DNA from: Faecalibacter sp. LW9
GTDB taxonomy: Bacteria; Bacteroidota; Bacteroidia; Flavobacteriales; Weeksellaceae
Assembly: GCF_034661295.1 (NCBI RefSeq)
Contig: NZ_CP141062.1
Location: 2,542,001 to 2,606,000, forward strand
DNA: 64,000 nucleotides
Direction: 5' to 3'
Position 1 is the first letter of the stretch. Each line of letters starts with the position of its first letter. The position numbers and the translations under genes were made by a program. The notes under the pieces were generated by a model that saw only the letters and a program-made list of their open reading frames with translations, searched no databases and was not told the DNA's origin. This document shows, piece after piece, positions 1 to 64,000 of this stretch.

Positions 1-1124
1 ACAATTGATAATATTCCGGATAGCATAAATAAATTTTGAAATCCCATTTGCAATACCAATTGTCCTGCTGCAACCATTCCAATACCTAATCCCAAATCAA
101 TTGCAATAAAAAAAGTTGAATTAACCGAACCTCTTTTTTCAGGTACAGTCATATTCATAAATTGAGATTGAAATGCTGGAATTGAAATGCCAAATCCTAA
201 TCCAATTAAATAGGCACCTAGAAAATAAAACCAATCCCAATGAGGATAAGCAATAAGAAAATACCCGATCATCATTGAAAAAATTCCTGCCATATTAATT
301 TGATTGACCCATCCCCGATCAATCAACTTACCACTAAAGATACGTGATGATGCAATTCCGATTGCAATACTCAGAAACATATAACTTGCTCCTTCAATTT
401 TAAGTTCTTTTCCATACATAACACCAAATGTATAGAGTGCACCATACGTGATTTCTAAAAATAAAATATTGATCGCTAGTGGTATTGCTTTCACTAGAAG
501 AAAACGATCAAGAGTTATTGGAGATTTAATTCGTTTTTCTTTCACTGGCTTTTTATTGGGATCTTTTATAAAAAGAGCAAATAAAATTCCAATGATTCCG
601 AATGCTAAGGCGGAATAAAAAATATAATCAAATTGATAATGATCATAAATGTACATCCCAATGATTGGACCAATGGACATGGCTAAAGTTGACATTAAGC
701 CATAAAAGCCAATGCCTTCTCCTCTTCTTTTGGAAGGTAATAAATCAATAGCCAATGTATTACTTGAAGTTGTAATTATTCCCCAGGTGATTCCATGAAA
801 AATTCGTAGTAAAAAAAGAAAAAAAATGGTACTGGCTATAGTATATCCTAGAAATAATAAAACAAATGAGATAAATGATAATATATAAATTTTCTTTCTT
901 GAAAAATTGTCGACCAAATATCCTGAATAAAAACGGATGCATAAAGCAGATAAGACATAAGTTGAATGAATAATCGTCATTTTGGAAACATCCACATCAA
1001 ATTTTTCAATAATAAAAAATGGTAAAGTGACACTGATTTGGTAAAATGCAATACCTGTCAATAGATTAGCAATACAAGCAAAGATGAAGCTACTTGTCTA
1101 CAATTGTTCTTTAGTCGTAGTCAT
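1..1124 (-). pseudogene. MFS transporter, 3' end beyond window, premature TAG at codon 9
   Basis: On the minus strand a frame of about 374 codons runs from an ATG at 1124 off the left window edge. It is very hydrophobic and reads as a 12-helix major facilitator protein: a short cytoplasmic N-terminus, an FSRKK-type loop after helix 2 and an EKRGSVN-type loop late in the protein. The only interruption is TAG at 1098-1100, giving MTTTKEQL-stop-TSSFIFACIANLL. Relatives of this family usually have Trp right after such a Leu, so a TGG to TAG change is likely. The first in-frame ATG after the stop is at 980, which would remove helix 1. Substrate is unknown. The start lies about 7 bases beyond the U-run that follows the nucleoside phosphorylase gene, so it may depend on read-through or on a promoter inside that gene. 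It could be a real pseudogene or a sequencing error. Confidence 0.8.
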
Positions 1125-1130
1125 TAGGGT

Positions 1131-1160
1131 ATAAAAAAAACCGATATAAAATATCGGTTT
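1131..1160 (-). terminator. Intrinsic terminator after nucleoside phosphorylase gene
   Basis: Read on the minus strand, a perfect stem AAACCGATAT / ATATCGGTTT (1138-1160, 3-base loop) is followed by a run of T. It lies 12 bases beyond the stop codon at 1173. Confidence 0.8.
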
Positions 1161-1172
1161 CAAATTTATCAT

Positions 1173-2045
1173 TTATTGGGCTAATTTGTCTAATGCATAA
1201 ACAATCATTTCGTCTACCGTCTGATACGGATTCTGACTAAATTCACCTAAAATTCGATTCGCCACAATAGCATTTAATGACAATGCCTCATGCCCCATCA
1301 TTTTAGCTAAACCATAAATCGCTGATGTTTCCATTTCAAAATTTGTAATTCTTAAATCATTGAATTGAAATGATGTAAGACGCTCGTTAATATCAGATGG
1401 ATTGGGTTCTAAACGTAAAAATCGACCTTGTGGTCCATAAAAACCACAAGCTGTTGCAGTAATTCCTTGTTTTGTTTTTTCAGAAGATAATTGCTTCATT
1501 AATACAGAAGAACCTTCAACTAAATAGGGACGAGTCTTATTAGGCGACCAATCCACATGTTGAATAAAAGCATCTTCCACTTCAGGCATCATAACTTCTT
1601 CACTATTTTTATAATAATGTAACAATCCATCTAATCCTAATCCATGAGATCCAATGACATATGAATCGACTGGAATATCCGCTTGTAAAGCACCTGAAGT
1701 TCCTAAACGAATAAAAGATAATTTTCGAAATTCATCTTTAATTTCTCCTGACTCCAAGTCAATATTTGCTAAAGCATCCAATTCTGAGAATACAATATCA
1801 ATATTATCTGTACCCATACCTGTCGAAATAACGGTCATACGTGTACCTTTATACGTTCCAGTATGTGTAACGATTTCTCTTTTAGAAGCTTTATGTTCAA
1901 TTGTATCAAAATGTTGTGATACTCTTTCCACACGATTAGGATCACCTACCGTAATGACAATATCTGCAAGATGTTCTGGTCTAATATTACAATGGTAAAT
2001 ACTTCCGTCTGCATTTAAAATTAACTCTGATGCTGCTTTACTCAT
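1173..2045 (-). CDS. udp: Nucleoside phosphorylase (uridine phosphorylase family)
   Basis: The 290-residue product fits the PNP/UDP phosphorylase family (family 1), cytosolic enzymes that split nucleosides with phosphate to base and ribose-1-phosphate. Visible features are VGDPNR near the N-terminus (phosphate site), STGMGTDN in the middle, RLGTSGAL, and NFEMETSAIYGLA, where the Glu-Met-Glu segment contacts ribose. The family is usually 250-290 residues, so the length is normal. The frame opens at 2081, but MSKAASELILNADG from ATG 2045 matches the normal family N-terminus and is preferred. It lies 65 bases downstream of the SUI1-like gene and may share its transcript. Uridine rather than purine specificity is inferred from overall resemblance only. 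Confidence 0.88.
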   Translation of the reverse strand: MSKAASELILNADGSIYHCNIRPEHLADIVITVGDPNRVERVSQHFDTIEHKASKREIVTHTGTYKGTRMTVISTGMGTDNIDIVFSELDALANIDLESGEIKDEFRKLSFIRLGTSGALQADIPVDSYVIGSHGLGLDGLLHYYKNSEEVMMPEVEDAFIQHVDWSPNKTRPYLVEGSSVLMKQLSSEKTKQGITATACGFYGPQGRFLRLEPNPSDINERLTSFQFNDLRITNFEMETSAIYGLAKMMGHEALSLNAIVANRILGEFSQNPYQTVDEMIVYALDKLAQ

Positions 2046-2110
2046 AGTACTTTTAATTAAAAATAAACAAGCAATATACAATGCTTTTTAACAGTTGGCA
2101 AATTATTTTA

Positions 2111-2440
2111 TTAACCACCTACTCGTTTCACTTTAAATCCTTTATCTTTCAGAAAGGACATAATTTTATCACGATAATCCCCTTGAATAATGATTTGTTC
2201 GTCTTTAAAACTACCACCTACACCTAAAAATGTTTTGATTTCTTTGGCTAGTAATTTAAAATCTTCCGTCTCTCCTTCATACCCTTCAATAATGGTATTT
2301 ACTTTACCTTTTCGCTTTTCGAATTTACAAATTAATGGTTCCTTTTGAATAAATAATTCGTGGGCTTGTTCTTCTACTTCTTCTTCAGGTGTAGGAATAT
2401 GATCTGGAAATAAATTTTTTAATTGATCTTGTAAATCCAT
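2111..2440 (-). CDS. SUI1/YciH-like translation initiation factor family protein
   Basis: A 109-residue protein with a C-terminal SUI1 (eIF1-like) domain over roughly residues 35-109, shown by FEKRKGKVNTIIEG, then KTFLGVGGSFKD and IIIQGDYRDKI, which form the characteristic beta-alpha core. The acidic N-terminal 30 residues are typical of bacterial YciH-type members. These proteins are thought to act on start-codon or initiator-tRNA discrimination at the 30S subunit; their bacterial role is not well settled. It marks the edge of the housekeeping block next to the restriction island. Confidence 0.88.
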   Translation of the reverse strand: MDLQDQLKNLFPDHIPTPEEEVEEQAHELFIQKEPLICKFEKRKGKVNTIIEGYEGETEDFKLLAKEIKTFLGVGGSFKDEQIIIQGDYRDKIMSFLKDKGFKVKRVGG

Positions 2441-2785
2441 AGTATTTTGTTCAATCCCTTATGTATAAAGGGTTTAAGATTCTCATTTTCTCTGGGGTGT
2501 TAAAAAGGGTGTTAATCCCTTACTAAACCACCATTTCCTATCACAAATATAACAATAAGCTTCAATTAATAAAGTATCCATTCCTTATGGTGATTCTAGT
2601 TTTTCTCTTTACGTATGATTAGCATTCAACTTTAACTACAAAAATCAACGAATAAACCTAGTTATGATGAGTCTACTGACATCATATTCTATAAATTTAA
2701 CAATCATTCTTCTGATGTACAATAGAATACGAATCACAATTATTAAAACCACAATTAATTTCCAAATTTCCTTGAAATACCATAT
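2441..2785. other. Gene-free stretch at the edge of the defence island
   Basis: About 345 AT-rich bases without a supportable gene between the SUI1-like gene and the frameshifted remnant. A short direct or dyad-like element is visible near 2456-2512 (TCCCTTATGTATAAAGGG, then repeats of AAAGGG/AATCCC). It could be scar sequence of an integration, but no tRNA or duplicated att site was found. Confidence 0.3.
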
Positions 2786-3116
2786 TTAAGCCAGAATATA
2801 TTCTGGGTAATCCCTACCTAATCCATCAAACCCTTTGCTTATATAACCTATGAATGATTTGTCATCGATCATCTCATTTACAGATAAGATAGTGTTAAGC
2901 ATAGAGCTTGTGGATCGATTAAGATAGTCTTCCACAATATTTTTCATCACATTCATAATTTTCGCTTTTATCATATGAAGCAACTCCCATATGAAGATGA
3001 TTTGAATACTCTGAATCAAATTCTCTTTCGATTTTATAGACTATATCAATCCCAGTTCGATCGTGGAAAGTTTCAGCGATATGCTGGTAGTAATAAAAAA
3101 TTAATTCCCAAACCTG
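2786..3116 (-). pseudogene. Frameshifted remnant of an unidentified gene
   Basis: Two minus-strand frames with protein-like composition meet near 2945. The upstream frame (3116 to the stop at 2919) reads about 65 residues beginning QVWELIFYYYQHIAETF and containing DIVYKIEREFDSEYSN. The downstream frame continues as KNIVEDYLNRSTSSMLN through to FDGLGRDYPEYILA and stops at 2786. The crossover coincides with an A5 run, so a one-base slip would join them into one protein of about 105 residues. The family was not recognised. It lies between the SUI1-like gene and the toxin remnant and looks like decaying accessory DNA. Confidence 0.4.
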
Positions 3117-3140
3117 CTAGCTATAAAATTTACATCAAGA

Positions 3141-3173
3141 GGGAGGGGTAATTAGCAGGATATGGAGGGAGGG
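3141..3173 (+). other. G-rich tract, possible quadruplex
   Basis: Four G tracts (3141-3143, 3145-3148, 3167-3169, 3171-3173) stand out in an otherwise AT-rich intergenic stretch. The middle loop of 18 bases is long, so quadruplex folding is only possible, not shown. Confidence 0.3.
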
Positions 3174-3191
3174 CTCCATAATGTAGGGGTA

Positions 3192-3217
3192 TAAAAAAAG
3201 CAGGAACATGTCCTGCT
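3192..3217 (-). terminator. Intrinsic terminator after toxin remnant
   Basis: Stem AGCAGGA / TCCTGCT (3199-3205 and 3211-3217) with a 5-base loop, followed on the minus strand by a T-run. Its stem is identical to the one after hsdR at 4068-4086. Confidence 0.8.
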
Positions 3218-3224
3218 TAATTTT

Positions 3225-3757
3225 TTATAATAATTTAATAAACCAATTTGATACTTTATCATTCATGATTTCTAATTCACTCTTTTTAACTTGAGCAAAT
3301 AACCTCATCTCTTGCGTTGAATTATCAAAAATATAAGCTTTATCAATTAATTTTAATGCTGGAAATAAATTATTTAACGTTGCATGGTATCGTTTAACAA
3401 CTTTCTCTTCTGGCACAGGATGTCCACCTTTTTCTACCCTATTCTATGTGTAGACTTCGACTTATCGACTAAAACATTATTTTTAAATATAACATCAATT
3501 GATTTTCCTTCTAATTTAGCTTTATCAAAAAGAGAAATTGATGCCGTTTCAGTTTTAAATTCTTCGAAGTCCTTTACGGTAAGTTTTAATTCATAGCGAT
3601 CCAAATCAATGCAACCTTTTGATGAAATTTCCTTTTCGATAAGATCAGAATTAATAAAATATCCTGCATTAAATTTAGATGAAATGGTATCGAAAAGTGT
3701 AGATTTCCCAGAACCGTTAGGTCCAGCAAAAACGCGTAAACGTTTTATTTTAGACAT
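3225..3757 (-). pseudogene. Zeta-toxin family kinase, internal deletion and frameshift
   Basis: The N-terminal part (3757 to 3434) has a P-loop AGPNGSGKST at residues 12-21, then FNAGYFINSDLIEKEI and ends NVLVDKSKSTHRIG-stop. The C-terminal part (read through to 3225) begins in another frame as NRVEKGGHPVPEEKVVKRYH, the conserved late motif of zeta-like toxins that phosphorylate nucleotide-sugars. Family members are usually about 190-210 residues; the two parts together give about 175, so 20 to 60 residues in the middle, including part of the substrate-binding region, seem lost at an out-of-frame junction near 3435. The start overlaps the antitoxin gene by 13 bases. The toxin is very probably inactive. 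Confidence 0.75.
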
Positions 3758-3984
3758 AATTTAGCACCTTTTTTTAATTCTTTTGGAGCTTTTACACGGT
3801 CGATCGTTTTTATGAATTTAATCTCACCATTTGGCTGTCTTTTAACTATGCGATTCCCTTGAACATACTGAACCGATAAATCTAATGCTTCCGAAACTCT
3901 GATTGCAGTTTGAGATGCAGATTTTGCTAAACGATTAAGAACGTTAGTTTCTTCTAATTTTAGTAGATCTGATTCTTTGTTCAT
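3745..3984 (-). CDS. Antitoxin partner of zeta-type toxin
   Basis: A 79-residue basic protein, MNKESDLLKLEETNVLNRLA onward, ending in a Lys-rich tail (KAPKELKKGAKLCLK). Small size, position directly upstream of the zeta-like toxin, and the 13-base overlap with the toxin start are the basis for calling it the antitoxin. No classical epsilon fold signature was recognised. The gene is intact although its toxin partner is broken. It follows the hsdR terminator, so it has its own promoter or is transcribed by read-through. Confidence 0.6.
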   Translation of the reverse strand: MNKESDLLKLEETNVLNRLAKSASQTAIRVSEALDLSVQYVQGNRIVKRQPNGEIKFIKTIDRVKAPKELKKGAKLCLK

Positions 3985-4060
3985 TTTGAAAGGTTTTATT
4001 GAAAATAGTTTCTAAATAAATATAAGCAAATTTATTGAAACCCTTACAATAATCAAATCT

Positions 4061-4086
4061 AAAAAAAAGCAGGAACTAATCCTGCT
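4061..4086 (-). terminator. Intrinsic terminator of the hsd operon
   Basis: Stem AGCAGGA / TCCTGCT (4068-4074 and 4080-4086), loop ACTAA, then T7-8 in the minus direction. It lies 4 bases beyond the hsdR stop codon. Confidence 0.85.
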
Positions 4087-4090
4087 TCAA

Positions 4091-7000
4091 TTATCTTCTT
4101 AAAAATCTTTGTGTACTATTCAGCATATCTTGTTTGAAGTGCTCATCAGTTAGCTTCTTTGCAAATTCTATTTGGAATTTACGCATACTCAACGCAACTT
4201 CATCAAATATCTTCTTATACGCCAATTGTTTGGTGTGTTCATCTGGATTATTGAGATATTTTGTTTCATAATCTGGATGAGTGACAACTTTATCCGTAAA
4301 TGTAAAAAATAATTGACGTTTATCTTCTGGAGTAGCATCCCAGTTGGCAAACCATCTTTCGTTAAAATCACGAATAATTTCTTCTAATCTCATTTTATCA
4401 TCATCAGTATGTGCGCCTCGTGGTAAATTACCTGTTGCATCTAATGTGGTTTCATCAGAATCTAATTCCAGCTTTTCATTTAATTTAACTCGTTCGATAC
4501 CATAAGTAGCAAGATCAACTGACTCTAGTAATTCATCAAGTATCTCGTCTTCCTTGCGCTTCACAATCATTTTAGGAATTAAGAATTTGGCAAACCAAAA
4601 TAATTTTTCCCATTCCAATTTTTCGAATGGAATAATTGCTGCTACCTGTCCATACACCTTAACAAATTGCTTTGCTTTAATTTTCAGATCAGCTTTTTGA
4701 TCATCGCTTAATTCTAAGTCTTTATTAAAACGTTGAGCAGCAACATCAATTATTGGGCTTAACGATTCCGCTGGTTCACCTTTAAAAAATCTGGTATTAA
4801 AATCTTCCACTTCGTACCATTCATACACGCCAGAATCATCAAGTTCTTCTTTCAATTCGTGTAACACATTCACATCAGTTGCTTTAGACAACGATGTTGA
4901 GGTATAATAAGGATCGAATGATCGTTTGATATCTTCAGAGTCATTAAAGAAATCCAACACAAATAAATCTTCTGTTTTCTTACCCAATTTTGGATTCGAA
5001 CGATTTAGGCGAGATAAAGCTTGTACACATAAAACACCTTGTAGTTTCTTATCCACATACATCGCTGTTAATTTAGGCTGATCGAATCCTGTAAGGTATT
5101 TATTCGCAACGACTAATATCTTGTACTCATCCGTGTCAAATTTATCTTTCGTTTCCGTGTCAGGGAATCCATTCATTCCAGCTTCTGTATGCTCAACACC
5201 ATTAATTATTTTTGTTCCAGAAAATGCTACGACCACTTTGAATGGATTATTTTTTTCTTCTAAAATTTTCTTGATCTCTTTGTAATAACGAATAGCTGAT
5301 TCAATGCTTTGTGTTACTACCATTGCTTTCCCTTTCCCTTTTAATAATTTTCGATCATAAATTTGTTGAACAAAATGATCAATCATTATACAGGCTTTTG
5401 CTTCTATTGTTCGCTGGTCACGTTCCACAAAAGCTTTTAATTTCTGTTGGGCTTTTTTTGTATTAAACTCAGGATCGTCTTCGATTGATTTTTGTAGTTG
5501 ATAATAACTTCTGTATGTTGTGTAATTAGATAAAACATCCAAAATAAAACCTTCTTCTATCGCTTGTTTCATCGAATACAAATGAAAAGGTTTAAATGAA
5601 CCATCATCTTGTTTAACCCCAAATCGTTCTAAAGTCGCATTTTTAGGCGTTGCTGTAAAAGCAAAGTAGGACGCATTAGATCTCATTTTTCTGGCTTCCA
5701 TTGCACGAAGAATTAAATCTTGTCCATCCACTTCACCATCTTCATTCGTTTCTAATTTCCCCAGAACTTGGTTCATCTTATCCGCAGCAGTTCCACCTTG
5801 AGACGAATGGGCTTCATCAATAATGACAGCGAATCGCTTATCACTCATTTCATCTACACTGTCTATGATATGTGGAAATTTTTGGATAGTTGTGATAATT
5901 ACCCTTTTTCCGACCTCTAGAGCGAGTTTTAAATCATTGGATGAATAAGCAGCTCCAATAATATTTTTAATATCTGAAAAGCTCTTAATATTATCTCTCA
6001 GCTGTTTATCTAATATACGTCTGTCGGTTACTACAATAACAGAATCAAACATTGGATTGCCATCTGTATTTTCTAATTCAATTAATTGGAATGCAGTCCA
6101 AGTAATTGAGTTTGATTTTCCAGATCCAGCAGAATGTTGAATAAGATATGTTCCACCTACGCCATTTGTTTGTACATCGTCAATTAATTTGGATACCACA
6201 TCCAACTGATGATAACGAGGAAAGATGTAAAACTTTTTACTTAACGGATCTTTGTCAGCACCTTCTAACAACATAAAATGTTGTATGATTTTGGCAATAT
6301 TTTCTTTTTGAAAAACTTCTTCCCACAAATAAGCTGACTTGTGCCCATTTGGATTAACAGGATTTCCTTTCCCTAAGTTATTTCCTTTATTAAAAGGTAA
6401 GAAAAACGTATCTTTCCCTTGTAATTTCGTTGTCATATACACTTCGTCTGTATCTACAGCAAAATGCACCAAACAACGACCAAACTCTAATAATGGTTGT
6501 TTAAAGTCTCGTGTAAATTTATATTGATGAATTCCTTGTACAGCAGCTGTTTGACCTGTCCAAGGATTTTTAAGTTCTATCGTACAAAAAGGTAATCCAT
6601 TGATAAAAATAACCATATCAATTTCTTCACCCGTATTTACCGTAGAATACCTTAATTGACGCGTAATTGAAAATTGATTTTTCTTGAAGTTATCTTTGAT
6701 CGATTGCGCACTACTTGCACTTGGAGCTTCGTAGAATAAAGTAAAGTGAGCATTGTCGACATCTAAACCTTTTTTAAGTAAATGTAGCAATCCTTTTTTC
6801 TTAATCATTCGCTCGAAGCGTTCCAAGATTTTTAGCTGCCAATCCGAAGAAACTTTTAGTTTGTCTAATTCATCTTTTTGTGTACTTTCTAAAAAATCCC
6901 AGAAACGAATGGTATCTATCGCATATCGTTTATCAAAATCACTTGGCGAACCAATAAAATACTTGTTCGCAGTGACATAGACTTGATTTTCTTCGTTAAA

Positions 7001-7105
7001 TACAGATAAGGATTTTCCTTCGTTTTTTAAATCTTCTAAGGAAACACCTACAAGGAATTTTTCTATCGAAGATTCTAGTGCTTGTTCGTTATAGTGTGAT
7101 GCCAT
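4091..7105 (-). CDS. hsdR: Type I restriction enzyme subunit R (HsdR)
   Basis: The 1004-residue product has all HsdR parts: an N-terminal PD-(D/E)xK nuclease core (IDMVIFINGLPF with Asp163, then TIELKN with Glu177 and Lys179), a Walker A HSAGSGKS (residues 324-331), the DEAH box IIDEAH (430-433), the FTATPK motif III, and later helicase motifs (VANKYLTGFDQP, ALSRLNRS). Length is in the usual 950-1100 range. With HsdM and HsdS it would translocate and cut DNA lacking host methylation. It is the last gene of the operon, 6 bases after the second DUF262 gene, and is closed by a terminator. No disruption is visible. Confidence 0.96.
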   Translation of the reverse strand: MASHYNEQALESSIEKFLVGVSLEDLKNEGKSLSVFNEENQVYVTANKYFIGSPSDFDKRYAIDTIRFWDFLESTQKDELDKLKVSSDWQLKILERFERMIKKKGLLHLLKKGLDVDNAHFTLFYEAPSASSAQSIKDNFKKNQFSITRQLRYSTVNTGEEIDMVIFINGLPFCTIELKNPWTGQTAAVQGIHQYKFTRDFKQPLLEFGRCLVHFAVDTDEVYMTTKLQGKDTFFLPFNKGNNLGKGNPVNPNGHKSAYLWEEVFQKENIAKIIQHFMLLEGADKDPLSKKFYIFPRYHQLDVVSKLIDDVQTNGVGGTYLIQHSAGSGKSNSITWTAFQLIELENTDGNPMFDSVIVVTDRRILDKQLRDNIKSFSDIKNIIGAAYSSNDLKLALEVGKRVIITTIQKFPHIIDSVDEMSDKRFAVIIDEAHSSQGGTAADKMNQVLGKLETNEDGEVDGQDLILRAMEARKMRSNASYFAFTATPKNATLERFGVKQDDGSFKPFHLYSMKQAIEEGFILDVLSNYTTYRSYYQLQKSIEDDPEFNTKKAQQKLKAFVERDQRTIEAKACIMIDHFVQQIYDRKLLKGKGKAMVVTQSIESAIRYYKEIKKILEEKNNPFKVVVAFSGTKIINGVEHTEAGMNGFPDTETKDKFDTDEYKILVVANKYLTGFDQPKLTAMYVDKKLQGVLCVQALSRLNRSNPKLGKKTEDLFVLDFFNDSEDIKRSFDPYYTSTSLSKATDVNVLHELKEELDDSGVYEWYEVEDFNTRFFKGEPAESLSPIIDVAAQRFNKDLELSDDQKADLKIKAKQFVKVYGQVAAIIPFEKLEWEKLFWFAKFLIPKMIVKRKEDEILDELLESVDLATYGIERVKLNEKLELDSDETTLDATGNLPRGAHTDDDKMRLEEIIRDFNERWFANWDATPEDKRQLFFTFTDKVVTHPDYETKYLNNPDEHTKQLAYKKIFDEVALSMRKFQIEFAKKLTDEHFKQDMLNSTQRFLRR

Positions 7106-7111
7106 ACTAGT

Positions 7112-9298
7112 TTAGTTTTTCGACCAATCGGTTAATTTTTCAAATACCTCTTCAGATGTCAATTGCTTATAATGAAAGTCAAAAATAAATGAACTGTTGT
7201 CAACAAATTTTGATTTTATCATCTGATAAATAAAACCATTATTAAATATTGTGTTACAAGAAGGATAATCAGCCCAAACGCCAAAATTAAACCTTCCGTC
7301 ACTCCAATCCCAAGTCGATAATTTAAAAAATTGTTGACTTTTTATAATATATATTATATAAAGTTGTTTTTTCTTATCACTTTCATTTTCTAACGTTTGA
7401 AAATTACTATAATTATTTATAAACCATTCTTTTTCTCTCTTATCTTTAAATTCTTTTATGGAAAGATTATTATCAACCATTAAATCATTAATAAGATTTA
7501 GAAAACCTGCTTTTTTATGATATGATATTGAATATACAATTTTGTCACTATATGTAGAATAAACGTCGGTTGGTATAAGTTCGCTCCATAAAGCGTACTC
7601 ATTCGATAGAAAAAATTTATAAGATTTGATATATTCGTTAAAAATAAATAAGTCGAAAATTTTGTTCTTATCAGTAAGGTATTCTATAATGTGTAATAAA
7701 TTACCTTTTATATTTTTGAGTGTTTCTGCATACCAAAAAGAATCTTCATATTGTATTCTTTCATTTGTATTTTCTAAATACAAGTTCAATTTACAAACTT
7801 GCTCTTCATTTAAAATCGTCTTAGAGGTCTTTTCTTTCGTTAATAAAGACGTAATATCTTCATCTAAATCTAATAATTTTATATGCTCAATTATATTTAT
7901 GATTTGATCACGAATTGATTTTGTAATTGTGATATCTTCCAATAAATTAGTTATAAACTTGAAAATTCTGAACAATGAAATTGGGCTAATTTCTTTCTTA
8001 TTTTCTAATCTCTGTTTACAATATTCTAACAAAGGTAATATTAGAAATAATTGACTTTGGTTTAGAAAATTTCCATTAATATAGGTAAAAAGAGTAAAGT
8101 TGAATTTAGCTTTATATTTAGGATAATCTGTAAGTAAGGAGTCAATATTTTCTTTTTCAAAAAACTGCTGCAAATACTTCAATGCGTCAAAATACAAAGA
8201 AATAGTTTCTAAATTTAAATACTTGATTTCTAAATTAGTAACTGAATTCTGCAAGATCTTAATCTCTTTTTCTAAATCAATTTCGCTGTTTTCAAAATTA
8301 TAATTTATCATTATAAGTAATTGGTTCCAACGCAAAAACTCATTAAACCCTTCATCAGCAGAATGACCATTAGACTTATCTCTATTTTTCCAAAAGAAAT
8401 CCTGCCATTGTTCCCACTTTTCACTCCAATATAATGGATCGCTTTTCACCTCTTCAGAATCAAATAATTTAGCTCTGATATTCTCATTATCTGCTAATTG
8501 TTGACCTCTAGAATTCATCGTAATATAAAGCTCCTCCCCTTGAGATGTTTCTTCCGTTTTGAAATGCCAAAATCTAATTTTCGATTTTATATAATCAAAA
8601 TATGTTTCATCATCTTTTTCAAAATAGCGATTGAATAGGTCAAAAACGCTAGGTCTCTCTTCTGTTCCACAAATAGCATTTACAGTAACGTCTTTCGAAA
8701 AATTATTTAAGAACCAAGTTTGTTTTCGTACACTTAGCAAATCTGCTACAGTCTTAGTCTTATCCAATAATTCCACAAAAAATTGATGGGTCAAAGACCG
8801 AACTCGATAATCAAAACCTAAAGTACCTTTAGCTACATTAATTTTGAATAAATCAACAAATGTATCCATCCTTTTTTCTTTTATAGCAAAATAAAAAAGC
8901 AATAGAAATAGCGTAGTGAATCTTTGTTGACCATCTATCAAAAATAAATCTCTATCTTTTGATCCATCACTATACGGAGGTCTATATGAATACAGAAAAC
9001 CTATATTTAGCTCAGAAGAAATAGCTGATTCATTACTAATTAATAATTTTTCTAATGCAGACTTTGCTTGATCATCTAATAATGGATTTTCTAACATTGC
9101 ACGAACAACATCTATTTCAGCAGATGAATCTGCTTTCACAATATTCTTTCTACACTCTTTAATATCTTCTAAAAAAGTATCAATAATTTTATGTGCATTT
9201 AGACCCCATACATACTCTCTTTGTATTTCAGGTACAATTAAGTTATAATGAAGTAGAATATCTTCAATTGAATATTCTTTTAAACCAATATTTTTCAT
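7112..9298 (-). CDS. DUF262 domain protein, long variant without visible HNH nuclease
   Basis: A 728-residue protein whose first 140 residues contain the two DUF262 hallmarks, PEIQREYVWG (23-32) and IDGQQRFTTL (121-130), followed by TMNSRGQQLADNENI near residue 265. DUF262 is the ParB/sulfiredoxin-like NTPase domain of GmrS and SspE, where it couples nucleotide hydrolysis to sensing of modified DNA. The C-terminal 450 residues are Leu/Ile/Lys-rich and were not recognised; no DUF1524 His-containing nuclease motif is seen. Its ATG overlaps the stop of the upstream DUF262-DUF1524 gene (ATGA), so the two are translationally coupled. It sits between hsdS and hsdR, suggesting a restriction-related role; target and mechanism are unknown. 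Confidence 0.85.
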   Translation of the reverse strand: MKNIGLKEYSIEDILLHYNLIVPEIQREYVWGLNAHKIIDTFLEDIKECRKNIVKADSSAEIDVVRAMLENPLLDDQAKSALEKLLISNESAISSELNIGFLYSYRPPYSDGSKDRDLFLIDGQQRFTTLFLLLFYFAIKEKRMDTFVDLFKINVAKGTLGFDYRVRSLTHQFFVELLDKTKTVADLLSVRKQTWFLNNFSKDVTVNAICGTEERPSVFDLFNRYFEKDDETYFDYIKSKIRFWHFKTEETSQGEELYITMNSRGQQLADNENIRAKLFDSEEVKSDPLYWSEKWEQWQDFFWKNRDKSNGHSADEGFNEFLRWNQLLIMINYNFENSEIDLEKEIKILQNSVTNLEIKYLNLETISLYFDALKYLQQFFEKENIDSLLTDYPKYKAKFNFTLFTYINGNFLNQSQLFLILPLLEYCKQRLENKKEISPISLFRIFKFITNLLEDITITKSIRDQIINIIEHIKLLDLDEDITSLLTKEKTSKTILNEEQVCKLNLYLENTNERIQYEDSFWYAETLKNIKGNLLHIIEYLTDKNKIFDLFIFNEYIKSYKFFLSNEYALWSELIPTDVYSTYSDKIVYSISYHKKAGFLNLINDLMVDNNLSIKEFKDKREKEWFINNYSNFQTLENESDKKKQLYIIYIIKSQQFFKLSTWDWSDGRFNFGVWADYPSCNTIFNNGFIYQMIKSKFVDNSSFIFDFHYKQLTSEEVFEKLTDWSKN

Positions 9299-11118
9299 GA
9301 TTTATTTTTAAAAAAATTAAGAGTCTGATTATGAATATACTTTGCGTTATTCTCAATATCGCTTTGAAGCCAATACTCTTTATCACTATAATCAACATCA
9401 TAAGTGTTGTCAACAAAATCTCTAACGAATACTTTAAAAGTATGGGGTTGAATGAAGTTTCCAGCATTATGATACGAGATAATTTTGCTTCTTTTTTGCT
9501 CATATACCTTATTACCCAACCCTCTATTCAAAGAGCGGTGCAGTAACACCAAATTGCCTATAGAGTTAGTTTTTATGGTGTCGGTTTTCGATTCTAATAA
9601 TTGCAAAAAATCTTCTTTTAAATATTCATCTTCTAAAGTTTTAGCCAAAGTATTTAAATCTACTTCTTCCTGCTTTAGTACACCAATTTTTTGTAAGAAT
9701 AAAGTATATTCTATGATTTCCTTATTAGTTTTGCCTTTTGGATTTTGAGGAAAGATATGTTCAATATCATCTAGGTTTTTCTTGAAATATTTTGGAGGCA
9801 AATACGCTTTATTTGGCTTTAAACTCTCAATAACATCCAATAACAATAGTGTTTTGACCAAAACATTTTGTCTATCATTATACCAGTCAATTCCCATGTC
9901 TTTGAAGTCAATAATTTCTTCTTCATCTACAAAATATAATTTTATTATAGATTTTAGTTCTTCTATAAATTGTTCCCTCGTTGAACAATTATTCCATAAC
10001 TTCCATATTTTAGCAAAATTGACGTCTTTATGTTCTCTTGCATTCGAAAATACATAACCTAACAAGTGGTATATATTTCTATCACTAAACCAATCCGACA
10101 ATGTATTGTGCATATGCAAAATAGATTTATACAATACCAATGCATTTTCATTGTTTTCTATAAAAGAAAGCGACAATTCTTTCTCCTGTGCAGACTCCGC
10201 ATACAATAGATAAAGAAAATTTATGGGATGTATATCTTTATTAAACAGCTTATTATTACCTACCAATTCAGAATCAATAGAAATAAATCTTTCAAAGTAA
10301 ACCTTTTTATCTTCTTCACTCCACCAATTGTAAATTTGGTCTAGCTCCCAACCTAATTTAATTCTTCGTTCATTTACGAATATGATATTTTTTAAATCGG
10401 CTTCTTCTTTTGCTTCTTCTCTTGCTACACGCGTAATTAAAATAGCACGTATAAGGTCAGCTCCATCTAGTGGTATCCTTTTAGAATTTAAATTGGCAAA
10501 AATCTTTTCTTCAGATTGTGTTCCCTCTACATCATTTACGATGAGCTTTACATTATTATGTAGTTTTTGTACAAAACTCTCAACATAGCTGCTCCCCTCT
10601 GTCGATCTTAATCTTTCAAACCAGTTTTTTATCGCAATAGCAACACTATAGATATGGGCTATATCTTGCAAATCGTATTCAGGATGGTCTTGTATTAGCT
10701 CCTCCCACGTTTTATAGGCATTATAAAAGTCAAAATCCTGAGACGTAATCCACTCATTCAATATTTTATTGGTATACTTACGTATGCTATTCTCAGGGAA
10801 TCTAACTTTATTGTGTACCAGCGTTTTATCACCCAAATAGGCTAAAATAAGAGTTAGTGTGGTTAATCGCTGTTGACCATCTATTACGTTATAGCAATCA
10901 TTTTTTTTTGTTATGGTAATATTTTGAACACAGTAAAACTTATCATCTTTTAGATGAGCATTATATATATCATCTAATAGTTTTTCTACGTTAGCTGGTT
11001 CCCATTTATAACCACGTTGATAATGTGGTATATTGTAGTAGTTAACACCATTTTTTTGTAAAAAGCTTTCTTCTTCAAATATTTCTTTTACCGTGTACAG
11101 TAATTTTATATCGTTCAT
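9295..11118 (-). CDS. DUF262 + DUF1524 protein (GmrSD/SspE-like nuclease)
   Basis: A 607-residue protein with an N-terminal DUF262 domain (PHYQRGYKWE at 31-40, VIDGQQRLTT at 78-87, FANLNSKRIPLDGADL near 207) and a C-terminal DUF1524 His-Me finger nuclease (DIEHIFPQNPKG at 451-462, SIGNLVLLHRSLN at 519-531). This order is that of single-chain GmrSD-type type IV restriction enzymes and of SspE, which act on modified DNA. Here it is embedded in a type I operon, 33 bases after hsdS, and overlaps the next gene by ATGA. It may restrict DNA modified against HsdR or guard the type I system; that is inference. Confidence 0.88.
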   Translation of the reverse strand: MNDIKLLYTVKEIFEEESFLQKNGVNYYNIPHYQRGYKWEPANVEKLLDDIYNAHLKDDKFYCVQNITITKKNDCYNVIDGQQRLTTLTLILAYLGDKTLVHNKVRFPENSIRKYTNKILNEWITSQDFDFYNAYKTWEELIQDHPEYDLQDIAHIYSVAIAIKNWFERLRSTEGSSYVESFVQKLHNNVKLIVNDVEGTQSEEKIFANLNSKRIPLDGADLIRAILITRVAREEAKEEADLKNIIFVNERRIKLGWELDQIYNWWSEEDKKVYFERFISIDSELVGNNKLFNKDIHPINFLYLLYAESAQEKELSLSFIENNENALVLYKSILHMHNTLSDWFSDRNIYHLLGYVFSNAREHKDVNFAKIWKLWNNCSTREQFIEELKSIIKLYFVDEEEIIDFKDMGIDWYNDRQNVLVKTLLLLDVIESLKPNKAYLPPKYFKKNLDDIEHIFPQNPKGKTNKEIIEYTLFLQKIGVLKQEEVDLNTLAKTLEDEYLKEDFLQLLESKTDTIKTNSIGNLVLLHRSLNRGLGNKVYEQKRSKIISYHNAGNFIQPHTFKVFVRDFVDNTYDVDYSDKEYWLQSDIENNAKYIHNQTLNFFKNKS

Positions 11119-11151
11119 GCTTAATATTTCATTGGTTTATAGTTTTACTTC

Positions 11152-12390
11152 CTAACAAACCCTCACCTTCCCCGTTACTACGTCGTTGATAAGACTTTGT
11201 TTGTATTCTTTTAGTTTGGTAATTTGTTCTTGTTTTTGGGCAATGGCTTGGTCTATTTTTCCAGTCACTTCATCCAAATAAGCAACGATTTGCTCTTGTT
11301 CTTGGATTGGGGGAATTGGAATGTTATGATTATTTAAATCCCCTTGAGTCATACTTGGTAATGCCGTTGCAGTTGAGTAATATTTAAATGGAATTGTTGT
11401 TGAGAAATAATATAAATATTTAGTAATTCCCATGTTATTAACCACACAATAAAACATTGTATCAACAGTCCAAAATTTTCCTTTATAGTAAAGAGGCTTA
11501 TCAATAGTACCTTTTCTACCCAAAAATAAAACTTCTCCATCATAAAGATAATTAGAAGCATAAGCAAATTGCCCTCCAGAACCTATAACTGGATATCCTT
11601 CATCAACTTGAACGTGTTTATAATCTAACCCATTATTAATTCTCATTAGATGCTTCAACCTCTTCACCTCCCAATGCACAGGAATTTCACCAATCCATTC
11701 AACACCCGAATTTTTTGTCGGTGCATTAGTATCTAAACCTTTGGTTACTGCTTGATGAATTTTGGCTTGGCGCAATTCTTTTAACTTTTCAATTTGTTGC
11801 TCTTTGGTTTGCACCAACGCATCAATCTTCGCAGTTTTTTCGTCTAAGAATTTTGCAATGGCTTTTTGTTCGTGGATTGGGGGAAGAGTTACAATCATTT
11901 TTTTCATATCTTCCATTCCAATATTAGGTTGACCAGTTTCACTTAAATCAAAAAATATTTGTTTTTGGAAAAAATCCGCAAATAGAGTATAAAACAAATA
12001 ATTATTACAATAATTACTATTTATATATGAAAAATGACCAACACGATAATTTTGTAAAACGATTTCCGATAAATCATAAACTTTAATTATCTTACCAATA
12101 GTACCACCTGTTAAACACATAAGAATATCATCATTTTTAATAATGATATTTTTAAAATCATTTAATCTATTTTTAGAAATAGTATCAGCTTTTGACAAAT
12201 CAAGATAACCTTCTCTATTCAATTGAGTAATCTTTACTATTTTAATTCCAGACTCCGTAAAATCATTATCTCTAAATTGATAACCATGTCTTAATTTAAT
12301 AGTATGTCTGAAGTTCATTATTTCCCAATGCTCAGGAATCTGTCCAATCCAGTCGATCCCACTGTCTTTGTATTGTTCGTATGTTTGCAT
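11152..12390 (-). CDS. hsdS: Type I restriction specificity subunit (HsdS)
   Basis: A 412-residue specificity subunit. Two half-repeats are clear: SGIDWIGQIPEHWE at the N-terminus and SGVEWIGEIPVHWE near residue 227 each open a target recognition domain. Each domain is closed by a conserved coiled-coil segment (LPPIHEQKAIAKFLDEKTAK about residue 170, and PPIQEQEQIVAYLDEV about 364). The length fits a two-TRD subunit recognising a bipartite site; the site cannot be read from sequence. It begins 3 bases after hsdM. No second hsdS, inverted repeats or recombinase nearby suggest phase switching. Confidence 0.95.
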   Translation of the reverse strand: MQTYEQYKDSGIDWIGQIPEHWEIMNFRHTIKLRHGYQFRDNDFTESGIKIVKITQLNREGYLDLSKADTISKNRLNDFKNIIIKNDDILMCLTGGTIGKIIKVYDLSEIVLQNYRVGHFSYINSNYCNNYLFYTLFADFFQKQIFFDLSETGQPNIGMEDMKKMIVTLPPIHEQKAIAKFLDEKTAKIDALVQTKEQQIEKLKELRQAKIHQAVTKGLDTNAPTKNSGVEWIGEIPVHWEVKRLKHLMRINNGLDYKHVQVDEGYPVIGSGGQFAYASNYLYDGEVLFLGRKGTIDKPLYYKGKFWTVDTMFYCVVNNMGITKYLYYFSTTIPFKYYSTATALPSMTQGDLNNHNIPIPPIQEQEQIVAYLDEVTGKIDQAIAQKQEQITKLKEYKQSLINDVVTGKVRVC

Positions 12391-12393
12391 GGC

Positions 12394-14733
12394 TTAAAAT
12401 TTTAGGATTTCAGCCAATAAACCATCCCCTTGCTCCTCTAAGGCTAATAAATCAGCTGTAATATCTTCTATTGCACGCAAAGGTGTATGTTGGTAGAAGT
12501 ATTTGTTAAACGAAATTTCGTACCCAATTTTTACTGAATCTAGGTTAATCCAAGCTTCTTCTACGTGAGGAATTACTTCGCGTTGGAAATACGTTAGGAT
12601 TTCTTCGTTCAACGAAATTTGTTCACTATCACGTAAATCAGATTCTGTTTCATACGTAATAAATTCACCAGGTTTAGCCGTTGGATAATAGCCAAAGAAA
12701 GGTAATTCTTCCACCGTACATCCTAATTTATCCACTAATTGGTCTAACTTATCGCCAGAAAGTTTTTCAATTTTTTTAATTACTTTTTCTGCTGTTGCAT
12801 CGTAAGTAGAAATTGCGTTTAAGATTGCCTTTTTCTCAGCTGCTGAAAGGTTTAATTTATGTTTCTTAACAACATCATCCACTAACGAACTAAAGGCGTT
12901 AAAATCCATAAAAATATCATCACCAACGTGATTCCATAAAGCTAATGCAGCATCGTAAATAGCTTTTGGTTTTTGCCAAGTAGCCGTATCCACTAACTTA
13001 GCAATCTGTTTTTTATTTAAACCCCAATCTTCTTTTTCGGCACGTTTAGTGATTTCCTCTATTTTCGATGATAAATCTACATACGCTAAATCTCCGTACG
13101 TTTCGTAAATCAATTGCATTGGTGTAGCCAAAGCTTTATCGAAACGTAAAGTCTCTAACGCATCTTTCGTAAACTGAGAACGTAAACGTTTTGGACGCTC
13201 GATGTTAACTTTGTAATAACCGAAATCAGTGTTTTTAAAACGTTTGATTTTTAAATCAGAACCTTCTTTCGTTTCTTCTAAGTTATCTAAATAAGCTTGA
13301 GCAATTTCTCGGATTTGTGCTGGCGTTAATTCGCAGTTTTTAGACCCCAAGTTCTTACGTAATTTCTGGAATAAATTATTCGCATCCAACAACTGTACAG
13401 ATCCTTGTCGTTCTTTTGGTTTATTATTGTTCAATAACCAGATATACGTCGTAATCCCCGTGTTATAGAACATATTGTTAGGTAATTGTACGATGGCATC
13501 TAATAAATCATTTTCGATAATGTAACGTCGAATATTCGATTCACCCGAACCTGCATCACCAGTAAACAATGAAGAACCGTTGTGAACCGAAGCAATTTTA
13601 CTTCCGATTTTATTAGCAGTTGGTGCTTTCATTTTATCTACCATTTCCATTAAGAACAATAACTGCCCGTCTGAAGTTCGTGGTGTTGCATCCACTACTT
13701 CCCAATTTCCCCAATAGTCTTTTAATTTGAATTGGAAACGAGTATCAATTACATCTTTTCCATCTTTGATGTATTTTACTTCCGAAGCCCACGATTTCCC
13801 GTATGGTGGATTAGATAGCATAAAATCGAATTTCTCGCCCGAAAATTCATTCGTTGACAAAGTAGAACCGACACGAATATTTTCTGGATTTTTTCCTTTG
13901 ATCATCATATCCGATTTACAAATCGCATAGGTTTCATCATTGATTTCTTTACCATACAGATAAATATCACCTGCATAGCTGATACCACAATCTTCGATTA
14001 AGAAATTCTCTGATTCTGAAAGCATTCCTCCAGAACCACAACACGGATCATAAATCGTAATAACAGGAGGTAATTTGTCTTTAATAGGTTCGAAAACCAT
14101 AGCAGTCATCAACTGAATAACTTCACGAGGTGTAAAGTGTTCCCCAGCTTCTTCGTTATTTTCTTCATTGAATTTTCGAATCAATTCTTCGAAAACATAC
14201 CCCATACCAAGATTAGATAAAGCTGGTAACGGACGACCTTCTGGATCGTTAATTTCAAATGGAGTTAAGTTGATATATGGTGAAGTAAATTTCTCTAAAA
14301 CATCTAATAAAACATCTTTAGAAGCCATATGGCGCACTTGAGCAACTAAGTTGAATTTTTCGATGATTTCCTTCACATTCGACGAAAAACCGTTTAGATA
14401 CTCTTCAAAATTAGCAATCAGTTTTTGTTGAGAATTGGTAGCCGTTCCTTTTAGTTTTTCCATTGTCCACGATGAGGTATTGTAGAATACATAACCCGAT
14501 GCATCTCTTAACCCTTGGGGATCTAACTCAACTTGATTTAATACTTCACGTTGGAATTTTACTTCTTCAAGAACTTTATCTTTTGTTGGTTCTAAAAGCG
14601 AGTCAATACGACGTAATACAACAAATGGTAAAATTACATCTCTGTACTTTCCACGAACGTATACGTCGCGCAAACAATCGTCTGCGATTGACCAAATAAA
14701 GCTAACTAATTTATTATGTGATTGGTGTGTCAT
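12394..14733 (-). CDS. hsdM: Type I restriction-modification DNA methyltransferase (HsdM)
   Basis: A 779-residue N6-adenine methyltransferase. AdoMet motif I DPCCGSGG lies at about 229-236 and catalytic motif IV NPPYG at 308-312; GEHFTPREV just before motif I is the usual HsdM signature. The protein is longer than classical HsdM (about 520) because of a C-terminal extension with a charged coiled-coil-like part, as in the larger HsdM subfamily. The frame opens at 14769, but MTHQSHNKLVSFIWSIAD from 14733 is the likely start. First gene of the hsd operon. Confidence 0.94.
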   Translation of the reverse strand: MTHQSHNKLVSFIWSIADDCLRDVYVRGKYRDVILPFVVLRRIDSLLEPTKDKVLEEVKFQREVLNQVELDPQGLRDASGYVFYNTSSWTMEKLKGTATNSQQKLIANFEEYLNGFSSNVKEIIEKFNLVAQVRHMASKDVLLDVLEKFTSPYINLTPFEINDPEGRPLPALSNLGMGYVFEELIRKFNEENNEEAGEHFTPREVIQLMTAMVFEPIKDKLPPVITIYDPCCGSGGMLSESENFLIEDCGISYAGDIYLYGKEINDETYAICKSDMMIKGKNPENIRVGSTLSTNEFSGEKFDFMLSNPPYGKSWASEVKYIKDGKDVIDTRFQFKLKDYWGNWEVVDATPRTSDGQLLFLMEMVDKMKAPTANKIGSKIASVHNGSSLFTGDAGSGESNIRRYIIENDLLDAIVQLPNNMFYNTGITTYIWLLNNNKPKERQGSVQLLDANNLFQKLRKNLGSKNCELTPAQIREIAQAYLDNLEETKEGSDLKIKRFKNTDFGYYKVNIERPKRLRSQFTKDALETLRFDKALATPMQLIYETYGDLAYVDLSSKIEEITKRAEKEDWGLNKKQIAKLVDTATWQKPKAIYDAALALWNHVGDDIFMDFNAFSSLVDDVVKKHKLNLSAAEKKAILNAISTYDATAEKVIKKIEKLSGDKLDQLVDKLGCTVEELPFFGYYPTAKPGEFITYETESDLRDSEQISLNEEILTYFQREVIPHVEEAWINLDSVKIGYEISFNKYFYQHTPLRAIEDITADLLALEEQGDGLLAEILKF

Positions 14734-14799
14734 TTTATATGCTATGGATCTTATTGTTCGAAAATACAAAAATTACAATCGGATATAAAGTGAAGCGAA

Positions 14800-14830
14800 G
14801 AAATTTAGTGGATGTAGTTATTATGCCAAA
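14800..14830 (-). promoter_or_regulatory. Candidate hsdM promoter
   Basis: On the minus strand TTTG (14827-14830) is followed after 19 bases by TAAATTTC (14800-14807), one mismatch from the Bacteroidota -7 box TAnnTTTG. A leader of about 60 bases to the ATG at 14733 would result. Confidence 0.45.
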
Positions 14831-14847
14831 AAAATAGTACTATTTTT
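14830..14847. promoter_or_regulatory. Perfect 18-bp palindrome at hsdM promoter
   Basis: AAAAATAGT/ACTATTTTT is a perfect dyad that abuts the candidate -33 element of hsdM. Its core TAGTACTA recurs at 15415-15422 upstream of the divergent DUF2185 gene. It may be an operator. Confidence 0.4.
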
Positions 14848-14974
14848 GTCAATATAATATAAGATAAAATCCTATTTTTTTCTTTAAAATTTAGCCCTTA
14901 AGTTTGTAATGTAATTCAGAGGTATTCATACGAATTGCCATACATTAATATCAAAATTATTAATCTATGTCTAA

Positions 14975-15067
14975 ATTAGTTATGAACTCGAATGTTATCA
15001 TTATGAAAGCCATCCTACGATGGTCTATGCTTCTTTTGATGGAGAAAATTTTGATGTATTTAATTAA
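14975..15067 (+). pseudogene. Short coding-like remnant
   Basis: A plus-strand frame of about 30 codons between two stops reads ELECYHYESHPTMVYASF and ends DGENFDVFN-stop. The composition resembles a real C-terminus. An ATG at 14967 (MSKLVMNS) is in another frame and would join it after a one-base slip. The family was not recognised. Confidence 0.25.
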
Positions 15068-15090
15068 AAAAAGGACATTAAGTTCTTTAA

Positions 15091-15210
15091 TTATTTTTTT
15101 CTTTTTTTACTCATCCAAACCATCATAAAAATGACTCCTCCAATGAGTAATGCAATGGTAGCTAAAATATAAAAACTTGAGGCCATAAATTCTTGTAACT
15201 GTGGAAACAT
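15091..15210 (-). CDS. 39-residue single-span membrane microprotein
   Basis: ATG at 15210 opens a 39-codon frame: a short N-terminus (MFPQLQEFMA), a hydrophobic segment at residues 11-31 and a positively charged tail MSKKRKK before TAA at 15091. The clear helix plus a Lys/Arg stop-transfer tail, and the absence of anything better on either strand, support a real small membrane protein with its C-terminus inside. The function is unknown. It lies between the hsd operon and the DUF2185 gene. Confidence 0.5.
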   Translation of the reverse strand: MFPQLQEFMASSFYILATIALLIGGVIFMMVWMSKKRKK

Positions 15211-15494
15211 AAGCGGTTTATTTGGTTATTGGTTAAATAAAAATTATACAAAATCAATTTCAAAATTTAGAAATAGCCCCATGAATTCTAATGGTTGAGG
15301 TTGTATCATTGAAAAAATGATAGAATATAAGTTTACTCAAAAATTGAACATACACGTGGATTTCTTAAATTTTAAAATCTTGTAATGGATATAACAAACT
15401 TATTATAAGTGATATAGTACTATACATATACCAAAAAATAAGCCATACTCATTCCTTGAATTGGATTCATTATATTTACAACTAATTATTTAGC
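15211..15494. promoter_or_regulatory. Intergenic leader of the DUF2185 gene
   Basis: No gene seen in these 284 bases. They contain a 12-bp palindrome TATAGTACTATA (15413-15424) and a weak promoter-like TTG plus TATATTTA near 15458-15480 upstream of the next gene. Confidence 0.3.
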
Positions 15495-15854
15495 ATGAAA
15501 AATTATTTATTAGATCAAAAGGAGATCAAAAATATAATCACTCTTCCAATGGGATATGGTTTAATTTCAGATCGAGTAACGGTAGATGGTTTGCCAATAG
15601 GTTATATGTACCGAGAAAACCCTGATAATCGTCAAGACAGTGGCTGGCGTTTTTTTGCAGGAGATGAATCAGAGGAATATTTGGATCAAGAAAATAACAT
15701 TTCATTGATGAATATTAATACAATTGCTCATTATGACCAAAGTATAATTCCTTATCTAGAAGAAGAAATTGGAAAAGCCTTTGGAAAAAATGATTCTGGT
15801 GAATTTGTTGAAGAGCATTTCGAGCCAGATATGGAAGATGAAGCAATGGATTGA
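15495..15854 (+). CDS. DUF2185 (Imm33-like) protein
   Basis: A 119-residue acidic protein with the DUF2185/Imm33 signature: GLPIGYMYRENPDNRQDSGW, then FFAGDESEEYLDQENN and NINTIAHYDQSIIPYLEEE. Proteins of this family occur as immunity genes in polymorphic toxin loci but also alone; here no toxin gene is adjacent. It is cytosolic, without a signal peptide, and ends in TGA. It starts a plus-strand block next to the defence island. Confidence 0.8.
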   Translation: MKNYLLDQKEIKNIITLPMGYGLISDRVTVDGLPIGYMYRENPDNRQDSGWRFFAGDESEEYLDQENNISLMNINTIAHYDQSIIPYLEEEIGKAFGKNDSGEFVEEHFEPDMEDEAMD

Positions 15855-15920
15855 TAATAAATTTTGGTTTGGCATATACTTTGTAATACATAGTACGTAT
15901 CAATCAATTTTTATTTAATA

Positions 15921-16277
15921 ATGAATAAATCAAAGTTTTTTAAAGTAGCAGGTGCTGCTGCGATGAAGGCACAACAAGACAAATCTTTTTTTGAAAAAGT
16001 AAAAGCTTTTCCAAGATTGATTTCAGCTTTCAGAAAAAAACAGTACAAACCAGAACTATCCAATTTGTTCATGGGAATAATAGCAGTAGTCTATATTTTA
16101 TCTCCTATCGACATTATTCCAGAAGCATTATTTGGACCATTTGGTTTAATTGATGATTTTGGGATTCTAATGTTTGGAATGAAATATTTTGATAAAGAGA
16201 TCATCAATTTCTTGCAATGGGAGTTCAATCAAAAAAAATACAAAGACATCGAAGATGCTAAAATCATCGAAGAATAA
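15921..16277 (+). CDS. DUF1232 (YkvA-like) membrane protein
   Basis: A 118-residue protein whose central segment LSNLFMGIIAVVYILSPIDI followed by IPEALFGPFGLIDDFGIL is the DUF1232 motif (YxxSPIDxIPE...GxxDD). The N-terminal 45 residues are basic and probably cytosolic; one or two membrane helices follow. The function of the family is not established. It starts 66 bases after the DUF2185 gene and is closed by a strong terminator, so the two may form a unit. Confidence 0.85.
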   Translation: MNKSKFFKVAGAAAMKAQQDKSFFEKVKAFPRLISAFRKKQYKPELSNLFMGIIAVVYILSPIDIIPEALFGPFGLIDDFGILMFGMKYFDKEIINFLQWEFNQKKYKDIEDAKIIEE

Positions 16278-16288
16278 AACATCAGAAT

Positions 16289-16313
16289 AACTGCCTTTAC
16301 GGCAGTTTTTTTT
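16289..16313 (+). terminator. Intrinsic terminator after DUF1232 gene
   Basis: Perfect stem AACTGCC / GGCAGTT (16289-16295, 16301-16307) with a 5-base loop and a T8 run. Confidence 0.9.
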
Positions 16314-16386
16314 ATCCCTTTCGGATAATTTTTTTACTTCATAAAATATCGAAGTATCTTGCACCCTGATTCAATCAAAGAATTTC

Positions 16387-17310
16387 ATGCAAACTGCAAT
16401 ACCAAAAAAAACATTAATCAGTATCGTTGGACCAACCGCAATTGGTAAAACAAATCTAGCCATAGGCATAGCCAAACATTTTGGTTGCGAAATTATTTCA
16501 TGTGATAGCCGACAATTTTATAAAGAAATGACCATTGGAACTGCTGTTCCCTCAAAAGAAGAATTGGCTGAGGTCAAACATCATTTTATCCAAAACTTAT
16601 CCATTCATGACAATTATTCTGTTGGAGATTTCGAAAGAGATGGTTTAGCATTTCTTAACCAATACTTTAAATCAAATAACATTTGTGTAATGGTGGGTGG
16701 ATCTGGATTATATGAAAAAGCCATAACGGAAGGTTTTGATCAATTTCCAGATGTAGATCCAAAAATTCGCGAAGAATTAAACCAAGAATTAAATGATTAC
16801 GGAATTGAAATGCTTCAAAAAGAATTGCAGCTCAAAGATCCAAATTATTTTAATGAAGTAGATATTCATAATAAACAACGTGTTATTCGTGCTTTGGAAA
16901 TTATACGTGGAACGGGAAAAATGTTTTCATCATTTCGTAATCAAAAGCTAACTCCTCGCCCATTTCAAATCATTAAAATAGGATTAGAATTACCGCGCGA
17001 AGAAATGTATGATCGCATCAATCGTCGTGTAGATATTATGGTAAACGAAGGTTTAATTGAAGAAGTAAAAGCTTTAGAAGATGTAAAACATTTAAATGCA
17101 TTGCAAACTGTTGGCTATCGCGAATTATTTGATTTTTTTGATGAAAATATAACAAAAGAATTTGCAATCGAAGAAATTAAAAAGAACACACGTCGTTTTG
17201 CAAAACGTCAAATGACTTGGTTTAAAAAAGATGAAACCATTCATTGGTTTTCACCCTTTGATATAGATCCTATCATACAACACATCAATCATAAAATATC
17301 GAGCATCTAA
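16387..17310 (+). CDS. miaA: tRNA dimethylallyltransferase MiaA
   Basis: A 307-residue enzyme that transfers the dimethylallyl group to A37 of tRNAs reading UNN codons. The P-loop IVGPTAIGKTNLA lies at about 13-25, then SCDSRQFYKEMTIGTA (substrate-binding Asp and Arg), GGSGLYEKAI, and the tRNA-binding TVGYRELFDF and RRFAKRQMTWF near the C-terminus. Length is normal for the family. It is transcribed alone: a terminator precedes it and another overlaps its end. Confidence 0.97.
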   Translation: MQTAIPKKTLISIVGPTAIGKTNLAIGIAKHFGCEIISCDSRQFYKEMTIGTAVPSKEELAEVKHHFIQNLSIHDNYSVGDFERDGLAFLNQYFKSNNICVMVGGSGLYEKAITEGFDQFPDVDPKIREELNQELNDYGIEMLQKELQLKDPNYFNEVDIHNKQRVIRALEIIRGTGKMFSSFRNQKLTPRPFQIIKIGLELPREEMYDRINRRVDIMVNEGLIEEVKALEDVKHLNALQTVGYRELFDFFDENITKEFAIEEIKKNTRRFAKRQMTWFKKDETIHWFSPFDIDPIIQHINHKISSI

Positions 17311-17327
17311 TTGTTCGATTTTTTTTT
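17299..17327 (+). terminator. Terminator overlapping the end of miaA
   Basis: Stem TCGAGCA / TGTTCGA (17299-17305, 17312-17318; one G-U pair) spans the miaA stop codon and is followed by T9. Confidence 0.7.
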
Positions 17328-17474
17328 GTTCAATCACAGAATTTCGCCCTCTTTTTTGTTAATTTAATTTTTAATTAATATTATATCTCTAGTATTACGA
17401 TAGATTATATTGTTTTAATATTATACATAAATTAGCATAATAATTGTAGTATGTTGAAAATCAAAACCTAAAAT

Positions 17475-18245
17475 ATGAATCATTACGAAGAATTTAAAAA
17501 ACTACATTATGCCAATTCACCATTATTAATCGGTAATGTTTGGGATGCCATAAGTGTTAAAGCTTGTGAAAAAGCCGGATATGAAGTTGTTAATGTATCC
17601 AGTCATCCGGTTGCGGATATGCTTGGGTATAAAGATGGTCAAAACATGAGTTTTGATGAAATCTTTTTTATCAGTAAACGAATTAAAGCATCTACACCAC
17701 TCCATGTTTCTGTAGATATTGAAGCTGGATATACCAATAACAATGATATTTTAAATCATTATGTTGAACGATTAGTTGATATTGGAGTCTGTGGTATTAA
17801 TTTAGAAGATGGTATAACCAATGGTGAAGAACGAAAATTAGCTGATGTATCAATTCTTGAAAAAAAAATACAATCAATTAAAACGTATTTGAATTCAAAA
17901 AATAAAAATATATTTATTAATGCACGTATAGATACCTATACCACAAAACATCCAGAAGCATTTAACGAATCTTTAAATCGTGCACAAATTTATGAAGCTG
18001 CAGGTGCAGATGGTGTTTTTATTCCTCTGATAGAAGATGATCATGAAATTAGAACGATATTAGATACTGTAGACATTGCGTTAAACGTATTTCTTACGCC
18101 ACAATTGAATAATTACGATCATATCGCTTCTTTAGGAGTGCATCGCATCAGTAGCGGTAACAAAGTACAAGCTAAAGTCAATGAGTTAACTGAAGATCTA
18201 TTTAAGGATTTATTTCAGCATAAGAATTTTAATCGAATAATTTAA
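17475..18245 (+). CDS. Isocitrate lyase / PEP mutase family enzyme
   Basis: A 256-residue TIM-barrel of the ICL/PEPM superfamily: LIGNVWDAISVKACEKAGYE at the start, VSVDIEAGYTNN (metal-binding Asp and Glu) about residue 77, GINLEDG about 112, and INARIDTY about 154. Members cleave or form C-C or P-C bonds alpha to a carboxylate (methylisocitrate lyase, oxaloacetate hydrolase, PEP mutase-like). The short subgroup seen here is usually annotated only to family level. The substrate is unknown. It is monocistronic and ends just before the insertion sequence. Confidence 0.85.
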   Translation: MNHYEEFKKLHYANSPLLIGNVWDAISVKACEKAGYEVVNVSSHPVADMLGYKDGQNMSFDEIFFISKRIKASTPLHVSVDIEAGYTNNNDILNHYVERLVDIGVCGINLEDGITNGEERKLADVSILEKKIQSIKTYLNSKNKNIFINARIDTYTTKHPEAFNESLNRAQIYEAAGADGVFIPLIEDDHEIRTILDTVDIALNVFLTPQLNNYDHIASLGVHRISSGNKVQAKVNELTEDLFKDLFQHKNFNRII

Positions 18246-18366
18246 AAATGATTCCATTAATCATTAAAATTGACTGAATAAAAAACATATATAATCATAC
18301 TACAATTCTCTGAATATAAGAGTCTAATTCATGTTTACATTATTTTATAAAATTTTAAATAAAAAA

Positions 18367-18398
18367 GAGGCTGTCTCAAAAGACAGTCTCTTTTTTTT
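18367..18398 (+). terminator. Terminator-like hairpin at IS left end
   Basis: GAGGCTGTCT / AGACAGTCTC (18367-18376, 18381-18390, one G-U pair) with loop CAAA and T8. On the plus strand it would end the ICL/PEPM transcript. Confidence 0.7.
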
Positions 18399-18493
18399 GT
18401 ATTTTATCTGATGAATCTAATTTTGTAATTTAATAGTTCAAAATTGAATTAAATAAGCAAAAAATGTAAAAATGATGGTAAAATGAACTTTTT

Positions 18494-19831
18494 TCAGGTG
18501 ATTTTCGCCATTTTCTTTAAGTTATGAGCAATAGCAAGTAAGCCGACTTCAATTTCGACTTTATCAACTCCTCTTAACATAAATCGTTTAAAGTTTTTGT
18601 TGTGTTTTATTTCGGCAAAAACTGGTTCAACATCGTGACATCTTTGTTTTCTGAGTTTGATACCTTTCACTGTATTGAGAAGTTTATATGCTTTTTCTCT
18701 TATTTTAGCCAGTTTGGGATTGCTCTCTGAAGAAGTAATTTGTCCTGATTTTTGATCTTTTCTGAAGTAATTGTATTTTACGTAAGGTTTTATCTTTTTT
18801 GATTTAAGCAAGTTATAATTTTCTTCTGAGCCATAGCCCGCATCGGCTACAAGCTCTTTTGGAGTTCTATGGTAATGCTGCTCAAAACCTGCTAAATGAG
18901 GTTTTAGAGTTTTTGTATCGGTTGGATTATGGTGAATAGAATAATGTAAAATATACTGTTTATTCGTGGAGATTTGCAGATTATAAGCGGGTTTTAGCTG
19001 ACCATTTTTCATATGATCTTCTTTCATTCTCATAAATGTAGCATCTGTATCGGTCTTAGAGTAAGAATTTCTTTGTTGTAAAATCTCTTCTTGTTTTTTG
19101 TATTTTTCTAAATTCTTAGACCAATTTCTCTTTCCATAATTGAGCTTTTGACGAATCTTTGATGGGATTTTTTTATCTTTCAAAACTTCATTTATCTTAT
19201 CAATTGTTTGTGTGACTTTTTCAGAATCGATTTCTTTAAATTCAATATTTTCTGTGTTTTGAAGCTCTTCTTTTGCTACACTTTCTGCGTAATTCCATAA
19301 GTCTTCTAACTGCTCAGAAATTCTAGCTTTGTGTTTTTTAATCGCTCTTCCCCAAACGAATGTATAGCGATTAGCGTTTGCCTCAATCTTAGTCCCATCA
19401 ACAAAAGTGGTTGTTAAACTAACGATTCCTTCTTTTTCTAAAAGCAAGACTATTTGAGTGAATATAGATTTCAGTTTACCTTTTAATCGCTCGCTACGAA
19501 AGCGATTTATCGTATTATGGTCAGGACGATTCATTCCAGAAAGCCACATAAAATGAATATTTTCTTTCAGTGCTTGTTCTAGTTTACGGCTTGAATAAAT
19601 ATTACTTAGGTAGCCATAAATCAACACTTTCAGAAGCATTTTTGGGTGATAAGATGATGTTCCATATGGTTTATAGCTATTAATAAGATTTTTAATTGCT
19701 AAACCATCTATTATATTGGAAATAACTCTAACAGGATGCTTTTCTTCTATCAACTCCGATAAATTTGGAGGAAAAAGCAAATTTTCTTTGGGATTGTAAT
19801 CTTTAAAGACTATTTTCGAACTAGTATACAC
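18494..19831 (-). CDS. IS1182-family transposase
   Basis: A 445-residue DDE transposase. The N-terminal DUF772-like part has PPNLSELIEEKHPVRVISN, then HPKMLLKVLIYGYLSNIYSS and LSGMNRPDHNTINRFRSERL; the catalytic part shows TFVDGTKIEANANRY (first Asp), ELVADAGYGSEENY (second Asp) and RCHDVEPVFAEIKHNKNF (Glu). Length is normal for the family (about 440-520). No frameshift is seen. It reads on the minus strand, away from the paa operon. Confidence 0.95.
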   Translation of the reverse strand: MYTSSKIVFKDYNPKENLLFPPNLSELIEEKHPVRVISNIIDGLAIKNLINSYKPYGTSSYHPKMLLKVLIYGYLSNIYSSRKLEQALKENIHFMWLSGMNRPDHNTINRFRSERLKGKLKSIFTQIVLLLEKEGIVSLTTTFVDGTKIEANANRYTFVWGRAIKKHKARISEQLEDLWNYAESVAKEELQNTENIEFKEIDSEKVTQTIDKINEVLKDKKIPSKIRQKLNYGKRNWSKNLEKYKKQEEILQQRNSYSKTDTDATFMRMKEDHMKNGQLKPAYNLQISTNKQYILHYSIHHNPTDTKTLKPHLAGFEQHYHRTPKELVADAGYGSEENYNLLKSKKIKPYVKYNYFRKDQKSGQITSSESNPKLAKIREKAYKLLNTVKGIKLRKQRCHDVEPVFAEIKHNKNFKRFMLRGVDKVEIEVGLLAIAHNLKKMAKIT

Positions 19832-19887
19832 ACAGCAATTTAATAAAATTGCACCAATTGGGAAAGCTTAGGCTTTCCTTTTTTCTT

Positions 19888-19916
19888 AAAAAAAGCTGTC
19901 TCACTTTTGAGACAGC
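19888..19916 (-). terminator. Terminator-like hairpin at IS right end
   Basis: Perfect stem GCTGTCTCA / TGAGACAGC (19895-19903, 19908-19916), 4-base loop, followed on the minus strand by T7. It is the only terminator seen after the enoyl-CoA hydratase gene that ends the paa operon. Confidence 0.75.
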
Positions 19917-19965
19917 CTCTTTTTCTCATAATAAATAATACAATCAATAAGTGGATATCTTATTT

Positions 19966-20721
19966 TTATTTTGCTTTGAATTTGTTAATTGCGTTAATCG
20001 TAAATTCAGATAAAACCAATTCACCTGATATTTTCGCACGCTCAATTAATAATTCGTCCCAATTTTCTGTTCCTTCCCACGAAACACGTTTTAAATGTTT
20101 CATAGCATCTGGATTCGATCCAGCTAATTTAGTGGCTAACGTTTCAATTGCTGCATCCATATCTTCAGCAGTTTCAAAAACTTCAGCGTATAATCCTTTT
20201 TCTTTTGCCCACTGAGCCGTTTGGAATTCTGTAGCGTTAATTGCCATTTGCGTAAAAGCAGAAGTACCTACTTTACGTTCTACCGCTGGTCCAACCACGA
20301 ATGGTCCGATTCCAACTGCTAATTCTGATAATTTAACAGCAGCGTGTTGTGTCGCAAAAGTATAATCTGCCGCAGAAGCAATTCCAACTCCTCCTCCAAC
20401 AGCTTTTCCTTGTATACGTGCTAAAACGAATTTTGGCGCTTTACGAATCGCGTTGATCACATGAGCAAATCCAGAAAAGAATTCTAATCCAGTTTCACGA
20501 TCTTTGATTGAAATTAATTCATCAAAAGATGCTCCCGCACAGAATGTACGATCTCCTGCACTTTTTAAAACGATCACTTTAACAGCATCATCGTTTCCTA
20601 ATTTTTCAATTTCAGCAGCCAAGTTTCTTAATTGACTTCCTGGCATTGAATTACTTTGGTAGTGGTAAAATTCAATTGTACCAATTCCGTTTTGTATATC
20701 TGACTTTACGTAAGCTTCCAT
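19966..20721 (-). CDS. Enoyl-CoA hydratase/isomerase family protein, probably PaaF role
   Basis: A 251-residue crotonase-fold enzyme: FCAGASFDEL (about residue 61, oxyanion hole), RIQGKAVGGGVGIASAADY (about 103-121, second oxyanion Gly) and ELAVGIGPFVVGPAVERKVG. The canonical catalytic Glu pair is only partly recognisable, so hydratase versus isomerase is unsure. In the phenylacetate pathway a hydratase acting on 2,3-dehydroadipyl-CoA (PaaF) is needed, and no other candidate is in the operon; the sequence also resembles methylglutaconyl-CoA hydratases. Last gene of the operon. Confidence 0.8.
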   Translation of the reverse strand: MEAYVKSDIQNGIGTIEFYHYQSNSMPGSQLRNLAAEIEKLGNDDAVKVIVLKSAGDRTFCAGASFDELISIKDRETGLEFFSGFAHVINAIRKAPKFVLARIQGKAVGGGVGIASAADYTFATQHAAVKLSELAVGIGPFVVGPAVERKVGTSAFTQMAINATEFQTAQWAKEKGLYAEVFETAEDMDAAIETLATKLAGSNPDAMKHLKRVSWEGTENWDELLIERAKISGELVLSEFTINAINKFKAK

Positions 20722-20742
20722 GTCTTAATTTGTTAATGTGAG

Positions 20743-20792
20743 AATGTGATAATGCGCAAATTTAAATTGGCTAATTCACGAATTATCACATT
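20743..20792. repeat. Intercistronic inverted repeat
   Basis: AATGTGATAAT (20743-20753) and its exact complement ATTATCACATT (20782-20792) could form an 11-bp stem with a 28-base loop between paaZ and the downstream hydratase gene. Confidence 0.55.
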
Positions 20793-20807
20793 AAATAATT
20801 AATAAAA

Positions 20808-22859
20808 TTAGTCTTGATTTAATTTTTTAACCATCGTTAAAATTGTCGCGATTCCCACTGTTTCTCCAGTTTCATCGTAGATATCTACTAACCAACGAAC
20901 AATCCCTTTGGCGATATCATTTTCGTCTTTCTTTTCTTGATCAATTTTCTCTTTACATGTAAAACGAACACCGATAGTTGATCCTGGATAAACTGGTTTT
21001 ACGAAACGACACTCATCTAAACCGTAGTTTAATAAAACTGGACCTTTTTTCGCTAAAACGAATAATCCTGCCGCTTTTGATAATAAGTAATATCCGTGTG
21101 CTACATTACGCTCGAAGATCGTTCCTTCTAATGAAGTCGCATCCACGTGTGCATAGAAATTATCTCCTGATAAAGCCGCGAATGCATTGATATCCGATTG
21201 TTGAATTGTGTGTTTAGCCGTAATTAACGTATCTCCAACTTTTACTTCTTCGAAGTGTTTCGCGAATGGATGTTTATCTTCTTCGATGTAATCTGCTCCG
21301 TATTGGTATTGTTGAGTAACAGCAGTTAATTTGTTAGGTGAACCTTGAATAGCCGTACGTTGCATATAGTGTAAAACCCCACGTTTTCCACCCATTTCTT
21401 CTCCACCTCCAGCACGACCTGGACCTCCGTGTACTAATAATGGTAATGGCGAACCGTGACCAGTTGATTCTTTGATACATTCTGCATCTAAAATCACAAT
21501 ACGTCCATGTAATGATCCTGCATTTAAAACAAATTCTGTTGCGATATCGTTATCAGCCGTTACAATTGAACATACTAAAGATCCTTTCCCCATACGAACT
21601 AATTCTACTGCTTCCGCTGTTCCGTTGTATGGAATAATTGTTGAAACAGGTCCGAACGCTTCGATGTTGTGAACATCTGTCTTATTGAATGGATCGTTGT
21701 TTAAGAATAAAATTGGAGAAATGAAAGCGCCTTTGTTTTTATCTGCTCCTTTTACTTCGAAATTATCCAAATCACCAAAAACAATTTCTTGTGTTTTGGC
21801 TAATTCTTCTACTTTTTCACGCACTTCTTTCACTTGCGCAGCACCTGCTAAAGCTCCCATACGAACACCTTCTACATTTGGATCTCCAATTGTAGTTGTA
21901 GATAAACGTTGTCCTAACGCAATTTGTACATCTTCAACTAAATGAGCAGGTACTAATGCACGACGAACAGCAGTACATTTTTGACCTGCTTTCGTAGTCA
22001 TCTCACGTGTAACCTCTTTGATGAAAATATCAAATTCTGGTGAACCTACTTGTACATCTTCTCCTAAAACACACGCATTTAATGAATCTGCTTCTAAGTT
22101 AAATGGAACACCTTCCGAAGCAATACGAGGATGTGCTTTTAACATTTGTCCTGTTGAAGCAGAACCTGTAAATGTGACTACATCTTCCGACTCTACATAA
22201 TCTAAAATTCCGTTGGCAGAACCTGTAATTAATTGTAAAGCTCCTTCTGGTAAAATGTTAGATTCGATGATCGCACGAACTACAGTTTCCGTTAAGAAAG
22301 AAGTAATAGTTGCTGGTTTAACGATGGCTGGTACACCTGCTAAAAAGTTAACCGCAATTTTTTCTAACATTCCCCAAACTGGGAAGTTGAAGGCATTGAT
22401 ATGAATCGCAACCCCACGTTTTGGCGTTAATATATGTGTTCCTAAGAATGTCCCATTCTTAGAAATTTTATGTGTTTCTCCTTCTACATAAAAAGGTTGA
22501 TCTCCGAATTGGCGACGTAACGATGCGTTCGCAAATAAGTTACCGATACCCCCTTCGATATCCACCCAAGAATCTGCACGTGTTGCTCCAGTTGCCCAAG
22601 AAACCGTGTAGAATTCCTCTTTTCTTTCCATTAGGTATAACGCTAATTTCTTTAACATTAATCCTCTTTCTTGGAAAGTCATTTTACGTAATTTTGGTCC
22701 TCCAACCGTACGCGCATAATCCATCATCGCACCGAAATCTAATCCTGCCGATGATGCGGTTGCGATTTGGTCACCCGTAATCGCATTATATAACATTTGC
22801 CCTTCAGACGAACCTTTTGTCCATTGTCCTAACGCATAATTTTCTAATTGATTAGCCAT
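20808..22859 (-). CDS. paaZ: PaaZ, oxepin-CoA hydrolase / semialdehyde dehydrogenase
   Basis: A 683-residue bifunctional enzyme of phenylacetate breakdown. Residues 1-520 are an aldehyde dehydrogenase with HINAFNFPVWG (152-162), Glu256 in FNLEADSLN and Cys295 in GQKCTAVRR. Residues 540-683 are a MaoC-like hydratase domain (INAFAALSGDNFYAHVDA, VAHGYYLLSKA). The C-terminal part opens the oxepin-CoA ring and the N-terminal part oxidises the resulting aldehyde to 3-oxo-5,6-dehydrosuberyl-CoA, so both active sites appear intact. Length equals the family norm. It is preceded by a short tandem repeat region. Confidence 0.96.
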   Translation of the reverse strand: MANQLENYALGQWTKGSSEGQMLYNAITGDQIATASSAGLDFGAMMDYARTVGGPKLRKMTFQERGLMLKKLALYLMERKEEFYTVSWATGATRADSWVDIEGGIGNLFANASLRRQFGDQPFYVEGETHKISKNGTFLGTHILTPKRGVAIHINAFNFPVWGMLEKIAVNFLAGVPAIVKPATITSFLTETVVRAIIESNILPEGALQLITGSANGILDYVESEDVVTFTGSASTGQMLKAHPRIASEGVPFNLEADSLNACVLGEDVQVGSPEFDIFIKEVTREMTTKAGQKCTAVRRALVPAHLVEDVQIALGQRLSTTTIGDPNVEGVRMGALAGAAQVKEVREKVEELAKTQEIVFGDLDNFEVKGADKNKGAFISPILFLNNDPFNKTDVHNIEAFGPVSTIIPYNGTAEAVELVRMGKGSLVCSIVTADNDIATEFVLNAGSLHGRIVILDAECIKESTGHGSPLPLLVHGGPGRAGGGEEMGGKRGVLHYMQRTAIQGSPNKLTAVTQQYQYGADYIEEDKHPFAKHFEEVKVGDTLITAKHTIQQSDINAFAALSGDNFYAHVDATSLEGTIFERNVAHGYYLLSKAAGLFVLAKKGPVLLNYGLDECRFVKPVYPGSTIGVRFTCKEKIDQEKKDENDIAKGIVRWLVDIYDETGETVGIATILTMVKKLNQD

Positions 22860-22892
22860 TTTTTATGTTGTTTGTTGTGTTTTTAAAGTTTT

Positions 22893-22930
22893 AAGTCATA
22901 AGTAGTAAGTCATAAGTAGTAAGTTATAAG
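22893..22930. repeat. Short tandem repeat upstream of paaZ
   Basis: Unit AAGTCATAAGTAGT occurs twice exactly (22893-22906, 22907-22920) and a third partial copy AAGTTATAAG follows. Similar motifs reappear inverted at 22935-22965 (ACTTAATACGTAAAACTTAC). Confidence 0.7.
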
Positions 22931-22971
22931 TTTTATTTTACTTAATACGTAAAACTTACAACGTAATACAT

Positions 22972-23565
22972 TTATTTCGTTTCATTCCACGTCTTATAAT
23001 TACTCGCCATCGACTCGTAATAATAATCTGGAACTTCGGTTAATGGTTCACAAGGTTTTAAACTTTCGTGACAATCGCTTGGCAATTGCATATATTGTTG
23101 AGTCCCTTGATCTTTCCATTCAATCATTTGATCTGAAACTTGTTTTACGATTTTCGCCGGATTGCCCACCACTACACTTCGTGTTGGAATATGTGTATCT
23201 GCTTTTACAAAAGCTAAAGCTCCGATGATACATTCATCTTCAATCACCACATTGTCCATGACAACCGCATTCATTCCAACCATACAATTACGTCCGATTG
23301 TAGCGCCGTGAATAATGGCACCGTGACCGATATGTGCTTTTTCTTTTAAGCGAACCGTTGTTCCTGGAAACATATGAATCGTACAATTCTCTTGTACATT
23401 GCAATTATCTTCGATGATAATTTGTCCCCAATCGCCACGTAACGCACATCCTGGACCGATGTATACATCTTTTCCGATAATCACATTACCTGTCACCACT
23501 GCTTGTGGGTGAATAAAAGCCGTTGGATGAACGACTGGTTTGTATCCTTTGAATTCGTAAATCAT
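22972..23565 (-). CDS. paaY: PaaY-like left-handed beta-helix protein
   Basis: A 197-residue hexapeptide-repeat protein of the gamma-carbonic anhydrase class: VHPTAFIHPQAVVTGNVIIG, RGDWGQIIIEDNCNVQENC, MFPGTTVRLKEKAHIGHGAI and IIGALAFVKADTHI. His residues at HMFPG, HIGHG and the nearby His would hold the metal. PaaY is a housekeeping thioesterase/detoxifying enzyme of the phenylacetate pathway that hydrolyses dead-end CoA thioesters. Position between paaJ and paaZ and the C-terminal 40-residue extension agree with PaaY. Confidence 0.88.
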   Translation of the reverse strand: MIYEFKGYKPVVHPTAFIHPQAVVTGNVIIGKDVYIGPGCALRGDWGQIIIEDNCNVQENCTIHMFPGTTVRLKEKAHIGHGAIIHGATIGRNCMVGMNAVVMDNVVIEDECIIGALAFVKADTHIPTRSVVVGNPAKIVKQVSDQMIEWKDQGTQQYMQLPSDCHESLKPCEPLTEVPDYYYESMASNYKTWNETK

Positions 23566-23605
23566 ATTTATTAGATTTGAGATGTTAGTTATTAATTTTG
23601 AAAAA

Positions 23606-23733
23606 CGTCATTTCGAGTGAATGTTTAATTTTTATATTGAACATTAGTATCGAGAAATAAGATGTTTTTCAAATCATTTCGTCTAACTTCTCGATAAAAT
23701 TTTTAGATGAGCTAAAAATCACTCGAAGTGACG
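23606..23733. repeat. MITE-like nested inverted repeat
   Basis: CGTCATTTCGAGTGA (23606-23620) is matched by TCACTCGAAGTGACG (23719-23733) with one mismatch, and an inner pair TATCGAGAA / TTCTCGATA lies at 23648-23656 and 23688-23696. The 128-bp unit fills the paaJ-paaY gap. Such TCATTTCGAG-type elements are common intergenic repeats in Flavobacteriia. Confidence 0.65.
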
Positions 23734-23764
23734 AAATAAAATTCTAATAATCTACCATCTATTT

Positions 23765-24970
23765 TTACGCTCTTTCAATAATTACTGCATATCCTTGTCC
23801 TAAACCGATACACATTGTTACCAATGCATAACGTTTACCTGTTGCTTGTAATTCGTAAGCTGCAGAGTTTAAGATACGCGCTCCTGACATTCCAAGTGGA
23901 TGACCTAAAGCAATTGCACCACCATTTGGATTAATACGAGGGTCATTATCGGCTAAACCTAAGGCACGCGTACACGCTAAAGATTGTGCAGCAAAAGCCT
24001 CGTTTAATTCGATAACATCAATATCATTCATCGTTAATCCCGCTTTTTCTAAAGCAATTTTAGATGCATTAACTGGTCCAATACCCATAATACGAGGTTC
24101 AACTCCAGCAACACCAGAAGAAACAATTCTTGCCATTGGTGTTAATCCAAAATCTTTAATCGCTTGTTCTGATGCTAAAATATTCGCTGCAGCACCATCA
24201 TTTAACCCAGAAGCATTTCCCGCCGTTACAGTTCCATCTGCTTTAAAAGCTGGACGTAACTTTGATAATATCTCCATTGTTGTATTGTTCTTTGGAAATT
24301 CGTCTGTATCAAAAATGATTGGATCACCTTTACGTTGAGGAATAATAACAGGAACAATTTCCTTTGCTAAACGACCGTTGGCTTGAGCAGCAGCTGTTTT
24401 TTGTTGAGACCATACGGCAAATAAATCTTGATCTTCACGAGAAATATTATCACGTTCCGCTAAGTTTTCTGCTGTATTTCCCATTCCGTCAACACCCCAC
24501 ATTTCTTTCATTTTAGGGTTGATAAAACGCCATCCGAACGTAGAATCATAAATCTGAGCATCTCCACCAAATGGAGAAGCTGATTTTGAAACCACTAAAG
24601 GGGCGCGCGTCATCGACTCTACTCCTCCTGAAATCATTAATTGTGCATCTCCTACTTGAATCGCTCGTGATGCTGCAATGGCTGCAGATAATCCTGAAGC
24701 ACATAAACGGTTGACTGTTTCACCTGGAACAGTATAAGGTAATCCCGACAATAAAGCCGACATACGTGCGATATTTCGATTATCTTCTCCCGCTTGATTG
24801 GCATTCCCGAAAATTACATCGTAAAATGCAGCAGGATCGATTGATGGGTTTCTTTTTAATAATTCAGCGATTACCATTGCTCCCATATCATCTGGGCGTA
24901 CAGCAGCTAATCCACCTTTTAATTTACCAATTGGAGTTCTTACTCCGTCAATAATATATGTTTGGTTCAT
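23765..24970 (-). CDS. paaJ: Thiolase PaaJ (3-oxoadipyl-CoA / 3-oxo-5,6-dehydrosuberyl-CoA thiolase)
   Basis: A 401-residue acetyl-CoA acyltransferase. The nucleophile is Cys90 in ETVNRLCASGLSAAIAA, with His in PNGGAIALGHPLGMSG near 355 and the second Cys in LVTMCIGLGQG near 386. ELNEAFAAQSLACTRALGLA is the usual thiolase signature. In this operon it would carry out both beta-ketothiolase steps that release acetyl-CoA and succinyl-CoA. Length is normal. Confidence 0.94.
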   Translation of the reverse strand: MNQTYIIDGVRTPIGKLKGGLAAVRPDDMGAMVIAELLKRNPSIDPAAFYDVIFGNANQAGEDNRNIARMSALLSGLPYTVPGETVNRLCASGLSAAIAASRAIQVGDAQLMISGGVESMTRAPLVVSKSASPFGGDAQIYDSTFGWRFINPKMKEMWGVDGMGNTAENLAERDNISREDQDLFAVWSQQKTAAAQANGRLAKEIVPVIIPQRKGDPIIFDTDEFPKNNTTMEILSKLRPAFKADGTVTAGNASGLNDGAAANILASEQAIKDFGLTPMARIVSSGVAGVEPRIMGIGPVNASKIALEKAGLTMNDIDVIELNEAFAAQSLACTRALGLADNDPRINPNGGAIALGHPLGMSGARILNSAAYELQATGKRYALVTMCIGLGQGYAVIIERA

Positions 24971-24998
24971 TTTTATTTCGTTTAAAGGTTAACGGTTT

Positions 24999-25044
24999 AA
25001 GCTTAACGAAAATCGTTTAGCGTTCACCGTATAACGTTAAGCTT
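24999..25044. repeat. Intercistronic hairpin between paaI and paaJ
   Basis: AAGCTTAACG (24999-25008) and CGTTAAGCTT (25035-25044) are exact complements; the right arm overlaps the paaI stop codon at 25037. The unit resembles degenerate copies of AACGGTTAAGC-type repeats around it. Confidence 0.6.
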
Positions 25045-25453
25045 CTTCAATCAAAGGTTTACCTGTTCTAAAGCAAGTTCCTTTAAATAAAGCAATTAAT
25101 TCGTTGTGTTGATTTGTAACTTTGATGTCGTAAATTCCTGTACGTTTAGTCGACGAAACTTCTTGTGATTCTATTGTAAAAACATCACCTTCTCGACCTG
25201 CTTTGGTAAATGAAATATGAACATCTAAAGCAACAGATATATTGTTGTACATGTTACACGAAAAAGCAAAAGCTGAATCCGCCATGGCAAACGTTACACC
25301 TCCGTGGACAGATCCAACACCATTCATCATTTCAGGACGAATCTTAGCTTGTAATTTAGCATATCCTTCACGTACATCAAGTACTTCTAAACCTAACCAT
25401 TCACTAAATTTATCGTGATCAGTCATTGCTTTTAATAATTTTTGAGAATCCAT
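25037..25453 (-). CDS. paaI: Hydroxyphenylacetyl-CoA thioesterase PaaI
   Basis: A 138-residue hotdog-fold thioesterase: MMNGVGSVHGGVTFAMADSA contains the HGG loop and the catalytic Asp, and VALDVHISFTKAGREGD follows. PaaI removes CoA from stalled ring-hydroxylated intermediates. Length and position (between paaH and paaJ) match the family. The start at 25453 is the only good one. Confidence 0.93.
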   Translation of the reverse strand: MDSQKLLKAMTDHDKFSEWLGLEVLDVREGYAKLQAKIRPEMMNGVGSVHGGVTFAMADSAFAFSCNMYNNISVALDVHISFTKAGREGDVFTIESQEVSSTKRTGIYDIKVTNQHNELIALFKGTCFRTGKPLIEEA

Positions 25454-25483
25454 TTTATTTGTGGTTTTGGAATGTGATAAATT

Positions 25484-26641
25484 TTAGTAGAATGTTTGGT
25501 TGGCTTTCACCATATTTCGAATAATTGGACTTAAACGGTAACGGTCTTCGTGGTAATAATTGTACAATTCATCTAAATCGTTTTGTACATTTTCGATGCC
25601 GTACTCATCGGCTCATTGTAATAATCCTTTTGGATAATTCACGCCTTTTGTCATGGCTGTATCTAAATCTTCTTTCGTCGCAATGTTTAAGAATAAAGCA
25701 TCTGCAGCTTCGTTGATTAACATCACTAAAATACGTTTAAAGATTTTTTCTAATAACGCTTGATCTTGAGAAGGCTCGTTTTTCGTTGCTCCTTCTGCAT
25801 AGTTGTAAAATCCACGTCCAGATTTACGACCATAGAATCCAGCTTCGAATAAACGTTTTTGAGAAAACGATGGTTTGAAACGTGGATCGTAAAAGAATGA
25901 TTCGAATACCGATTCAGTTACACGATAATTGACATCGTGACCAATGAAATCCATTAATTCGAAAGGTCCCATACGAAAACCTCCGACAGAAGTCATCGCA
26001 TAATCAATGGTTTCAGCATCAGCAACACCTTCTTCTAATAAACGAATAGCTTCGCTATAGAATGGACGCGCTACACGATTCACGATAAATCCAGGCGTAT
26101 CTTTAGTGATGACAGGTAATTTACCTACCGATTGAATTAAAGTTTTAATTTCTTCTGCTAACCCTTCACGTGTTTGTACGGCTGGGATAATTTCAACCAA
26201 AGCCATTAATGGTGCTGGATTGAAAAAATGAATTCCAATTACACGCTCAGGTTTTGTACATGCAGAAGCAATTGAAGCAATAGATAAAGAGGAAGTGTTT
26301 GAGGCTAAAATACAGTTCTCAGAAACAATTTCTTCTACGTTTTTAAAAACCGTTTTTTTTATCTCTAAATTTTCAATGATTGCTTCAATAATTAAATCAC
26401 ATGAAGCAAAAGCATTTAAATCACCAGCATATTCAATGTTATTTTGAATTTCTTGTGCTTTTTCTGCAGTATATTTTTCCTTAGCCACTAACTTTTCGAA
26501 AGTCTTTGCTAAGTTTTGTTTTGAACGATCTAATGCGTCTTGATTGGTATCGTATAAAACTACGGAATGTCCTGATTGAGCAAATACTTGAGCAATTCCA
26601 GAACCCATGGCTCCACCACCAATAATACCTATATTTTTCAT
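25484..26641 (-). pseudogene. paaH: 3-hydroxyacyl-CoA dehydrogenase PaaH with premature TGA
   Basis: The frame from 26641 encodes an NAD-dependent dehydrogenase: GIIGGGAMGSGIAQ (Rossmann loop, 5-18), LASNTSSLSI, VIGIHFFNPAP (catalytic His) and DTPGFIVNRV. It oxidises 3-hydroxyadipyl-CoA. At residue 343 the frame meets TGA (25613-25615); beyond it the same frame continues as ADEYGIENVQNDLDELYNYY and HEDRYRLSPIIRNMVKAN to TAA at 25484. Homologues read GLL-x-WADE here, so TGG to TGA is the obvious change. The stop removes the last 42 residues of the dimerisation domain; a truncated protein might keep some activity. It may also be a sequence error. It starts 3 bases after paaG. Confidence 0.88.
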
Positions 26642-26644
26642 TTC

Positions 26645-27430
26645 TTATTCTCCTTTAAAAACTGGATTTCTTTTTTCTAAGAATGCATCAACTCCTTCTT
26701 GGTAATCTGAAGTTTTACCTGCCTTATCTTGAAAAATCCCTTCTTGTACTAATTGTTCTTCGATTGAATTTTGGAACGTTTGGTTTAATAATTTCTTCGT
26801 GTACGCTAAACCTTTCGTTGGTAAGTTCGCTAATTTTGAAGCTAATTTTGAAACTTCTTCTTCGAATGAATCATCTGTATAGAATTCGTATATCATTCCA
26901 ATTTCTTTGGCTTGAGCCGCAGAAACTTTGTCAGCTAATAGCATCATTGCAGATGCACGTTGCATTCCAATTAAACGAGGTAAGAAATAAGTTCCTCCAC
27001 AATCTGGAATTAAACCAATTTTTGAAAAAGCCTGTATAAAATTTGCTGATTCTTTTGCAACAACGATATCACATGCTAAAGCTAGATTTGCACCTGCTCC
27101 AGCTGCTACACCGTTAACAGCCGCAACAACTGGTTTATCCATATTTCTAATTTTTAGAACTAATGGATTGTAATTTTCTGTTACAATTTTGTTGAAGTCG
27201 ATGTCTTTCTCTTCTAACACTTCACCCAAATCTTGACCAGCGCAAAATGCTTTTCCTGTAGCCGTTAAAACGACTGCACGAACAGAAGAATCTTGAGTTG
27301 CAACATCCAATTGATGTTGAAGTGAATGAATCATTTCGTGGTTAAAACTGTTAAAGACCGAAGGACGATTCAACGTAATCGTAGCAATTCCTCCTTCTTG
27401 TGTGTATAGGATTGATGTTGAATTTTCCAT
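26645..27430 (-). CDS. paaG: PaaG, epoxyphenylacetyl-CoA isomerase
   Basis: A 261-residue crotonase-family enzyme: GKAFCAGQDLGEV (about 59-71), NGVAAGAGANLALACD (about 105-120), and KIGLIPDCGGTYFLPRLIG, which is the PaaG-type active-site loop with the catalytic Asp. It converts ring-1,2-epoxyphenylacetyl-CoA to oxepin-CoA. It lies 6 bases after paaD and 3 before paaH. Confidence 0.93.
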   Translation of the reverse strand: MENSTSILYTQEGGIATITLNRPSVFNSFNHEMIHSLQHQLDVATQDSSVRAVVLTATGKAFCAGQDLGEVLEEKDIDFNKIVTENYNPLVLKIRNMDKPVVAAVNGVAAGAGANLALACDIVVAKESANFIQAFSKIGLIPDCGGTYFLPRLIGMQRASAMMLLADKVSAAQAKEIGMIYEFYTDDSFEEEVSKLASKLANLPTKGLAYTKKLLNQTFQNSIEEQLVQEGIFQDKAGKTSDYQEGVDAFLEKRNPVFKGE

Positions 27431-27436
27431 AATATT

Positions 27437-27925
27437 TTAGTGATGACATTTGAAATAATCAAACGGTTCGTGACAATCATTACATTGATACATCGCTTTG
27501 CAGGCAGTCGAACCGAATTGACTGATTAGACGCGTATCGTGTGAACCACATTGTGGACATTCGATATTTTGTTCGTCTGAAAAGAGCGCATCGCTCGAAG
27601 GATTTTTTGTAGGAGGCGCAATTCCGTACGCCTTCATTTTTTGTTTTCCTTCTTCTGACATCCAATCAGTTGTCCACGGCGGGCTCAACTGATGGATGAC
27701 ATTGATATTTTTTAATCCTTTTTCTACTAATTTTAGTCGAATCGAAATTGAAATAGCGCTCATTGCAGGACAACCAGAATAAGTTGGAGTAATTGTAACA
27801 TTTACAGTTTCATCTTCCTTAATTTCTACTTGACGAACCACACCCAAATCCAAGACGCTAATCACTGGAATTTCAGGATCAGGAACTTCCTCCAAATATT
27901 GCCAAATTTCTTTTTCTGTTACCAT
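27437..27925 (-). CDS. paaD: PaaD, maturation factor of the phenylacetyl-CoA epoxidase
   Basis: A 162-residue protein with an N-terminal MIP18/DUF59 domain (VPDPEIPVISVLDLGVVRQV, TPTYSGCPAMS) and a C-terminal zinc ribbon (CPQCGSHDTRL ... MYQCNDCHEPFDYFKCH). PaaD is needed for iron or iron-sulfur insertion into the PaaABCE complex. It overlaps the end of paaC by 7 bases. Confidence 0.95.
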   Translation of the reverse strand: MVTEKEIWQYLEEVPDPEIPVISVLDLGVVRQVEIKEDETVNVTITPTYSGCPAMSAISISIRLKLVEKGLKNINVIHQLSPPWTTDWMSEEGKQKMKAYGIAPPTKNPSSDALFSDEQNIECPQCGSHDTRLISQFGSTACKAMYQCNDCHEPFDYFKCHH

Positions 27926-28695
27926 TGTAAATTAGGATATGTTCTTTGCATGTATTGTAAGTCAGTTAAGATGTATCCCAAATGTTCTGTATGGATACCT
28001 TCTTTTCCTCCTTTTTGAGCAAATGCATTTTCTACATCTGCTACGATTGTAGCTTCTTCTAAGATTTCGTTCACTTTCGCTAACCAAGCAGCTTTAAAGT
28101 CGTTTGGATTATCAATTAATCCCGCTTCAATTAATGCTTTTTGGTAAGGTGCTAAAATGAACATCTCTCCCACATAAGGTAAAATATCATTAACTGATTG
28201 TTGAATTTTTTCGTGAGATTCTGGTGTTCCATCGCCTAAACGAATCATCCATTCAGAAGACCATTTTAAGTGATATTTCACCTCTTTTAATGATTTCTCT
28301 GCGATTGATTGTAACTTTAAATCTTTGACTTTTAAGAATTGTTCTAATAAGAAATAATGGAACGAATCGTAAAAGAATTGACGAGCTACAGTATCACCGA
28401 AATGTCCATTTGGTTGCTCAACTAACAATAAGTTTTTGTATTCACGCTCTTCACGTAACATCGCTAACGTATCTTCCGTTGCTCCATTTCCAATCATTTC
28501 AGCCGCATAATTGTAATAGTTTGAAGTCTGACCCAATAAATCTAAAGCCATATTCGACATGGCGATATCTTGCTCTAAAATTGGTCCGTGACCACACCAT
28601 TCGCATAAACGTTGTGCCAAAATCAGATTTGTATCTGCTAAATGCAAGATAAAATCGATGTAATTTTGATTGTTTTGATAAGCTGTTGCTGTCAT
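27919..28695 (-). CDS. paaC: PaaC, structural subunit of phenylacetyl-CoA epoxidase
   Basis: A 258-residue ferritin-like protein: LAQRLCEWCGHGPILEQDIA, ALDLLGQTSNYYNYAAEMIG, FFYDSFHYFLLEQF and LKEVKYHLKWSSEWMIRLGD. It pairs with PaaA in the di-iron epoxidase but lacks the full metal ligand set. It starts 3 bases after paaB. Confidence 0.95.
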   Translation of the reverse strand: MTATAYQNNQNYIDFILHLADTNLILAQRLCEWCGHGPILEQDIAMSNMALDLLGQTSNYYNYAAEMIGNGATEDTLAMLREEREYKNLLLVEQPNGHFGDTVARQFFYDSFHYFLLEQFLKVKDLKLQSIAEKSLKEVKYHLKWSSEWMIRLGDGTPESHEKIQQSVNDILPYVGEMFILAPYQKALIEAGLIDNPNDFKAAWLAKVNEILEEATIVADVENAFAQKGGKEGIHTEHLGYILTDLQYMQRTYPNLQW

Positions 28696-28698
28696 AAA

Positions 28699-28986
28699 TT
28701 ACATGTTTTTGATTTCTTCTGGTACATCATAAAAAGTTGGGTGGCGGTACACTTTATCCTCTGCTGGATCAAAAAATTGTTCCGCTTCATCTGGGTTAGA
28801 AGCATGGATGTGTTTAGATTCTACAACCCAGATACTAACACCTTCTAAACGACGCGTATATACATCACGAGCATTTTCTAAAGCCATCATTTCGTCTGCA
28901 GCGTGTAAGCTACCGACATGTTTATGATCTAAACCTTGTTTACTTCTAATGAATACTTCCCATAATGGCCAATCTCTATTTTCCAT
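28699..28986 (-). CDS. paaB: PaaB, small subunit of phenylacetyl-CoA epoxidase
   Basis: A 95-residue protein with the PaaB hallmarks WPLWEVFIRSKQGLDHKHVG and SLHAADEMMALENARDVYTR, then SIWVVES. It bridges the PaaAC units in the complex. It lies 4 bases after paaA. Confidence 0.95.
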   Translation of the reverse strand: MENRDWPLWEVFIRSKQGLDHKHVGSLHAADEMMALENARDVYTRRLEGVSIWVVESKHIHASNPDEAEQFFDPAEDKVYRHPTFYDVPEEIKNM

Positions 28987-28990
28987 CTTT

Positions 28991-29956
28991 TTATGCGTTT
29001 TTGCGTTGTTCTTGTTCTAATTGTCTTTGTTTTCTTTTTTCGTGGTAAGCTGTAGCAGCATCTCTTACCCACGCTCCTTCTTCGTGTGCTTTACGACGAG
29101 CATCTAAACGTTGTTTGTTACATTTACCGTTTCCTTTTACAACTTCCCAGAATTCTTCCCAATCGATATCACCGAAATCATAATGTCCACGTTCTTCATT
29201 CCATTTTAAATCAGGATCAGGAATAGTTAACCCTAAATATTCGGCTTGAGGAACGGAAATATCTACGAAACGTTGACGTAATTCGTCATTAGAGAAACGT
29301 TTAATTCTCCATTTCATCGATAATTCTGAGTTTGAAGATTCTTCGTCTTTTGGACCAAACATCATTAATGTTGGCCACCACCAACGGTTCATCGCATCTT
29401 GCATCATTGCTTTTTGCTCTTCAGAACCACGTGATAAAACCACTAATGATTCATATCCTTGTCTTTGGTGGAATGATTCTTCCTTACAAACACGAACCAT
29501 GGCACGCGCATAAGGTCCATAAGAAGTTCTACATAATGGAACTTGATTTAAAATTGCTGCACCGTCTACTAACCACCCGATCATTCCGATATCTGCCCAT
29601 GTTAAAGTTGGGTAATTGAAGATCGATGAATATTTAGCTTTCCCAGAGTGTAAATCGTTTAACGTTTGAATACGAGAAACACCTAAAGTTTCAGCAGCGC
29701 AGTATAAATATAATCCATGACCTGCTTCATCTTGTACTTTCGCTAATAAGATTTTCTTTCTATTCAACGAAGGTGCTCTTGTAATCCAGTTGGCTTCTGG
29801 TAACATTCCCACGATTTCTGAGTGAGCATGTTGTGATATTTGTCGAATTAATGTTTTGCGGTATGCTTCTGGCATCCAATCTTTTGGTTCGATACGAACT
29901 TCATTTTCAATTTTTTCATCGAAAATGGCTTGAAAATCGATTTCTTTTGCGCTCAT
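28991..29956 (-). CDS. paaA: PaaA, catalytic subunit of phenylacetyl-CoA epoxidase
   Basis: A 321-residue di-iron oxygenase subunit. Metal-ligand motifs are visible: [17 protein letters not shown] (ExxH-like) and [18 protein letters not shown], with [17 protein letters not shown] at the front. It epoxidises the ring of phenylacetyl-CoA, receiving electrons from PaaE. It is 22 bases downstream of paaE. Confidence 0.96.
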
Positions 29957-29978
29957 TTTTTTCTGTTTTTAGAATTAA

Positions 29979-31061
29979 TTATTTGGCATCAAAATCTACT
30001 ACTACATTCGCAGAACGTGGATGCGCTTGACATGATAATACAAATCCTGCAGCGATTTCGTCTGGCTCTAATGAATAGTTGATGTCCATCTCCACTTCAC
30101 CTTCTAAGACTTTACACTTACAAGTGGCACAAACACCACCTTTACAAGCATAAGGTAAATCGGCACCATTTTGTAAAGCTGCATCTAAGATTGTAACCCC
30201 GTTGTATCCTAAATCCATTTGTAAAGAAGTGGCATCTAATTTAACCGTTACTTTACTCATCGTATCATCAGATACTTCGACTGCTTGTTGACGTTCAGCT
30301 TTTTTCGCTTCAGCAGATGCACTGTAGAATAATTCGAAGTGAACATTTTTAGCATCTACTCCTGCAGCTACTAAAGCATCACGTCCACCTAAGATCATAT
30401 CTTCAGGCTCGCATAAGAATACTTCTCCAATTTCTTTTGGATCAATAACATGTTGTAAGAAATATTCAATTTTTTCTTTGGTAATACGACCACTTAAAAT
30501 CTCTGCATCAGCCGTCTCACGACTTAAAATATTGTAAACGCTTAAACGTTCCATGTATTTGTTCTTTAATGCTTCGATTTCTTCTTTAAAGATGATCGTT
30601 CCTTTGTTTCTGTTTCCGTAAATTAATATGAATTTACTATTTGGTTCAGTTTGTAAAACTGTTTTAATAATCGATAATACTGGAGTAATCCCAGATCCTG
30701 CGACAATACCAACATATAATTTGTTGTTAGCTGCATCAACTTCAGTAAAGAAATTTCCTTGTGGAGTCATTACATCTAATGCATCACCAACTTGCAGGTT
30801 TTCATTGACATATGTAGAGAATATACCATTTGCAATTTTCTTTACTGCAACACGTAACTCTCCATCCAATGGACTTGAACAGATCGAGTAAGAACGTCTA
30901 ATCTCTTCATCGTTTTTGATATCTTTAAACGTTAAATACTGTCCTTGTTTAAAGTTAAAATCGTTTTGTAATTCAGCTGGAACATCAAGCACAACAGATA
31001 CACATTCTGGTGTTTCGCGCTTTATTTGTTTAACTGTTAATTTATGAAAATTGATAGCCAT
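29979..31061 (-). CDS. paaE: PaaE, reductase of phenylacetyl-CoA epoxidase
   Basis: A 360-residue flavoprotein: FAD domain (RRSYSICSSPLDGELRVAVK), NAD domain (GIVAGSGITPVLSI, ILIYGNRN, FLCEPEDMI) and a C-terminal plant-type 2Fe-2S ferredoxin (LPYACKGGVCATCKCKVLEG and VLSCQAHP). It passes electrons from NADPH to the PaaA di-iron centre. It begins 3 bases after the tetR gene. Confidence 0.95.
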   Translation of the reverse strand: MAINFHKLTVKQIKRETPECVSVVLDVPAELQNDFNFKQGQYLTFKDIKNDEEIRRSYSICSSPLDGELRVAVKKIANGIFSTYVNENLQVGDALDVMTPQGNFFTEVDAANNKLYVGIVAGSGITPVLSIIKTVLQTEPNSKFILIYGNRNKGTIIFKEEIEALKNKYMERLSVYNILSRETADAEILSGRITKEKIEYFLQHVIDPKEIGEVFLCEPEDMILGGRDALVAAGVDAKNVHFELFYSASAEAKKAERQQAVEVSDDTMSKVTVKLDATSLQMDLGYNGVTILDAALQNGADLPYACKGGVCATCKCKVLEGEVEMDINYSLEPDEIAAGFVLSCQAHPRSANVVVDFDAK

Positions 31062-31064
31062 AGC

Positions 31065-31637
31065 TTATTTTTTTAATCCATTTACTAAAAACGTGGTCAA
31101 ATCGGCTTTTAATTCCTCTGGTGAGATTTCTCGGTTAGGTTTATACCATAATTCGATCCAACGTAATGATGATAATAAAGTGAAAAGAGCAACAGAAACA
31201 TTAATTTCTTTGAATTCTCCCGTTTGCATACCCTTTGTTAAGATGTTAGCAATACGATTTTCATATCCTTTACGAACTTCTTTATATAATTTCTTTTTAG
31301 GTTCTGATAAGTTCTTCCAATCATTATTTGCTACGGATACTTCATTGGGTCTTTCAATCATCAACTTCACATGAGTTTCTATCAATCGGGATAGTTTTTC
31401 AGAATGTGAATTTTGAGCTTCTTCAATCTCAGTGATAAATGAAAGGTATTCATGAGCAACGCTAAAACAAATCTCTTCTAAAATCTCATCTTTTGAACGA
31501 ATATGATTATATAAACTTGCTGCTTCGACCCCTACCTTTTCTGCTAATTCGCGCATCGAGGTAGCCGAATAACCTTTTTGTTTAAAGATAATTGCAGCTT
31601 GCTGTATGATTAGTTCTTTTCTACTCTGTTTCGCCAT
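31065..31637 (-). CDS. TetR-family regulator of the paa operon (PaaR-type)
   Basis: A 190-residue TetR repressor with the HTH near the N-terminus (AAIIFKQKGYSATSMRELAE then KVGVEAASLYNHIRSKDEIL) and a helical ligand-binding domain. Being encoded inside the paa operon, between paaK and paaE, it probably senses a phenylacetyl-CoA-type ligand and autoregulates the operon. A candidate operator is the palindrome at 33039-33054 in front of paaK. Function is inferred from context. Confidence 0.85.
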   Translation of the reverse strand: MAKQSRKELIIQQAAIIFKQKGYSATSMRELAEKVGVEAASLYNHIRSKDEILEEICFSVAHEYLSFITEIEEAQNSHSEKLSRLIETHVKLMIERPNEVSVANNDWKNLSEPKKKLYKEVRKGYENRIANILTKGMQTGEFKEINVSVALFTLLSSLRWIELWYKPNREISPEELKADLTTFLVNGLKK

Positions 31638-31642
31638 TCAAA

Positions 31643-32980
31643 TTATGCTTCCCTCTTATCTACAATTCGATTTAATTTCCCGCCATCACTCATCGGTAAT
31701 TCACCGTTTTGATAAAGCTTTACACTCATTCCAAGTCCAATATTGTCTTTAATTTTCTTTTGAACGTTAGAAATCAATTTTTTCACTTCATCAGGTGCAC
31801 CACCATTTAAATCGTGAGTTGGAATTCCATAATGATTGAAATAATTAGGATTAATTTCAATTCCTACCTCAACAGCATCCATATTTTTAGGACGAGTTAA
31901 TACTACTTGATAATTTGGAGATAATTGTGGGAAATCTGGTAAAATATCAGCTACTTGAGTATGGAAGAAATTCACTCCTCGAATAATCATCATATCATCA
32001 GCACGACCGATAATTGGCTCCATTTTGACATGTGTTCTCTTTTCAGAGTGTTCGTACGTTAATGTAGTAATATCGCCTGTCCAATAACGTACCATTGGCA
32101 TAGCTTCTTTTGTTAATGAAGTAAGGACTAAAACTCCTGGCTCTCCATAAGGCAATGGCTCACCAGTTACTTTATCTACAATTTCCGGATAGAAATGATC
32201 TTCCCAAATATAGCTTCCGGTTCCTTTTTCTTCAAAATCCTCGTTTGAAACTCCAGGACCGATGATCTCACTTAATCCGTAAATGTTAGCAGCAGATAAG
32301 TTTAATCCTGTTTCAACTTCTTTACGTAATGCTTCAGACCATGGCTCAGCCCCTAAAACGGCAACTTTTAAATTAAAATCGCGAATATCTTCACCTCTCT
32401 TTTTTAATTCCTCTGCAATCGTTAAAGCATAAGAAGGAGTTGCTGTTAAAGCTTCCGCTTGGAAATCTTTCAATAACATGATTTGTTTTTCAGTTCCACC
32501 TCCTGAAATTGGAACGACAGTCATTCCTAATTTTTCAGCACCATAGTGAATACCAATACCTCCAGTAAAAAGTCCGTAACCGTAAGCATTTTGCAATTTC
32601 ATTCCTGGTTTACACCCAGCTGCAGCTAACGAACGTGCAACAACTTCTGAGAAGATTTCAATATCATGTTTAGTATATGCAACAACAGTTGGTTTTCCTG
32701 TTGTTCCACTTGAACAGTGTACACGTGACAATTCTGTCTGTGGTACAGCAAGCATTCCGAAAGGATAGTTTTCACGTAAGTGATTTTTCTTCGTAAATGG
32801 CAATTTATGTAAATCATTAACCGATTTAATTTCGTTAAGATTTACCCCCGCTTGATCATATAATCCCTTGTAAAAAGGAATGTTATTGTAAGCACGTTGC
32901 AGCGTGTTTACTAATCTTTCATTTTGAATTGTACGCAATTTATCAATTGGCATCAATTCCATATCCGTGTTAAAGATCAT
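31643..32980 (-). CDS. paaK: Phenylacetate-CoA ligase PaaK
   Basis: A 445-residue adenylate-forming ligase that activates phenylacetate to its CoA ester. Visible are VHCSSGTTGKPTVVAYTKHD (P-loop, about 89), NAYGYGLFTGGIGIHYG, NIYGLSEIIGPG, YWTGDI and MIIRGVNFFHTQV. Length is standard (430-445). First gene of the paa operon, with the promoter and operator candidate upstream. Confidence 0.96.
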   Translation of the reverse strand: MIFNTDMELMPIDKLRTIQNERLVNTLQRAYNNIPFYKGLYDQAGVNLNEIKSVNDLHKLPFTKKNHLRENYPFGMLAVPQTELSRVHCSSGTTGKPTVVAYTKHDIEIFSEVVARSLAAAGCKPGMKLQNAYGYGLFTGGIGIHYGAEKLGMTVVPISGGGTEKQIMLLKDFQAEALTATPSYALTIAEELKKRGEDIRDFNLKVAVLGAEPWSEALRKEVETGLNLSAANIYGLSEIIGPGVSNEDFEEKGTGSYIWEDHFYPEIVDKVTGEPLPYGEPGVLVLTSLTKEAMPMVRYWTGDITTLTYEHSEKRTHVKMEPIIGRADDMMIIRGVNFFHTQVADILPDFPQLSPNYQVVLTRPKNMDAVEVGIEINPNYFNHYGIPTHDLNGGAPDEVKKLISNVQKKIKDNIGLGMSVKLYQNGELPMSDGGKLNRIVDKREA

Positions 32981-32982
32981 AT

Positions 32983-33095
32983 CTTGATTGTGGTGTTTGA
33001 AATACGTTAATTCAAAAATAGAAAAAAATATTTAACAAACTAACATTCGTTAGTGATTTTTATTATTTTTTTTACTTCAAACACCACAATTCAAG
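32983..33095. repeat. Near-perfect inverted repeat bracketing the paaK promoter
   Basis: Arms CTTGATTGTGGTGTTTGAA (32983-33001) and TTCAAACACCACAATTCAAG (33076-33095) are complementary except for one extra T. The left arm lies in the paaK 5' leader just before the start codon; the right arm abuts the E1 stop codon at 33097. The promoter and operator candidates lie in the loop. Confidence 0.8.
33013..33054 (-). promoter_or_regulatory. paaK promoter with TetR-type operator candidate
   Basis: On the minus strand TTTG (33036-33039) and TATTTTTG (33013-33020) fit the Bacteroidota promoter form with a slightly short 15-base spacer. Directly upstream and touching the -33 element is the dyad ACTAAC-ATTC-GTTAGT (33039-33054), a good place for repression by the operon's TetR protein. 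The 12-mer CATTCGTTAGTG recurs at 39312-39323. Confidence 0.55.
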
Positions 33096-33096
33096 C

Positions 33097-35154
33097 TTAA
33101 TAACTTAATATTGAGTCAATTAAATTTTGAAGTTTTTTTGAAGATGGTAACATTTCAGCCTCTAAATTACTGTTTAAAGAAATCGCTGGCATGTCTTTCG
33201 CCCCTAAAATTCGAACAGGCGCATCTAAAAATTCGAAACATTTTTCCGAAATCAAGCCAGAAATACTTTGTGCATATGATCCAGAAACTTGTTCTTCTGT
33301 CAACACAATACAACGACCATGCTTTTTAACTGATTCAAAAATAGATTCTTCATCCAAAGGAACTAACGTACGAAGATCAATAATTTCAACTTGATCCGCA
33401 TATTGTTTCGCAGCTTCTTTCGCCCAATATACCCCCATGCCATATGTAATTATGGTCACAGTGTTTTTTTGATCACTAATTGGTACACTTTGTACAACAC
33501 GTGCTTTTCCAAACGGAAGTACATAATCTTCATCCGGTTCAATAGTTGCAGCATCTTCAGTTCCTTTCATTTTAGACCAATACAACCCTTTATGCTCTAA
33601 CATGACAATTGGATTTGGATCATAATAGGCTGCTTTCATCAAACCTTTTAAATCAGCTCCTGTCGAAGGGTAAGCAATTTTGATTCCTTTGATTGCAGTC
33701 AATACACTTTCCACTGAACTAGAATGGTAAGGACCTCCACTACCATAAGCACCAATTGGCACACGAAGAATCATCGATACAGGCCATTTACCATTCGATA
33801 AATAATTTGATCGTGCAACTTCAGTAAATAACTGATTTAGTCCTGGTCAAATGTAATCGGCAAATTGTACCTCAACAATTGGTTTTAAACCTACCGCAGA
33901 CATTCCTACAGTTGACCCGATAATAAATGCTTCTTGTATAGGTGTATTGAAGACACGATGCTGACCAAATTGTTGTGCAAGAGTAGCTGCTTCACGGAAA
34001 ACACCTCCTAAACGAATTCCTACATCTTGTCCATACAATAAGGCTTCGGGATGCTTTTCCATGATTTCACGAATGGCAAACAAAGCCGAGTCAACCATCA
34101 CCGTTTTTTGCTTCCCTGCAGGTTCACGATTCCCTTTTTCTTCCGTAATTGGAGTTGGAGCAAATACATGATCATATAAATCTTCTGGTCGAGGATCTTC
34201 AGCTGATTTCGCTTTTTCATAATCAGCATTTACCATAGCACAAATTTCTGCTTCGATGGTTTCTATTTCATCTACCTCTATATCATAGGCATATAATGTT
34301 TCCTTTAGTCTTAAATAAGGATCACGCATCTGAGCTTCTTCTAAATCATCACGATACCATTCTTTACGTACTCCAGATGTATGGTGATTCAATAAAGGAA
34401 CTTTCGCATGAACTAATACAGGACGATTTTCATTTCGAATGATAGCAATTGCCTTTTCAATGGTTTCATACGATTCAAGGAAATTTGTTCCATCAATTGA
34501 AAAAACTTCTAACCCTTTAAAACCTTTAGCAAAATGCGCCATATCTTGAGCACGGATTTCATCTGCAGATGCCGAAATATCCCATTCGTTATCTTGAACC
34601 AAATAAAGAATGGGTAATTTTTTTAGCACAGCCATCTGCAAAGCTTCTGAAACTTCACCTTCCGTACAACACGCATCACCAAGTGAACAAACCGCAATCG
34701 GCTTTTCATCTTTTAGAATTCCCATTTGTTGCGCGTATTGAATTCCCATTGCTACACCTGTAGTAGGAATCGCCTGCATACCAGTCGCACTACTTTGATG
34801 TGGAATCTTAGGATAATTGGGATGATTTAAACTTGGATGCGAATAATACGTACGCCCTCCAGAAAAGATATCATCGCGTTTAGCTAGTAATTGAAGCATT
34901 AGTTCATAAGGCGTAATACCAATTGCTAAAAGCATCGCATCATCACGATAGTAGGCACTCAAATAATCTTTTGGCGTTAGCTGAAGCCCCATCGCGATCT
35001 GAATAGCTTCATGCCCTCGAGAAGTCGCATGGACATATTTTCCCGTGATAGCTTTTTCACTTTCATAAAGTTCAGCTAATGATTTAGCGGTAACTAATAG
35101 ACGAAAAGCTTTTTTAAGTAAATCTATATTGGTTTGATTGTTTTGAATTTCCAT
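33097..35154 (-). pseudogene. 2-oxoacid dehydrogenase E1, fused alpha-beta, with internal TGA
   Basis: A 685-codon frame encodes the alpha part (GHEAIQIAMG, YYRDDAMLLAIG, SLGDACCTEGEV as thiamine-diphosphate site, about residue 152) and the beta part (MVDSALFAIREIMEK, LYGQDVGIRLGGVFREA, RVPIGAYGSGGPYHSSS, LTEEQVSGSYAQSI), as in branched-chain 2-oxoacid dehydrogenases of Bacteroidota. TGA at 33847-33849 splits it at VQFADYI-stop-PGLNQLFTEVARSNYLSNG; homologues read ADYIWPGLNQL. So a TGG to TGA change disrupts the beta part. If real, the complex would lack a whole E1 beta. It lies 18 bases after the E2 gene. Confidence 0.88.
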
Positions 35155-35172
35155 TGGTTTGAGATTTTAAAG

Positions 35173-36417
35173 TTAAATGGATTGATTTATATCCCAATTT
35201 TCGATGTAATCAGAAATACGTTTTAAAAATACTCCTCCAAGTGATCCATCCACCACACGGTGATCAAAGGAAAGCGATAAATACATAAATTGACGTACAA
35301 CAACGAGATCACCATATTCTGTTTCTAATACAGCTGGTTTTTTCTTGATGACACCCGTAGCTAAAATGGCAACTTCAGGCTGATTAATAATCGGAGTTCC
35401 CATTAAATTTCCAAATGTTCCGACATTCGATATGGTAAACGTTCCACCGGAAATATCATCAGGAGAAAGCTGATTATTTCGTGCTTTATCGACCAATCCA
35501 TTCACTCCTTTCGCCAAACCTTCAAGATTAAGCATATTGGCTGATTTGATCACAGGTACGATTAAATTATTATTTGGTAGTGCAGTCGCAATACCGATAT
35601 TAATATCATGATGTTTAATAATTTTAGTTTCTGTTTCATCCACCGATACATTTATCATTGGAAAATCTTTGATCGCTCGAACTACGCAATCTACAATCAT
35701 TGGCGTATACGTCAATTTCTGTTGATACTTTTCTTCGAAAGCCTTTTTATTGGCTTCACGCCATTTAACAAAGTTGGTAACATCTGGTTCAACATACGCC
35801 GTTACATGAGGTGAAGTTTGTTTACTCTTCTTCATGTGTTTTGAAATTAATTGGCGCATTTTATCCATTTCAATAATTTCACTTGATCCATTACTTGAAC
35901 GCGATGACACAACGTTTACAGTTGATTCAGCTGAAGTTGAAAGAGGATTTTTCATGAAATTTAGAACATCATTTTTTGAAATACGCCCATTATGTCCACT
36001 CCCTTTAATTTTAAGGACTTCTTCCATCGGAAGATTTTCTTCTTGAATAATTTTACGTACTAAAGGAGATAAAAACTGATCGGATTTTAATGAACGTGAT
36101 GCTATCGTATTTTTAGAAATAATATCATCGTTTTTTTGCACTGTCTGATGTTCATCCACAATCATAGGATCCACTGAATGAACCTCAAGTATAGCATAAA
36201 CTTCACCGATTGCAATAGTGTCTCCTTCTTGAAATTTTAATTCAATCAAAGTACCAGCAGAAGGTGAAGGAACTTCTGAATCGACTTTATCTGTAGAAAC
36301 CTCAGCAATAGTTTCATCTAAAGCAACATTATCACCTAGCTGAACACACCATTTAGACAAAGTAACTTCAGTAACACTTTCCCCAAGTTTAGGAATCGTT
36401 AATTCAATTTTTTTCAT
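35173..36417 (-). CDS. Dihydrolipoamide acyltransferase E2 of a 2-oxoacid dehydrogenase
   Basis: A 414-residue E2: lipoyl domain 1-80 with lipoyl-Lys in VSTDKVDSEVPSPSAG, peripheral subunit-binding domain about 115-150 (SPLVRKIIQEENLPMEEVLK), and catalytic domain with LSLSFDHRVVDGSLGG (His and Asp). The frame opens at 36477, but MKKIELTIPKLGESV from 36417 is the family start. With the downstream E1 gene it forms a 2-oxoacid dehydrogenase, probably branched-chain type; the E3 is not in this window. Confidence 0.93.
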   Translation of the reverse strand: MKKIELTIPKLGESVTEVTLSKWCVQLGDNVALDETIAEVSTDKVDSEVPSPSAGTLIELKFQEGDTIAIGEVYAILEVHSVDPMIVDEHQTVQKNDDIISKNTIASRSLKSDQFLSPLVRKIIQEENLPMEEVLKIKGSGHNGRISKNDVLNFMKNPLSTSAESTVNVVSSRSSNGSSEIIEMDKMRQLISKHMKKSKQTSPHVTAYVEPDVTNFVKWREANKKAFEEKYQQKLTYTPMIVDCVVRAIKDFPMINVSVDETETKIIKHHDINIGIATALPNNNLIVPVIKSANMLNLEGLAKGVNGLVDKARNNQLSPDDISGGTFTISNVGTFGNLMGTPIINQPEVAILATGVIKKKPAVLETEYGDLVVVRQFMYLSLSFDHRVVDGSLGGVFLKRISDYIENWDINQSI

Positions 36418-36485
36418 TTTGTTGTTTGCAGTTTGAAAATTGAAGATATTAATAATTTTTATTATAAACGGCTTCAAATTAAAAT

Positions 36486-36517
36486 ATTAAAAAAAAGGCT
36501 CAAATAATATGAGCCTT
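36486..36517 (-). terminator. Terminator after the MHS transporter gene
   Basis: Perfect stem AAGGCTCA / TGAGCCTT (36495-36502, 36510-36517) with a 7-base loop and a T-run in the minus direction. Confidence 0.9.
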
Positions 36518-36543
36518 GATATGATAACGTAAAACAAAAGGGT

Positions 36544-37914
36544 TTAGTCTTCTGTTAAATCCGTCTTGTATGTTTCTGGAATTGTAAAATAGTTAACACA
36601 AATCGCAATTACAATTAAGATTAATGGATAAGTCAACCCAATATAAGGAGACATCGCAGCAGAAACAATTAAAGTTGATTTAATTAATTCCGTAACAAAT
36701 GTCGTTGCTCCTCCAATAAATCCATTCCCCATATTTTGAGCAAATCCCATACTCGTATAACGAATTTTAGTTGGGAATATTTCTAACATGAAAGCTCCTA
36801 ATGGACCATAAGTTGCCGCTCCTGCAATTGATGTAATTAAACTAATTCCTGCAATGGCTAAAATCGCTGGTGTACCAATCGAATGAATTTCTTTTAACCC
36901 TTCCGGATTTCCAATCGACATATATGCATAGAAAGACAAAGGAATTAAAACTAAAGAAGCAATCATCCCTCCTAACATTACTGGTTTACGTCCAATGCGA
37001 TCAGATAATGATCCAAAAAATTGGTAGAAGAATGAACTGAATAATGTTGCTATTAATACAATTATTAAAACTGTTTCATAAGGTAACATCACAGCACGTT
37101 GCAAGAAAAATAACGTAACAAATAATGTTGTTTGCATAATTGTAGATTGCGCAGCATTTCCTCCAAAAATAGCTTTCAACATCACTTTAATATTTCCTGG
37201 AGTTGTAAACGCATCTTTTACTGGAGATTTAGATGTTTTACCATCTTTCTTTAATTGTTCAAACACTGGACTTTCGTGAAGTTTTTTACGAATAAAATAA
37301 CTAATTAAAACCAATACTCCAGAGAATAAGAATGGTATTCTCCATCCGAAAGAATTAAAACTTTCTTCTGACATCGATGATTGCGTTAAGAATACAACCA
37401 ATAAACAGATTAATAATCCTAACGGAACAGTAGCCTGAATAAATCCTGTATAGTGCCCTCGTTTTTCAGTTGGTGCATGTTCAGCTACATAAATAACTGC
37501 ACCCGCATATTCTCCAGAAATGGCTAACCCTTGAAAAATACGACAGATTAACAATAAGACCGGTGCAAACCAACCGACTGATTCAAATGTCGGAATTAAA
37601 CCAATCATAAAGGTTGCTGATCCCATCATAATTAATGAGACTAAAAAGGAATATTTACGACCAATTCTATCTCCGATGCTACCAAACACTAAAGATCCGA
37701 TAGGACGAAACATAAACGATGAAACAACAACAGCTAATGTTTCCAAGAAGTGTGATGATCCGTCATTTGGAAATAACTGAGTTGATAAAACACTGGCTAA
37801 AATAATGGCCAAAAACATATCGTACCATTCGATTAATGTCCCCACTGATGAAGCAATAATCACCTGAAGAATATTATTTTTCTCCTGAGTATTTGTATGA
37901 ATTGCAGATTCCAT
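36544..37914 (-). CDS. MFS metabolite:H+ symporter (MHS/ProP-ShiA type)
   Basis: A 456-residue inner-membrane transporter with 12 predicted helices: IASSVGTLIEWYDMFLAII at helix 1, FRPIGSLVFGSIGDRIGRKY with the MFS loop motif, RIFQGLAISGEYAGAVIYVA at helix 4, and GSLSDRIGRKPVMLGG in the second half. The MHS family takes up organic acids such as citrate, shikimate and aromatic acids. It follows an outer-membrane protein gene by 33 bases, so the pair likely imports one substrate across both membranes; the shared motif with the paaK promoter points to an aromatic acid such as phenylacetate. Confidence 0.88.
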   Translation of the reverse strand: MESAIHTNTQEKNNILQVIIASSVGTLIEWYDMFLAIILASVLSTQLFPNDGSSHFLETLAVVVSSFMFRPIGSLVFGSIGDRIGRKYSFLVSLIMMGSATFMIGLIPTFESVGWFAPVLLLICRIFQGLAISGEYAGAVIYVAEHAPTEKRGHYTGFIQATVPLGLLICLLVVFLTQSSMSEESFNSFGWRIPFLFSGVLVLISYFIRKKLHESPVFEQLKKDGKTSKSPVKDAFTTPGNIKVMLKAIFGGNAAQSTIMQTTLFVTLFFLQRAVMLPYETVLIIVLIATLFSSFFYQFFGSLSDRIGRKPVMLGGMIASLVLIPLSFYAYMSIGNPEGLKEIHSIGTPAILAIAGISLITSIAGAATYGPLGAFMLEIFPTKIRYTSMGFAQNMGNGFIGGATTFVTELIKSTLIVSAAMSPYIGLTYPLILIVIAICVNYFTIPETYKTDLTED

Positions 37915-37947
37915 AAATGTATTTTTTAGATATTTTTGATTATATGA

Positions 37948-39261
37948 TTAGAAACTAAATAAACTTGTCAAGTGAAAACGATAGTTGGTTGCTAAAAATT
38001 TGTTTTCAAATCCTGTTGCATCATTTGTTGCATCAGCCCAACGTGCTGAACTACGCTCCATTTCAAGTCTAAATTTTAAAGACTTACTTGGAGTAAAATC
38101 AATTCTTGGAACAACTTTGTACAAGTAATTAACTGTACGACCTCCATTTGGATTTGCTGATAATGCTCCCCAACTTGTCGTTACACCATACGTTGTTGAT
38201 GTAGCACCTTCTACAGGATCTTTTACCCCTCGATTGTATACCGCTCCAGCAAACATCCCTAATGACCATTTTCCTGAAGTCGTTTGCTGAATATCCAACC
38301 ATACACTTTCGGTATCAATAGGCTTATATGTTTCTACTTCATTAGGTAATTGATAACCTACAAAACCACCAAGCATCACAAAAGATGCTGCGTTTTGCAT
38401 TTTATATGCTGCTGCAGTAACTGTTAAAGGTTTTGCAATAAATTTGGCATAAGCCATTGCAGAAAAACTATTCACACGTTCATTGGATTTTAATCCATTT
38501 GAAACTAAAGAAGGTTTCAAATTTTCATATTGTGTTCCGACACCTGCTACGAATTTGTTCGATTTATATTGCACTTGTAAATGAGCAGCTGGCATACCAC
38601 TGTTGCGATAAGGTTCAGTATTAGGTGTAAAATCTCTTTGCGAATGGACTGCTGCTATGACTTTGAATTGATCCGATAATTTTTGTGTCAAACGAACTTG
38701 TGGATTACGATTTAATCCATAAACTGGTGCACCCGTCCCATAGTTAACCATATTAGGCAACGCTTCTGTTACTACAAAAGGATGCCAATATTGACCAATA
38801 CCCAATTGTGTATTTTCCCAATCCAACATCACATAAGCATGTCGCAAACGAAATTCATTTATTCCTCCTTCAGTAGCTCCAAAAAATTCACCTTCTAAAA
38901 TTCCAGAAGATTTAGCGCCTAAAATTTCAGGTCCTTTTAAAGTAACCCCCGCACGAGAAATAATTGAAAGCATATGAAATTTACCAGTTGCATTAATATC
39001 CTCCCCATTGGCATCTAAAACACGATCTTTTGGGTAAAGCATTACTGCATTTTCACCTGCACCAATATTTTGACGGGTATCTACAAATGCATCATTACGA
39101 ATAAATCCGTAAAAATCAACTTGAACTTTTTGATTAGTAGGTCCAGTTACAACCACCGGTTGTAAAGAATCTTTAATTGAAGTATTTAAATTTTGAGCAT
39201 ATGCTTCTTGTCCGCTCATAGCCATGGCTACAAGGGATAAAGTAAATAATGTTCTCCTCAT
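37948..39261 (-). CDS. Outer-membrane beta-barrel porin
   Basis: A 437-residue secreted protein: signal peptide (MRRTLFTLSLVAMAMSGQEA then YAQ), a short spacer, KVQVDFYGFIRNDAFVDTRQ as first strand, alternating aromatic/polar strands thereafter and a terminal Phe (TSLFSF). This is a classic trimeric-porin-like barrel; the exact family was not assigned (DcaP- or phosphate-porin-like are candidates). Adjacent to the MHS transporter and first in that unit, it probably supplies the outer-membrane step for the same acid. Confidence 0.8.
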   Translation of the reverse strand: MRRTLFTLSLVAMAMSGQEAYAQNLNTSIKDSLQPVVVTGPTNQKVQVDFYGFIRNDAFVDTRQNIGAGENAVMLYPKDRVLDANGEDINATGKFHMLSIISRAGVTLKGPEILGAKSSGILEGEFFGATEGGINEFRLRHAYVMLDWENTQLGIGQYWHPFVVTEALPNMVNYGTGAPVYGLNRNPQVRLTQKLSDQFKVIAAVHSQRDFTPNTEPYRNSGMPAAHLQVQYKSNKFVAGVGTQYENLKPSLVSNGLKSNERVNSFSAMAYAKFIAKPLTVTAAAYKMQNAASFVMLGGFVGYQLPNEVETYKPIDTESVWLDIQQTTSGKWSLGMFAGAVYNRGVKDPVEGATSTTYGVTTSWGALSANPNGGRTVNYLYKVVPRIDFTPSKSLKFRLEMERSSARWADATNDATGFENKFLATNYRFHLTSLFSF

Positions 39262-39302
39262 TTTATTTGTGATAATGTGTTAAAATTATACAAATAAATT
39301 TC

Positions 39303-39323
39303 ACGAACAAGCATTCGTTAGTG
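39303..39323. promoter_or_regulatory. Operator-like site upstream of the porin gene
   Basis: The 12-mer CATTCGTTAGTG (39312-39323) is identical to that in the paaK promoter, and ACGAA-N6-TTCGT (39303-39318) forms an overlapping dyad, about 45-60 bases upstream of the porin start. Confidence 0.45.
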
Positions 39324-39436
39324 TTTTTTTGACACTAATAATAAAAAAATAGATATTTAATCAAATTAAGATAATATTTCACCTTTCTTCATTCCTTAAA
39401 ATCCCATTTTTGTTAGTTTTGTTCAAATCAGACAAT

Positions 39437-39460
39437 AAAAAAAAGCGCTCAAAGAAGCGC
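39437..39460 (-). terminator. Terminator after the YidR-like gene
   Basis: Stem GCGCT / AGCGC (39445-39449, 39456-39460) with a 6-base loop and T8 in the minus direction. Confidence 0.7.
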
Positions 39461-39473
39461 ATGATGAAAAATT

Positions 39474-40700
39474 TTATAGCCTTATTTTGAAAATTTGAAG
39501 GAATTTTGAAGTTAAATTTTCGTGAACATATTGATTGAAGAGAATAAATTCATCATTTTGATCAAAATTGGGGATACCATACAACCCTATCTCATCGGCA
39601 ATCAAACATTTAAACGAACGTTTAATCATATCATAAACTATAAGTGAACGATCACAAAAATAGACCAAGCGATGTCCATCAGAAGATATATTAAAAGGAG
39701 AATCAATCGATTTTTCATGAAATGTTATTTGCTCTACCGTTTCATTGAAGCGTTGCACACGATATATATTCCGTACATCATCCTCATTTTCCATCATAAA
39801 ATAAACGTATAAACCATCGGGTGATGAACGAAGCCAATGCCTAAAGCTAGAAACCCCTTTTAGTGTACGAGTTACTCTTTTTTGATAAATACCTTGAGGC
39901 GGATTTAATAAACCAAATGATAAACTTTTTTCATCAAATCGATCAACATAGTTTTCAATATCATTTAAATCAATGGTAAAAATCTCCGTTTGACGATTTC
40001 CAGCATTATCTCTTACCCAACCTTGAAATGCAAGGATTCGTGATTTCCCCAGCCAACACTCATCAAAAGCTTTCTCTATTTCATCTGAACCAGGAGCCGC
40101 ATTAGAAGTAATTTGACTGACAATTGCAGCATAGTGTGTACCTGAGAAATTTTCAGCATCTTCAGGATAAACGTCAACAGACTTAGGAAACATTACACCC
40201 ACCATACGCTCAGTGGATAAAACTTCATCATTATATGTAAAACTGATTAAATCTCCGGATGAATGCCAACAGTGAGAATGAGTACCACCTCTTAAAGCTC
40301 CTTGAATGTAGGGTTTGGAAACTTTACGTGCATCAAAATGGATGGGCAGATTTTTATTATGAAGATCAATTCCTACACCACTTCGTCGATCCATCGCATA
40401 AGGTTTGTGTTCATTGGCATTCATAAGACCATGAATAAATAATACCATTTCCTTATGAGGTGCGTAGGTAACAGCTCCAACACCAGGTCCAAATTCATTG
40501 GGGTTTTGTACTTCATATAAAACTTCAGTTTCTAATGTGGAGAGATGAACCCTTTCGATGCGAGTCGTTGTTCCAATGGCAGTATCCTCATTACGGGTAT
40601 CATACACAACCCATTGATTATCCGGAGAAACAACTTGACAATGATGTAAGGTATGACCATACGAACCAAATGTTAATTGGATTGGTGCAAAAAAATTCAT
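39474..40700 (-). CDS. YidR-like DUF3748 beta-propeller protein
   Basis: A 408-residue protein resembling the oligogalacturonate-lyase-like/DUF3748 (YidR) family: FGSYGHTLHHCQVVSPDNQW at the N-terminus, GVGAVTYAPHKEMVLFIHG, ALRGGTHSHCWHSSGDLISF and SPFNISSDGHRLVYF are repeated blades. Function in the family is unclear. The frame opens at 40751 but MNFFAPIQLTFGSYG from 40700 is preferred; a promoter-like TAAATTTG lies 15 bases upstream, which would exclude the longer start. Confidence 0.75.
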   Translation of the reverse strand: MNFFAPIQLTFGSYGHTLHHCQVVSPDNQWVVYDTRNEDTAIGTTTRIERVHLSTLETEVLYEVQNPNEFGPGVGAVTYAPHKEMVLFIHGLMNANEHKPYAMDRRSGVGIDLHNKNLPIHFDARKVSKPYIQGALRGGTHSHCWHSSGDLISFTYNDEVLSTERMVGVMFPKSVDVYPEDAENFSGTHYAAIVSQITSNAAPGSDEIEKAFDECWLGKSRILAFQGWVRDNAGNRQTEIFTIDLNDIENYVDRFDEKSLSFGLLNPPQGIYQKRVTRTLKGVSSFRHWLRSSPDGLYVYFMMENEDDVRNIYRVQRFNETVEQITFHEKSIDSPFNISSDGHRLVYFCDRSLIVYDMIKRSFKCLIADEIGLYGIPNFDQNDEFILFNQYVHENLTSKFLQIFKIRL

Positions 40701-40714
40701 AATTCTAATTTCCA

Positions 40715-40722
40715 CAAATTTA
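40715..40722 (-). promoter_or_regulatory. -7 box candidate for the YidR-like gene
   Basis: TAAATTTG on the minus strand matches TAnnTTTG and is 15 bases from the preferred ATG at 40700. No good -33 element was seen. Confidence 0.4.
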
Positions 40723-40817
40723 AAGGCTTTAAAAAATGAATAAAAGAACATTTAACACTATTTTAATCATTTTGCTTTTTTTAATTTTATATATTTAAAA
40801 ATCAAACCTTAAACAAG

Positions 40818-40943
40818 ATGACAATGACACAAAAAGAATTTAATTTAGCAGAACAAATTGAGAAATTAAAATGTCCAAAACATAGTTTATTAAAGAGACA
40901 AAACAGAGAAAAGAAAAAAAGAAGAAATAATGCAAAATCATAA
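40818..40943 (+). CDS. Small basic protein of 41 residues
   Basis: ATG at 40818 opens a 41-codon frame, MTMTQKEFNLAEQIEKLKC then PKHSLLKRQNREKKKRRNN. The strongly basic C-terminal half suggests nucleic-acid or ribosome contact, but the family was not recognised. A promoter-like TTTG...TATATTTA lies upstream around 40775-40800. It is immediately upstream of the tyrS leader. Confidence 0.5.
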   Translation: MTMTQKEFNLAEQIEKLKCPKHSLLKRQNREKKKRRNNAKS

Positions 40944-40946
40944 AGA

Positions 40947-40979
40947 TTTGGCAAATTGAAAAACTTGTTTATATCTTTG
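40947..40979 (+). promoter_or_regulatory. Promoter of the tyrS leader
   Basis: TTTG (40947-40950), 21 bases, then TATCTTTG (40972-40979): a perfect fit to the Bacteroidota housekeeping promoter. Transcription would start about 40984-40987, at or next to the ATG of the leader ORF. Confidence 0.7.
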
Positions 40980-40984
40980 TCGAA

Positions 40985-41074
40985 ATGAAATTTTTAAATT
41001 GCATATTACGTCTTCCATTTTTTAATGACTATTATTTCACAATAATGGTTCGGAAAGATTATGCCTATTTTTAA
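40985..41074 (+). CDS. Candidate 29-residue Tyr/Phe-rich leader peptide of tyrS
   Basis: ATG at 40985 to TAA at 41072 encodes 29 residues: MKFLNCILRLPFFNDYYF at the start, VRKDYAYF at the end. Four Tyr and six Phe occur, including a tandem TAT TAT pair (codons 16-17, 41030-41035) and DYAYF at the end. It is the only ORF between a strong promoter and the terminator in front of tyrS. An internal ATG at 41045 would give a 9-residue peptide. If the promoter call is right, the mRNA may be leaderless at the first ATG. AT-rich DNA favours Tyr and Phe codons, so the bias alone is not proof. Confidence 0.45.
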   Translation: MKFLNCILRLPFFNDYYFTIMVRKDYAYF

Positions 41075-41116
41075 AATTTTATTTTTATAGAATACTGTTA
41101 TTAGATATAATCATAA

Positions 41117-41151
41117 AACCGAACAAGTTCCCACTTGTTCGGTTTTTTTTT
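41117..41151 (+). terminator. Terminator/attenuator hairpin in front of tyrS
   Basis: A perfect 12-bp stem AACCGAACAAGT / ACTTGTTCGGTT (41117-41128, 41133-41144), loop TCCC, then a T-run to 41151. tyrS starts at 41163, so no promoter fits between and the gene must be reached by read-through. The 5' arm contains CCGAAC (41119-41124), complementary to GTTCGG at 41048-41053 in the leader ORF, a possible antiterminator. Confidence 0.75.
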
Positions 41152-41162
41152 GCTCAAAATTT

Positions 41163-42365
41163 ATGAAAGAATTAAACATTTTAAAAGAAAACGTAGAAAT
41201 CATTTTACCTCAAAATGGTTTGGAAGAAAAGTTACGTTTAGCTGAAAAAGAAAATCGTCCATTACGCATCAAACTTGGGTTTGATCCTACTGCACCTGAT
41301 TTACATTTAGGTCATGCAGTCGTCTTAAAAAAACTTAAACAATTTCAAAATTTAGGTCATCATGTGATAATCTTAGTCGGAAGTTTTACTGCTCGTATTG
41401 GTGATCCAACAGGTAAAAACAAAAGCAGAAAACCCCTTAGTATTGATGAGGTGAATCTCAATGCGAAAACTTACATCAATCAACTTTCTAAAATTTTAGA
41501 CCTAGATAAAACTAAAATTGTTTTTAATTCCGATTGGTTAGATGCTATCCCTTTTTCAGAAGTCATACAGCTTTTATCGAAAGTTACCGTCGCTCAATTA
41601 ATGCATCGAAACGATTTCAATAAACGCTTTACTGAAAATACACCAATCGCCATGCACGAATTAGTTTATCCGATATTACAAGGCTATGATTCTGTAGAAA
41701 TTGAAGCAGATATCGAAATGGGTGGAACTGATCAAATGTTCAATTGTACGATGGGAAGACAATTGCAAGAACATTTTAATCAATCACCACAGATTGTAAT
41801 GTGTATGCCTTTACTAAAAGGGTTAGATGGGAAAGAAAAAATGAGTAAATCCTTAAACAACATCATTGGTTTAACAGACGAACCCAATGATATGTTTGGA
41901 AAAACCATGTCAATTCCAGATCATTTAATTGAAGAATATATATTATACACTACAGACTTTAGTTGGAATGAAAAACAATTATGGATTGAAAAATTACATA
42001 GCGGTGCACATCCAATGGATGTGAAAAAGGTAATTGCTAAAAACATCATTCAACAATATCACAATGAAGCTGCAGCTGAAACAGCTGAAATGTTTTTTGT
42101 GAATCAGTTTCAAAATAAAAAATTTGAAGAGAAAGCATTTGAACCAATATCAATAGTACACTTCGATGAAAAGAATATAAAACTCGTGGATTTCTGCCAT
42201 ATTTTAAAAAACACTGACACGAAGTCAGCCATTAGAAGATTAATTGAAAGTGGTGCAGTTCAAATCAACCAAGAAAAAATACAAGATCCTTACTTGAATA
42301 TAGCATTAACGATTGGCATGAAAATAAAAATTGGAAAACGTCTTTTCTATGAAATTGTCGCATAA
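41163..42365 (+). CDS. tyrS: Tyrosyl-tRNA synthetase
   Basis: A 400-residue class I synthetase. The HIGH-type motif is HLGH (48-51), KMSKS is at 226-230, IEADIEMGGTDQMFN is the tyrosine-binding segment, and the C-terminal 65 residues form an S4 RNA-binding domain. The KMSKS form and length place it with the TyrZ-type enzymes. It charges tRNA-Tyr. Its control appears to involve the upstream leader and hairpin. Confidence 0.97.
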   Translation: MKELNILKENVEIILPQNGLEEKLRLAEKENRPLRIKLGFDPTAPDLHLGHAVVLKKLKQFQNLGHHVIILVGSFTARIGDPTGKNKSRKPLSIDEVNLNAKTYINQLSKILDLDKTKIVFNSDWLDAIPFSEVIQLLSKVTVAQLMHRNDFNKRFTENTPIAMHELVYPILQGYDSVEIEADIEMGGTDQMFNCTMGRQLQEHFNQSPQIVMCMPLLKGLDGKEKMSKSLNNIIGLTDEPNDMFGKTMSIPDHLIEEYILYTTDFSWNEKQLWIEKLHSGAHPMDVKKVIAKNIIQQYHNEAAAETAEMFFVNQFQNKKFEEKAFEPISIVHFDEKNIKLVDFCHILKNTDTKSAIRRLIESGAVQINQEKIQDPYLNIALTIGMKIKIGKRLFYEIVA

Positions 42366-42366
42366 A

Positions 42367-42396
42367 AAAAAAGGAGTTCATGATGAACTCCTTTTT
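42367..42396. terminator. Bidirectional terminator between tyrS and the DUF493 gene
   Basis: AAGGAGTTCA / TGAACTCCTT (42371-42380, 42384-42393) flanked by A- and T-runs, between convergent genes. Confidence 0.9.
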
Positions 42397-42397
42397 C

Positions 42398-42724
42398 TTA
42401 TAACATTATAACATCGGGTATAGTAGCAACCTCTTGGTAAAATTGAATGACTTGGTCTGAATCTAATGCATAGATTTGCACAGAGATAGAGGTATATTTT
42501 CTATTTTTTGATGCTTTATAATCAAATGTTGGATTGGAATGATCAAAAATCGATTTGATTTTTACCATGGTTTCTTCACTTGTAGGATAGATAAATTTGA
42601 AAGTATAATCCGCAGGAAAAGACGTTACATCATCTAATCTTTCTTTGAATTTTACATAAAAATCTTCTTTATTTAAATGATCTCCATCATTAATATTCTG
42701 GAAATTGATATTCATATCACTCAT
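42398..42724 (-). CDS. DUF493 (YbeD-like) protein
   Basis: A 108-residue protein resembling DUF493/YbeD: FYVKFKERLDDVTSFPADYT, then KFIYPTSEE, and ASKNRKYTSISVQIYALD. The family has an ACT-like fold and a suggested regulatory role; function is unproven. It is convergent with tyrS and shares the bidirectional terminator. Confidence 0.8.
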   Translation of the reverse strand: MSDMNINFQNINDGDHLNKEDFYVKFKERLDDVTSFPADYTFKFIYPTSEETMVKIKSIFDHSNPTFDYKASKNRKYTSISVQIYALDSDQVIQFYQEVATIPDVIML

Positions 42725-42776
42725 TGTAGCTTATTTTCTCGAATGAATGCATAAAATATGCCAACTGATGAAATTT

Positions 42777-42804
42777 AAATTTCATATTAATATAAATGAA
42801 ATTT
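42777..42804. repeat. AT-rich inverted repeat upstream of asnB
   Basis: AAATTTCAT (42777-42785) and ATGAAATTT (42796-42804) are exact complements in the 212-base asnB/DUF493 divergent gap. Given the AT content its meaning is uncertain. Confidence 0.3.
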
Positions 42805-42936
42805 TGTCATAAATTTTATTTTTTAAACCATATTTGTTATTATAATTTATTTTATAAATTATTTATTTATTTTATATTCATTTTAAACAATACAACACAC
42901 ATATTTGCTGTAATTAATAAATAAATTAATACTGAT

Positions 42937-44553
42937 ATGTGCGGAATCTTAGGAATTTTTGGAAAAAACGATTTAGAAGTACAACATGTACAAGCATTAA
43001 GTCAACGAATGAGTCATCGTGGACCTGATATGCAAGATTATCAAGTCAACGATTCTAAAACAGGAATAATTACCCATGAGCGATTAGCCATCATCGACTT
43101 ACATACAGGTAAACAACCCATACAAGGCACAACAACAGCCTACGTCGTGCACAATGGTGAAATTTATAACCATATCCAACTGAAAAAAAACGAATTAAAA
43201 GAATATATATTCAGAACAACGTGCGATAGCGAAGTCATCGTTAAATTATATGAAAAATATGGTTTAGACATTTGCAATAAATTAGATGGAGTTTTTGGAT
43301 TTATTATCATGGATGGTGACCAATATATGGTTGCTCGAGATCCTATAGGAATTAAGCCTTTATACTATGGTCAAGATCAAAAAGGAGCCTATTATTTTGC
43401 ATCAGAAATGAAAGTAATCGAAGATCAAGTCGAAGAAGTAAGAGCCTTCCCTCCAGGTTACTATTTTACGCCAACTACAGGATTTGTACAATATTACAAA
43501 CCAGATTGGCAAGATGTAGAGGCTTGTCACGATCAATTGAATTTAGAGCATTTAAGAGAAGCTTTGATTGACGCTACGCGAAAACGTTTAATGAGCGATG
43601 TCCCATTAGGGGTATTACTCTCGGGTGGATTAGACAGTTCATTAATTTCTTCAATTACAGCACGTATATTAAAAGAAGAAGGGAAAAAATTACATTCATT
43701 CTCTGTTGGTTTAGATGAAAATGCTCCCGATGTAATCGCAGCCAAAGAAGTTGCTACATTTATTGGAACAGAACATCATACCATTCAATTTTCTTTTGAA
43801 GAAGGTCTTGCCATCATCGATCAATTGATATGGCATCTTGAAACGTACGACATTACTTCAATAAGGGCTTCTACTCCCATGTACATCATGTCGAAATATA
43901 TTACAGACATGGGCATTAAAGTCGTACTATCAGGTGAAGGATCAGATGAAATTTTTGGAGGATATTTATATTTCCATAATGCTCCCAGTGATGAAGAATT
44001 CCAGAAAGAAACCATTCGAAGAGTACAATTATTAAGTACAGCAGATTGTCTACGCGCGGATAAATCGACCATGGCATGGGCATTAGAGGCACGTGTTCCT
44101 TTCTTGGATCGCCATTTCTTAGACGTCGCAATGATGATCGATCCGTCCTTTAAAAGACCAAACCGTTCAGCAGGAAAGATGGAAAAGCATATTCTTCGCC
44201 TTGCTTTTGATGACCAAGAAAATCCTTGGTTACCAGCAGATATCTTATGGCGTCAAAAAGAACAATTTTCAGATGGGGTTGGATACTCGTGGATTGATCA
44301 ATTAGTGGATTATTGTGCCGATCAAATTACAGATGAAGAAATGTTACAAGCGGAAACATTATTTCCAATTAATCCGCCAACCACAAAAGAAGCCATGTAT
44401 ATGCGCAAAATTTTCCATGCACATTTCCCTTCGGATACAGCAGCAAAAACCGTTAAAAAATGGATACCAAAATGGCAAGAAAATGAAGATCCCTCAGGAA
44501 GAGCGTCAACGATTCATGAGCAGACAACTGAAGTAAATAAAGTTGCAATTTAA
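42937..44553 (+). CDS. asnB: Glutamine-hydrolysing asparagine synthetase B
   Basis: A 538-residue enzyme: the N-terminal class II glutaminase has Cys2 as nucleophile, MSHRGPDM, HERLAIIDL, and NGEIYNH; the synthase part has the PP-loop LSGGLDSSLIS (228-238) and LSGEGSDEIFGGY. It makes Asn from Asp, Gln and ATP in the cytosol. Length near the E. coli-type AsnB (554). It is transcribed alone from an AT-rich upstream region; no clear terminator follows. Confidence 0.96.
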   Translation: MCGILGIFGKNDLEVQHVQALSQRMSHRGPDMQDYQVNDSKTGIITHERLAIIDLHTGKQPIQGTTTAYVVHNGEIYNHIQLKKNELKEYIFRTTCDSEVIVKLYEKYGLDICNKLDGVFGFIIMDGDQYMVARDPIGIKPLYYGQDQKGAYYFASEMKVIEDQVEEVRAFPPGYYFTPTTGFVQYYKPDWQDVEACHDQLNLEHLREALIDATRKRLMSDVPLGVLLSGGLDSSLISSITARILKEEGKKLHSFSVGLDENAPDVIAAKEVATFIGTEHHTIQFSFEEGLAIIDQLIWHLETYDITSIRASTPMYIMSKYITDMGIKVVLSGEGSDEIFGGYLYFHNAPSDEEFQKETIRRVQLLSTADCLRADKSTMAWALEARVPFLDRHFLDVAMMIDPSFKRPNRSAGKMEKHILRLAFDDQENPWLPADILWRQKEQFSDGVGYSWIDQLVDYCADQITDEEMLQAETLFPINPPTTKEAMYMRKIFHAHFPSDTAAKTVKKWIPKWQENEDPSGRASTIHEQTTEVNKVAI

Positions 44554-44605
44554 AATGATATCACTTGACTTTATAATAAAAAAGGATGATGCTATTGAAT
44601 AGGTA

Positions 44606-45103
44606 TTATCTTTTTTTATTGGCTGAAGGTTCAAAATAAGATTGTAGGATTTGTCGTTGTTGATTCGCCAATTGTTGAATGGCCACAAAATCATAGTCAG
44701 AATAATATGCATCGGATTGAAGTAACGATGCCGATTGATTGTATGCCTTTAAACAATCTTTTTCAAACCCTGCGAAACACAGAGCTACAATATGATCAAT
44801 GGTTTGCTTTGGATTCAAAGCTTTTGTTTGGAGTTGCTGTAAAACAAACGCTCGACCTTTTCCAAGATGAGCGTTTGCTAATTCATTTTTCCCCTGCAGT
44901 TGATAAATATAACCAAGAGAAATTTGGTATTGTGATTTTCCGTTTTTCAATGCAATCAAAGCCTTTAAACTTTGAATCGTTCCTTGCAAATCCTTCTGTA
45001 CCAAATTGGATTTATAGGACTGAATCAATTCAACCTCTTTCCTATTAATTTGACCCAAAAGTTGTGAGGAACATAAAATGAAAATGAGAAATAATTGGTA
45101 CAT
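44606..45103 (-). CDS. Secreted TPR-like hypothetical protein
   Basis: About 165 residues from ATG 45103 (MYQLFLIFILCSSQLLG-Q looks like a signal peptide). The rest is helical: SLKALIALKNGKSQYQISLG and YIYQLQGKNELANAHLGKG resemble a tetratricopeptide unit. The frame also opens at 45127, but the later ATG avoids overlap with the upstream gene, whose stop lies 2 bases before it. No family recognised. It probably belongs with the next two genes in one minus-strand unit. Confidence 0.6.
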   Translation of the reverse strand: MYQLFLIFILCSSQLLGQINRKEVELIQSYKSNLVQKDLQGTIQSLKALIALKNGKSQYQISLGYIYQLQGKNELANAHLGKGRAFVLQQLQTKALNPKQTIDHIVALCFAGFEKDCLKAYNQSASLLQSDAYYSDYDFVAIQQLANQQRQILQSYFEPSANKKR

Positions 45104-45105
45104 AT

Positions 45106-45465
45106 TTAGCGTGGATTTTTTTCCCAACGACGTCCTTCATCTGGAGAATAACGTATTCCTTTTGTTGTTTCTGCAGATAATTGTACACCGTTAAAATTGA
45201 ATTTTATAAAATCCCCAGTAAATGCGTTTGGTGTAAAACGTTTAATCCACGTAAAACCATTATCACTGCTACAGAAAATTCCTCTTTCAGTAATCGCCAA
45301 AACTACAGATCCTAAATCCAATAAATCTTTAAATTCACCTATTTGGTAACTTCCTTTGTATCTCATTTTCCAAGTTCGACCTTTACTGATTGAATATTCA
45401 ATCTGCCCGTATACTTGTTGACTAATACGAATATATTCTTCTCCTAAATTTAAAATATCTGCCAT
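45106..45465 (-). CDS. Small protein with Asp-box-like repeats
   Basis: A 119-residue protein with three BNR/Asp-box-like segments, YSISKGRTWKMR, CSSDNGFTWIKR and YSPDEGRRWEKN, spaced 40-50 residues. These are beta-hairpin turns seen in sialidase-like and Ycf48-like propellers, but the protein is too short for a complete propeller. No signal peptide. Function is unknown. Confidence 0.6.
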   Translation of the reverse strand: MADILNLGEEYIRISQQVYGQIEYSISKGRTWKMRYKGSYQIGEFKDLLDLGSVVLAITERGIFCSSDNGFTWIKRFTPNAFTGDFIKFNFNGVQLSAETTKGIRYSPDEGRRWEKNPR

Positions 45466-45504
45466 TCTTATCTATAAAGTGCCAAAGATAAGGATTTTTA
45501 AAAA

Positions 45505-46107
45505 CTATGTACGTCTTAGCGGTTCAATATTCAGGTTTGCTAATCCAATTTCTATCTTTAATGGTAAAAAGACATGGAGTTCTAAATCATCGGAATAATT
45601 AAACAAAAAATCATAACGTAAATCTTCATGCATTTTCTCCAACAATTTTAGGATCGATTTAATTTTAGTGACTTGATACGCGCGTGATTTATAACCAAAT
45701 ACAGAATCTTCGTTCTGAACCGATTTAAAAATTTTAGATGAATGGATTAACAACAACGTACGAAGTTCCAATTCATATGAAGTCGATTTGGTAACTTTTG
45801 CAAAATGCGTAATTTTTGATGATAACCCTCGTATCAATCGGAGATAGGCTTTTCCTTTTGAAGTATATGGAGCATTGATTATCTTTTTAAATTCTGAATT
45901 TAATGTTTCCAAAATTTCTTCTTTCAACGATTCAAAACGTTGAATAAGATCCCACTCATTTTCCAACAATCGAAAATGCAATTGCTCAATTAACACTTGA
46001 TCCTTATTGATTAAGCGAATCAACAATTGATTCTTTTCCTTTTCGGGCAAATCAAGAATTTCTTGTTTTAAATTGGGGATTTGATTAACGTTAAGTTTTT
46101 GTTTCAT
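45505..46107 (-). CDS. Hypothetical protein, all-helical
   Basis: A 200-residue basic, Leu-rich protein without signal peptide or membrane segment: LKQEILDLPEKEKNQLLIRL at the N-terminus, KAYLRLIRGLSSKITHFAKV in the middle. Predicted helical. A similar type of uncharacterised protein occurs across Bacteroidota, but no family could be named. A perfect dyad ATCCAAA-TG-TTTGGAT lies at 46132-46147, about 25 bases upstream. Confidence 0.6.
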   Translation of the reverse strand: MKQKLNVNQIPNLKQEILDLPEKEKNQLLIRLINKDQVLIEQLHFRLLENEWDLIQRFESLKEEILETLNSEFKKIINAPYTSKGKAYLRLIRGLSSKITHFAKVTKSTSYELELRTLLLIHSSKIFKSVQNEDSVFGYKSRAYQVTKIKSILKLLEKMHEDLRYDFLFNYSDDLELHVFLPLKIEIGLANLNIEPLRRT

Positions 46108-46131
46108 CTAAAGGATTTTTACGCTTTTTTA

Positions 46132-46147
46132 ATCCAAATGTTTGGAT
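46132..46147. promoter_or_regulatory. 16-bp dyad upstream of hypothetical gene
   Basis: ATCCAAA-TG-TTTGGAT with perfect 7-base arms, 25 bases before the start codon at 46107; possible operator. Confidence 0.35.
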
Positions 46148-46331
46148 GCTGAATTATTATTTATTGGTTCAGGTTAATACATATCATGAAAGATAAATAA
46201 TGACATTTTTTTCCATCTCCATAATGAGATGCTAAAGATTAATTAAATGAACAACTATCTCATTCATTTGAAATAATTGAATATCCATGATCAATCATCA
46301 TCAACCATATTCGAAATATAATATGAAGATA

Positions 46332-46363
46332 TAAAAAAAGCGATTACAAAATGTAACCGCTTT
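46332..46363 (-). terminator. Terminator after the deoxyhypusine synthase-like gene
   Basis: Stem AAAGCGGTTACA / TGTAATCGCTTT (46337-46348, 46352-46363, one G-U pair), then T7 on the minus strand. Confidence 0.85.
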
Positions 46364-46387
46364 ATAATATATAAAAAGATCTATTGA

Positions 46388-47362
46388 TTATTGACCTAAA
46401 ATATAAGCAAATACTAATGGTGCTACAATAGTCGCATCAGATTCGATCATAAATTTTGGTGTATCTACATCTAATTTACCCCAAGTGATTTTCTCATTTG
46501 GAACAGCTCCTGAGTAAGAACCGTAAGATGTAGTAGAGTCAGAAATTTGACAGAAGTAAGACCAGAAAGGAACATCTTCCCACTCTAAATCTTGGTACAT
46601 CATTGGAACAACACAAATTGGGAAATCTCCAGAGATACCACCTGCAATTTGGAAGAATCCAACACCTTTACCTTCAGAATTAGCACGGTACCATTCTGTT
46701 AAGTAAATCATATATTCAATACCTGATTTTACAGTTGATGCTTTTAAGTTTCCTTTAATTACATTAGCTGCAAAAATATTACCTGTTGTAGAATCTTCCC
46801 ATCCTGGACAAACGATTGGTAAGTTTTTCTCTGCCGCCGCAACAATCCAAGAATCTTTAGGATCGATTTCGTAGTATTGCTCTAAAACTCCAGAGTTTAC
46901 CACTTGGTATAAGAATTCGTGTGGTAAATATCTTTCCCCTTTAGCTTCTGCTGCATGCCAAACATCTTCCAAATGTTGTTGTAAACGACGGAAAGCTTCT
47001 TCTTCTGGAATACAAGTATCTGTAACACGGTTGAAGTGAGAATCTAATAATTCACGCTCTTGTTCTGGTGTTAAATCTCTATAGTTTGGAATTCTTTTGT
47101 AGTGAGAGTGAGCGACTAAGTTCATCACATCTTCTTCTAAGTTTGCACCTGTACAAGAAATAATATGAACTTTATCTTGACGGATCATTTCAGCTAAAGA
47201 AACACCTAACTCTGCTGTAGACATTGCACCTCCTAAAGAGATTAACATCTTTCCTCCTTCTAATAAATGTTGCTCGTATCCTTTAGCTGCGTCAACTAAT
47301 GCTGCAGCGTTAAAGTGACGATAATTATGTTCAATAAATTGACTAATTGGTCCTTTGCTCAT
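46388..47362 (-). CDS. Deoxyhypusine synthase-like protein (probable homospermidine synthase)
   Basis: A 324-residue homologue of deoxyhypusine synthase: SLGGAMSTAELGVSLAEMIR and ISCTGANLEEDVMN form the NAD-binding start, PIVCPGWEDSTTGNIFAANV and FFQIAGGISGDFP follow, and EKITWGKLDV carries the active-site Lys at about 296. Bacteria have no eIF5A, so the protein cannot serve the usual role; related bacterial proteins act as polyamine aminobutyl transferases producing sym-homospermidine, the major polyamine of many flavobacteria. It lies 12 bases after speA, fitting a polyamine pathway. Confidence 0.85.
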   Translation of the reverse strand: MSKGPISQFIEHNYRHFNAAALVDAAKGYEQHLLEGGKMLISLGGAMSTAELGVSLAEMIRQDKVHIISCTGANLEEDVMNLVAHSHYKRIPNYRDLTPEQERELLDSHFNRVTDTCIPEEEAFRRLQQHLEDVWHAAEAKGERYLPHEFLYQVVNSGVLEQYYEIDPKDSWIVAAAEKNLPIVCPGWEDSTTGNIFAANVIKGNLKASTVKSGIEYMIYLTEWYRANSEGKGVGFFQIAGGISGDFPICVVPMMYQDLEWEDVPFWSYFCQISDSTTSYGSYSGAVPNEKITWGKLDVDTPKFMIESDATIVAPLVFAYILGQ

Positions 47363-47374
47363 TTTATAATAATT

Positions 47375-48766
47375 TTATTTTTTAACTGTATATCCTAAAG
47401 TTTCTAAAACCCCTTCATACCCCTGCTCTTCAGAGTATACTTTTGCATCATAATTCTCATCAATCAACACGTATTTTGGTTGAGGAATTAAACAGTGATG
47501 CACTCCTCCAAAACCACCAATATTATCTTGATAAGCTCCGGTATTGAAGAAACCAATGTATAATGGTTTTGCAGAATCATATTTTGGTAAATAAATAGCG
47601 TTTGTATGCTGCTCTGAATTATAGTAATCGTCAGAGTCACATGTTAATCCTCCTAAAAGAACACGCTCATACTTATCGTACCAACGGTTGACAGGCAACA
47701 AAATGAATCGTTTTGAAATTGCCCAAGCATCTGGTAATGTTGTCATAAAAGATGAATCAATCATATCCCAATACTCACGATCATTTTGTTTCTTTTGGTA
47801 TAAAATTTTGTAGACAACACCTCCAGATTCACCGACTGTAAACGAACCAAATTCTGTAAAAATATTTGGAACTGGAATTCCTTCTTCTTCACAAATGGAT
47901 TGAATTTGAGATAAAATCTCTTTGGCCATGTATTGATAATCATATTCGAATGTTAAAGACGATTTGATTGGGAATCCACCACCAATATTTAAACTATCCA
48001 ATTCTGGACAAACTTTCTTTAAGTTCACGTACACACGTAAACATTTCGTTAATTCATTCCAGTAATATGAATTATCTTTAATTCCGGTATTAATAAAGAA
48101 ATGAAGCATCTTTAATTTGATGCGATCATTCGGTTTCACCATATTTTGGTAAAATGGCACAATATCCTTGTACCCAATCCCTAAACGGGACGTATAAAAC
48201 TCGAATTTAGGTTCTTCCTCTGATGCAATACGAATCCCGATTTCAAAATCGCCTTCAATTGCTTCTGAGAATAAATCAACTTCTTCGTAATTATCAATCA
48301 CTGCAATCGTCTTGCGATGTCCATTGTTAATTAAACGTGCAATATTATCAACATATTCTTCACGTTTAAAACCATTACAAACAACATATTGATCATGCGT
48401 CATTAAACCTTCTTCTAAAAGACTCTCGACAATATTAATATCATAAGCCGATGATGTCTCAATATGGATATCATTTTTTAAAGCTTCTTTTACGATATGT
48501 TTAAAGTGAGAACTTTTCGTACAATAACAATAGTTGTATGATCCTTCGTAGTTTAATTCTTGACGTGCTTTCTCAAACCATCCTTTCGCTTTTTGGATAT
48601 TTTGTGAAATTTTTGGCAAATATGTAAATTTTAATGGCGTACCATGTTCTTCTACCAATTTCATCAAATCTATACCATGAAATTTTAAGCATTCACCGTC
48701 TAATGTAAATTCTTCCTGTGGAAAGTCAAAAGATTGAGTAATTAAGTCAATGTATTTAGTTTTCAT
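47375..48766 (-). CDS. speA: Biosynthetic arginine decarboxylase (SpeA-like)
   Basis: A 463-residue PLP-dependent decarboxylase of the alanine-racemase fold type. YCYCTKSSHFKHIVKEAL holds the PLP-binding Lys; LNIGGGFPIKSS binds the PLP phosphate; TEFGSFTVGESGGVVYKILY and GGLTCDSDDYY are later active-site segments. It converts arginine to agmatine. It is shorter than E. coli SpeA (658) and of the length typical in Bacteroidota. It is followed by the deoxyhypusine synthase-like gene. Confidence 0.88.
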   Translation of the reverse strand: MKTKYIDLITQSFDFPQEEFTLDGECLKFHGIDLMKLVEEHGTPLKFTYLPKISQNIQKAKGWFEKARQELNYEGSYNYCYCTKSSHFKHIVKEALKNDIHIETSSAYDINIVESLLEEGLMTHDQYVVCNGFKREEYVDNIARLINNGHRKTIAVIDNYEEVDLFSEAIEGDFEIGIRIASEEEPKFEFYTSRLGIGYKDIVPFYQNMVKPNDRIKLKMLHFFINTGIKDNSYYWNELTKCLRVYVNLKKVCPELDSLNIGGGFPIKSSLTFEYDYQYMAKEILSQIQSICEEEGIPVPNIFTEFGSFTVGESGGVVYKILYQKKQNDREYWDMIDSSFMTTLPDAWAISKRFILLPVNRWYDKYERVLLGGLTCDSDDYYNSEQHTNAIYLPKYDSAKPLYIGFFNTGAYQDNIGGFGGVHHCLIPQPKYVLIDENYDAKVYSEEQGYEGVLETLGYTVKK

Positions 48767-49205
48767 TATGCTAATTTTTTTTTAAAGTATTACGTGTATA
48801 TAAAATAGGATGTGTGGTTTATTCTAAAAAAAGAATAACCATTAAACACGTATAGCATAACTTACTTGACGAAGTAAAAAATGGAAAGATGATTTTTTTA
48901 ATCCGCTACTTTTTTGAAAAGCAAGAAAACAAAGATTCTTTCCTCTCTCTGTCCCCCCGAATAAAAGGTCAACACCCATTAATAATTAAAAAACTTTTAC
49001 AAATGCAAATATAGAGATTTAATCATTTTAACGTGATAAATAAATCGTAAATTTTAACTACATTCACTTTATAATTAAGTTTTGAAAACCAGCACATAAT
49101 AAAATATCATATTCAGATTGTTGAAATCTCTTCATAAATTTCTATTGATCTTGGGCGCTTGATAAGCGAATTATTGTATTTTTGAAATCGTTTTGAATGT
49201 AATTT
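48767..49205. other. Divergent control region between speA and parA
   Basis: A 439-base gap without a supported full gene. On the minus strand it carries a long hairpin (48791-48851; outer arms TACGTGT / ACACGTA, inner GGTTTATTC / GAATAACC) that could be transcribed in the speA leader, and a 22-codon ORF through it (48790-48858; MLYVFNGYSFFRINHTSY...). A C-rich tract CCCCCC lies at 48952-48957. The parA promoter candidate is on the other side. Confidence 0.45.
49151..49184 (+). promoter_or_regulatory. parA promoter candidate
   Basis: TTG (49151-49153), 23 bases, then TATTTTTG (49177-49184), matching TAnnTTTG, 21 bases before the parA ATG. Confidence 0.5.
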
Positions 49206-49979
49206 ATGGGTAAAATAATTGCAGTATGTAATCAAAAAGGTGGCGTAGGTAAAACCACAACTTCGGTTAATCTTGCTGCTTCCTTAGGAGTTTTAGAAAA
49301 AAAAGTTTTATTGATCGATGCTGATCCACAAGCAAATGCGACATCAGGATTAGGTTTTGATTTAGATGAAATAGAATGCGGAACCTATGAGGTACTCGAA
49401 AATCAAGTACCTGCAAGTGAAGCTATTTTCGAAACGGAATCTCCCAACCTTTATTTAATGCCTGCGCATTTGGATCTAGTTGCGGCAGAAATTGAAATTG
49501 TCGATTACGAAAATCGAGAGTACATGTTAAAAACTGCTCTAGCAGAAATTCGCGACCAATTTGATTATATTGTTATTGATTGTGCACCATCATTAGGATT
49601 AATCACCCTAAATGCATTAACGTCGGCTGATTCAGTCATTATCCCAATTCAATGCGAATATTTTGCCTTGGAAGGTTTAGGGAAACTGTTAAATACGGTC
49701 AAAGGAATACAGCAGCACCATAACAAAGAATTAGACATCGAAGGTTTATTATTAACCATGTATGATTCACGTTTGCGCTTATCCAATCAAGTATTGGATG
49801 AAGTCAATAATCATTTCCCACAAATGGTATTCAAAACAATTATTGCACGTAATGTACGTTTGTCAGAAGCTCCTAGCTTTGGAGAAACAATTATTCAGTA
49901 CGATGCGGGGAGTAAAGGTGCCGAAAATTACCTGAATTTAGCCCGTGAATTTTTAATTAATAACAACGATACCGTTTAA
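49206..49979 (+). CDS. parA: Chromosome partitioning ATPase ParA
   Basis: A 257-residue deviant-Walker ATPase: KGGVGKTTT (11-19), VLLIDADPQANATSGL, and IVIDCAPSLGLITLNAL. It binds DNA and the ParB complex to separate new origins. A chromosomal rather than plasmid type is suggested by length and by the following parB-dapB-lepB genes. Its stop is 2 bases from parB. Confidence 0.96.
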   Translation: MGKIIAVCNQKGGVGKTTTSVNLAASLGVLEKKVLLIDADPQANATSGLGFDLDEIECGTYEVLENQVPASEAIFETESPNLYLMPAHLDLVAAEIEIVDYENREYMLKTALAEIRDQFDYIVIDCAPSLGLITLNALTSADSVIIPIQCEYFALEGLGKLLNTVKGIQQHHNKELDIEGLLLTMYDSRLRLSNQVLDEVNNHFPQMVFKTIIARNVRLSEAPSFGETIIQYDAGSKGAENYLNLAREFLINNNDTV

Positions 49980-49981
49980 AA

Positions 49982-50881
49982 ATGGCAAAACCAATCAAAA
50001 ATAATCGTTTAGGACGTGGATTATCTGCTCTTTTAAAAGATGAACCAACCATACAATCTGCCACTGATGCTGGAGCACAGAAGTTAGTGGGAAATATTAT
50101 TGAGATTGAATTAGATAAAATCAAAGCTAACCCTTGGCAACCAAGAACGAACTTTGATAAAAGAAATTTAGAAGATTTAGTTACTTCAATACAAGCATTA
50201 GGGGTTATACAGCCCATCACTGTACGCAAAAAGAACGACGGCACTTACGAATTAATTTCTGGTGAACGTCGTTTTCGTGCTTCATTATTGGCTCATAAAA
50301 CCACTATTCCTGCATATATTCGCTTAGCGAACGACCAAGAGATGTTGGAAATGGCATTGGTGGAAAATATTCAACGCCAAGAATTAGATGCGATAGAAAT
50401 TGCATTATCTTACCAACAATTGATTGAAGAAATCAAATTAACACAGGAAGAACTAAGTAAACGTGTAGGAAAAGACCGTTCTTCGATTACCAACTATTTA
50501 CGATTATTAAAATTAGACCCTATTATACAAACTGGTATTCGCGATGGTATGATATCAATGGGACATGGTCGTGCATTAATGGCAATCGAAGATATTGATG
50601 TTCAATTTGATATTTACGAACGTATTGTAAAAGATAATTTATCCGTTCGAGAGACCGAAAAATTGATTAAAGCCATAAAATCAGGTGAACAAGTTGATCC
50701 TAAAGAAAAAGAAAAAGTTGAGTTACCATCGGCATATCAAACCGCTTTGGATACGTTCCAAAAACGTTTAAATACCAATGTAAAAATTCAACGTGCTAAG
50801 AATGGAAAGGGTAAAATCATTATTGATTTTACTTCGGATGAAGAATTTGAACGATTAAGAAGTTTTTTGAATGAAAACTAA
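49982..50881 (+). CDS. parB: Chromosome partitioning protein ParB
   Basis: A 299-residue CTPase/DNA-binding protein: NRLGRGLSALL at the N-terminus, IKANPWQPRTNF, ELISGERRFRASLLA (CTP-binding arginine box), ENIQRQELDAIEIA, and the HTH KRVGKDRSSITNYLRLL; a C-terminal dimer domain follows. It binds parS sites; none was recognised nearby. It overlaps the next gene by 11 bases. Confidence 0.96.
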   Translation: MAKPIKNNRLGRGLSALLKDEPTIQSATDAGAQKLVGNIIEIELDKIKANPWQPRTNFDKRNLEDLVTSIQALGVIQPITVRKKNDGTYELISGERRFRASLLAHKTTIPAYIRLANDQEMLEMALVENIQRQELDAIEIALSYQQLIEEIKLTQEELSKRVGKDRSSITNYLRLLKLDPIIQTGIRDGMISMGHGRALMAIEDIDVQFDIYERIVKDNLSVRETEKLIKAIKSGEQVDPKEKEKVELPSAYQTALDTFQKRLNTNVKIQRAKNGKGKIIIDFTSDEEFERLRSFLNEN

Positions 50882-51440
50882 AGGATTAGCAATCGCATTT
50901 GTTCTGATGGCTCAGTTGGGGTTTTCACAACAAATTACAATGGATGAAGCAATAATTGTAGACACCATTGCAACAAAAGAGAAATTAAATTTCGAATTTA
51001 TAGATAAAAGCCCTGTTCGTGCATCTTTATACTCTGCTATATTACCAGGTGCGGGTCAAATCTATAATAAAAAATGGTGGAAGGCTCCAATCGCATGGGG
51101 ACTTATAGGAACAGGTATTGGTTTTACATCGTACTACAACGGATTACAAAACAAATTTAGATCCGCTTATTTGGCTGAATTAGATGGTCGAACGCATGAA
51201 TATTCTGGAATATTAAATGCAGAACAATTAGCGGTTTATCAAGATGAATACAAACGAAACCGTGATTATGCTATGGCCTTGACCATTCTTGCGTATATTT
51301 TAAATATCGTCGATGCTACAGTGGATGCACACTTATTTAGCATTAAAAATGATCCCGATTTTACATTTCAACCCATCGTAATTCAGGATCAAATGTCATT
51401 TCAACCTGCAATAGGTTTAAACATCAATTTTAAATTTTAA
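50871..51440 (+). CDS. DUF5683 membrane protein
   Basis: A 189-residue protein with a signal peptide (MKTKGLAIAFVLMAQLGFSQ) and the DUF5683 core: PVRASLYSAILPGAGQIYNK, then KWWKAPIAWGLIGTGIGF, and NRDYAMALTILAYILNIVDA. Restricted to Bacteroidota, often next to parB and dapB; function unknown. It probably sits in the cell envelope. Confidence 0.85.
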   Translation: MKTKGLAIAFVLMAQLGFSQQITMDEAIIVDTIATKEKLNFEFIDKSPVRASLYSAILPGAGQIYNKKWWKAPIAWGLIGTGIGFTSYYNGLQNKFRSAYLAELDGRTHEYSGILNAEQLAVYQDEYKRNRDYAMALTILAYILNIVDATVDAHLFSIKNDPDFTFQPIVIQDQMSFQPAIGLNINFKF

Positions 51441-51452
51441 AAAAAACACACA

Positions 51453-52157
51453 ATGAAAGTAGGTTTAATTGGATATGGAAAAATGGGTAAAGCCATTGAA
51501 GAAATATTGGTAGAAAGAGGACATGAAGTCGTGTTGAAGATTTCTCATACTCCTACCGTTGAAGAATTAAAAGAAGTCGAAGTTGCCATCGAATTTTCTC
51601 GTCCTGAATATGCATACGACAATCTTAAAGTATTACTTGAGTCAGGTATTCAAACTATCTGTGGTACAACAGGTTGGCTAGATAAACAAGGAGAAATTAA
51701 TCAAATGGCATTAGCCAATAATACTGCATTTTTATATGCTTCTAATTTTAGTTTGGGTGTAAATTTGTTTTTTGAATTAAATCAACAATTGGCCCGTATG
51801 ATGAATAAATACAGAAATGAATACAATATTCATTTAGAAGAAATTCATCATACTCAAAAATTAGATGCTCCATCGGGTACAGCGATTACAATTGCGGAAG
51901 GTATTATTGATAACTCAACGTATGAAAATTGGTCTATGGATCAAGAAGGACCATCCACAATTTCGATCGAAGCAAAACGCATCGAAGATGTTCCAGGTAC
52001 ACATATTGTACAATATACAAGTGCTGTAGACACCATCGAAATTTCTCATACCGCCCATTCACGTAAAGGTTTTGCGCTTGGAGCAGTGATCGCTGCAGAA
52101 TGGATTTGGAACAGAAAAGGGATCTACACCATGAAAGATGTTTTAGAACTTAATTAA
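51453..52157 (+). CDS. dapB: 4-hydroxy-tetrahydrodipicolinate reductase
   Basis: A 234-residue enzyme of lysine/diaminopimelate synthesis: NAD(P) loop GLIGYGKMGKAIEEI (4-18), CGTTGW, ASNFSLGVNLFFELN and EEIHHTQKLDAPSGTAI, with the catalytic His pair. Length is normal for the Bacteroidota form. It lies 12 bases after the DUF5683 gene. Confidence 0.96.
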   Translation: MKVGLIGYGKMGKAIEEILVERGHEVVLKISHTPTVEELKEVEVAIEFSRPEYAYDNLKVLLESGIQTICGTTGWLDKQGEINQMALANNTAFLYASNFSLGVNLFFELNQQLARMMNKYRNEYNIHLEEIHHTQKLDAPSGTAITIAEGIIDNSTYENWSMDQEGPSTISIEAKRIEDVPGTHIVQYTSAVDTIEISHTAHSRKGFALGAVIAAEWIWNRKGIYTMKDVLELN

Positions 52158-52179
52158 AAACTACTAATAACAACACGTT

Positions 52180-53739
52180 ATGTCACTAATCATTTATTGG
52201 ATTATAGGTTTCATTCTTTATAATATTCTATTTGGAGCCGGAACTTGGAAATTATTCAAAAATGCAGGTAAACCCGCATGGTCAGCCTTTATTCCATTTC
52301 TTAACATCTGGAACGGATTGCAAATTATCCAACGCCCGAAATGGTGGATTATATTATTTTATCTACCGATTGTAGGGACAATTTTCTGGCTAGTACTTTA
52401 TGTAGATTTAGCGGATTCTTATGGTAAAATCGAATTGAAAGATAAAATCATTATGGTTTTAACTTTAGGATTATACATTTTTGCCATCAACTATCAAGAT
52501 CATCCAAAATATTTAGGTCCAGAGAAACGTACTTCAACAATTGTCTCTTCACTTATTTTCGCTTTGGTATTAGCAACTTTAGTTCACAATTGGTTCATTC
52601 AGCCTATGATTGTACCAACAGGATCGATGGAAAATACCATCAAAATTGGAGATGCTTTATTTGTTGAAAAAGTAAGTTATGGAGCACGTGTACCTGTAAC
52701 GCCTATTGGTATTCCCTTTTCAGAGTTTATCAATCGTAATGCATTCGTGGATAAAGCACGTTTGCCTTATATGCGTTTACCTGGTTTCAGAGATTTAAAA
52801 TCAAATGATATTGTTGTATTCAACTACCCAACCGATTCGGTTTACACAGCTATTGATCGTAAAGATGCATATGTGAAACGTCTTGTAGGGATGCCTGGTG
52901 AAACGATAGAAATTAGTAATGGAATTTTATATGTTAATGGTAAAAAATTCCAACCTAAATTGGATGCATATGTTCAACATGCTTACAAAGTCACTTCTAA
53001 AGTTCAATTATCGCCTTCAATTTTATATCAAGAGTATGGTTTAATACCATCAGACTATAATGTAACACAAGAAGGAAACGAATTTGTATATTATTTCGCT
53101 GCATTATCTGATCAACATGTAACTTCTCTTAAAGGAAACTCAAACATTACATCAGTTGAGCCTTATTTAATGCCAAAAGGGAAGAAAACTGAACGCATCC
53201 GTTATGGAAACCAAATCGATAGTACTTATACGATTTTCCCTGTAAATAAAAACTGGAACGAAGATAATTACGGGAAATTATATATCCCGAAAAAAGGAGA
53301 TATTGTTGAAATCAATAAAGAAACTTTACCTCAATACATCAATGTAATTCGTAAGTACGAAAAGAACAGTCTAAAAGTAGATTCTACCAATGGTAAATAC
53401 GATATTTTCATTAACGATCAAAAAACAAATAAGTACGAAATCCAACAGGATTATTTCTTTATGATGGGAGACAACAGAAACCAATCCTTAGATGCACGTT
53501 TCTTTGGTTACGTTCCTGAAGATCATATCATTGGTCGACCAATTTTAATTTGGGCTAATATGAATGGAATGTTTGAAGATGCCCCTCAAAAATTCATTTG
53601 GAGCCGTTTCTTTACAACGATCAACAATGATAATCCTAACAAAACTTCATACGGAATTTATGTCTTAATTGCTTTTATAGGATGGATTGGATATGATATT
53701 TGGAAAGCAAGAAAAGAAAAACAAAAAAATAAATATTAG
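52180..53739 (+). CDS. lepB: Signal peptidase I, long form with N-terminal membrane domain
   Basis: A 519-residue inner-membrane peptidase. The first 110 residues form several hydrophobic segments (DUF5684-like) not present in classical LepB; helix before the active site is at 118-140. Nucleophile Ser149 (IVPTGSMENTIKIG) and general base Lys233 (YVKRLVGMPGE) are present. A stretch of about 190 residues (about 250-440) is inserted between box D and box E (FMMGDNRNQSLDARFFG). Such long forms are known in Bacteroidota. It removes signal peptides of exported proteins. Confidence 0.93.
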   Translation: MSLIIYWIIGFILYNILFGAGTWKLFKNAGKPAWSAFIPFLNIWNGLQIIQRPKWWIILFYLPIVGTIFWLVLYVDLADSYGKIELKDKIIMVLTLGLYIFAINYQDHPKYLGPEKRTSTIVSSLIFALVLATLVHNWFIQPMIVPTGSMENTIKIGDALFVEKVSYGARVPVTPIGIPFSEFINRNAFVDKARLPYMRLPGFRDLKSNDIVVFNYPTDSVYTAIDRKDAYVKRLVGMPGETIEISNGILYVNGKKFQPKLDAYVQHAYKVTSKVQLSPSILYQEYGLIPSDYNVTQEGNEFVYYFAALSDQHVTSLKGNSNITSVEPYLMPKGKKTERIRYGNQIDSTYTIFPVNKNWNEDNYGKLYIPKKGDIVEINKETLPQYINVIRKYEKNSLKVDSTNGKYDIFINDQKTNKYEIQQDYFFMMGDNRNQSLDARFFGYVPEDHIIGRPILIWANMNGMFEDAPQKFIWSRFFTTINNDNPNKTSYGIYVLIAFIGWIGYDIWKARKEKQKNKY

Positions 53740-53751
53740 AATACATTTGAA

Positions 53752-54351
53752 ATGAAAAATACATTTCCAGCTTTTTACTTTGGACCGATTGATTACTATG
53801 CTGATATGGTAAAAAGTGAAACGATTGAGATCGAAGTATGTGAAAATTTTCAGAAACAGACTTATCGTAACCGATGCAATATTTTAGGTGCAAATGGAAA
53901 ATTACCATTAACCATTCCAATGCATCATGATGGTTCGCGTAACATGAAAGACATCAAACCATCTTACGATCACAATTGGCAAAAAGAACATTTCAAGTCA
54001 TTACGTTCGGCGTATTTAAGCTCTCCTTATTTCGAATACTACGAAGATGAGATCGCAACATTCTATGATCGAAAAGAGAAATTCTTATTGGATCTGAATT
54101 TACGCACAATTGAATTTATTTTATCGAAATTAAAAATCGATACAACGGTAACCCATACCTCATCATTTCAAGTGTTAGAAACTGATTTTGATTTCCGAAA
54201 TAAATACAGTGCTAAAAAAGAACCTGCGATCCACTTCCCTGAATATGTTCAAGTATTTGATGAAAAATTTGGATTCACACCAGGATTAAGCATCTTGGAT
54301 ATTTTATTTAGTGAAGGACCTCACGCTGCAATCTATTTGAAAAATTTATAA
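53752..54351 (+). CDS. WbqC-like family protein
   Basis: A 199-residue protein of the WbqC family: FGPIDYYADMVKSETIEIE, QKQTYRNRCNILGANGKLPL, and DHNWQKEHFKSLRSAYLSSPYF split across blocks (N-W-K-H-rich core). Some homologues lie in O-antigen clusters; the role is unproven. It follows lepB by 12 bases. Confidence 0.88.
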   Translation: MKNTFPAFYFGPIDYYADMVKSETIEIEVCENFQKQTYRNRCNILGANGKLPLTIPMHHDGSRNMKDIKPSYDHNWQKEHFKSLRSAYLSSPYFEYYEDEIATFYDRKEKFLLDLNLRTIEFILSKLKIDTTVTHTSSFQVLETDFDFRNKYSAKKEPAIHFPEYVQVFDEKFGFTPGLSILDILFSEGPHAAIYLKNL

Positions 54352-54364
54352 AAAAACATAAAGA

Positions 54365-55969
54365 ATGAAAAAATTAGTTTTAGCATTATCGTTCGCTTTC
54401 TCTATTGGTTTTGCTCAAGCTCAATCAGTGGAAGTACCAAAAGAATCTTGGTATCATGCCGATATTGAAACTACTGGTGTTTACGGAGTAAATACAGAAA
54501 AAGCCTTAGAATTTTTAAAAAATAAAAAGAGAAAACCACAAAACTTAGTGGTTGGTGTATTAGATTCTGGTGTGGAACATTTTCACGAGGATTTAAAAGC
54601 CAACATGTGGGTAAATAAAAAAGAAATTCCAGGAAATGGAATCGATGACGACAAAAACGGATACATTGATGATGTACATGGTTGGTCTTTCTTAGGAACA
54701 GCGAAAGGAATCAACTACAATGATGATAGTGTTGAGTTAACGCGTATTTATAAAAAATTAGCGGAGAAATATGAGACATATGATCAACAAAAAAATCATG
54801 ATGCCATCGTTAAAAATCCAACAGAATATGCTGAATTCTTAAACCTTAAAAAGGAATATTTAGGCGCTGTTGGAAAAGCAAAATACAACCAACAAGTTGC
54901 TCAAGCTCGTTTAAATGCAATTGAGCCAGGGTTAAATAAAATGGTATTAGAATTTGGCGATACAAAATTGTCTAAAGACATCATTGCAAAATATCAACCA
55001 ACAGATTCTCAAATCATCGAATCGTTATGGATTTTTGGTGAATTAAAAGAAGAACAATGGGTAGGTAAAACCATGAAACAGGTAGCTGATTCTTACTTAG
55101 GAATGGCACGTCGTCAAGCAAAAGGTGATGCATTAACATCTCACTATAACTTAGATTTAGTGGATCGTAAAGATGTAGATAATCCAAATGATTTAAAAGA
55201 GAGATACTATGGGAACAACGATTCTAATGGACCTGAGTCTTCACACGGTACACACGTAGCAGGAATTATCTCAGCAGTTCGCGGGAACAAAATCGGAAAC
55301 GAAGGGACATCAGGTGGAAACCACGTAAAAATTATGTCAGTTCGTACAGTTCCAAATGGAGACGAACGTGATAAAGATGTTGCCAATGCAATTTACTATG
55401 CTGTTGATAATGGAGCTAAAATTTTAAACATGTCTTTTGGAAAAGCTTATTCTCCAAATAAAGAAATCGTATGGGATGCATTTAAATATGCAGCCGATAA
55501 AGGTGTTTTAATTGTTAAAGCAGCAGGAAACAGCAACGAAGATATTGATCAACACATCCACTACCCTACGAACTTTAAAGAGGATGGAACAGTAGTATCA
55601 AATGCCGTATTAACGGTTGGTGCTTCTACTCGCTTGGCGGATAAATTAAAAGCAGGATTCTCTAACTATGGAAAAAAATCAGTAGATGTTTTTGGACCAG
55701 GAGCAGAAATTTATGCTACTTATCCAGGAGGTGACCAATATCGTTTCTTAAACGGAACTTCTATGGCTTCTCCTGCAGTAGCGGGTGTAGCAGCATTAGT
55801 TTGGTCACATTATCCGAAATTATCAGCATCTGATATCCGTACTATTTTAATGGAAACCGTTAACAAAAATGAGCAATTAAAAGATATTTCTGTTGCTGGT
55901 GGTGTTGTTGACGCATACAAAGCAGTTCAACGTGCTGAAGAAATTTACAAACAACGAAAATTAAAATAA
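54365..55969 (+). CDS. Secreted subtilisin-like serine peptidase (S8), copy 1
   Basis: A 534-residue S8 peptidase with a signal peptide (MKKLVLALSFAFSIGFAQAQ). The triad is Asp67 (VVGVLDSGVEH), His294 (SSHGTHVAGI) and Ser466 (NGTSMASPAVAG), with Asn389 in KAAGNS. Between Asp and His there is an insertion of about 180 residues, mostly helical and charged, much longer than in subtilisin. No C-terminal sorting domain is seen. It is paralogous to the next gene and follows the wbqC-like gene by 13 bases. Confidence 0.94.
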   Translation: MKKLVLALSFAFSIGFAQAQSVEVPKESWYHADIETTGVYGVNTEKALEFLKNKKRKPQNLVVGVLDSGVEHFHEDLKANMWVNKKEIPGNGIDDDKNGYIDDVHGWSFLGTAKGINYNDDSVELTRIYKKLAEKYETYDQQKNHDAIVKNPTEYAEFLNLKKEYLGAVGKAKYNQQVAQARLNAIEPGLNKMVLEFGDTKLSKDIIAKYQPTDSQIIESLWIFGELKEEQWVGKTMKQVADSYLGMARRQAKGDALTSHYNLDLVDRKDVDNPNDLKERYYGNNDSNGPESSHGTHVAGIISAVRGNKIGNEGTSGGNHVKIMSVRTVPNGDERDKDVANAIYYAVDNGAKILNMSFGKAYSPNKEIVWDAFKYAADKGVLIVKAAGNSNEDIDQHIHYPTNFKEDGTVVSNAVLTVGASTRLADKLKAGFSNYGKKSVDVFGPGAEIYATYPGGDQYRFLNGTSMASPAVAGVAALVWSHYPKLSASDIRTILMETVNKNEQLKDISVAGGVVDAYKAVQRAEEIYKQRKLK

Positions 55970-55986
55970 TCTTAATTTTTTAAATA

Positions 55987-56020
55987 AAAAAAGGCTTCAA
56001 TTCATTTTGGAGCCTTTTTT
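55987..56020 (+). terminator. Terminator between the two S8 genes
   Basis: Stem AAGGCTTC / GGAGCCTT (55991-55998, 56009-56016, one wobble pair) with T-run; ends the parA-lepB-S8 transcript. Confidence 0.8.
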
Positions 56021-56093
56021 GTTAAAATAAACTTCGTAATTTCGAAAGAAGAAATACCATTCGTCGATCGATTGAATTAAACTCAAAATAAAT

Positions 56094-57710
56094 ATGAAAA
56101 AAACACTATTTAGTTTAGCATTTGCTTTACTAGTATCTACTTTCTCTATCGCACAAGAAACAACTCCAAGAACTGATATTGATTTAACAAAATGGCATCA
56201 TATGTCATTCGAAGAGTCAGGAATCTATGGAGTAAACACAGATAAAGCCTTACAATTTTTAAAAGATAAAAAAATAAAAGCTCACCCTTTTGTTGTTGGG
56301 GTGTTAGACTCAGGAGTTGAAGTAACGCATGAAGATCTAAAAGACAATGTGTGGGTGAATCCTAAAGAAAAGAAAGATGGGGTTGATAATGACAAAAATG
56401 GATACATAGATGATCTCCATGGATGGAATTTTATTGGTGGTAAAGATGGAAAGAATGTCGATGCCGATACCTTGGAATTAACTCGTCTCTTAGTGAAATA
56501 CAAAAAAATGTTTGAAACAGATAAAAATGCTGAATCTAACAAAACAAAATTCACGAAGGAATTTGAATCATACACAAAATTAAAAAAAGAATACGAAGAA
56601 AAATTAGCGGAGGCTAAACCTAACGCAAGTCAATATCGTATGATTTATGATAATTTAAAAACACCTGTTGATGCGTTAGTAAAAGAAATTGGAGATAAGA
56701 AATTGACTGAAGAATTCATGCTTTCTTTCCAACCTCAATCAGAAGTTTCAAAACAAGGAATGATGTTATTTGCGATGGTTCCGCCAGAAGCATGGAAAGG
56801 GAAAACCATGACAGAATTTGGTGCTGAAATAATGAGTGAAATTGGCGAAGTTGCTAAGTATTACGAAGATCAGGTCAATTATCACTTAAACCTAGATTAT
56901 GATCCACGTGCAATCGTAGGTGACAATTATGAAAACATCAAAGAATACATCTATGGAAACAATGATGTTGATGGACCTGACTCAAACCACGGAACACATG
57001 TATCTGGAATTATTGCTGCAAAACGTAATAATGGAATCGGAATGGATGGAATTGCTGGAGATGGAAATGTAAAAATTCTTTCAGTTCGTACTGTACCAAA
57101 TGGTGATGAACGTGATAAAGATGTTGCCAATGCGATTCGTTATGCTGTAGATCAAGGGGCAAAAGTATTAAATATGTCATTCGGTAAAGCCTACTCTCCA
57201 GACAAAGAAGTCGTATGGGATGCATTTAAATATGCTGAAAAGAAAGGAGTATTATTGATTAAAGCAGCAGGAAACGATGATTTAAATATTGATGTAGATA
57301 TTCACTACCCTACAGTTTATAACGACAAAGGGGAAGCCGTTTCAAATAATGTGATTACAGTGGGATCTTCTACAAGTGATCCTTTAGTCTTAAAATCAAG
57401 TTTCTCAAACTACGGTAAAAAATCAGTAGACGTTTTTGCTCCAGGTTCTGAAATTTATTCTGCTATTCCAACACGTGATGGAAAATACAAATCAAATTCT
57501 GGAACATCTATGGCATCTCCTGTCGTAGCAGGTGTAGCTGCTTTAATTTGGTCACACTATCCTAGTTTAACGGCTTCTCAAGTGAAACAAATCATTATGG
57601 AATCGGTTAATAAAAATGATCAGTTAAAAGAAATTTCTGTTACTGGTGGAGTCGTAGACGCTTATAAAGCTGTTCAACTAGCAGATAAAATGGTTTCTAA
57701 AAAGAAATAA
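56094..57710 (+). CDS. Secreted subtilisin-like serine peptidase (S8), copy 2
   Basis: A 538-residue paralogue of the preceding gene. Signal peptide MKKTLFSLAFALLVSTFSIA, triad Asp72 (VVGVLDSGVEV), His299 (SNHGTHVSGI), Ser472 (SGTSMASPVVAG), Asn394 in KAAGND. The same long Asp-His insertion occurs but its sequence is strongly diverged, while the catalytic blocks and the VPNGDERDKDVANAI segment are almost identical. It has its own transcript unit with terminators on both sides. Confidence 0.94.
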   Translation: MKKTLFSLAFALLVSTFSIAQETTPRTDIDLTKWHHMSFEESGIYGVNTDKALQFLKDKKIKAHPFVVGVLDSGVEVTHEDLKDNVWVNPKEKKDGVDNDKNGYIDDLHGWNFIGGKDGKNVDADTLELTRLLVKYKKMFETDKNAESNKTKFTKEFESYTKLKKEYEEKLAEAKPNASQYRMIYDNLKTPVDALVKEIGDKKLTEEFMLSFQPQSEVSKQGMMLFAMVPPEAWKGKTMTEFGAEIMSEIGEVAKYYEDQVNYHLNLDYDPRAIVGDNYENIKEYIYGNNDVDGPDSNHGTHVSGIIAAKRNNGIGMDGIAGDGNVKILSVRTVPNGDERDKDVANAIRYAVDQGAKVLNMSFGKAYSPDKEVVWDAFKYAEKKGVLLIKAAGNDDLNIDVDIHYPTVYNDKGEAVSNNVITVGSSTSDPLVLKSSFSNYGKKSVDVFAPGSEIYSAIPTRDGKYKSNSGTSMASPVVAGVAALIWSHYPSLTASQVKQIIMESVNKNDQLKEISVTGGVVDAYKAVQLADKMVSKKK

Positions 57711-57732
57711 AATAGACATCATAATAATAAAA

Positions 57733-57756
57733 AAAGCGACCTCTTAAGGTCGCTTT
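57733..57756. terminator. Bidirectional terminator between S8 copy 2 and pepE
   Basis: Perfect stem AAAGCGACCT / AGGTCGCTTT (57733-57742, 57747-57756) with flanking A- and T-runs, between convergent genes. Confidence 0.92.
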
Positions 57757-57758
57757 TT

Positions 57759-58481
57759 TTATGATAAATAAATTTCCTCCTTTAAAATTCCAGAGGGAAT
57801 TTCAATAGGCGCCTGATTCGGTTTGAAAATTCGTGCAGTTAATTCACCCTTTAATTCTATTGATCCATTTTCTACACGTAACCAACTTCCTTCACGCAAT
57901 CCTATAACTGTTTGGGAATTAAATTGATGAAATTCATAGATACGGGTTTCACGTGTTTCACCTTTATGTGTTGAGTTTGGATCTGGATCCAAATAATGAG
58001 GATTGATATTAAAAGGTAAGAATTGTAACGCATCAAAACTTGGTGGATAAACAATCGGCATATCGTTCGTCGTTCCTATCGTTAATCCTGTCATATTACT
58101 TCCTGCACTACTTCCCATATATGGTGTTCCATTCGCTACAGTATCACGAAGTTCTTCAACCAATCCCAATTCGTACAATGTTTTTAAAAGTAAAAACGTA
58201 TTTCCACCTCCAATGAATATTGCTTTTGCTTGACGAATTGCTTCTTTTGGATCTTCATACGTATGTATTCCTGTAACCTTTATATGAAATGGTTGTAATG
58301 CGTGCTCAACATTCGATGTATAATCGTCATGTGTAATTCCTGAAGGACGTGCATATGGAATAAACAATAATTCATCAGTCTGTAAAAAATCAATAATTTC
58401 TTCTCTGATATATTCTAAATATCCACTACCATGAATTGTACTTGTACTAATGACAAGTAAACGATAATTTGGATTAATCAT
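57759..58481 (-). CDS. pepE: Dipeptidase E (aspartyl dipeptidase, S51)
   Basis: A 240-residue S51 peptidase: AIFIGGGNTFLLLKTLY, then GSSAGSNMTG with the nucleophilic Ser and NINPHYLDPDP with the catalytic His. It releases N-terminal Asp from Asp-X dipeptides in the cytosol. The length fits PepE (229). It is transcribed alone. Confidence 0.93.
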   Translation of the reverse strand: MINPNYRLLVISTSTIHGSGYLEYIREEIIDFLQTDELLFIPYARPSGITHDDYTSNVEHALQPFHIKVTGIHTYEDPKEAIRQAKAIFIGGGNTFLLLKTLYELGLVEELRDTVANGTPYMGSSAGSNMTGLTIGTTNDMPIVYPPSFDALQFLPFNINPHYLDPDPNSTHKGETRETRIYEFHQFNSQTVIGLREGSWLRVENGSIELKGELTARIFKPNQAPIEIPSGILKEEIYLS

Positions 58482-58591
58482 ATGTATAGTTTTTTCAAAG
58501 TTAAAACGAATATCTTTTTTGGGATAATTTAAATGAAATTAATTATGGCACGAGAGAACATGCATTAGAAATAAAATTATAAATTTGTAAG

Positions 58592-58972
58592 GTGAAAAAT
58601 TGGATCATATACGGTGTCGCATTCCTTTATATATCTACGGCAACACAATTGTCGCAGTTGTACAAATTACCTGTATTTGTATCCCACTTTATTGAGCATG
58701 ACCAAGGAGGAGATTTTTTCAATGAAATGAAAAAGTTTTTAGTTCATCATTATGGTGGTCATGAAATGGATGAGGATTGGGAAACCGATCAAAAACTACC
58801 TTTCATGAAAGTAGAAGTTGTTCACATGGACTTCTATTTCACTCCTTTAAAAATGATCGAAATCTTACAATTCGAAAAATTAGCTCCTCCCCCTTTCATC
58901 AAATATTTTAATGAGAATCGATTGTATTCTCATTATCTCAATTCAATTTGGCAACCGCCAAAACAATCGTAA
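58592..58972 (+). CDS. Small exported protein of the metal-efflux operon
   Basis: A 126-residue protein starting with GTG: an N-terminal hydrophobic segment (MKNWIIYGVAFLYISTATQL), a charged middle and the ending NSIWQPPKQS. Small proteins with an IWQPPK-type tail are often encoded in front of CzcA/CusA genes in Bacteroidota, perhaps as periplasmic factors. A -7-like TAAATTTG lies at 58580-58587 just before the start. Function unknown. Confidence 0.7.
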   Translation: MKNWIIYGVAFLYISTATQLSQLYKLPVFVSHFIEHDQGGDFFNEMKKFLVHHYGGHEMDEDWETDQKLPFMKVEVVHMDFYFTPLKMIEILQFEKLAPPPFIKYFNENRLYSHYLNSIWQPPKQS

Positions 58973-58996
58973 TCATTTATTGATCTGACTTAACGG

Positions 58997-59014
58997 TGCA
59001 AATAGTTATTTGCA
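58997..59014. promoter_or_regulatory. Perfect palindrome upstream of the RND gene
   Basis: TGCAAATA-GT-TATTTGCA with 8-base arms (extendable by GG/CC with one wobble pair) in the 101-base gap before the efflux gene at 59074; likely an operator or a processed hairpin. Confidence 0.5.
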
Positions 59015-59073
59015 TCCATTTGTTGCTATTTGAAACCTTCATTTAGCATTATCTCCCATTTAATAAATTTACG

Positions 59074-62000
59074 ATGTTAAATAAAATCATTGATTTTTCA
59101 ATCAAAAATAAATTCATCGTAGGCTTAATGACGTTTGCTTTGCTCCTATATGGGGTTTACGAAGCAACGAAATTACCTATTGATGCACAACCGGACATTA
59201 CATCCAACCAAGTCCAAATCATCACTGTAGCTCCATCGTTTAGTGCAGAAGATATTGAACGTTTAGTTACATTTCCAATCGAACAAGCCAATGCTAATAT
59301 TGGAGGAATTACTGAAATACGTAGTTTTTCTCGGTTCGGACTATCTTTAGTTACAATTGTATTTGACGATGATACAGATATTTACTGGGCACGTCAACAA
59401 GTAAGTGAACGATTAATTCAAGTTCAAAGTGAAATCCCTGAAGGCATTGGTGAACCACAATTGGGTCCTATATCCACAGGATTAGGTGAAATCTACCAAT
59501 ATGTAGTACGTCCAGCTGATGGGTACGAAGACCAATATGATGAAACAGAGCTACGTACCATTCAAGATTGGATTGTAAGACGTCAATTGCTTGGAGTTCC
59601 AGGTGTAGCTGATGTCAGTAGCTTTGGAGGAAAATTAAAACAATACGAAATTGGTATTGATCCTCAACGCTTAAATGCTTTTCAATTAACCATTAATGAT
59701 ATTTTTAATGCCCTTTCGGAAAATAATCAAAATACAGGTGGTGCATACATTGAAAAAGGTCCCACTTCATTATTTATTCGTTCAGAAGGTTTAATTGGCT
59801 CGATCGAAGACATTGAAAATATTTTGGTAAAACGTTCCACAAGCGGAACCCCAATTTTAATGAAAGATGTCGCTGAAATTAAAACGGGTTTTGCTACCCG
59901 ATATGGTGCAATGACCTATAATGATAAGGGCGAAGTTTCTGGTGCGATTGTTATGATGCTAAAGGGCGCTAACTCAAATGAGGTAGTCAAAAATGTGCAG
60001 GAACGAATCGAAGAAATTAAGAAAACGTTACCCGAAGGCGTCGTCATCGAACCTTTCTTAGACCGTAAGAAAATGGTGGATAACACCATCAAAACTGTGG
60101 AAACGAATCTTTTGGAAGGAGCTTTAATTGTTGTTTTTATCCTGGTATTATTTTTAGGAAATTTTAGAGCCGGATTCATCGTCGCATCTGTAATTCCATT
60201 ATCCTTATTATTTGCCATCATTATGATGAATATTTTTGGAGTGGGTGGAAATTTAATGAGCTTAGGAGCTTTAGACTTTGGTCTTATCGTCGATGGAGCT
60301 GTAATTATTGTTGAGGCTGCAATGCATCAATTGGCTCATTCGAAAAAATTTGGTTTAAACCAGCAACTGAATCAAAAGCAAATGGATGAGACTGTTGCCT
60401 CTTCAGCAAAAAAAATGGTGAACTCAGCTGTTTTTGGGCAAATCATTATTTTAATTGTATACCTCCCAATTTTTACACTACAAGGAATTGAAGGAAAAAT
60501 GTTCAAACCCATGGCACAGACAGTTGCATTTGCACTCGTTGGAGCATTTATTTTATCTCTGACGTATGTTCCAATGATGAGTAGTTTATTTTTAAGTCGA
60601 AAAAAGAAAAGGAAACCCAACGTATCGGATCGTATCATGGCTAAAATCGAAGGAATTCATCACTCCTATCTGATCAAAGCCATTAAATTAAGATACATTA
60701 TTATAGGGATTGTTTTGACGTTATTTGCATGTTCTTCTTATATGATGACCCGTTTAGGTGGAGAATTTATTCCTGCTTTAGAAGAGGGCGATTTTGCAGT
60801 TGAAGCGCGCATTTTAACCGGTAGTAATATACCTACAACAATAGAATACACCAATAAAGCAGCTAAAATTCTGAAAGACCGTTTTCCTGAAGTAGAAATG
60901 GTGGTAACTAAAATTGGGAGTGGAGAAATTCCTACAGACCCCATGCCCATGGATGCTGGTGATATGATTATCGTATTAAAACCAAAAAAAGAATGGACTT
61001 CTGCTTCATCATTTCCTGAATTATCAAGCCAAATGAGTAAAGCATTAGAAGATATCCCTGGATTATCTACGGGATTTCAATTTCCCGTACAAATGCGTTT
61101 TAACGAATTAATGACTGGTGCACGCCAAGATGTGGTGGTGAAAATATTTGGCGAAAACTTGGACAGCCTAGCAAATAATGCGGAAAAAATCGGTAAAATC
61201 ATTAATACCGTTGAAGGTGCTCAAGATTTATACATAGAGCCGATTAATGGAATTCCACAAGTTGTCATCGAATTTAATCGTGCCTTATTAGCTCAATACG
61301 GTTTATCGATTGGAGAAGCCAATCGAATCATAAATATGGCATTTGCTGGTCAATCGACAGGTATGGTCTTCGAAGGTGAAAAGCGATTCGATTTGGTCGT
61401 ACGTTTAGCTCAAGAACAGCGATCAAATATTGAAGATATTCGAAATTTATTGATCCCTACACCAAATGGCAATCAAATTCCATTGCACCAAATTGCATCA
61501 GTAGATTATAAAAATACGCCCAATCAAATTCAACGAGAAGATGCCAAAAGACGTATTGTTGTCGGTTTTAATGTAAAAGGACGCGACGTTGAAAGCGTAG
61601 TCCATGAGTTACAACAGAAAGTTGAGACTCAAGTCCAATTGCCTACAGGATATTACACAACTTATGGCGGTGCATTTGAAAATCTAAATCAAGCCAAAAC
61701 ACGTCTAAGTATAGCAGTTCCGGTTGCCTTGATTTTAATTTTTATATTATTATTCTTTGCATTCCGTTCAATAAAAGAAAGTTTATTGATTTATACCGCA
61801 ATTCCTTTATCCTCAATTGGTGGTATTTTATTTCTAACTATGCGCGATTTACCGTTCAGTATTAGTGCAGGGGTAGGATTTATCGCTTTGTTTGGAATTG
61901 CCGTTTTAAACGGAATTGTATTAGTTGCAGAATACAATCGTCTGCGCGATAGTGGTCTACAAAATACAATACGAATTGTACTCAATGGAACAAAAACTCG

Positions 62001-63390
62001 ATTAAGACCCGTTTTAATGACAGCTGCTGTGGCATCTTTAGGATTTTTACCTATGGCATTAAGTAATGGTTCAGGCGCTGAAGTTCAACGTCCATTAGCA
62101 ACAGTTGTAATTGGAGGATTATTGGGTGCAACATTCCTAACTCTATTTGTTTTACCAATTTTATACATTATGTTTTCTAAAATACAATTTAAAAATAAAC
62201 CTAATCATCTATCAACTATTGTTTTAATCATCATGAGTTGTTTAGGAACAACTACTCAGGCTCAAGAGAAAAGTTTAAGTGAAATTATTGCACTTGCAGA
62301 AAAAAATAATTTAGAACTCAAACAAGCGGATCTGAATCAGTTGTATCACCAAAAAAACAATTATAACAATCGATCATTTGCCCCCTTAGAAATTTCTTCT
62401 GAATTTGGGCAAGTCAATTCAGGGGAATTCGATACCAAATTTAGCATCAATCAAACCCTACAATTTCCAACGGTTTTTAAAAGACAAAAAGAATTTAATG
62501 AAGGATTAATTCGTTCAGCTGAACTGAATAAAAAATTAACGTTATTACAAGTTAAACAACAAATAACTCTAGTATATGTTGCAATGCAAACCTATCAAAA
62601 ACAAAAAAACCTATTACTTGAAAATCAACTGATCTATCAACAATTTTTAGAAAAAGCCAACTTACGTCTAAAAAAAGGTGAAAGCAATCGTAGTGAAGTA
62701 GCAACTGCAACCATTCAATTAAAATCGATCGAAAATCAAATCAAATTAGTCAATGTTCAGATTGAAAATGCAGCACGTCAATTACAATACTTAAGCAATC
62801 ATACAGAAAAAATTTATGCGAATACTACTCCTATTGATTGGAATCTAATGGGCTATGAAAGTATTCATCCAAATCATCCTATGATTCAAGTAGCTCAACA
62901 GGAAATTGAATTAGCTCAACAAGAAACTGCGATCCAAAAATCGAAGAAAATTCCAAGTATTTCCGTAGGATATTCGAATCAAAGTTTTTCAGACCTGGAT
63001 CAAAATCGTTACAATTCATTCCAAGTGGGTGTACAATTACCTATTTTCAATAAAGCTGTCAATAGTAATATTGCAGCTTCTCAAATTAAAGTTGAAATGG
63101 CACAACAGGAAGTGTTGTTAAAGCAAAATCAATTACATCAAGAATATGATCAAATTCAAAATCAAATTCATACGTATGAAACCATCATTCTTGATTTTGA
63201 AACAACTCAAATTCCTGCTGCTCAATCATTACAACAAACCATTAATCGCCAATTATTAGAAGGTGAAATTAACTTTTTGGATTGGGTCATCTTAAATAAC
63301 CAAATTCTTGAAGTACGTTCAAATGTTTTAGAAATTAGAAACAAAAAAGACTTAGCCTTAGCCCAATTAACTTATTATACAGCACAGTAA
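59074..63390 (+). CDS. CzcA/CusA-type heavy-metal RND pump fused to a TolC-like outer-membrane protein
   Basis: A 1438-residue protein. Residues 1 to about 1040 form a complete HME-type RND pump: FPIEQANANIGGITEIRSFS, helix 4 SLGALDFGLIVDGAVIIVEA with the proton-relay Asp, a second half RLGGEFIPALEEGDFAVEAR, and C-terminal helices to VLPILYIMFSKIQFK. From about 1050 a second segment (CLGTTTQAQEKSLSEIIALA onward, signal-peptide-like, then long helices) matches the outer-membrane efflux protein family. Such CusA-CusC fusions are usual in Bacteroidota. Substrate is probably Cu/Ag or Zn/Co; not decided. Confidence 0.9.
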   Translation: MLNKIIDFSIKNKFIVGLMTFALLLYGVYEATKLPIDAQPDITSNQVQIITVAPSFSAEDIERLVTFPIEQANANIGGITEIRSFSRFGLSLVTIVFDDDTDIYWARQQVSERLIQVQSEIPEGIGEPQLGPISTGLGEIYQYVVRPADGYEDQYDETELRTIQDWIVRRQLLGVPGVADVSSFGGKLKQYEIGIDPQRLNAFQLTINDIFNALSENNQNTGGAYIEKGPTSLFIRSEGLIGSIEDIENILVKRSTSGTPILMKDVAEIKTGFATRYGAMTYNDKGEVSGAIVMMLKGANSNEVVKNVQERIEEIKKTLPEGVVIEPFLDRKKMVDNTIKTVETNLLEGALIVVFILVLFLGNFRAGFIVASVIPLSLLFAIIMMNIFGVGGNLMSLGALDFGLIVDGAVIIVEAAMHQLAHSKKFGLNQQLNQKQMDETVASSAKKMVNSAVFGQIIILIVYLPIFTLQGIEGKMFKPMAQTVAFALVGAFILSLTYVPMMSSLFLSRKKKRKPNVSDRIMAKIEGIHHSYLIKAIKLRYIIIGIVLTLFACSSYMMTRLGGEFIPALEEGDFAVEARILTGSNIPTTIEYTNKAAKILKDRFPEVEMVVTKIGSGEIPTDPMPMDAGDMIIVLKPKKEWTSASSFPELSSQMSKALEDIPGLSTGFQFPVQMRFNELMTGARQDVVVKIFGENLDSLANNAEKIGKIINTVEGAQDLYIEPINGIPQVVIEFNRALLAQYGLSIGEANRIINMAFAGQSTGMVFEGEKRFDLVVRLAQEQRSNIEDIRNLLIPTPNGNQIPLHQIASVDYKNTPNQIQREDAKRRIVVGFNVKGRDVESVVHELQQKVETQVQLPTGYYTTYGGAFENLNQAKTRLSIAVPVALILIFILLFFAFRSIKESLLIYTAIPLSSIGGILFLTMRDLPFSISAGVGFIALFGIAVLNGIVLVAEYNRLRDSGLQNTIRIVLNGTKTRLRPVLMTAAVASLGFLPMALSNGSGAEVQRPLATVVIGGLLGATFLTLFVLPILYIMFSKIQFKNKPNHLSTIVLIIMSCLGTTTQAQEKSLSEIIALAEKNNLELKQADLNQLYHQKNNYNNRSFAPLEISSEFGQVNSGEFDTKFSINQTLQFPTVFKRQKEFNEGLIRSAELNKKLTLLQVKQQITLVYVAMQTYQKQKNLLLENQLIYQQFLEKANLRLKKGESNRSEVATATIQLKSIENQIKLVNVQIENAARQLQYLSNHTEKIYANTTPIDWNLMGYESIHPNHPMIQVAQQEIELAQQETAIQKSKKIPSISVGYSNQSFSDLDQNRYNSFQVGVQLPIFNKAVNSNIAASQIKVEMAQQEVLLKQNQLHQEYDQIQNQIHTYETIILDFETTQIPAAQSLQQTINRQLLEGEINFLDWVILNNQILEVRSNVLEIRNKKDLALAQLTYYTAQ

Positions 63391-63392
63391 CC

Positions 63393-64000
63393 ATGAAAAA
63401 ATATATCTTACTTATCGGAGCAATCGCACTATTATCGAATTGCTCTAATCAATCGTCTGAAAATAATGCTAAGGAACAAACGTCTGCACAACCCACCTCA
63501 ATTCTAACTTTAACCGATGCGCAATTAAAGAATATTGAAATGGATACGATTTCATTTCAAAACATATCATTGCCAACCATCGTACGTTTAAATGCAAAAA
63601 CAGAAGTTACACCACAGCATACCGTATCAATTACAAATGCTTTTGGTGGATATGTTAAAGCCATTACTCTAATACCTGGAAATACGGTGACAAAAGGACA
63701 AGTTCTTGTCGTTTTAGAAGACCCGCAATACATCCAAATGCAAGAAGATTATTTGACAACTAAAGCCTTATTAGAGCAAGCCAATGCGGACTTCATTCGT
63801 CAAAGGGATTTGAACAGCGAACAAGCGGCAAGTGACAAAGTTTTACAACAAGCAAAAGCCAACCGTCAAACCTTAATGGTAAAAAAACGAGCTTTAGAGG
63901 AAAAACTTAAATTGATGAATATTCATCCAAATGCAGTTTCAATTAATACTATAAAAAGAACAATAAATGTCTATGCACCAATAAGTGGAATTGTAAATTC
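63393..64000 (+). CDS. Efflux periplasmic adaptor (CusB/CzcB-like), cut by window end
   Basis: At least 202 codons from ATG 63393, 2 bases after the pump gene. Lipoprotein signal ending LLSNC (Cys17), a Ser/Asn/Gln-rich linker, then LTDAQLKNIEMDTI, GGYVKAITLIPGNTVTKGQV (lipoyl half), a helical hairpin (KALLEQANADFIRQRDLNSE) and VYAPISGIV. It links inner-membrane pump and outer-membrane channel. The C-terminal part lies outside the window. Confidence 0.92.
   Translation, partial: MKKYILLIGAIALLSNCSNQSSENNAKEQTSAQPTSILTLTDAQLKNIEMDTISFQNISLPTIVRLNAKTEVTPQHTVSITNAFGGYVKAITLIPGNTVTKGQVLVVLEDPQYIQMQEDYLTTKALLEQANADFIRQRDLNSEQAASDKVLQQAKANRQTLMVKKRALEEKLKLMNIHPNAVSINTIKRTINVYAPISGIVN

Follow-up and report, generated by a model that had tools for sequence, protein, structure and literature searches.

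A stretch of 64,000 nucleotides from the genome of Faecalibacter sp. LW9, here called the window, contains on its forward strand a gene for a tyrosyl-tRNA synthetase (TyrRS), tyrS (41163..42365), preceded by a short leader. Judged by its Pfam matches (tRNA-synt_1b, 2e-75; S4, 1.3e-05) the product of 400 amino acids is a class I TyrRS of the KMSKS type with an S4 domain, and it is the second, auxiliary copy in this genome; the housekeeping copy (G000:C1:731609-732445) is 32% identical to it over the match and carries KFGKS instead of KMSKS. An earlier note on this DNA had named tyrS as the regulated gene; it is the auxiliary and not the housekeeping TyrRS gene. The leader comprises, on the same strand, a Bacteroidota-type promoter (40947..40979), an ORF of 29 codons (40985..41074; MKFLNCILRLPFFNDYYFTIMVRKDYAYF) with tandem Tyr codons at positions 16 and 17 as the predicted stall site (41030..41035), a GTTCGG motif (41048..41053) and an intrinsic terminator (41115..41151). 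Directly upstream lies a small basic ORF of 41 amino acids without a Pfam match (40818-40943), and the end of a similar ORF is found at the equivalent place in the Faecalibacter macacae contig (locus L002, genome G001). Downstream, a hairpin (AAAGGAGTTCATGATGAACTCCTTT; 42366-42400) between tyrS and a convergent DUF493 gene resembles a bidirectional terminator used by both. An ORF of 42 amino acids with an AsnAsn pair (42796-42924), located just before an asparagine synthase-like gene (asnB), was considered as an attenuator too and dropped, as there is no terminator between the two; the AsnAsn pair is probably due to chance in AT-rich DNA.

The leader and the auxiliary gene occur together. The leader, defined as the ORF plus GYTCGG plus a complementary terminator arm, accompanies the close tyrS copies (at least 66% identity; L001-L014, L031-L109 and L111-L136) in all but one of the 119 loci examined, and a search for related loci contributed the best 80 of 160 matches; an alphaproteobacterial MAG whose TyrRS is 56% identical and which has no leader (L110) was excluded beforehand. 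The leader-bearing loci belong to genera of the Flavobacteriia, Sphingobacteriia, Chitinophagia and Cytophagia. Removal of 15 leaders that are identical to another over 140 nt left 103 distinct leaders, from which 49 representatives were picked by k-mer distance. The one miss among the 119 loci, at which ORFs were selected for a Tyr pair, is L133, where this pair is now Tyr-Leu. The alignment of relatives that the earlier note had proposed thus revealed the Tyr codons, the GTTCGG/CCGAAC covariation and the hairpin alike, and instead of relatives with the hairpin but without a Tyr-containing ORF or a covarying antiterminator, which the note had named as speaking against its reading, the opposite was found, even the sole exception keeping antiterminator and hairpin. 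The leader of L133 (1319-1483), which reads ILRVPFFSEYLLP, may sense something else or may be decaying.

Within the family of the window's genome the auxiliary tyrS is found in 135 of 320 genomes and in 5 of 33 genera, and a covariance model of the leader matches at E 1e-12 or better in 134 of these 135 genomes (in G205 on contig ends); the exception is G226, where the gene runs off the contig end. Whether leader and gene adjoin was read off at each of the 119 loci; for the family genomes it was compared by eye in a handful only. Among 60 relatives searched, the auxiliary copy (at least 69% identity) is present in 13 of the 14 genomes of the genus, the window's own included and G005 being the one without, and in one genome of another genus; strong matches to a leader-peptide profile (E <1e-9) occur in 14 of the 60 and only at auxiliary tyrS. 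The same profile gave a strong match in one of the 395 genomes of a class sample, the window's own. In a phylum sample, 272 of 395 genomes have a TyrRS match at E 1e-60, and the leader model (E 1e-8, strict filters) found the leader in only three, all of the window's family, the other 269 TyrRS genomes being without such a leader; the TyrRS outside these three are 41-49% identical among the matches listed. No strong match ahead of any other gene was seen in the relatives, the family or the 395-genome samples, where the family and phylum runs used strict filters that lose weak matches and the family run lists only the best matches. Sharing of the leader by the housekeeping tyrS was ruled out, as none was seen upstream at four housekeeping loci and the leader model, run over these and 16 further ones, had its best score, 24.6 bits, at a distance of about 1 kb from the start of the gene, versus 113.8 bits in the window. 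Three weak matches of the peptide profile (L203, L205 and L206) look like chance and were discarded. Two others, L204 and L207 (G938:C7:24448-24480 and 27107-27139), lie 2.7 kb apart, and in both the match to the leader peptide extends as far as the Tyr pair; the former reads YILRLPFFSKYY and stands after a CACTTCC-type repeat and before an ORF of 115 amino acids, with no terminator or tyrS in the stretch shown.

Named relatives with the auxiliary gene include Chryseobacterium, Gelidibacter, Winogradskyella, Sphingobacterium, Chitinophaga, Runella and Telluribacter, and the auxiliary TyrRS of Faecalibacter macacae (Weeksellaceae) is 81% identical to that of the window. In a TyrRS tree that is poorly supported overall, Sphingobacterium yanglingense groups with Vaginella and a Flavobacterium (three rows, SH-aLRT 81), a suggestive placement only, according to which the auxiliary TyrRS may have passed between classes. 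A search for plasmid carriage of the auxiliary tyrS returned 13 records, all below 60% identity and none of a Bacteroidota genus by name. In genome G160 a strong leader is followed by a truncated auxiliary tyrS of 87 amino acids (L141, 1496-1930), the only strong leader without an intact gene, and in genome G083 the leader (MKTLNNILLLTFSPYYY) has decayed, its terminator is broken and tyrS is missing downstream (L142, 2831-2996). From these two cases the leader seems to decay together with the gene.

The 29-codon ORF with tandem Tyr codons that the earlier note had pointed out in the window recurs, YY included, at 118 of the 119 loci, with the peptide consensus M-K-x-L-N-x-I-L-R-L-P-F-F-S-x-Y-Y. 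All 103 distinct leaders contain the Tyr pair; the ORFs were chosen for containing YY and [ILVM]L, so that this pair is partly a matter of selection and the remaining peptide is not. For the 49 representatives pN/pS is 0.22 over codons 2-17 and falls to 0.08 in codons 7-13, the ILRLPFF segment (41003..41023; pN 0.050 versus pS 0.605), as expected for a translated ORF; it is 0.00 for the YY codons, in part because of the way the ORFs were chosen, and 0.97 for codons 18-21, which owing to indels are not strictly homologous between clades. In 59 Chryseobacterium-type leaders that share one frame the corresponding values are 0.03 for codons 7-13 versus 1.38 for codons 18-30; the low pS of the latter (0.153) presumably reflects RNA constraint by the antiterminator. 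These values argue for selection on the leader peptide at the amino acid level up to the Tyr pair, with none detected beyond it. The further Tyr codons in the DYAYF end of the ORF, to which the earlier note had also drawn attention, are there in the window and are not a conserved feature, since Tyr is absent beyond codon 17 in 13 of the 103 leaders. Since a pure codon sensor needs no conservation of the peptide ahead of the Tyr pair, it is plausible that the nascent ILRLPFF chain, which is strongly conserved at the amino acid level, contributes to the stall as a candidate nascent-chain element; TnaC- or ErmCL-like arrest peptides have conserved nascent residues that the stall requires, and of this the conservation is seen in the leader.

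In the window the terminator hairpin spans 41115-41146 with 14 pairs in a hairpin scan, so that the strong terminator of the earlier note is there but its count of 12 bp is not; CCGAAC (41119-41124; segment 3) lies in its 5' arm and GTTCGG (41137-41142; segment 4) in its 3' arm, followed by the U-run. The tyrS ATG at 41163 is 16 nt past the stem and, as previously noted, 11 nt past the T-run. Over the 49 representatives 98.3% of the terminator cells are paired, with double changes at 7 of 10 pairs and none of 500 shuffles doing as well. The complementarity of the upstream GTTCGG (41048-41053; segment 2, the 5' strand of the antiterminator) to CCGAAC of this 5' arm, also seen in the earlier note, was confirmed: its core of six pairs (2:3) is intact in all 49 representatives. 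The one variable pair of this core, which carries its compensation, is U-A in 26, C-G in 22 and U-G in one of them, and among the 103 distinct leaders U-A in 71, C-G in 31 and U-G in one (102/103 Watson-Crick). Anchored motifs located GYTCGG with a complementary arm in every one of the 103 leaders. They replaced a simple hairpin finder, which failed to detect 7 of the 103 terminators and paired 12 of the other 96 with the wrong site; as these motifs accept only pairable letters at most of their positions, the free test is that one variable pair and the unforced count is the 49/49. Sliding the partner by one column lowers the paired 2:3 cells from 89% to under 49%, and paired cells, double-change cells and covariation score were each reached by 0 of 500 shuffles. 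On two of the five covariation measures 2:3 is unexceptional (pairs with double changes, 236/500 shuffles; pair types, 247/500). The variable pair changed about five times on the poorly supported TyrRS tree, a modest number of compensatory events with which a sign (independent-pairs) test has no power.

The position of the antiterminator suits a stall at the Tyr pair. In all 103 leaders the first base of GYTCGG lies 63-67 nt past the A of the ATG and 12-16 nt downstream of the Tyr pair, in two different reading frames (36 versus 67 leaders); in L108, which is one base shorter between YY and GYTCGG than its relative L049, the peptide is altered and the element kept. Occurring at this distance in two frames, GYTCGG is therefore conserved as RNA rather than as peptide. 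The antiterminator duplex has a stability of -10.6 kcal/mol versus -4.5 kcal/mol in shuffles, of which 26 in 5150 were equally stable; for the window none of 50 linker shuffles matched it.

Folding of the 178-nt window leader from the ATG to tyrS gives -36.3 kcal/mol, whereas 200 shuffles give -20.9 (sd 3.25; z -4.7); the terminator dominates the structure. When transcripts are ended just past segment 3 and a ribosome is placed on the Tyr pair, the computed probability of the antiterminator is 0.99 on average and at least 0.94 (n=103), compared with a mean of 0.46 for free RNA of the same length, below the YY-ribosome value in 103 of 103 leaders, and of 0.40 with the ribosome at the stop codon, below it in 100 of 103; shuffling the linker at constant composition lowers the pairing of the terminator 5' arm from 0.997 to 0.43. 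With segment 4 added to the transcript, the terminator prevails at equilibrium, with a mean of 0.99 both in free RNA (minimum 0.77) and in the presence of the YY ribosome (minimum 0.23). Attenuators commonly behave in this way, the decision falling before segment 4 is completed. Since the terminator wins at equilibrium even with a stalled ribosome, the predicted switch requires co-transcriptional kinetics and must be decided during the transcription of segment 4. These calculations do not account in full for the 'off' state, as the free transcripts of L006-L008 already favour the antiterminator (0.91-0.96) and the window retains an antiterminator probability of 0.67 with the ribosome at the stop codon (0.05 for 2:3 in the free transcript).

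In that free transcript segment 2 of the window is mostly paired upstream, and its possible partner is segment 1 (GCATATTACGTCTTCC; 41001..41016), which overlaps codons 6-11 and could pair with segment 2 and its 3' flank as an anti-antiterminator. Across the set 76.7% of the cells of this 1:2 helix are paired, against at most 48.5% when it is slid and with 6 of 500 shuffles reaching 76.7%. Pairs with double changes are no more frequent in it than in shuffles (278/500), RNAalifold yields no consensus 1:2 structure for the leader without its terminator, and the helix depends on the clade in the folding calculations, Chryseobacterium and the other clades using different parts of it as judged by eye. 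A role of 1:2 as anti-antiterminator is thus possible but unproven; the Tyr pair would sit in the loop of the putative helix, which a stalled ribosome would be expected to block.

The promoter consists of TTTG at 40947-40950 in the -33 region and of TATCTTTG at 40972-40979, a -7 box of the TAnnTTTG form. The earlier note had called it a consensus promoter, which is apt for the Bacteroidota box and does not hold for a sigma-70 site, where it scores 9/12 and such sites are no more frequent than in shuffles. Of the 103 distinct leaders 91 have a TAnnTTTR box 4-9 nt 5' of the leader ATG, which ends in G in 66 cases, whereas 2.3% of composition shuffles have one 3-10 nt before this ATG. The box has been positioned at -12 to -5 in F. 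psychrophilum (PMC9723704), which would place the transcript start of the window leader at about 40984 with a 5' UTR of about 1 nt; with the box 4-9 nt before the ATG in 91 of 103 leaders, the predicted 5' UTR is only about 0-5 nt across the relatives and the leader mRNA is probably near-leaderless. That the promoter sets the start at the first ATG had been regarded as a weak point in the earlier note; recurring in these 91 leaders, it is none. Such 5' ends are rare in Bacteroidota, where about 3.7% of the 5' UTRs of B. thetaiotaomicron are shorter than 10 nt (PMC7366714) and leaderless mRNAs make up 5.5% of those examined in F. psychrophilum (PMC9723704).

Taken together, a short ORF with tandem cognate codons, an intrinsic terminator before the gene and a competing antiterminator are all found at the level of sequence and folding, and we consider it quite probable (roughly 0.86) that the leader is a ribosome-mediated transcription attenuator of the auxiliary tyrS. 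The idea of the earlier note that a ribosome stalled at the Tyr pair leaves GTTCGG free to pair with CCGAAC is supported by conservation, covariation, geometry and the in silico switching of the incomplete transcript. RNA polymerase would initiate at about 40984 and a ribosome would load on the near-leaderless AUG. With enough Tyr-tRNA it would pass the Tyr pair, 3:4 would form and transcription would end in the U-run about 11-16 nt before tyrS. With Tyr-tRNA in short supply, through tyrosine starvation or inhibition of the housekeeping TyrRS, the ribosome would stall with codon 16 or 17 in its A site and its leading edge just ahead of GTTCGG; segment 2 would then capture segment 3 ahead of the synthesis of segment 4, the terminator would come too late and the auxiliary TyrRS would be produced. 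Translation of the leader, the stalling, tyrosine as the signal and the help of the ILRLPFF chain in the stall are what we infer from these features.

A hairpin between two genes might also be nothing but the terminator of the upstream gene, with tyrS transcribed from elsewhere and the leader ORF an accident of AT-rich DNA. The 41-amino acid ORF on the same strand does end at 40943, and terminators are common in general. Yet, as seen by eye, leader and hairpin are retained while the sequence 5' of them varies from genus to genus and among some congeners, from which it follows that the terminator belongs to the leader-tyrS unit; we rejected this explanation on that ground, and with the leader ORF under purifying selection and the 16 nt from the stem to the ATG leaving no room for a promoter it is scarcely credible. 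Sensing without a translating ribosome, either of uncharged tRNA directly by a T-box or through autoregulation by TyrRS, has a precedent in tyrZ of B. subtilis, which is under a T box and a MarR regulator (as cited in PMC9437257). It would leave the coding constraint and the Tyr pair unexplained, however, and no known Rfam cis-regulatory element, the T-box included, could be assigned: the 64-kb window has no Rfam match at the gathering score, none of the 15 sub-gathering matches at 40900-41300 (E up to 10) is a T-box, and the Phe_leader match in the leader reaches 15.2 bits versus a gathering score of 55. We regard this explanation as highly improbable.

What remains to be weighed is the part played by the peptide. 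The Tyr codons alone may matter, a version of the attenuator rather than an alternative to it, in which the peptide is kept for the sake of RNA segment 1 or of initiation on a near-leaderless mRNA. Codons suffice in the trp, his and phe leaders of E. coli, and in some of the leaders segment 1, overlapping codons 6-11, is able to pair around segment 2; but with synonymous change as frequent as it is in codons 7-13, RNA constraint alone does not explain the peptide, and we think that sensing by codons alone is possible with the odds against it. Conversely, ILRLPFFSxYY may be an arrest peptide that acts through the same RNA switch and is triggered by a small molecule or by mischarged Tyr-tRNA (with D-Tyr, for instance) instead of by a lack of Tyr-tRNA. 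Amino acid-level constraint that is found before and not after the stall codons is closer to arrest peptides than to the trp and his leaders, and speaks for this; starvation alone, on the other hand, explains both the Tyr stall codons and the TyrRS gene, and such a ligand- or chain-dependent arrest appears unlikely to us. A tentative proposal, to which we give a little less than even odds, combines the two kinds of signal in a hybrid attenuator: the conserved peptide MKxLNxILRLPFFSxYY would set up the stall, and the near-leaderless mini-ORF would read a codon signal, the supply or quality of Tyr-tRNA and perhaps its mischarging with D-Tyr, together with a nascent-chain signal, switching on a spare and possibly inhibitor-resistant or more selective TyrRS, with leader and gene travelling together between classes of Bacteroidota.

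In the trp, his and phe leaders of Proteobacteria tandem cognate codons are combined with mutually exclusive antiterminator and terminator structures and a stem followed by a U-run, and the tyrS leader shares all of these features. It differs from them in the amino acid conservation before the stall site, in probably having almost no 5' UTR, and in a 1:2 pairing that is weak or clade-specific. The closest analogues in purpose would be auxiliary or duplicated synthetases under leader-peptide control. One is the auxiliary, antibiotic-resistant TrpRS of Streptomyces, whose gene trpRS1 has an attenuator (Vecchione and Sello 2010, as cited in PMC4787780) and is likewise an auxiliary aminoacyl-tRNA synthetase gene under ribosome-mediated attenuation; attenuators of trpS2 and leuS are also described in Streptomyces (PMC1262725). 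As far as the description goes, the tyrS leader is set apart from trpRS1 by another amino acid and another phylum, by a peptide that is itself conserved over several classes and by an apparently near-leaderless mRNA. The other is given by the hisS paralogues of Bacilli, duplicated synthetase genes with His leader peptides, of which other copies have a T-box; they differ in belonging to Firmicutes and in using several His codons in a row (Naville and Gautheret 2010, PMC2965389). Until that find, leader-peptide systems had been known to these authors from Proteobacteria and Actinobacteria only (PMC2965389).

In F. psychrophilum, which belongs to the same class as the window's genome, 'strong clues' for leader-peptide attenuation have been reported upstream of amino-acid biosynthesis operons, along with structured 5' regions at aminoacyl-tRNA synthetases, and some of the elements, including those that precede pheA, hisG and alaS, recur in other genera (PMC9723704). 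The earlier note did not recall attenuation for a Tyr synthetase in Flavobacteriia, and this holds only in part, since leader-peptide attenuation as such had been suggested there for biosynthesis operons, whereas section 19 of that paper makes no mention of tyrS, an auxiliary TyrRS or a conserved leader peptide (PMC9723704). Among the matches listed in a search of the full-text literature, in which few subscription journals are covered, we found no description of a leader-peptide attenuator of a TyrRS gene or of a conserved leader peptide in Bacteroidota. The leader is of interest for its conserved peptide, its predicted near-leaderless start and its association with an auxiliary TyrRS; leader-peptide attenuation in flavobacteria had already been suggested.

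If the attenuator is what it appears to be, Bacteroidota would gain a defined and compact amino-acid sensor at a synthetase gene, and the tyrS leader would be a test case for nascent chains that help amino-acid attenuators to stall. Chryseobacterium and its relatives would possess an inducible spare TyrRS, which may signal exposure to natural TyrRS inhibitors or to mischarging stress.
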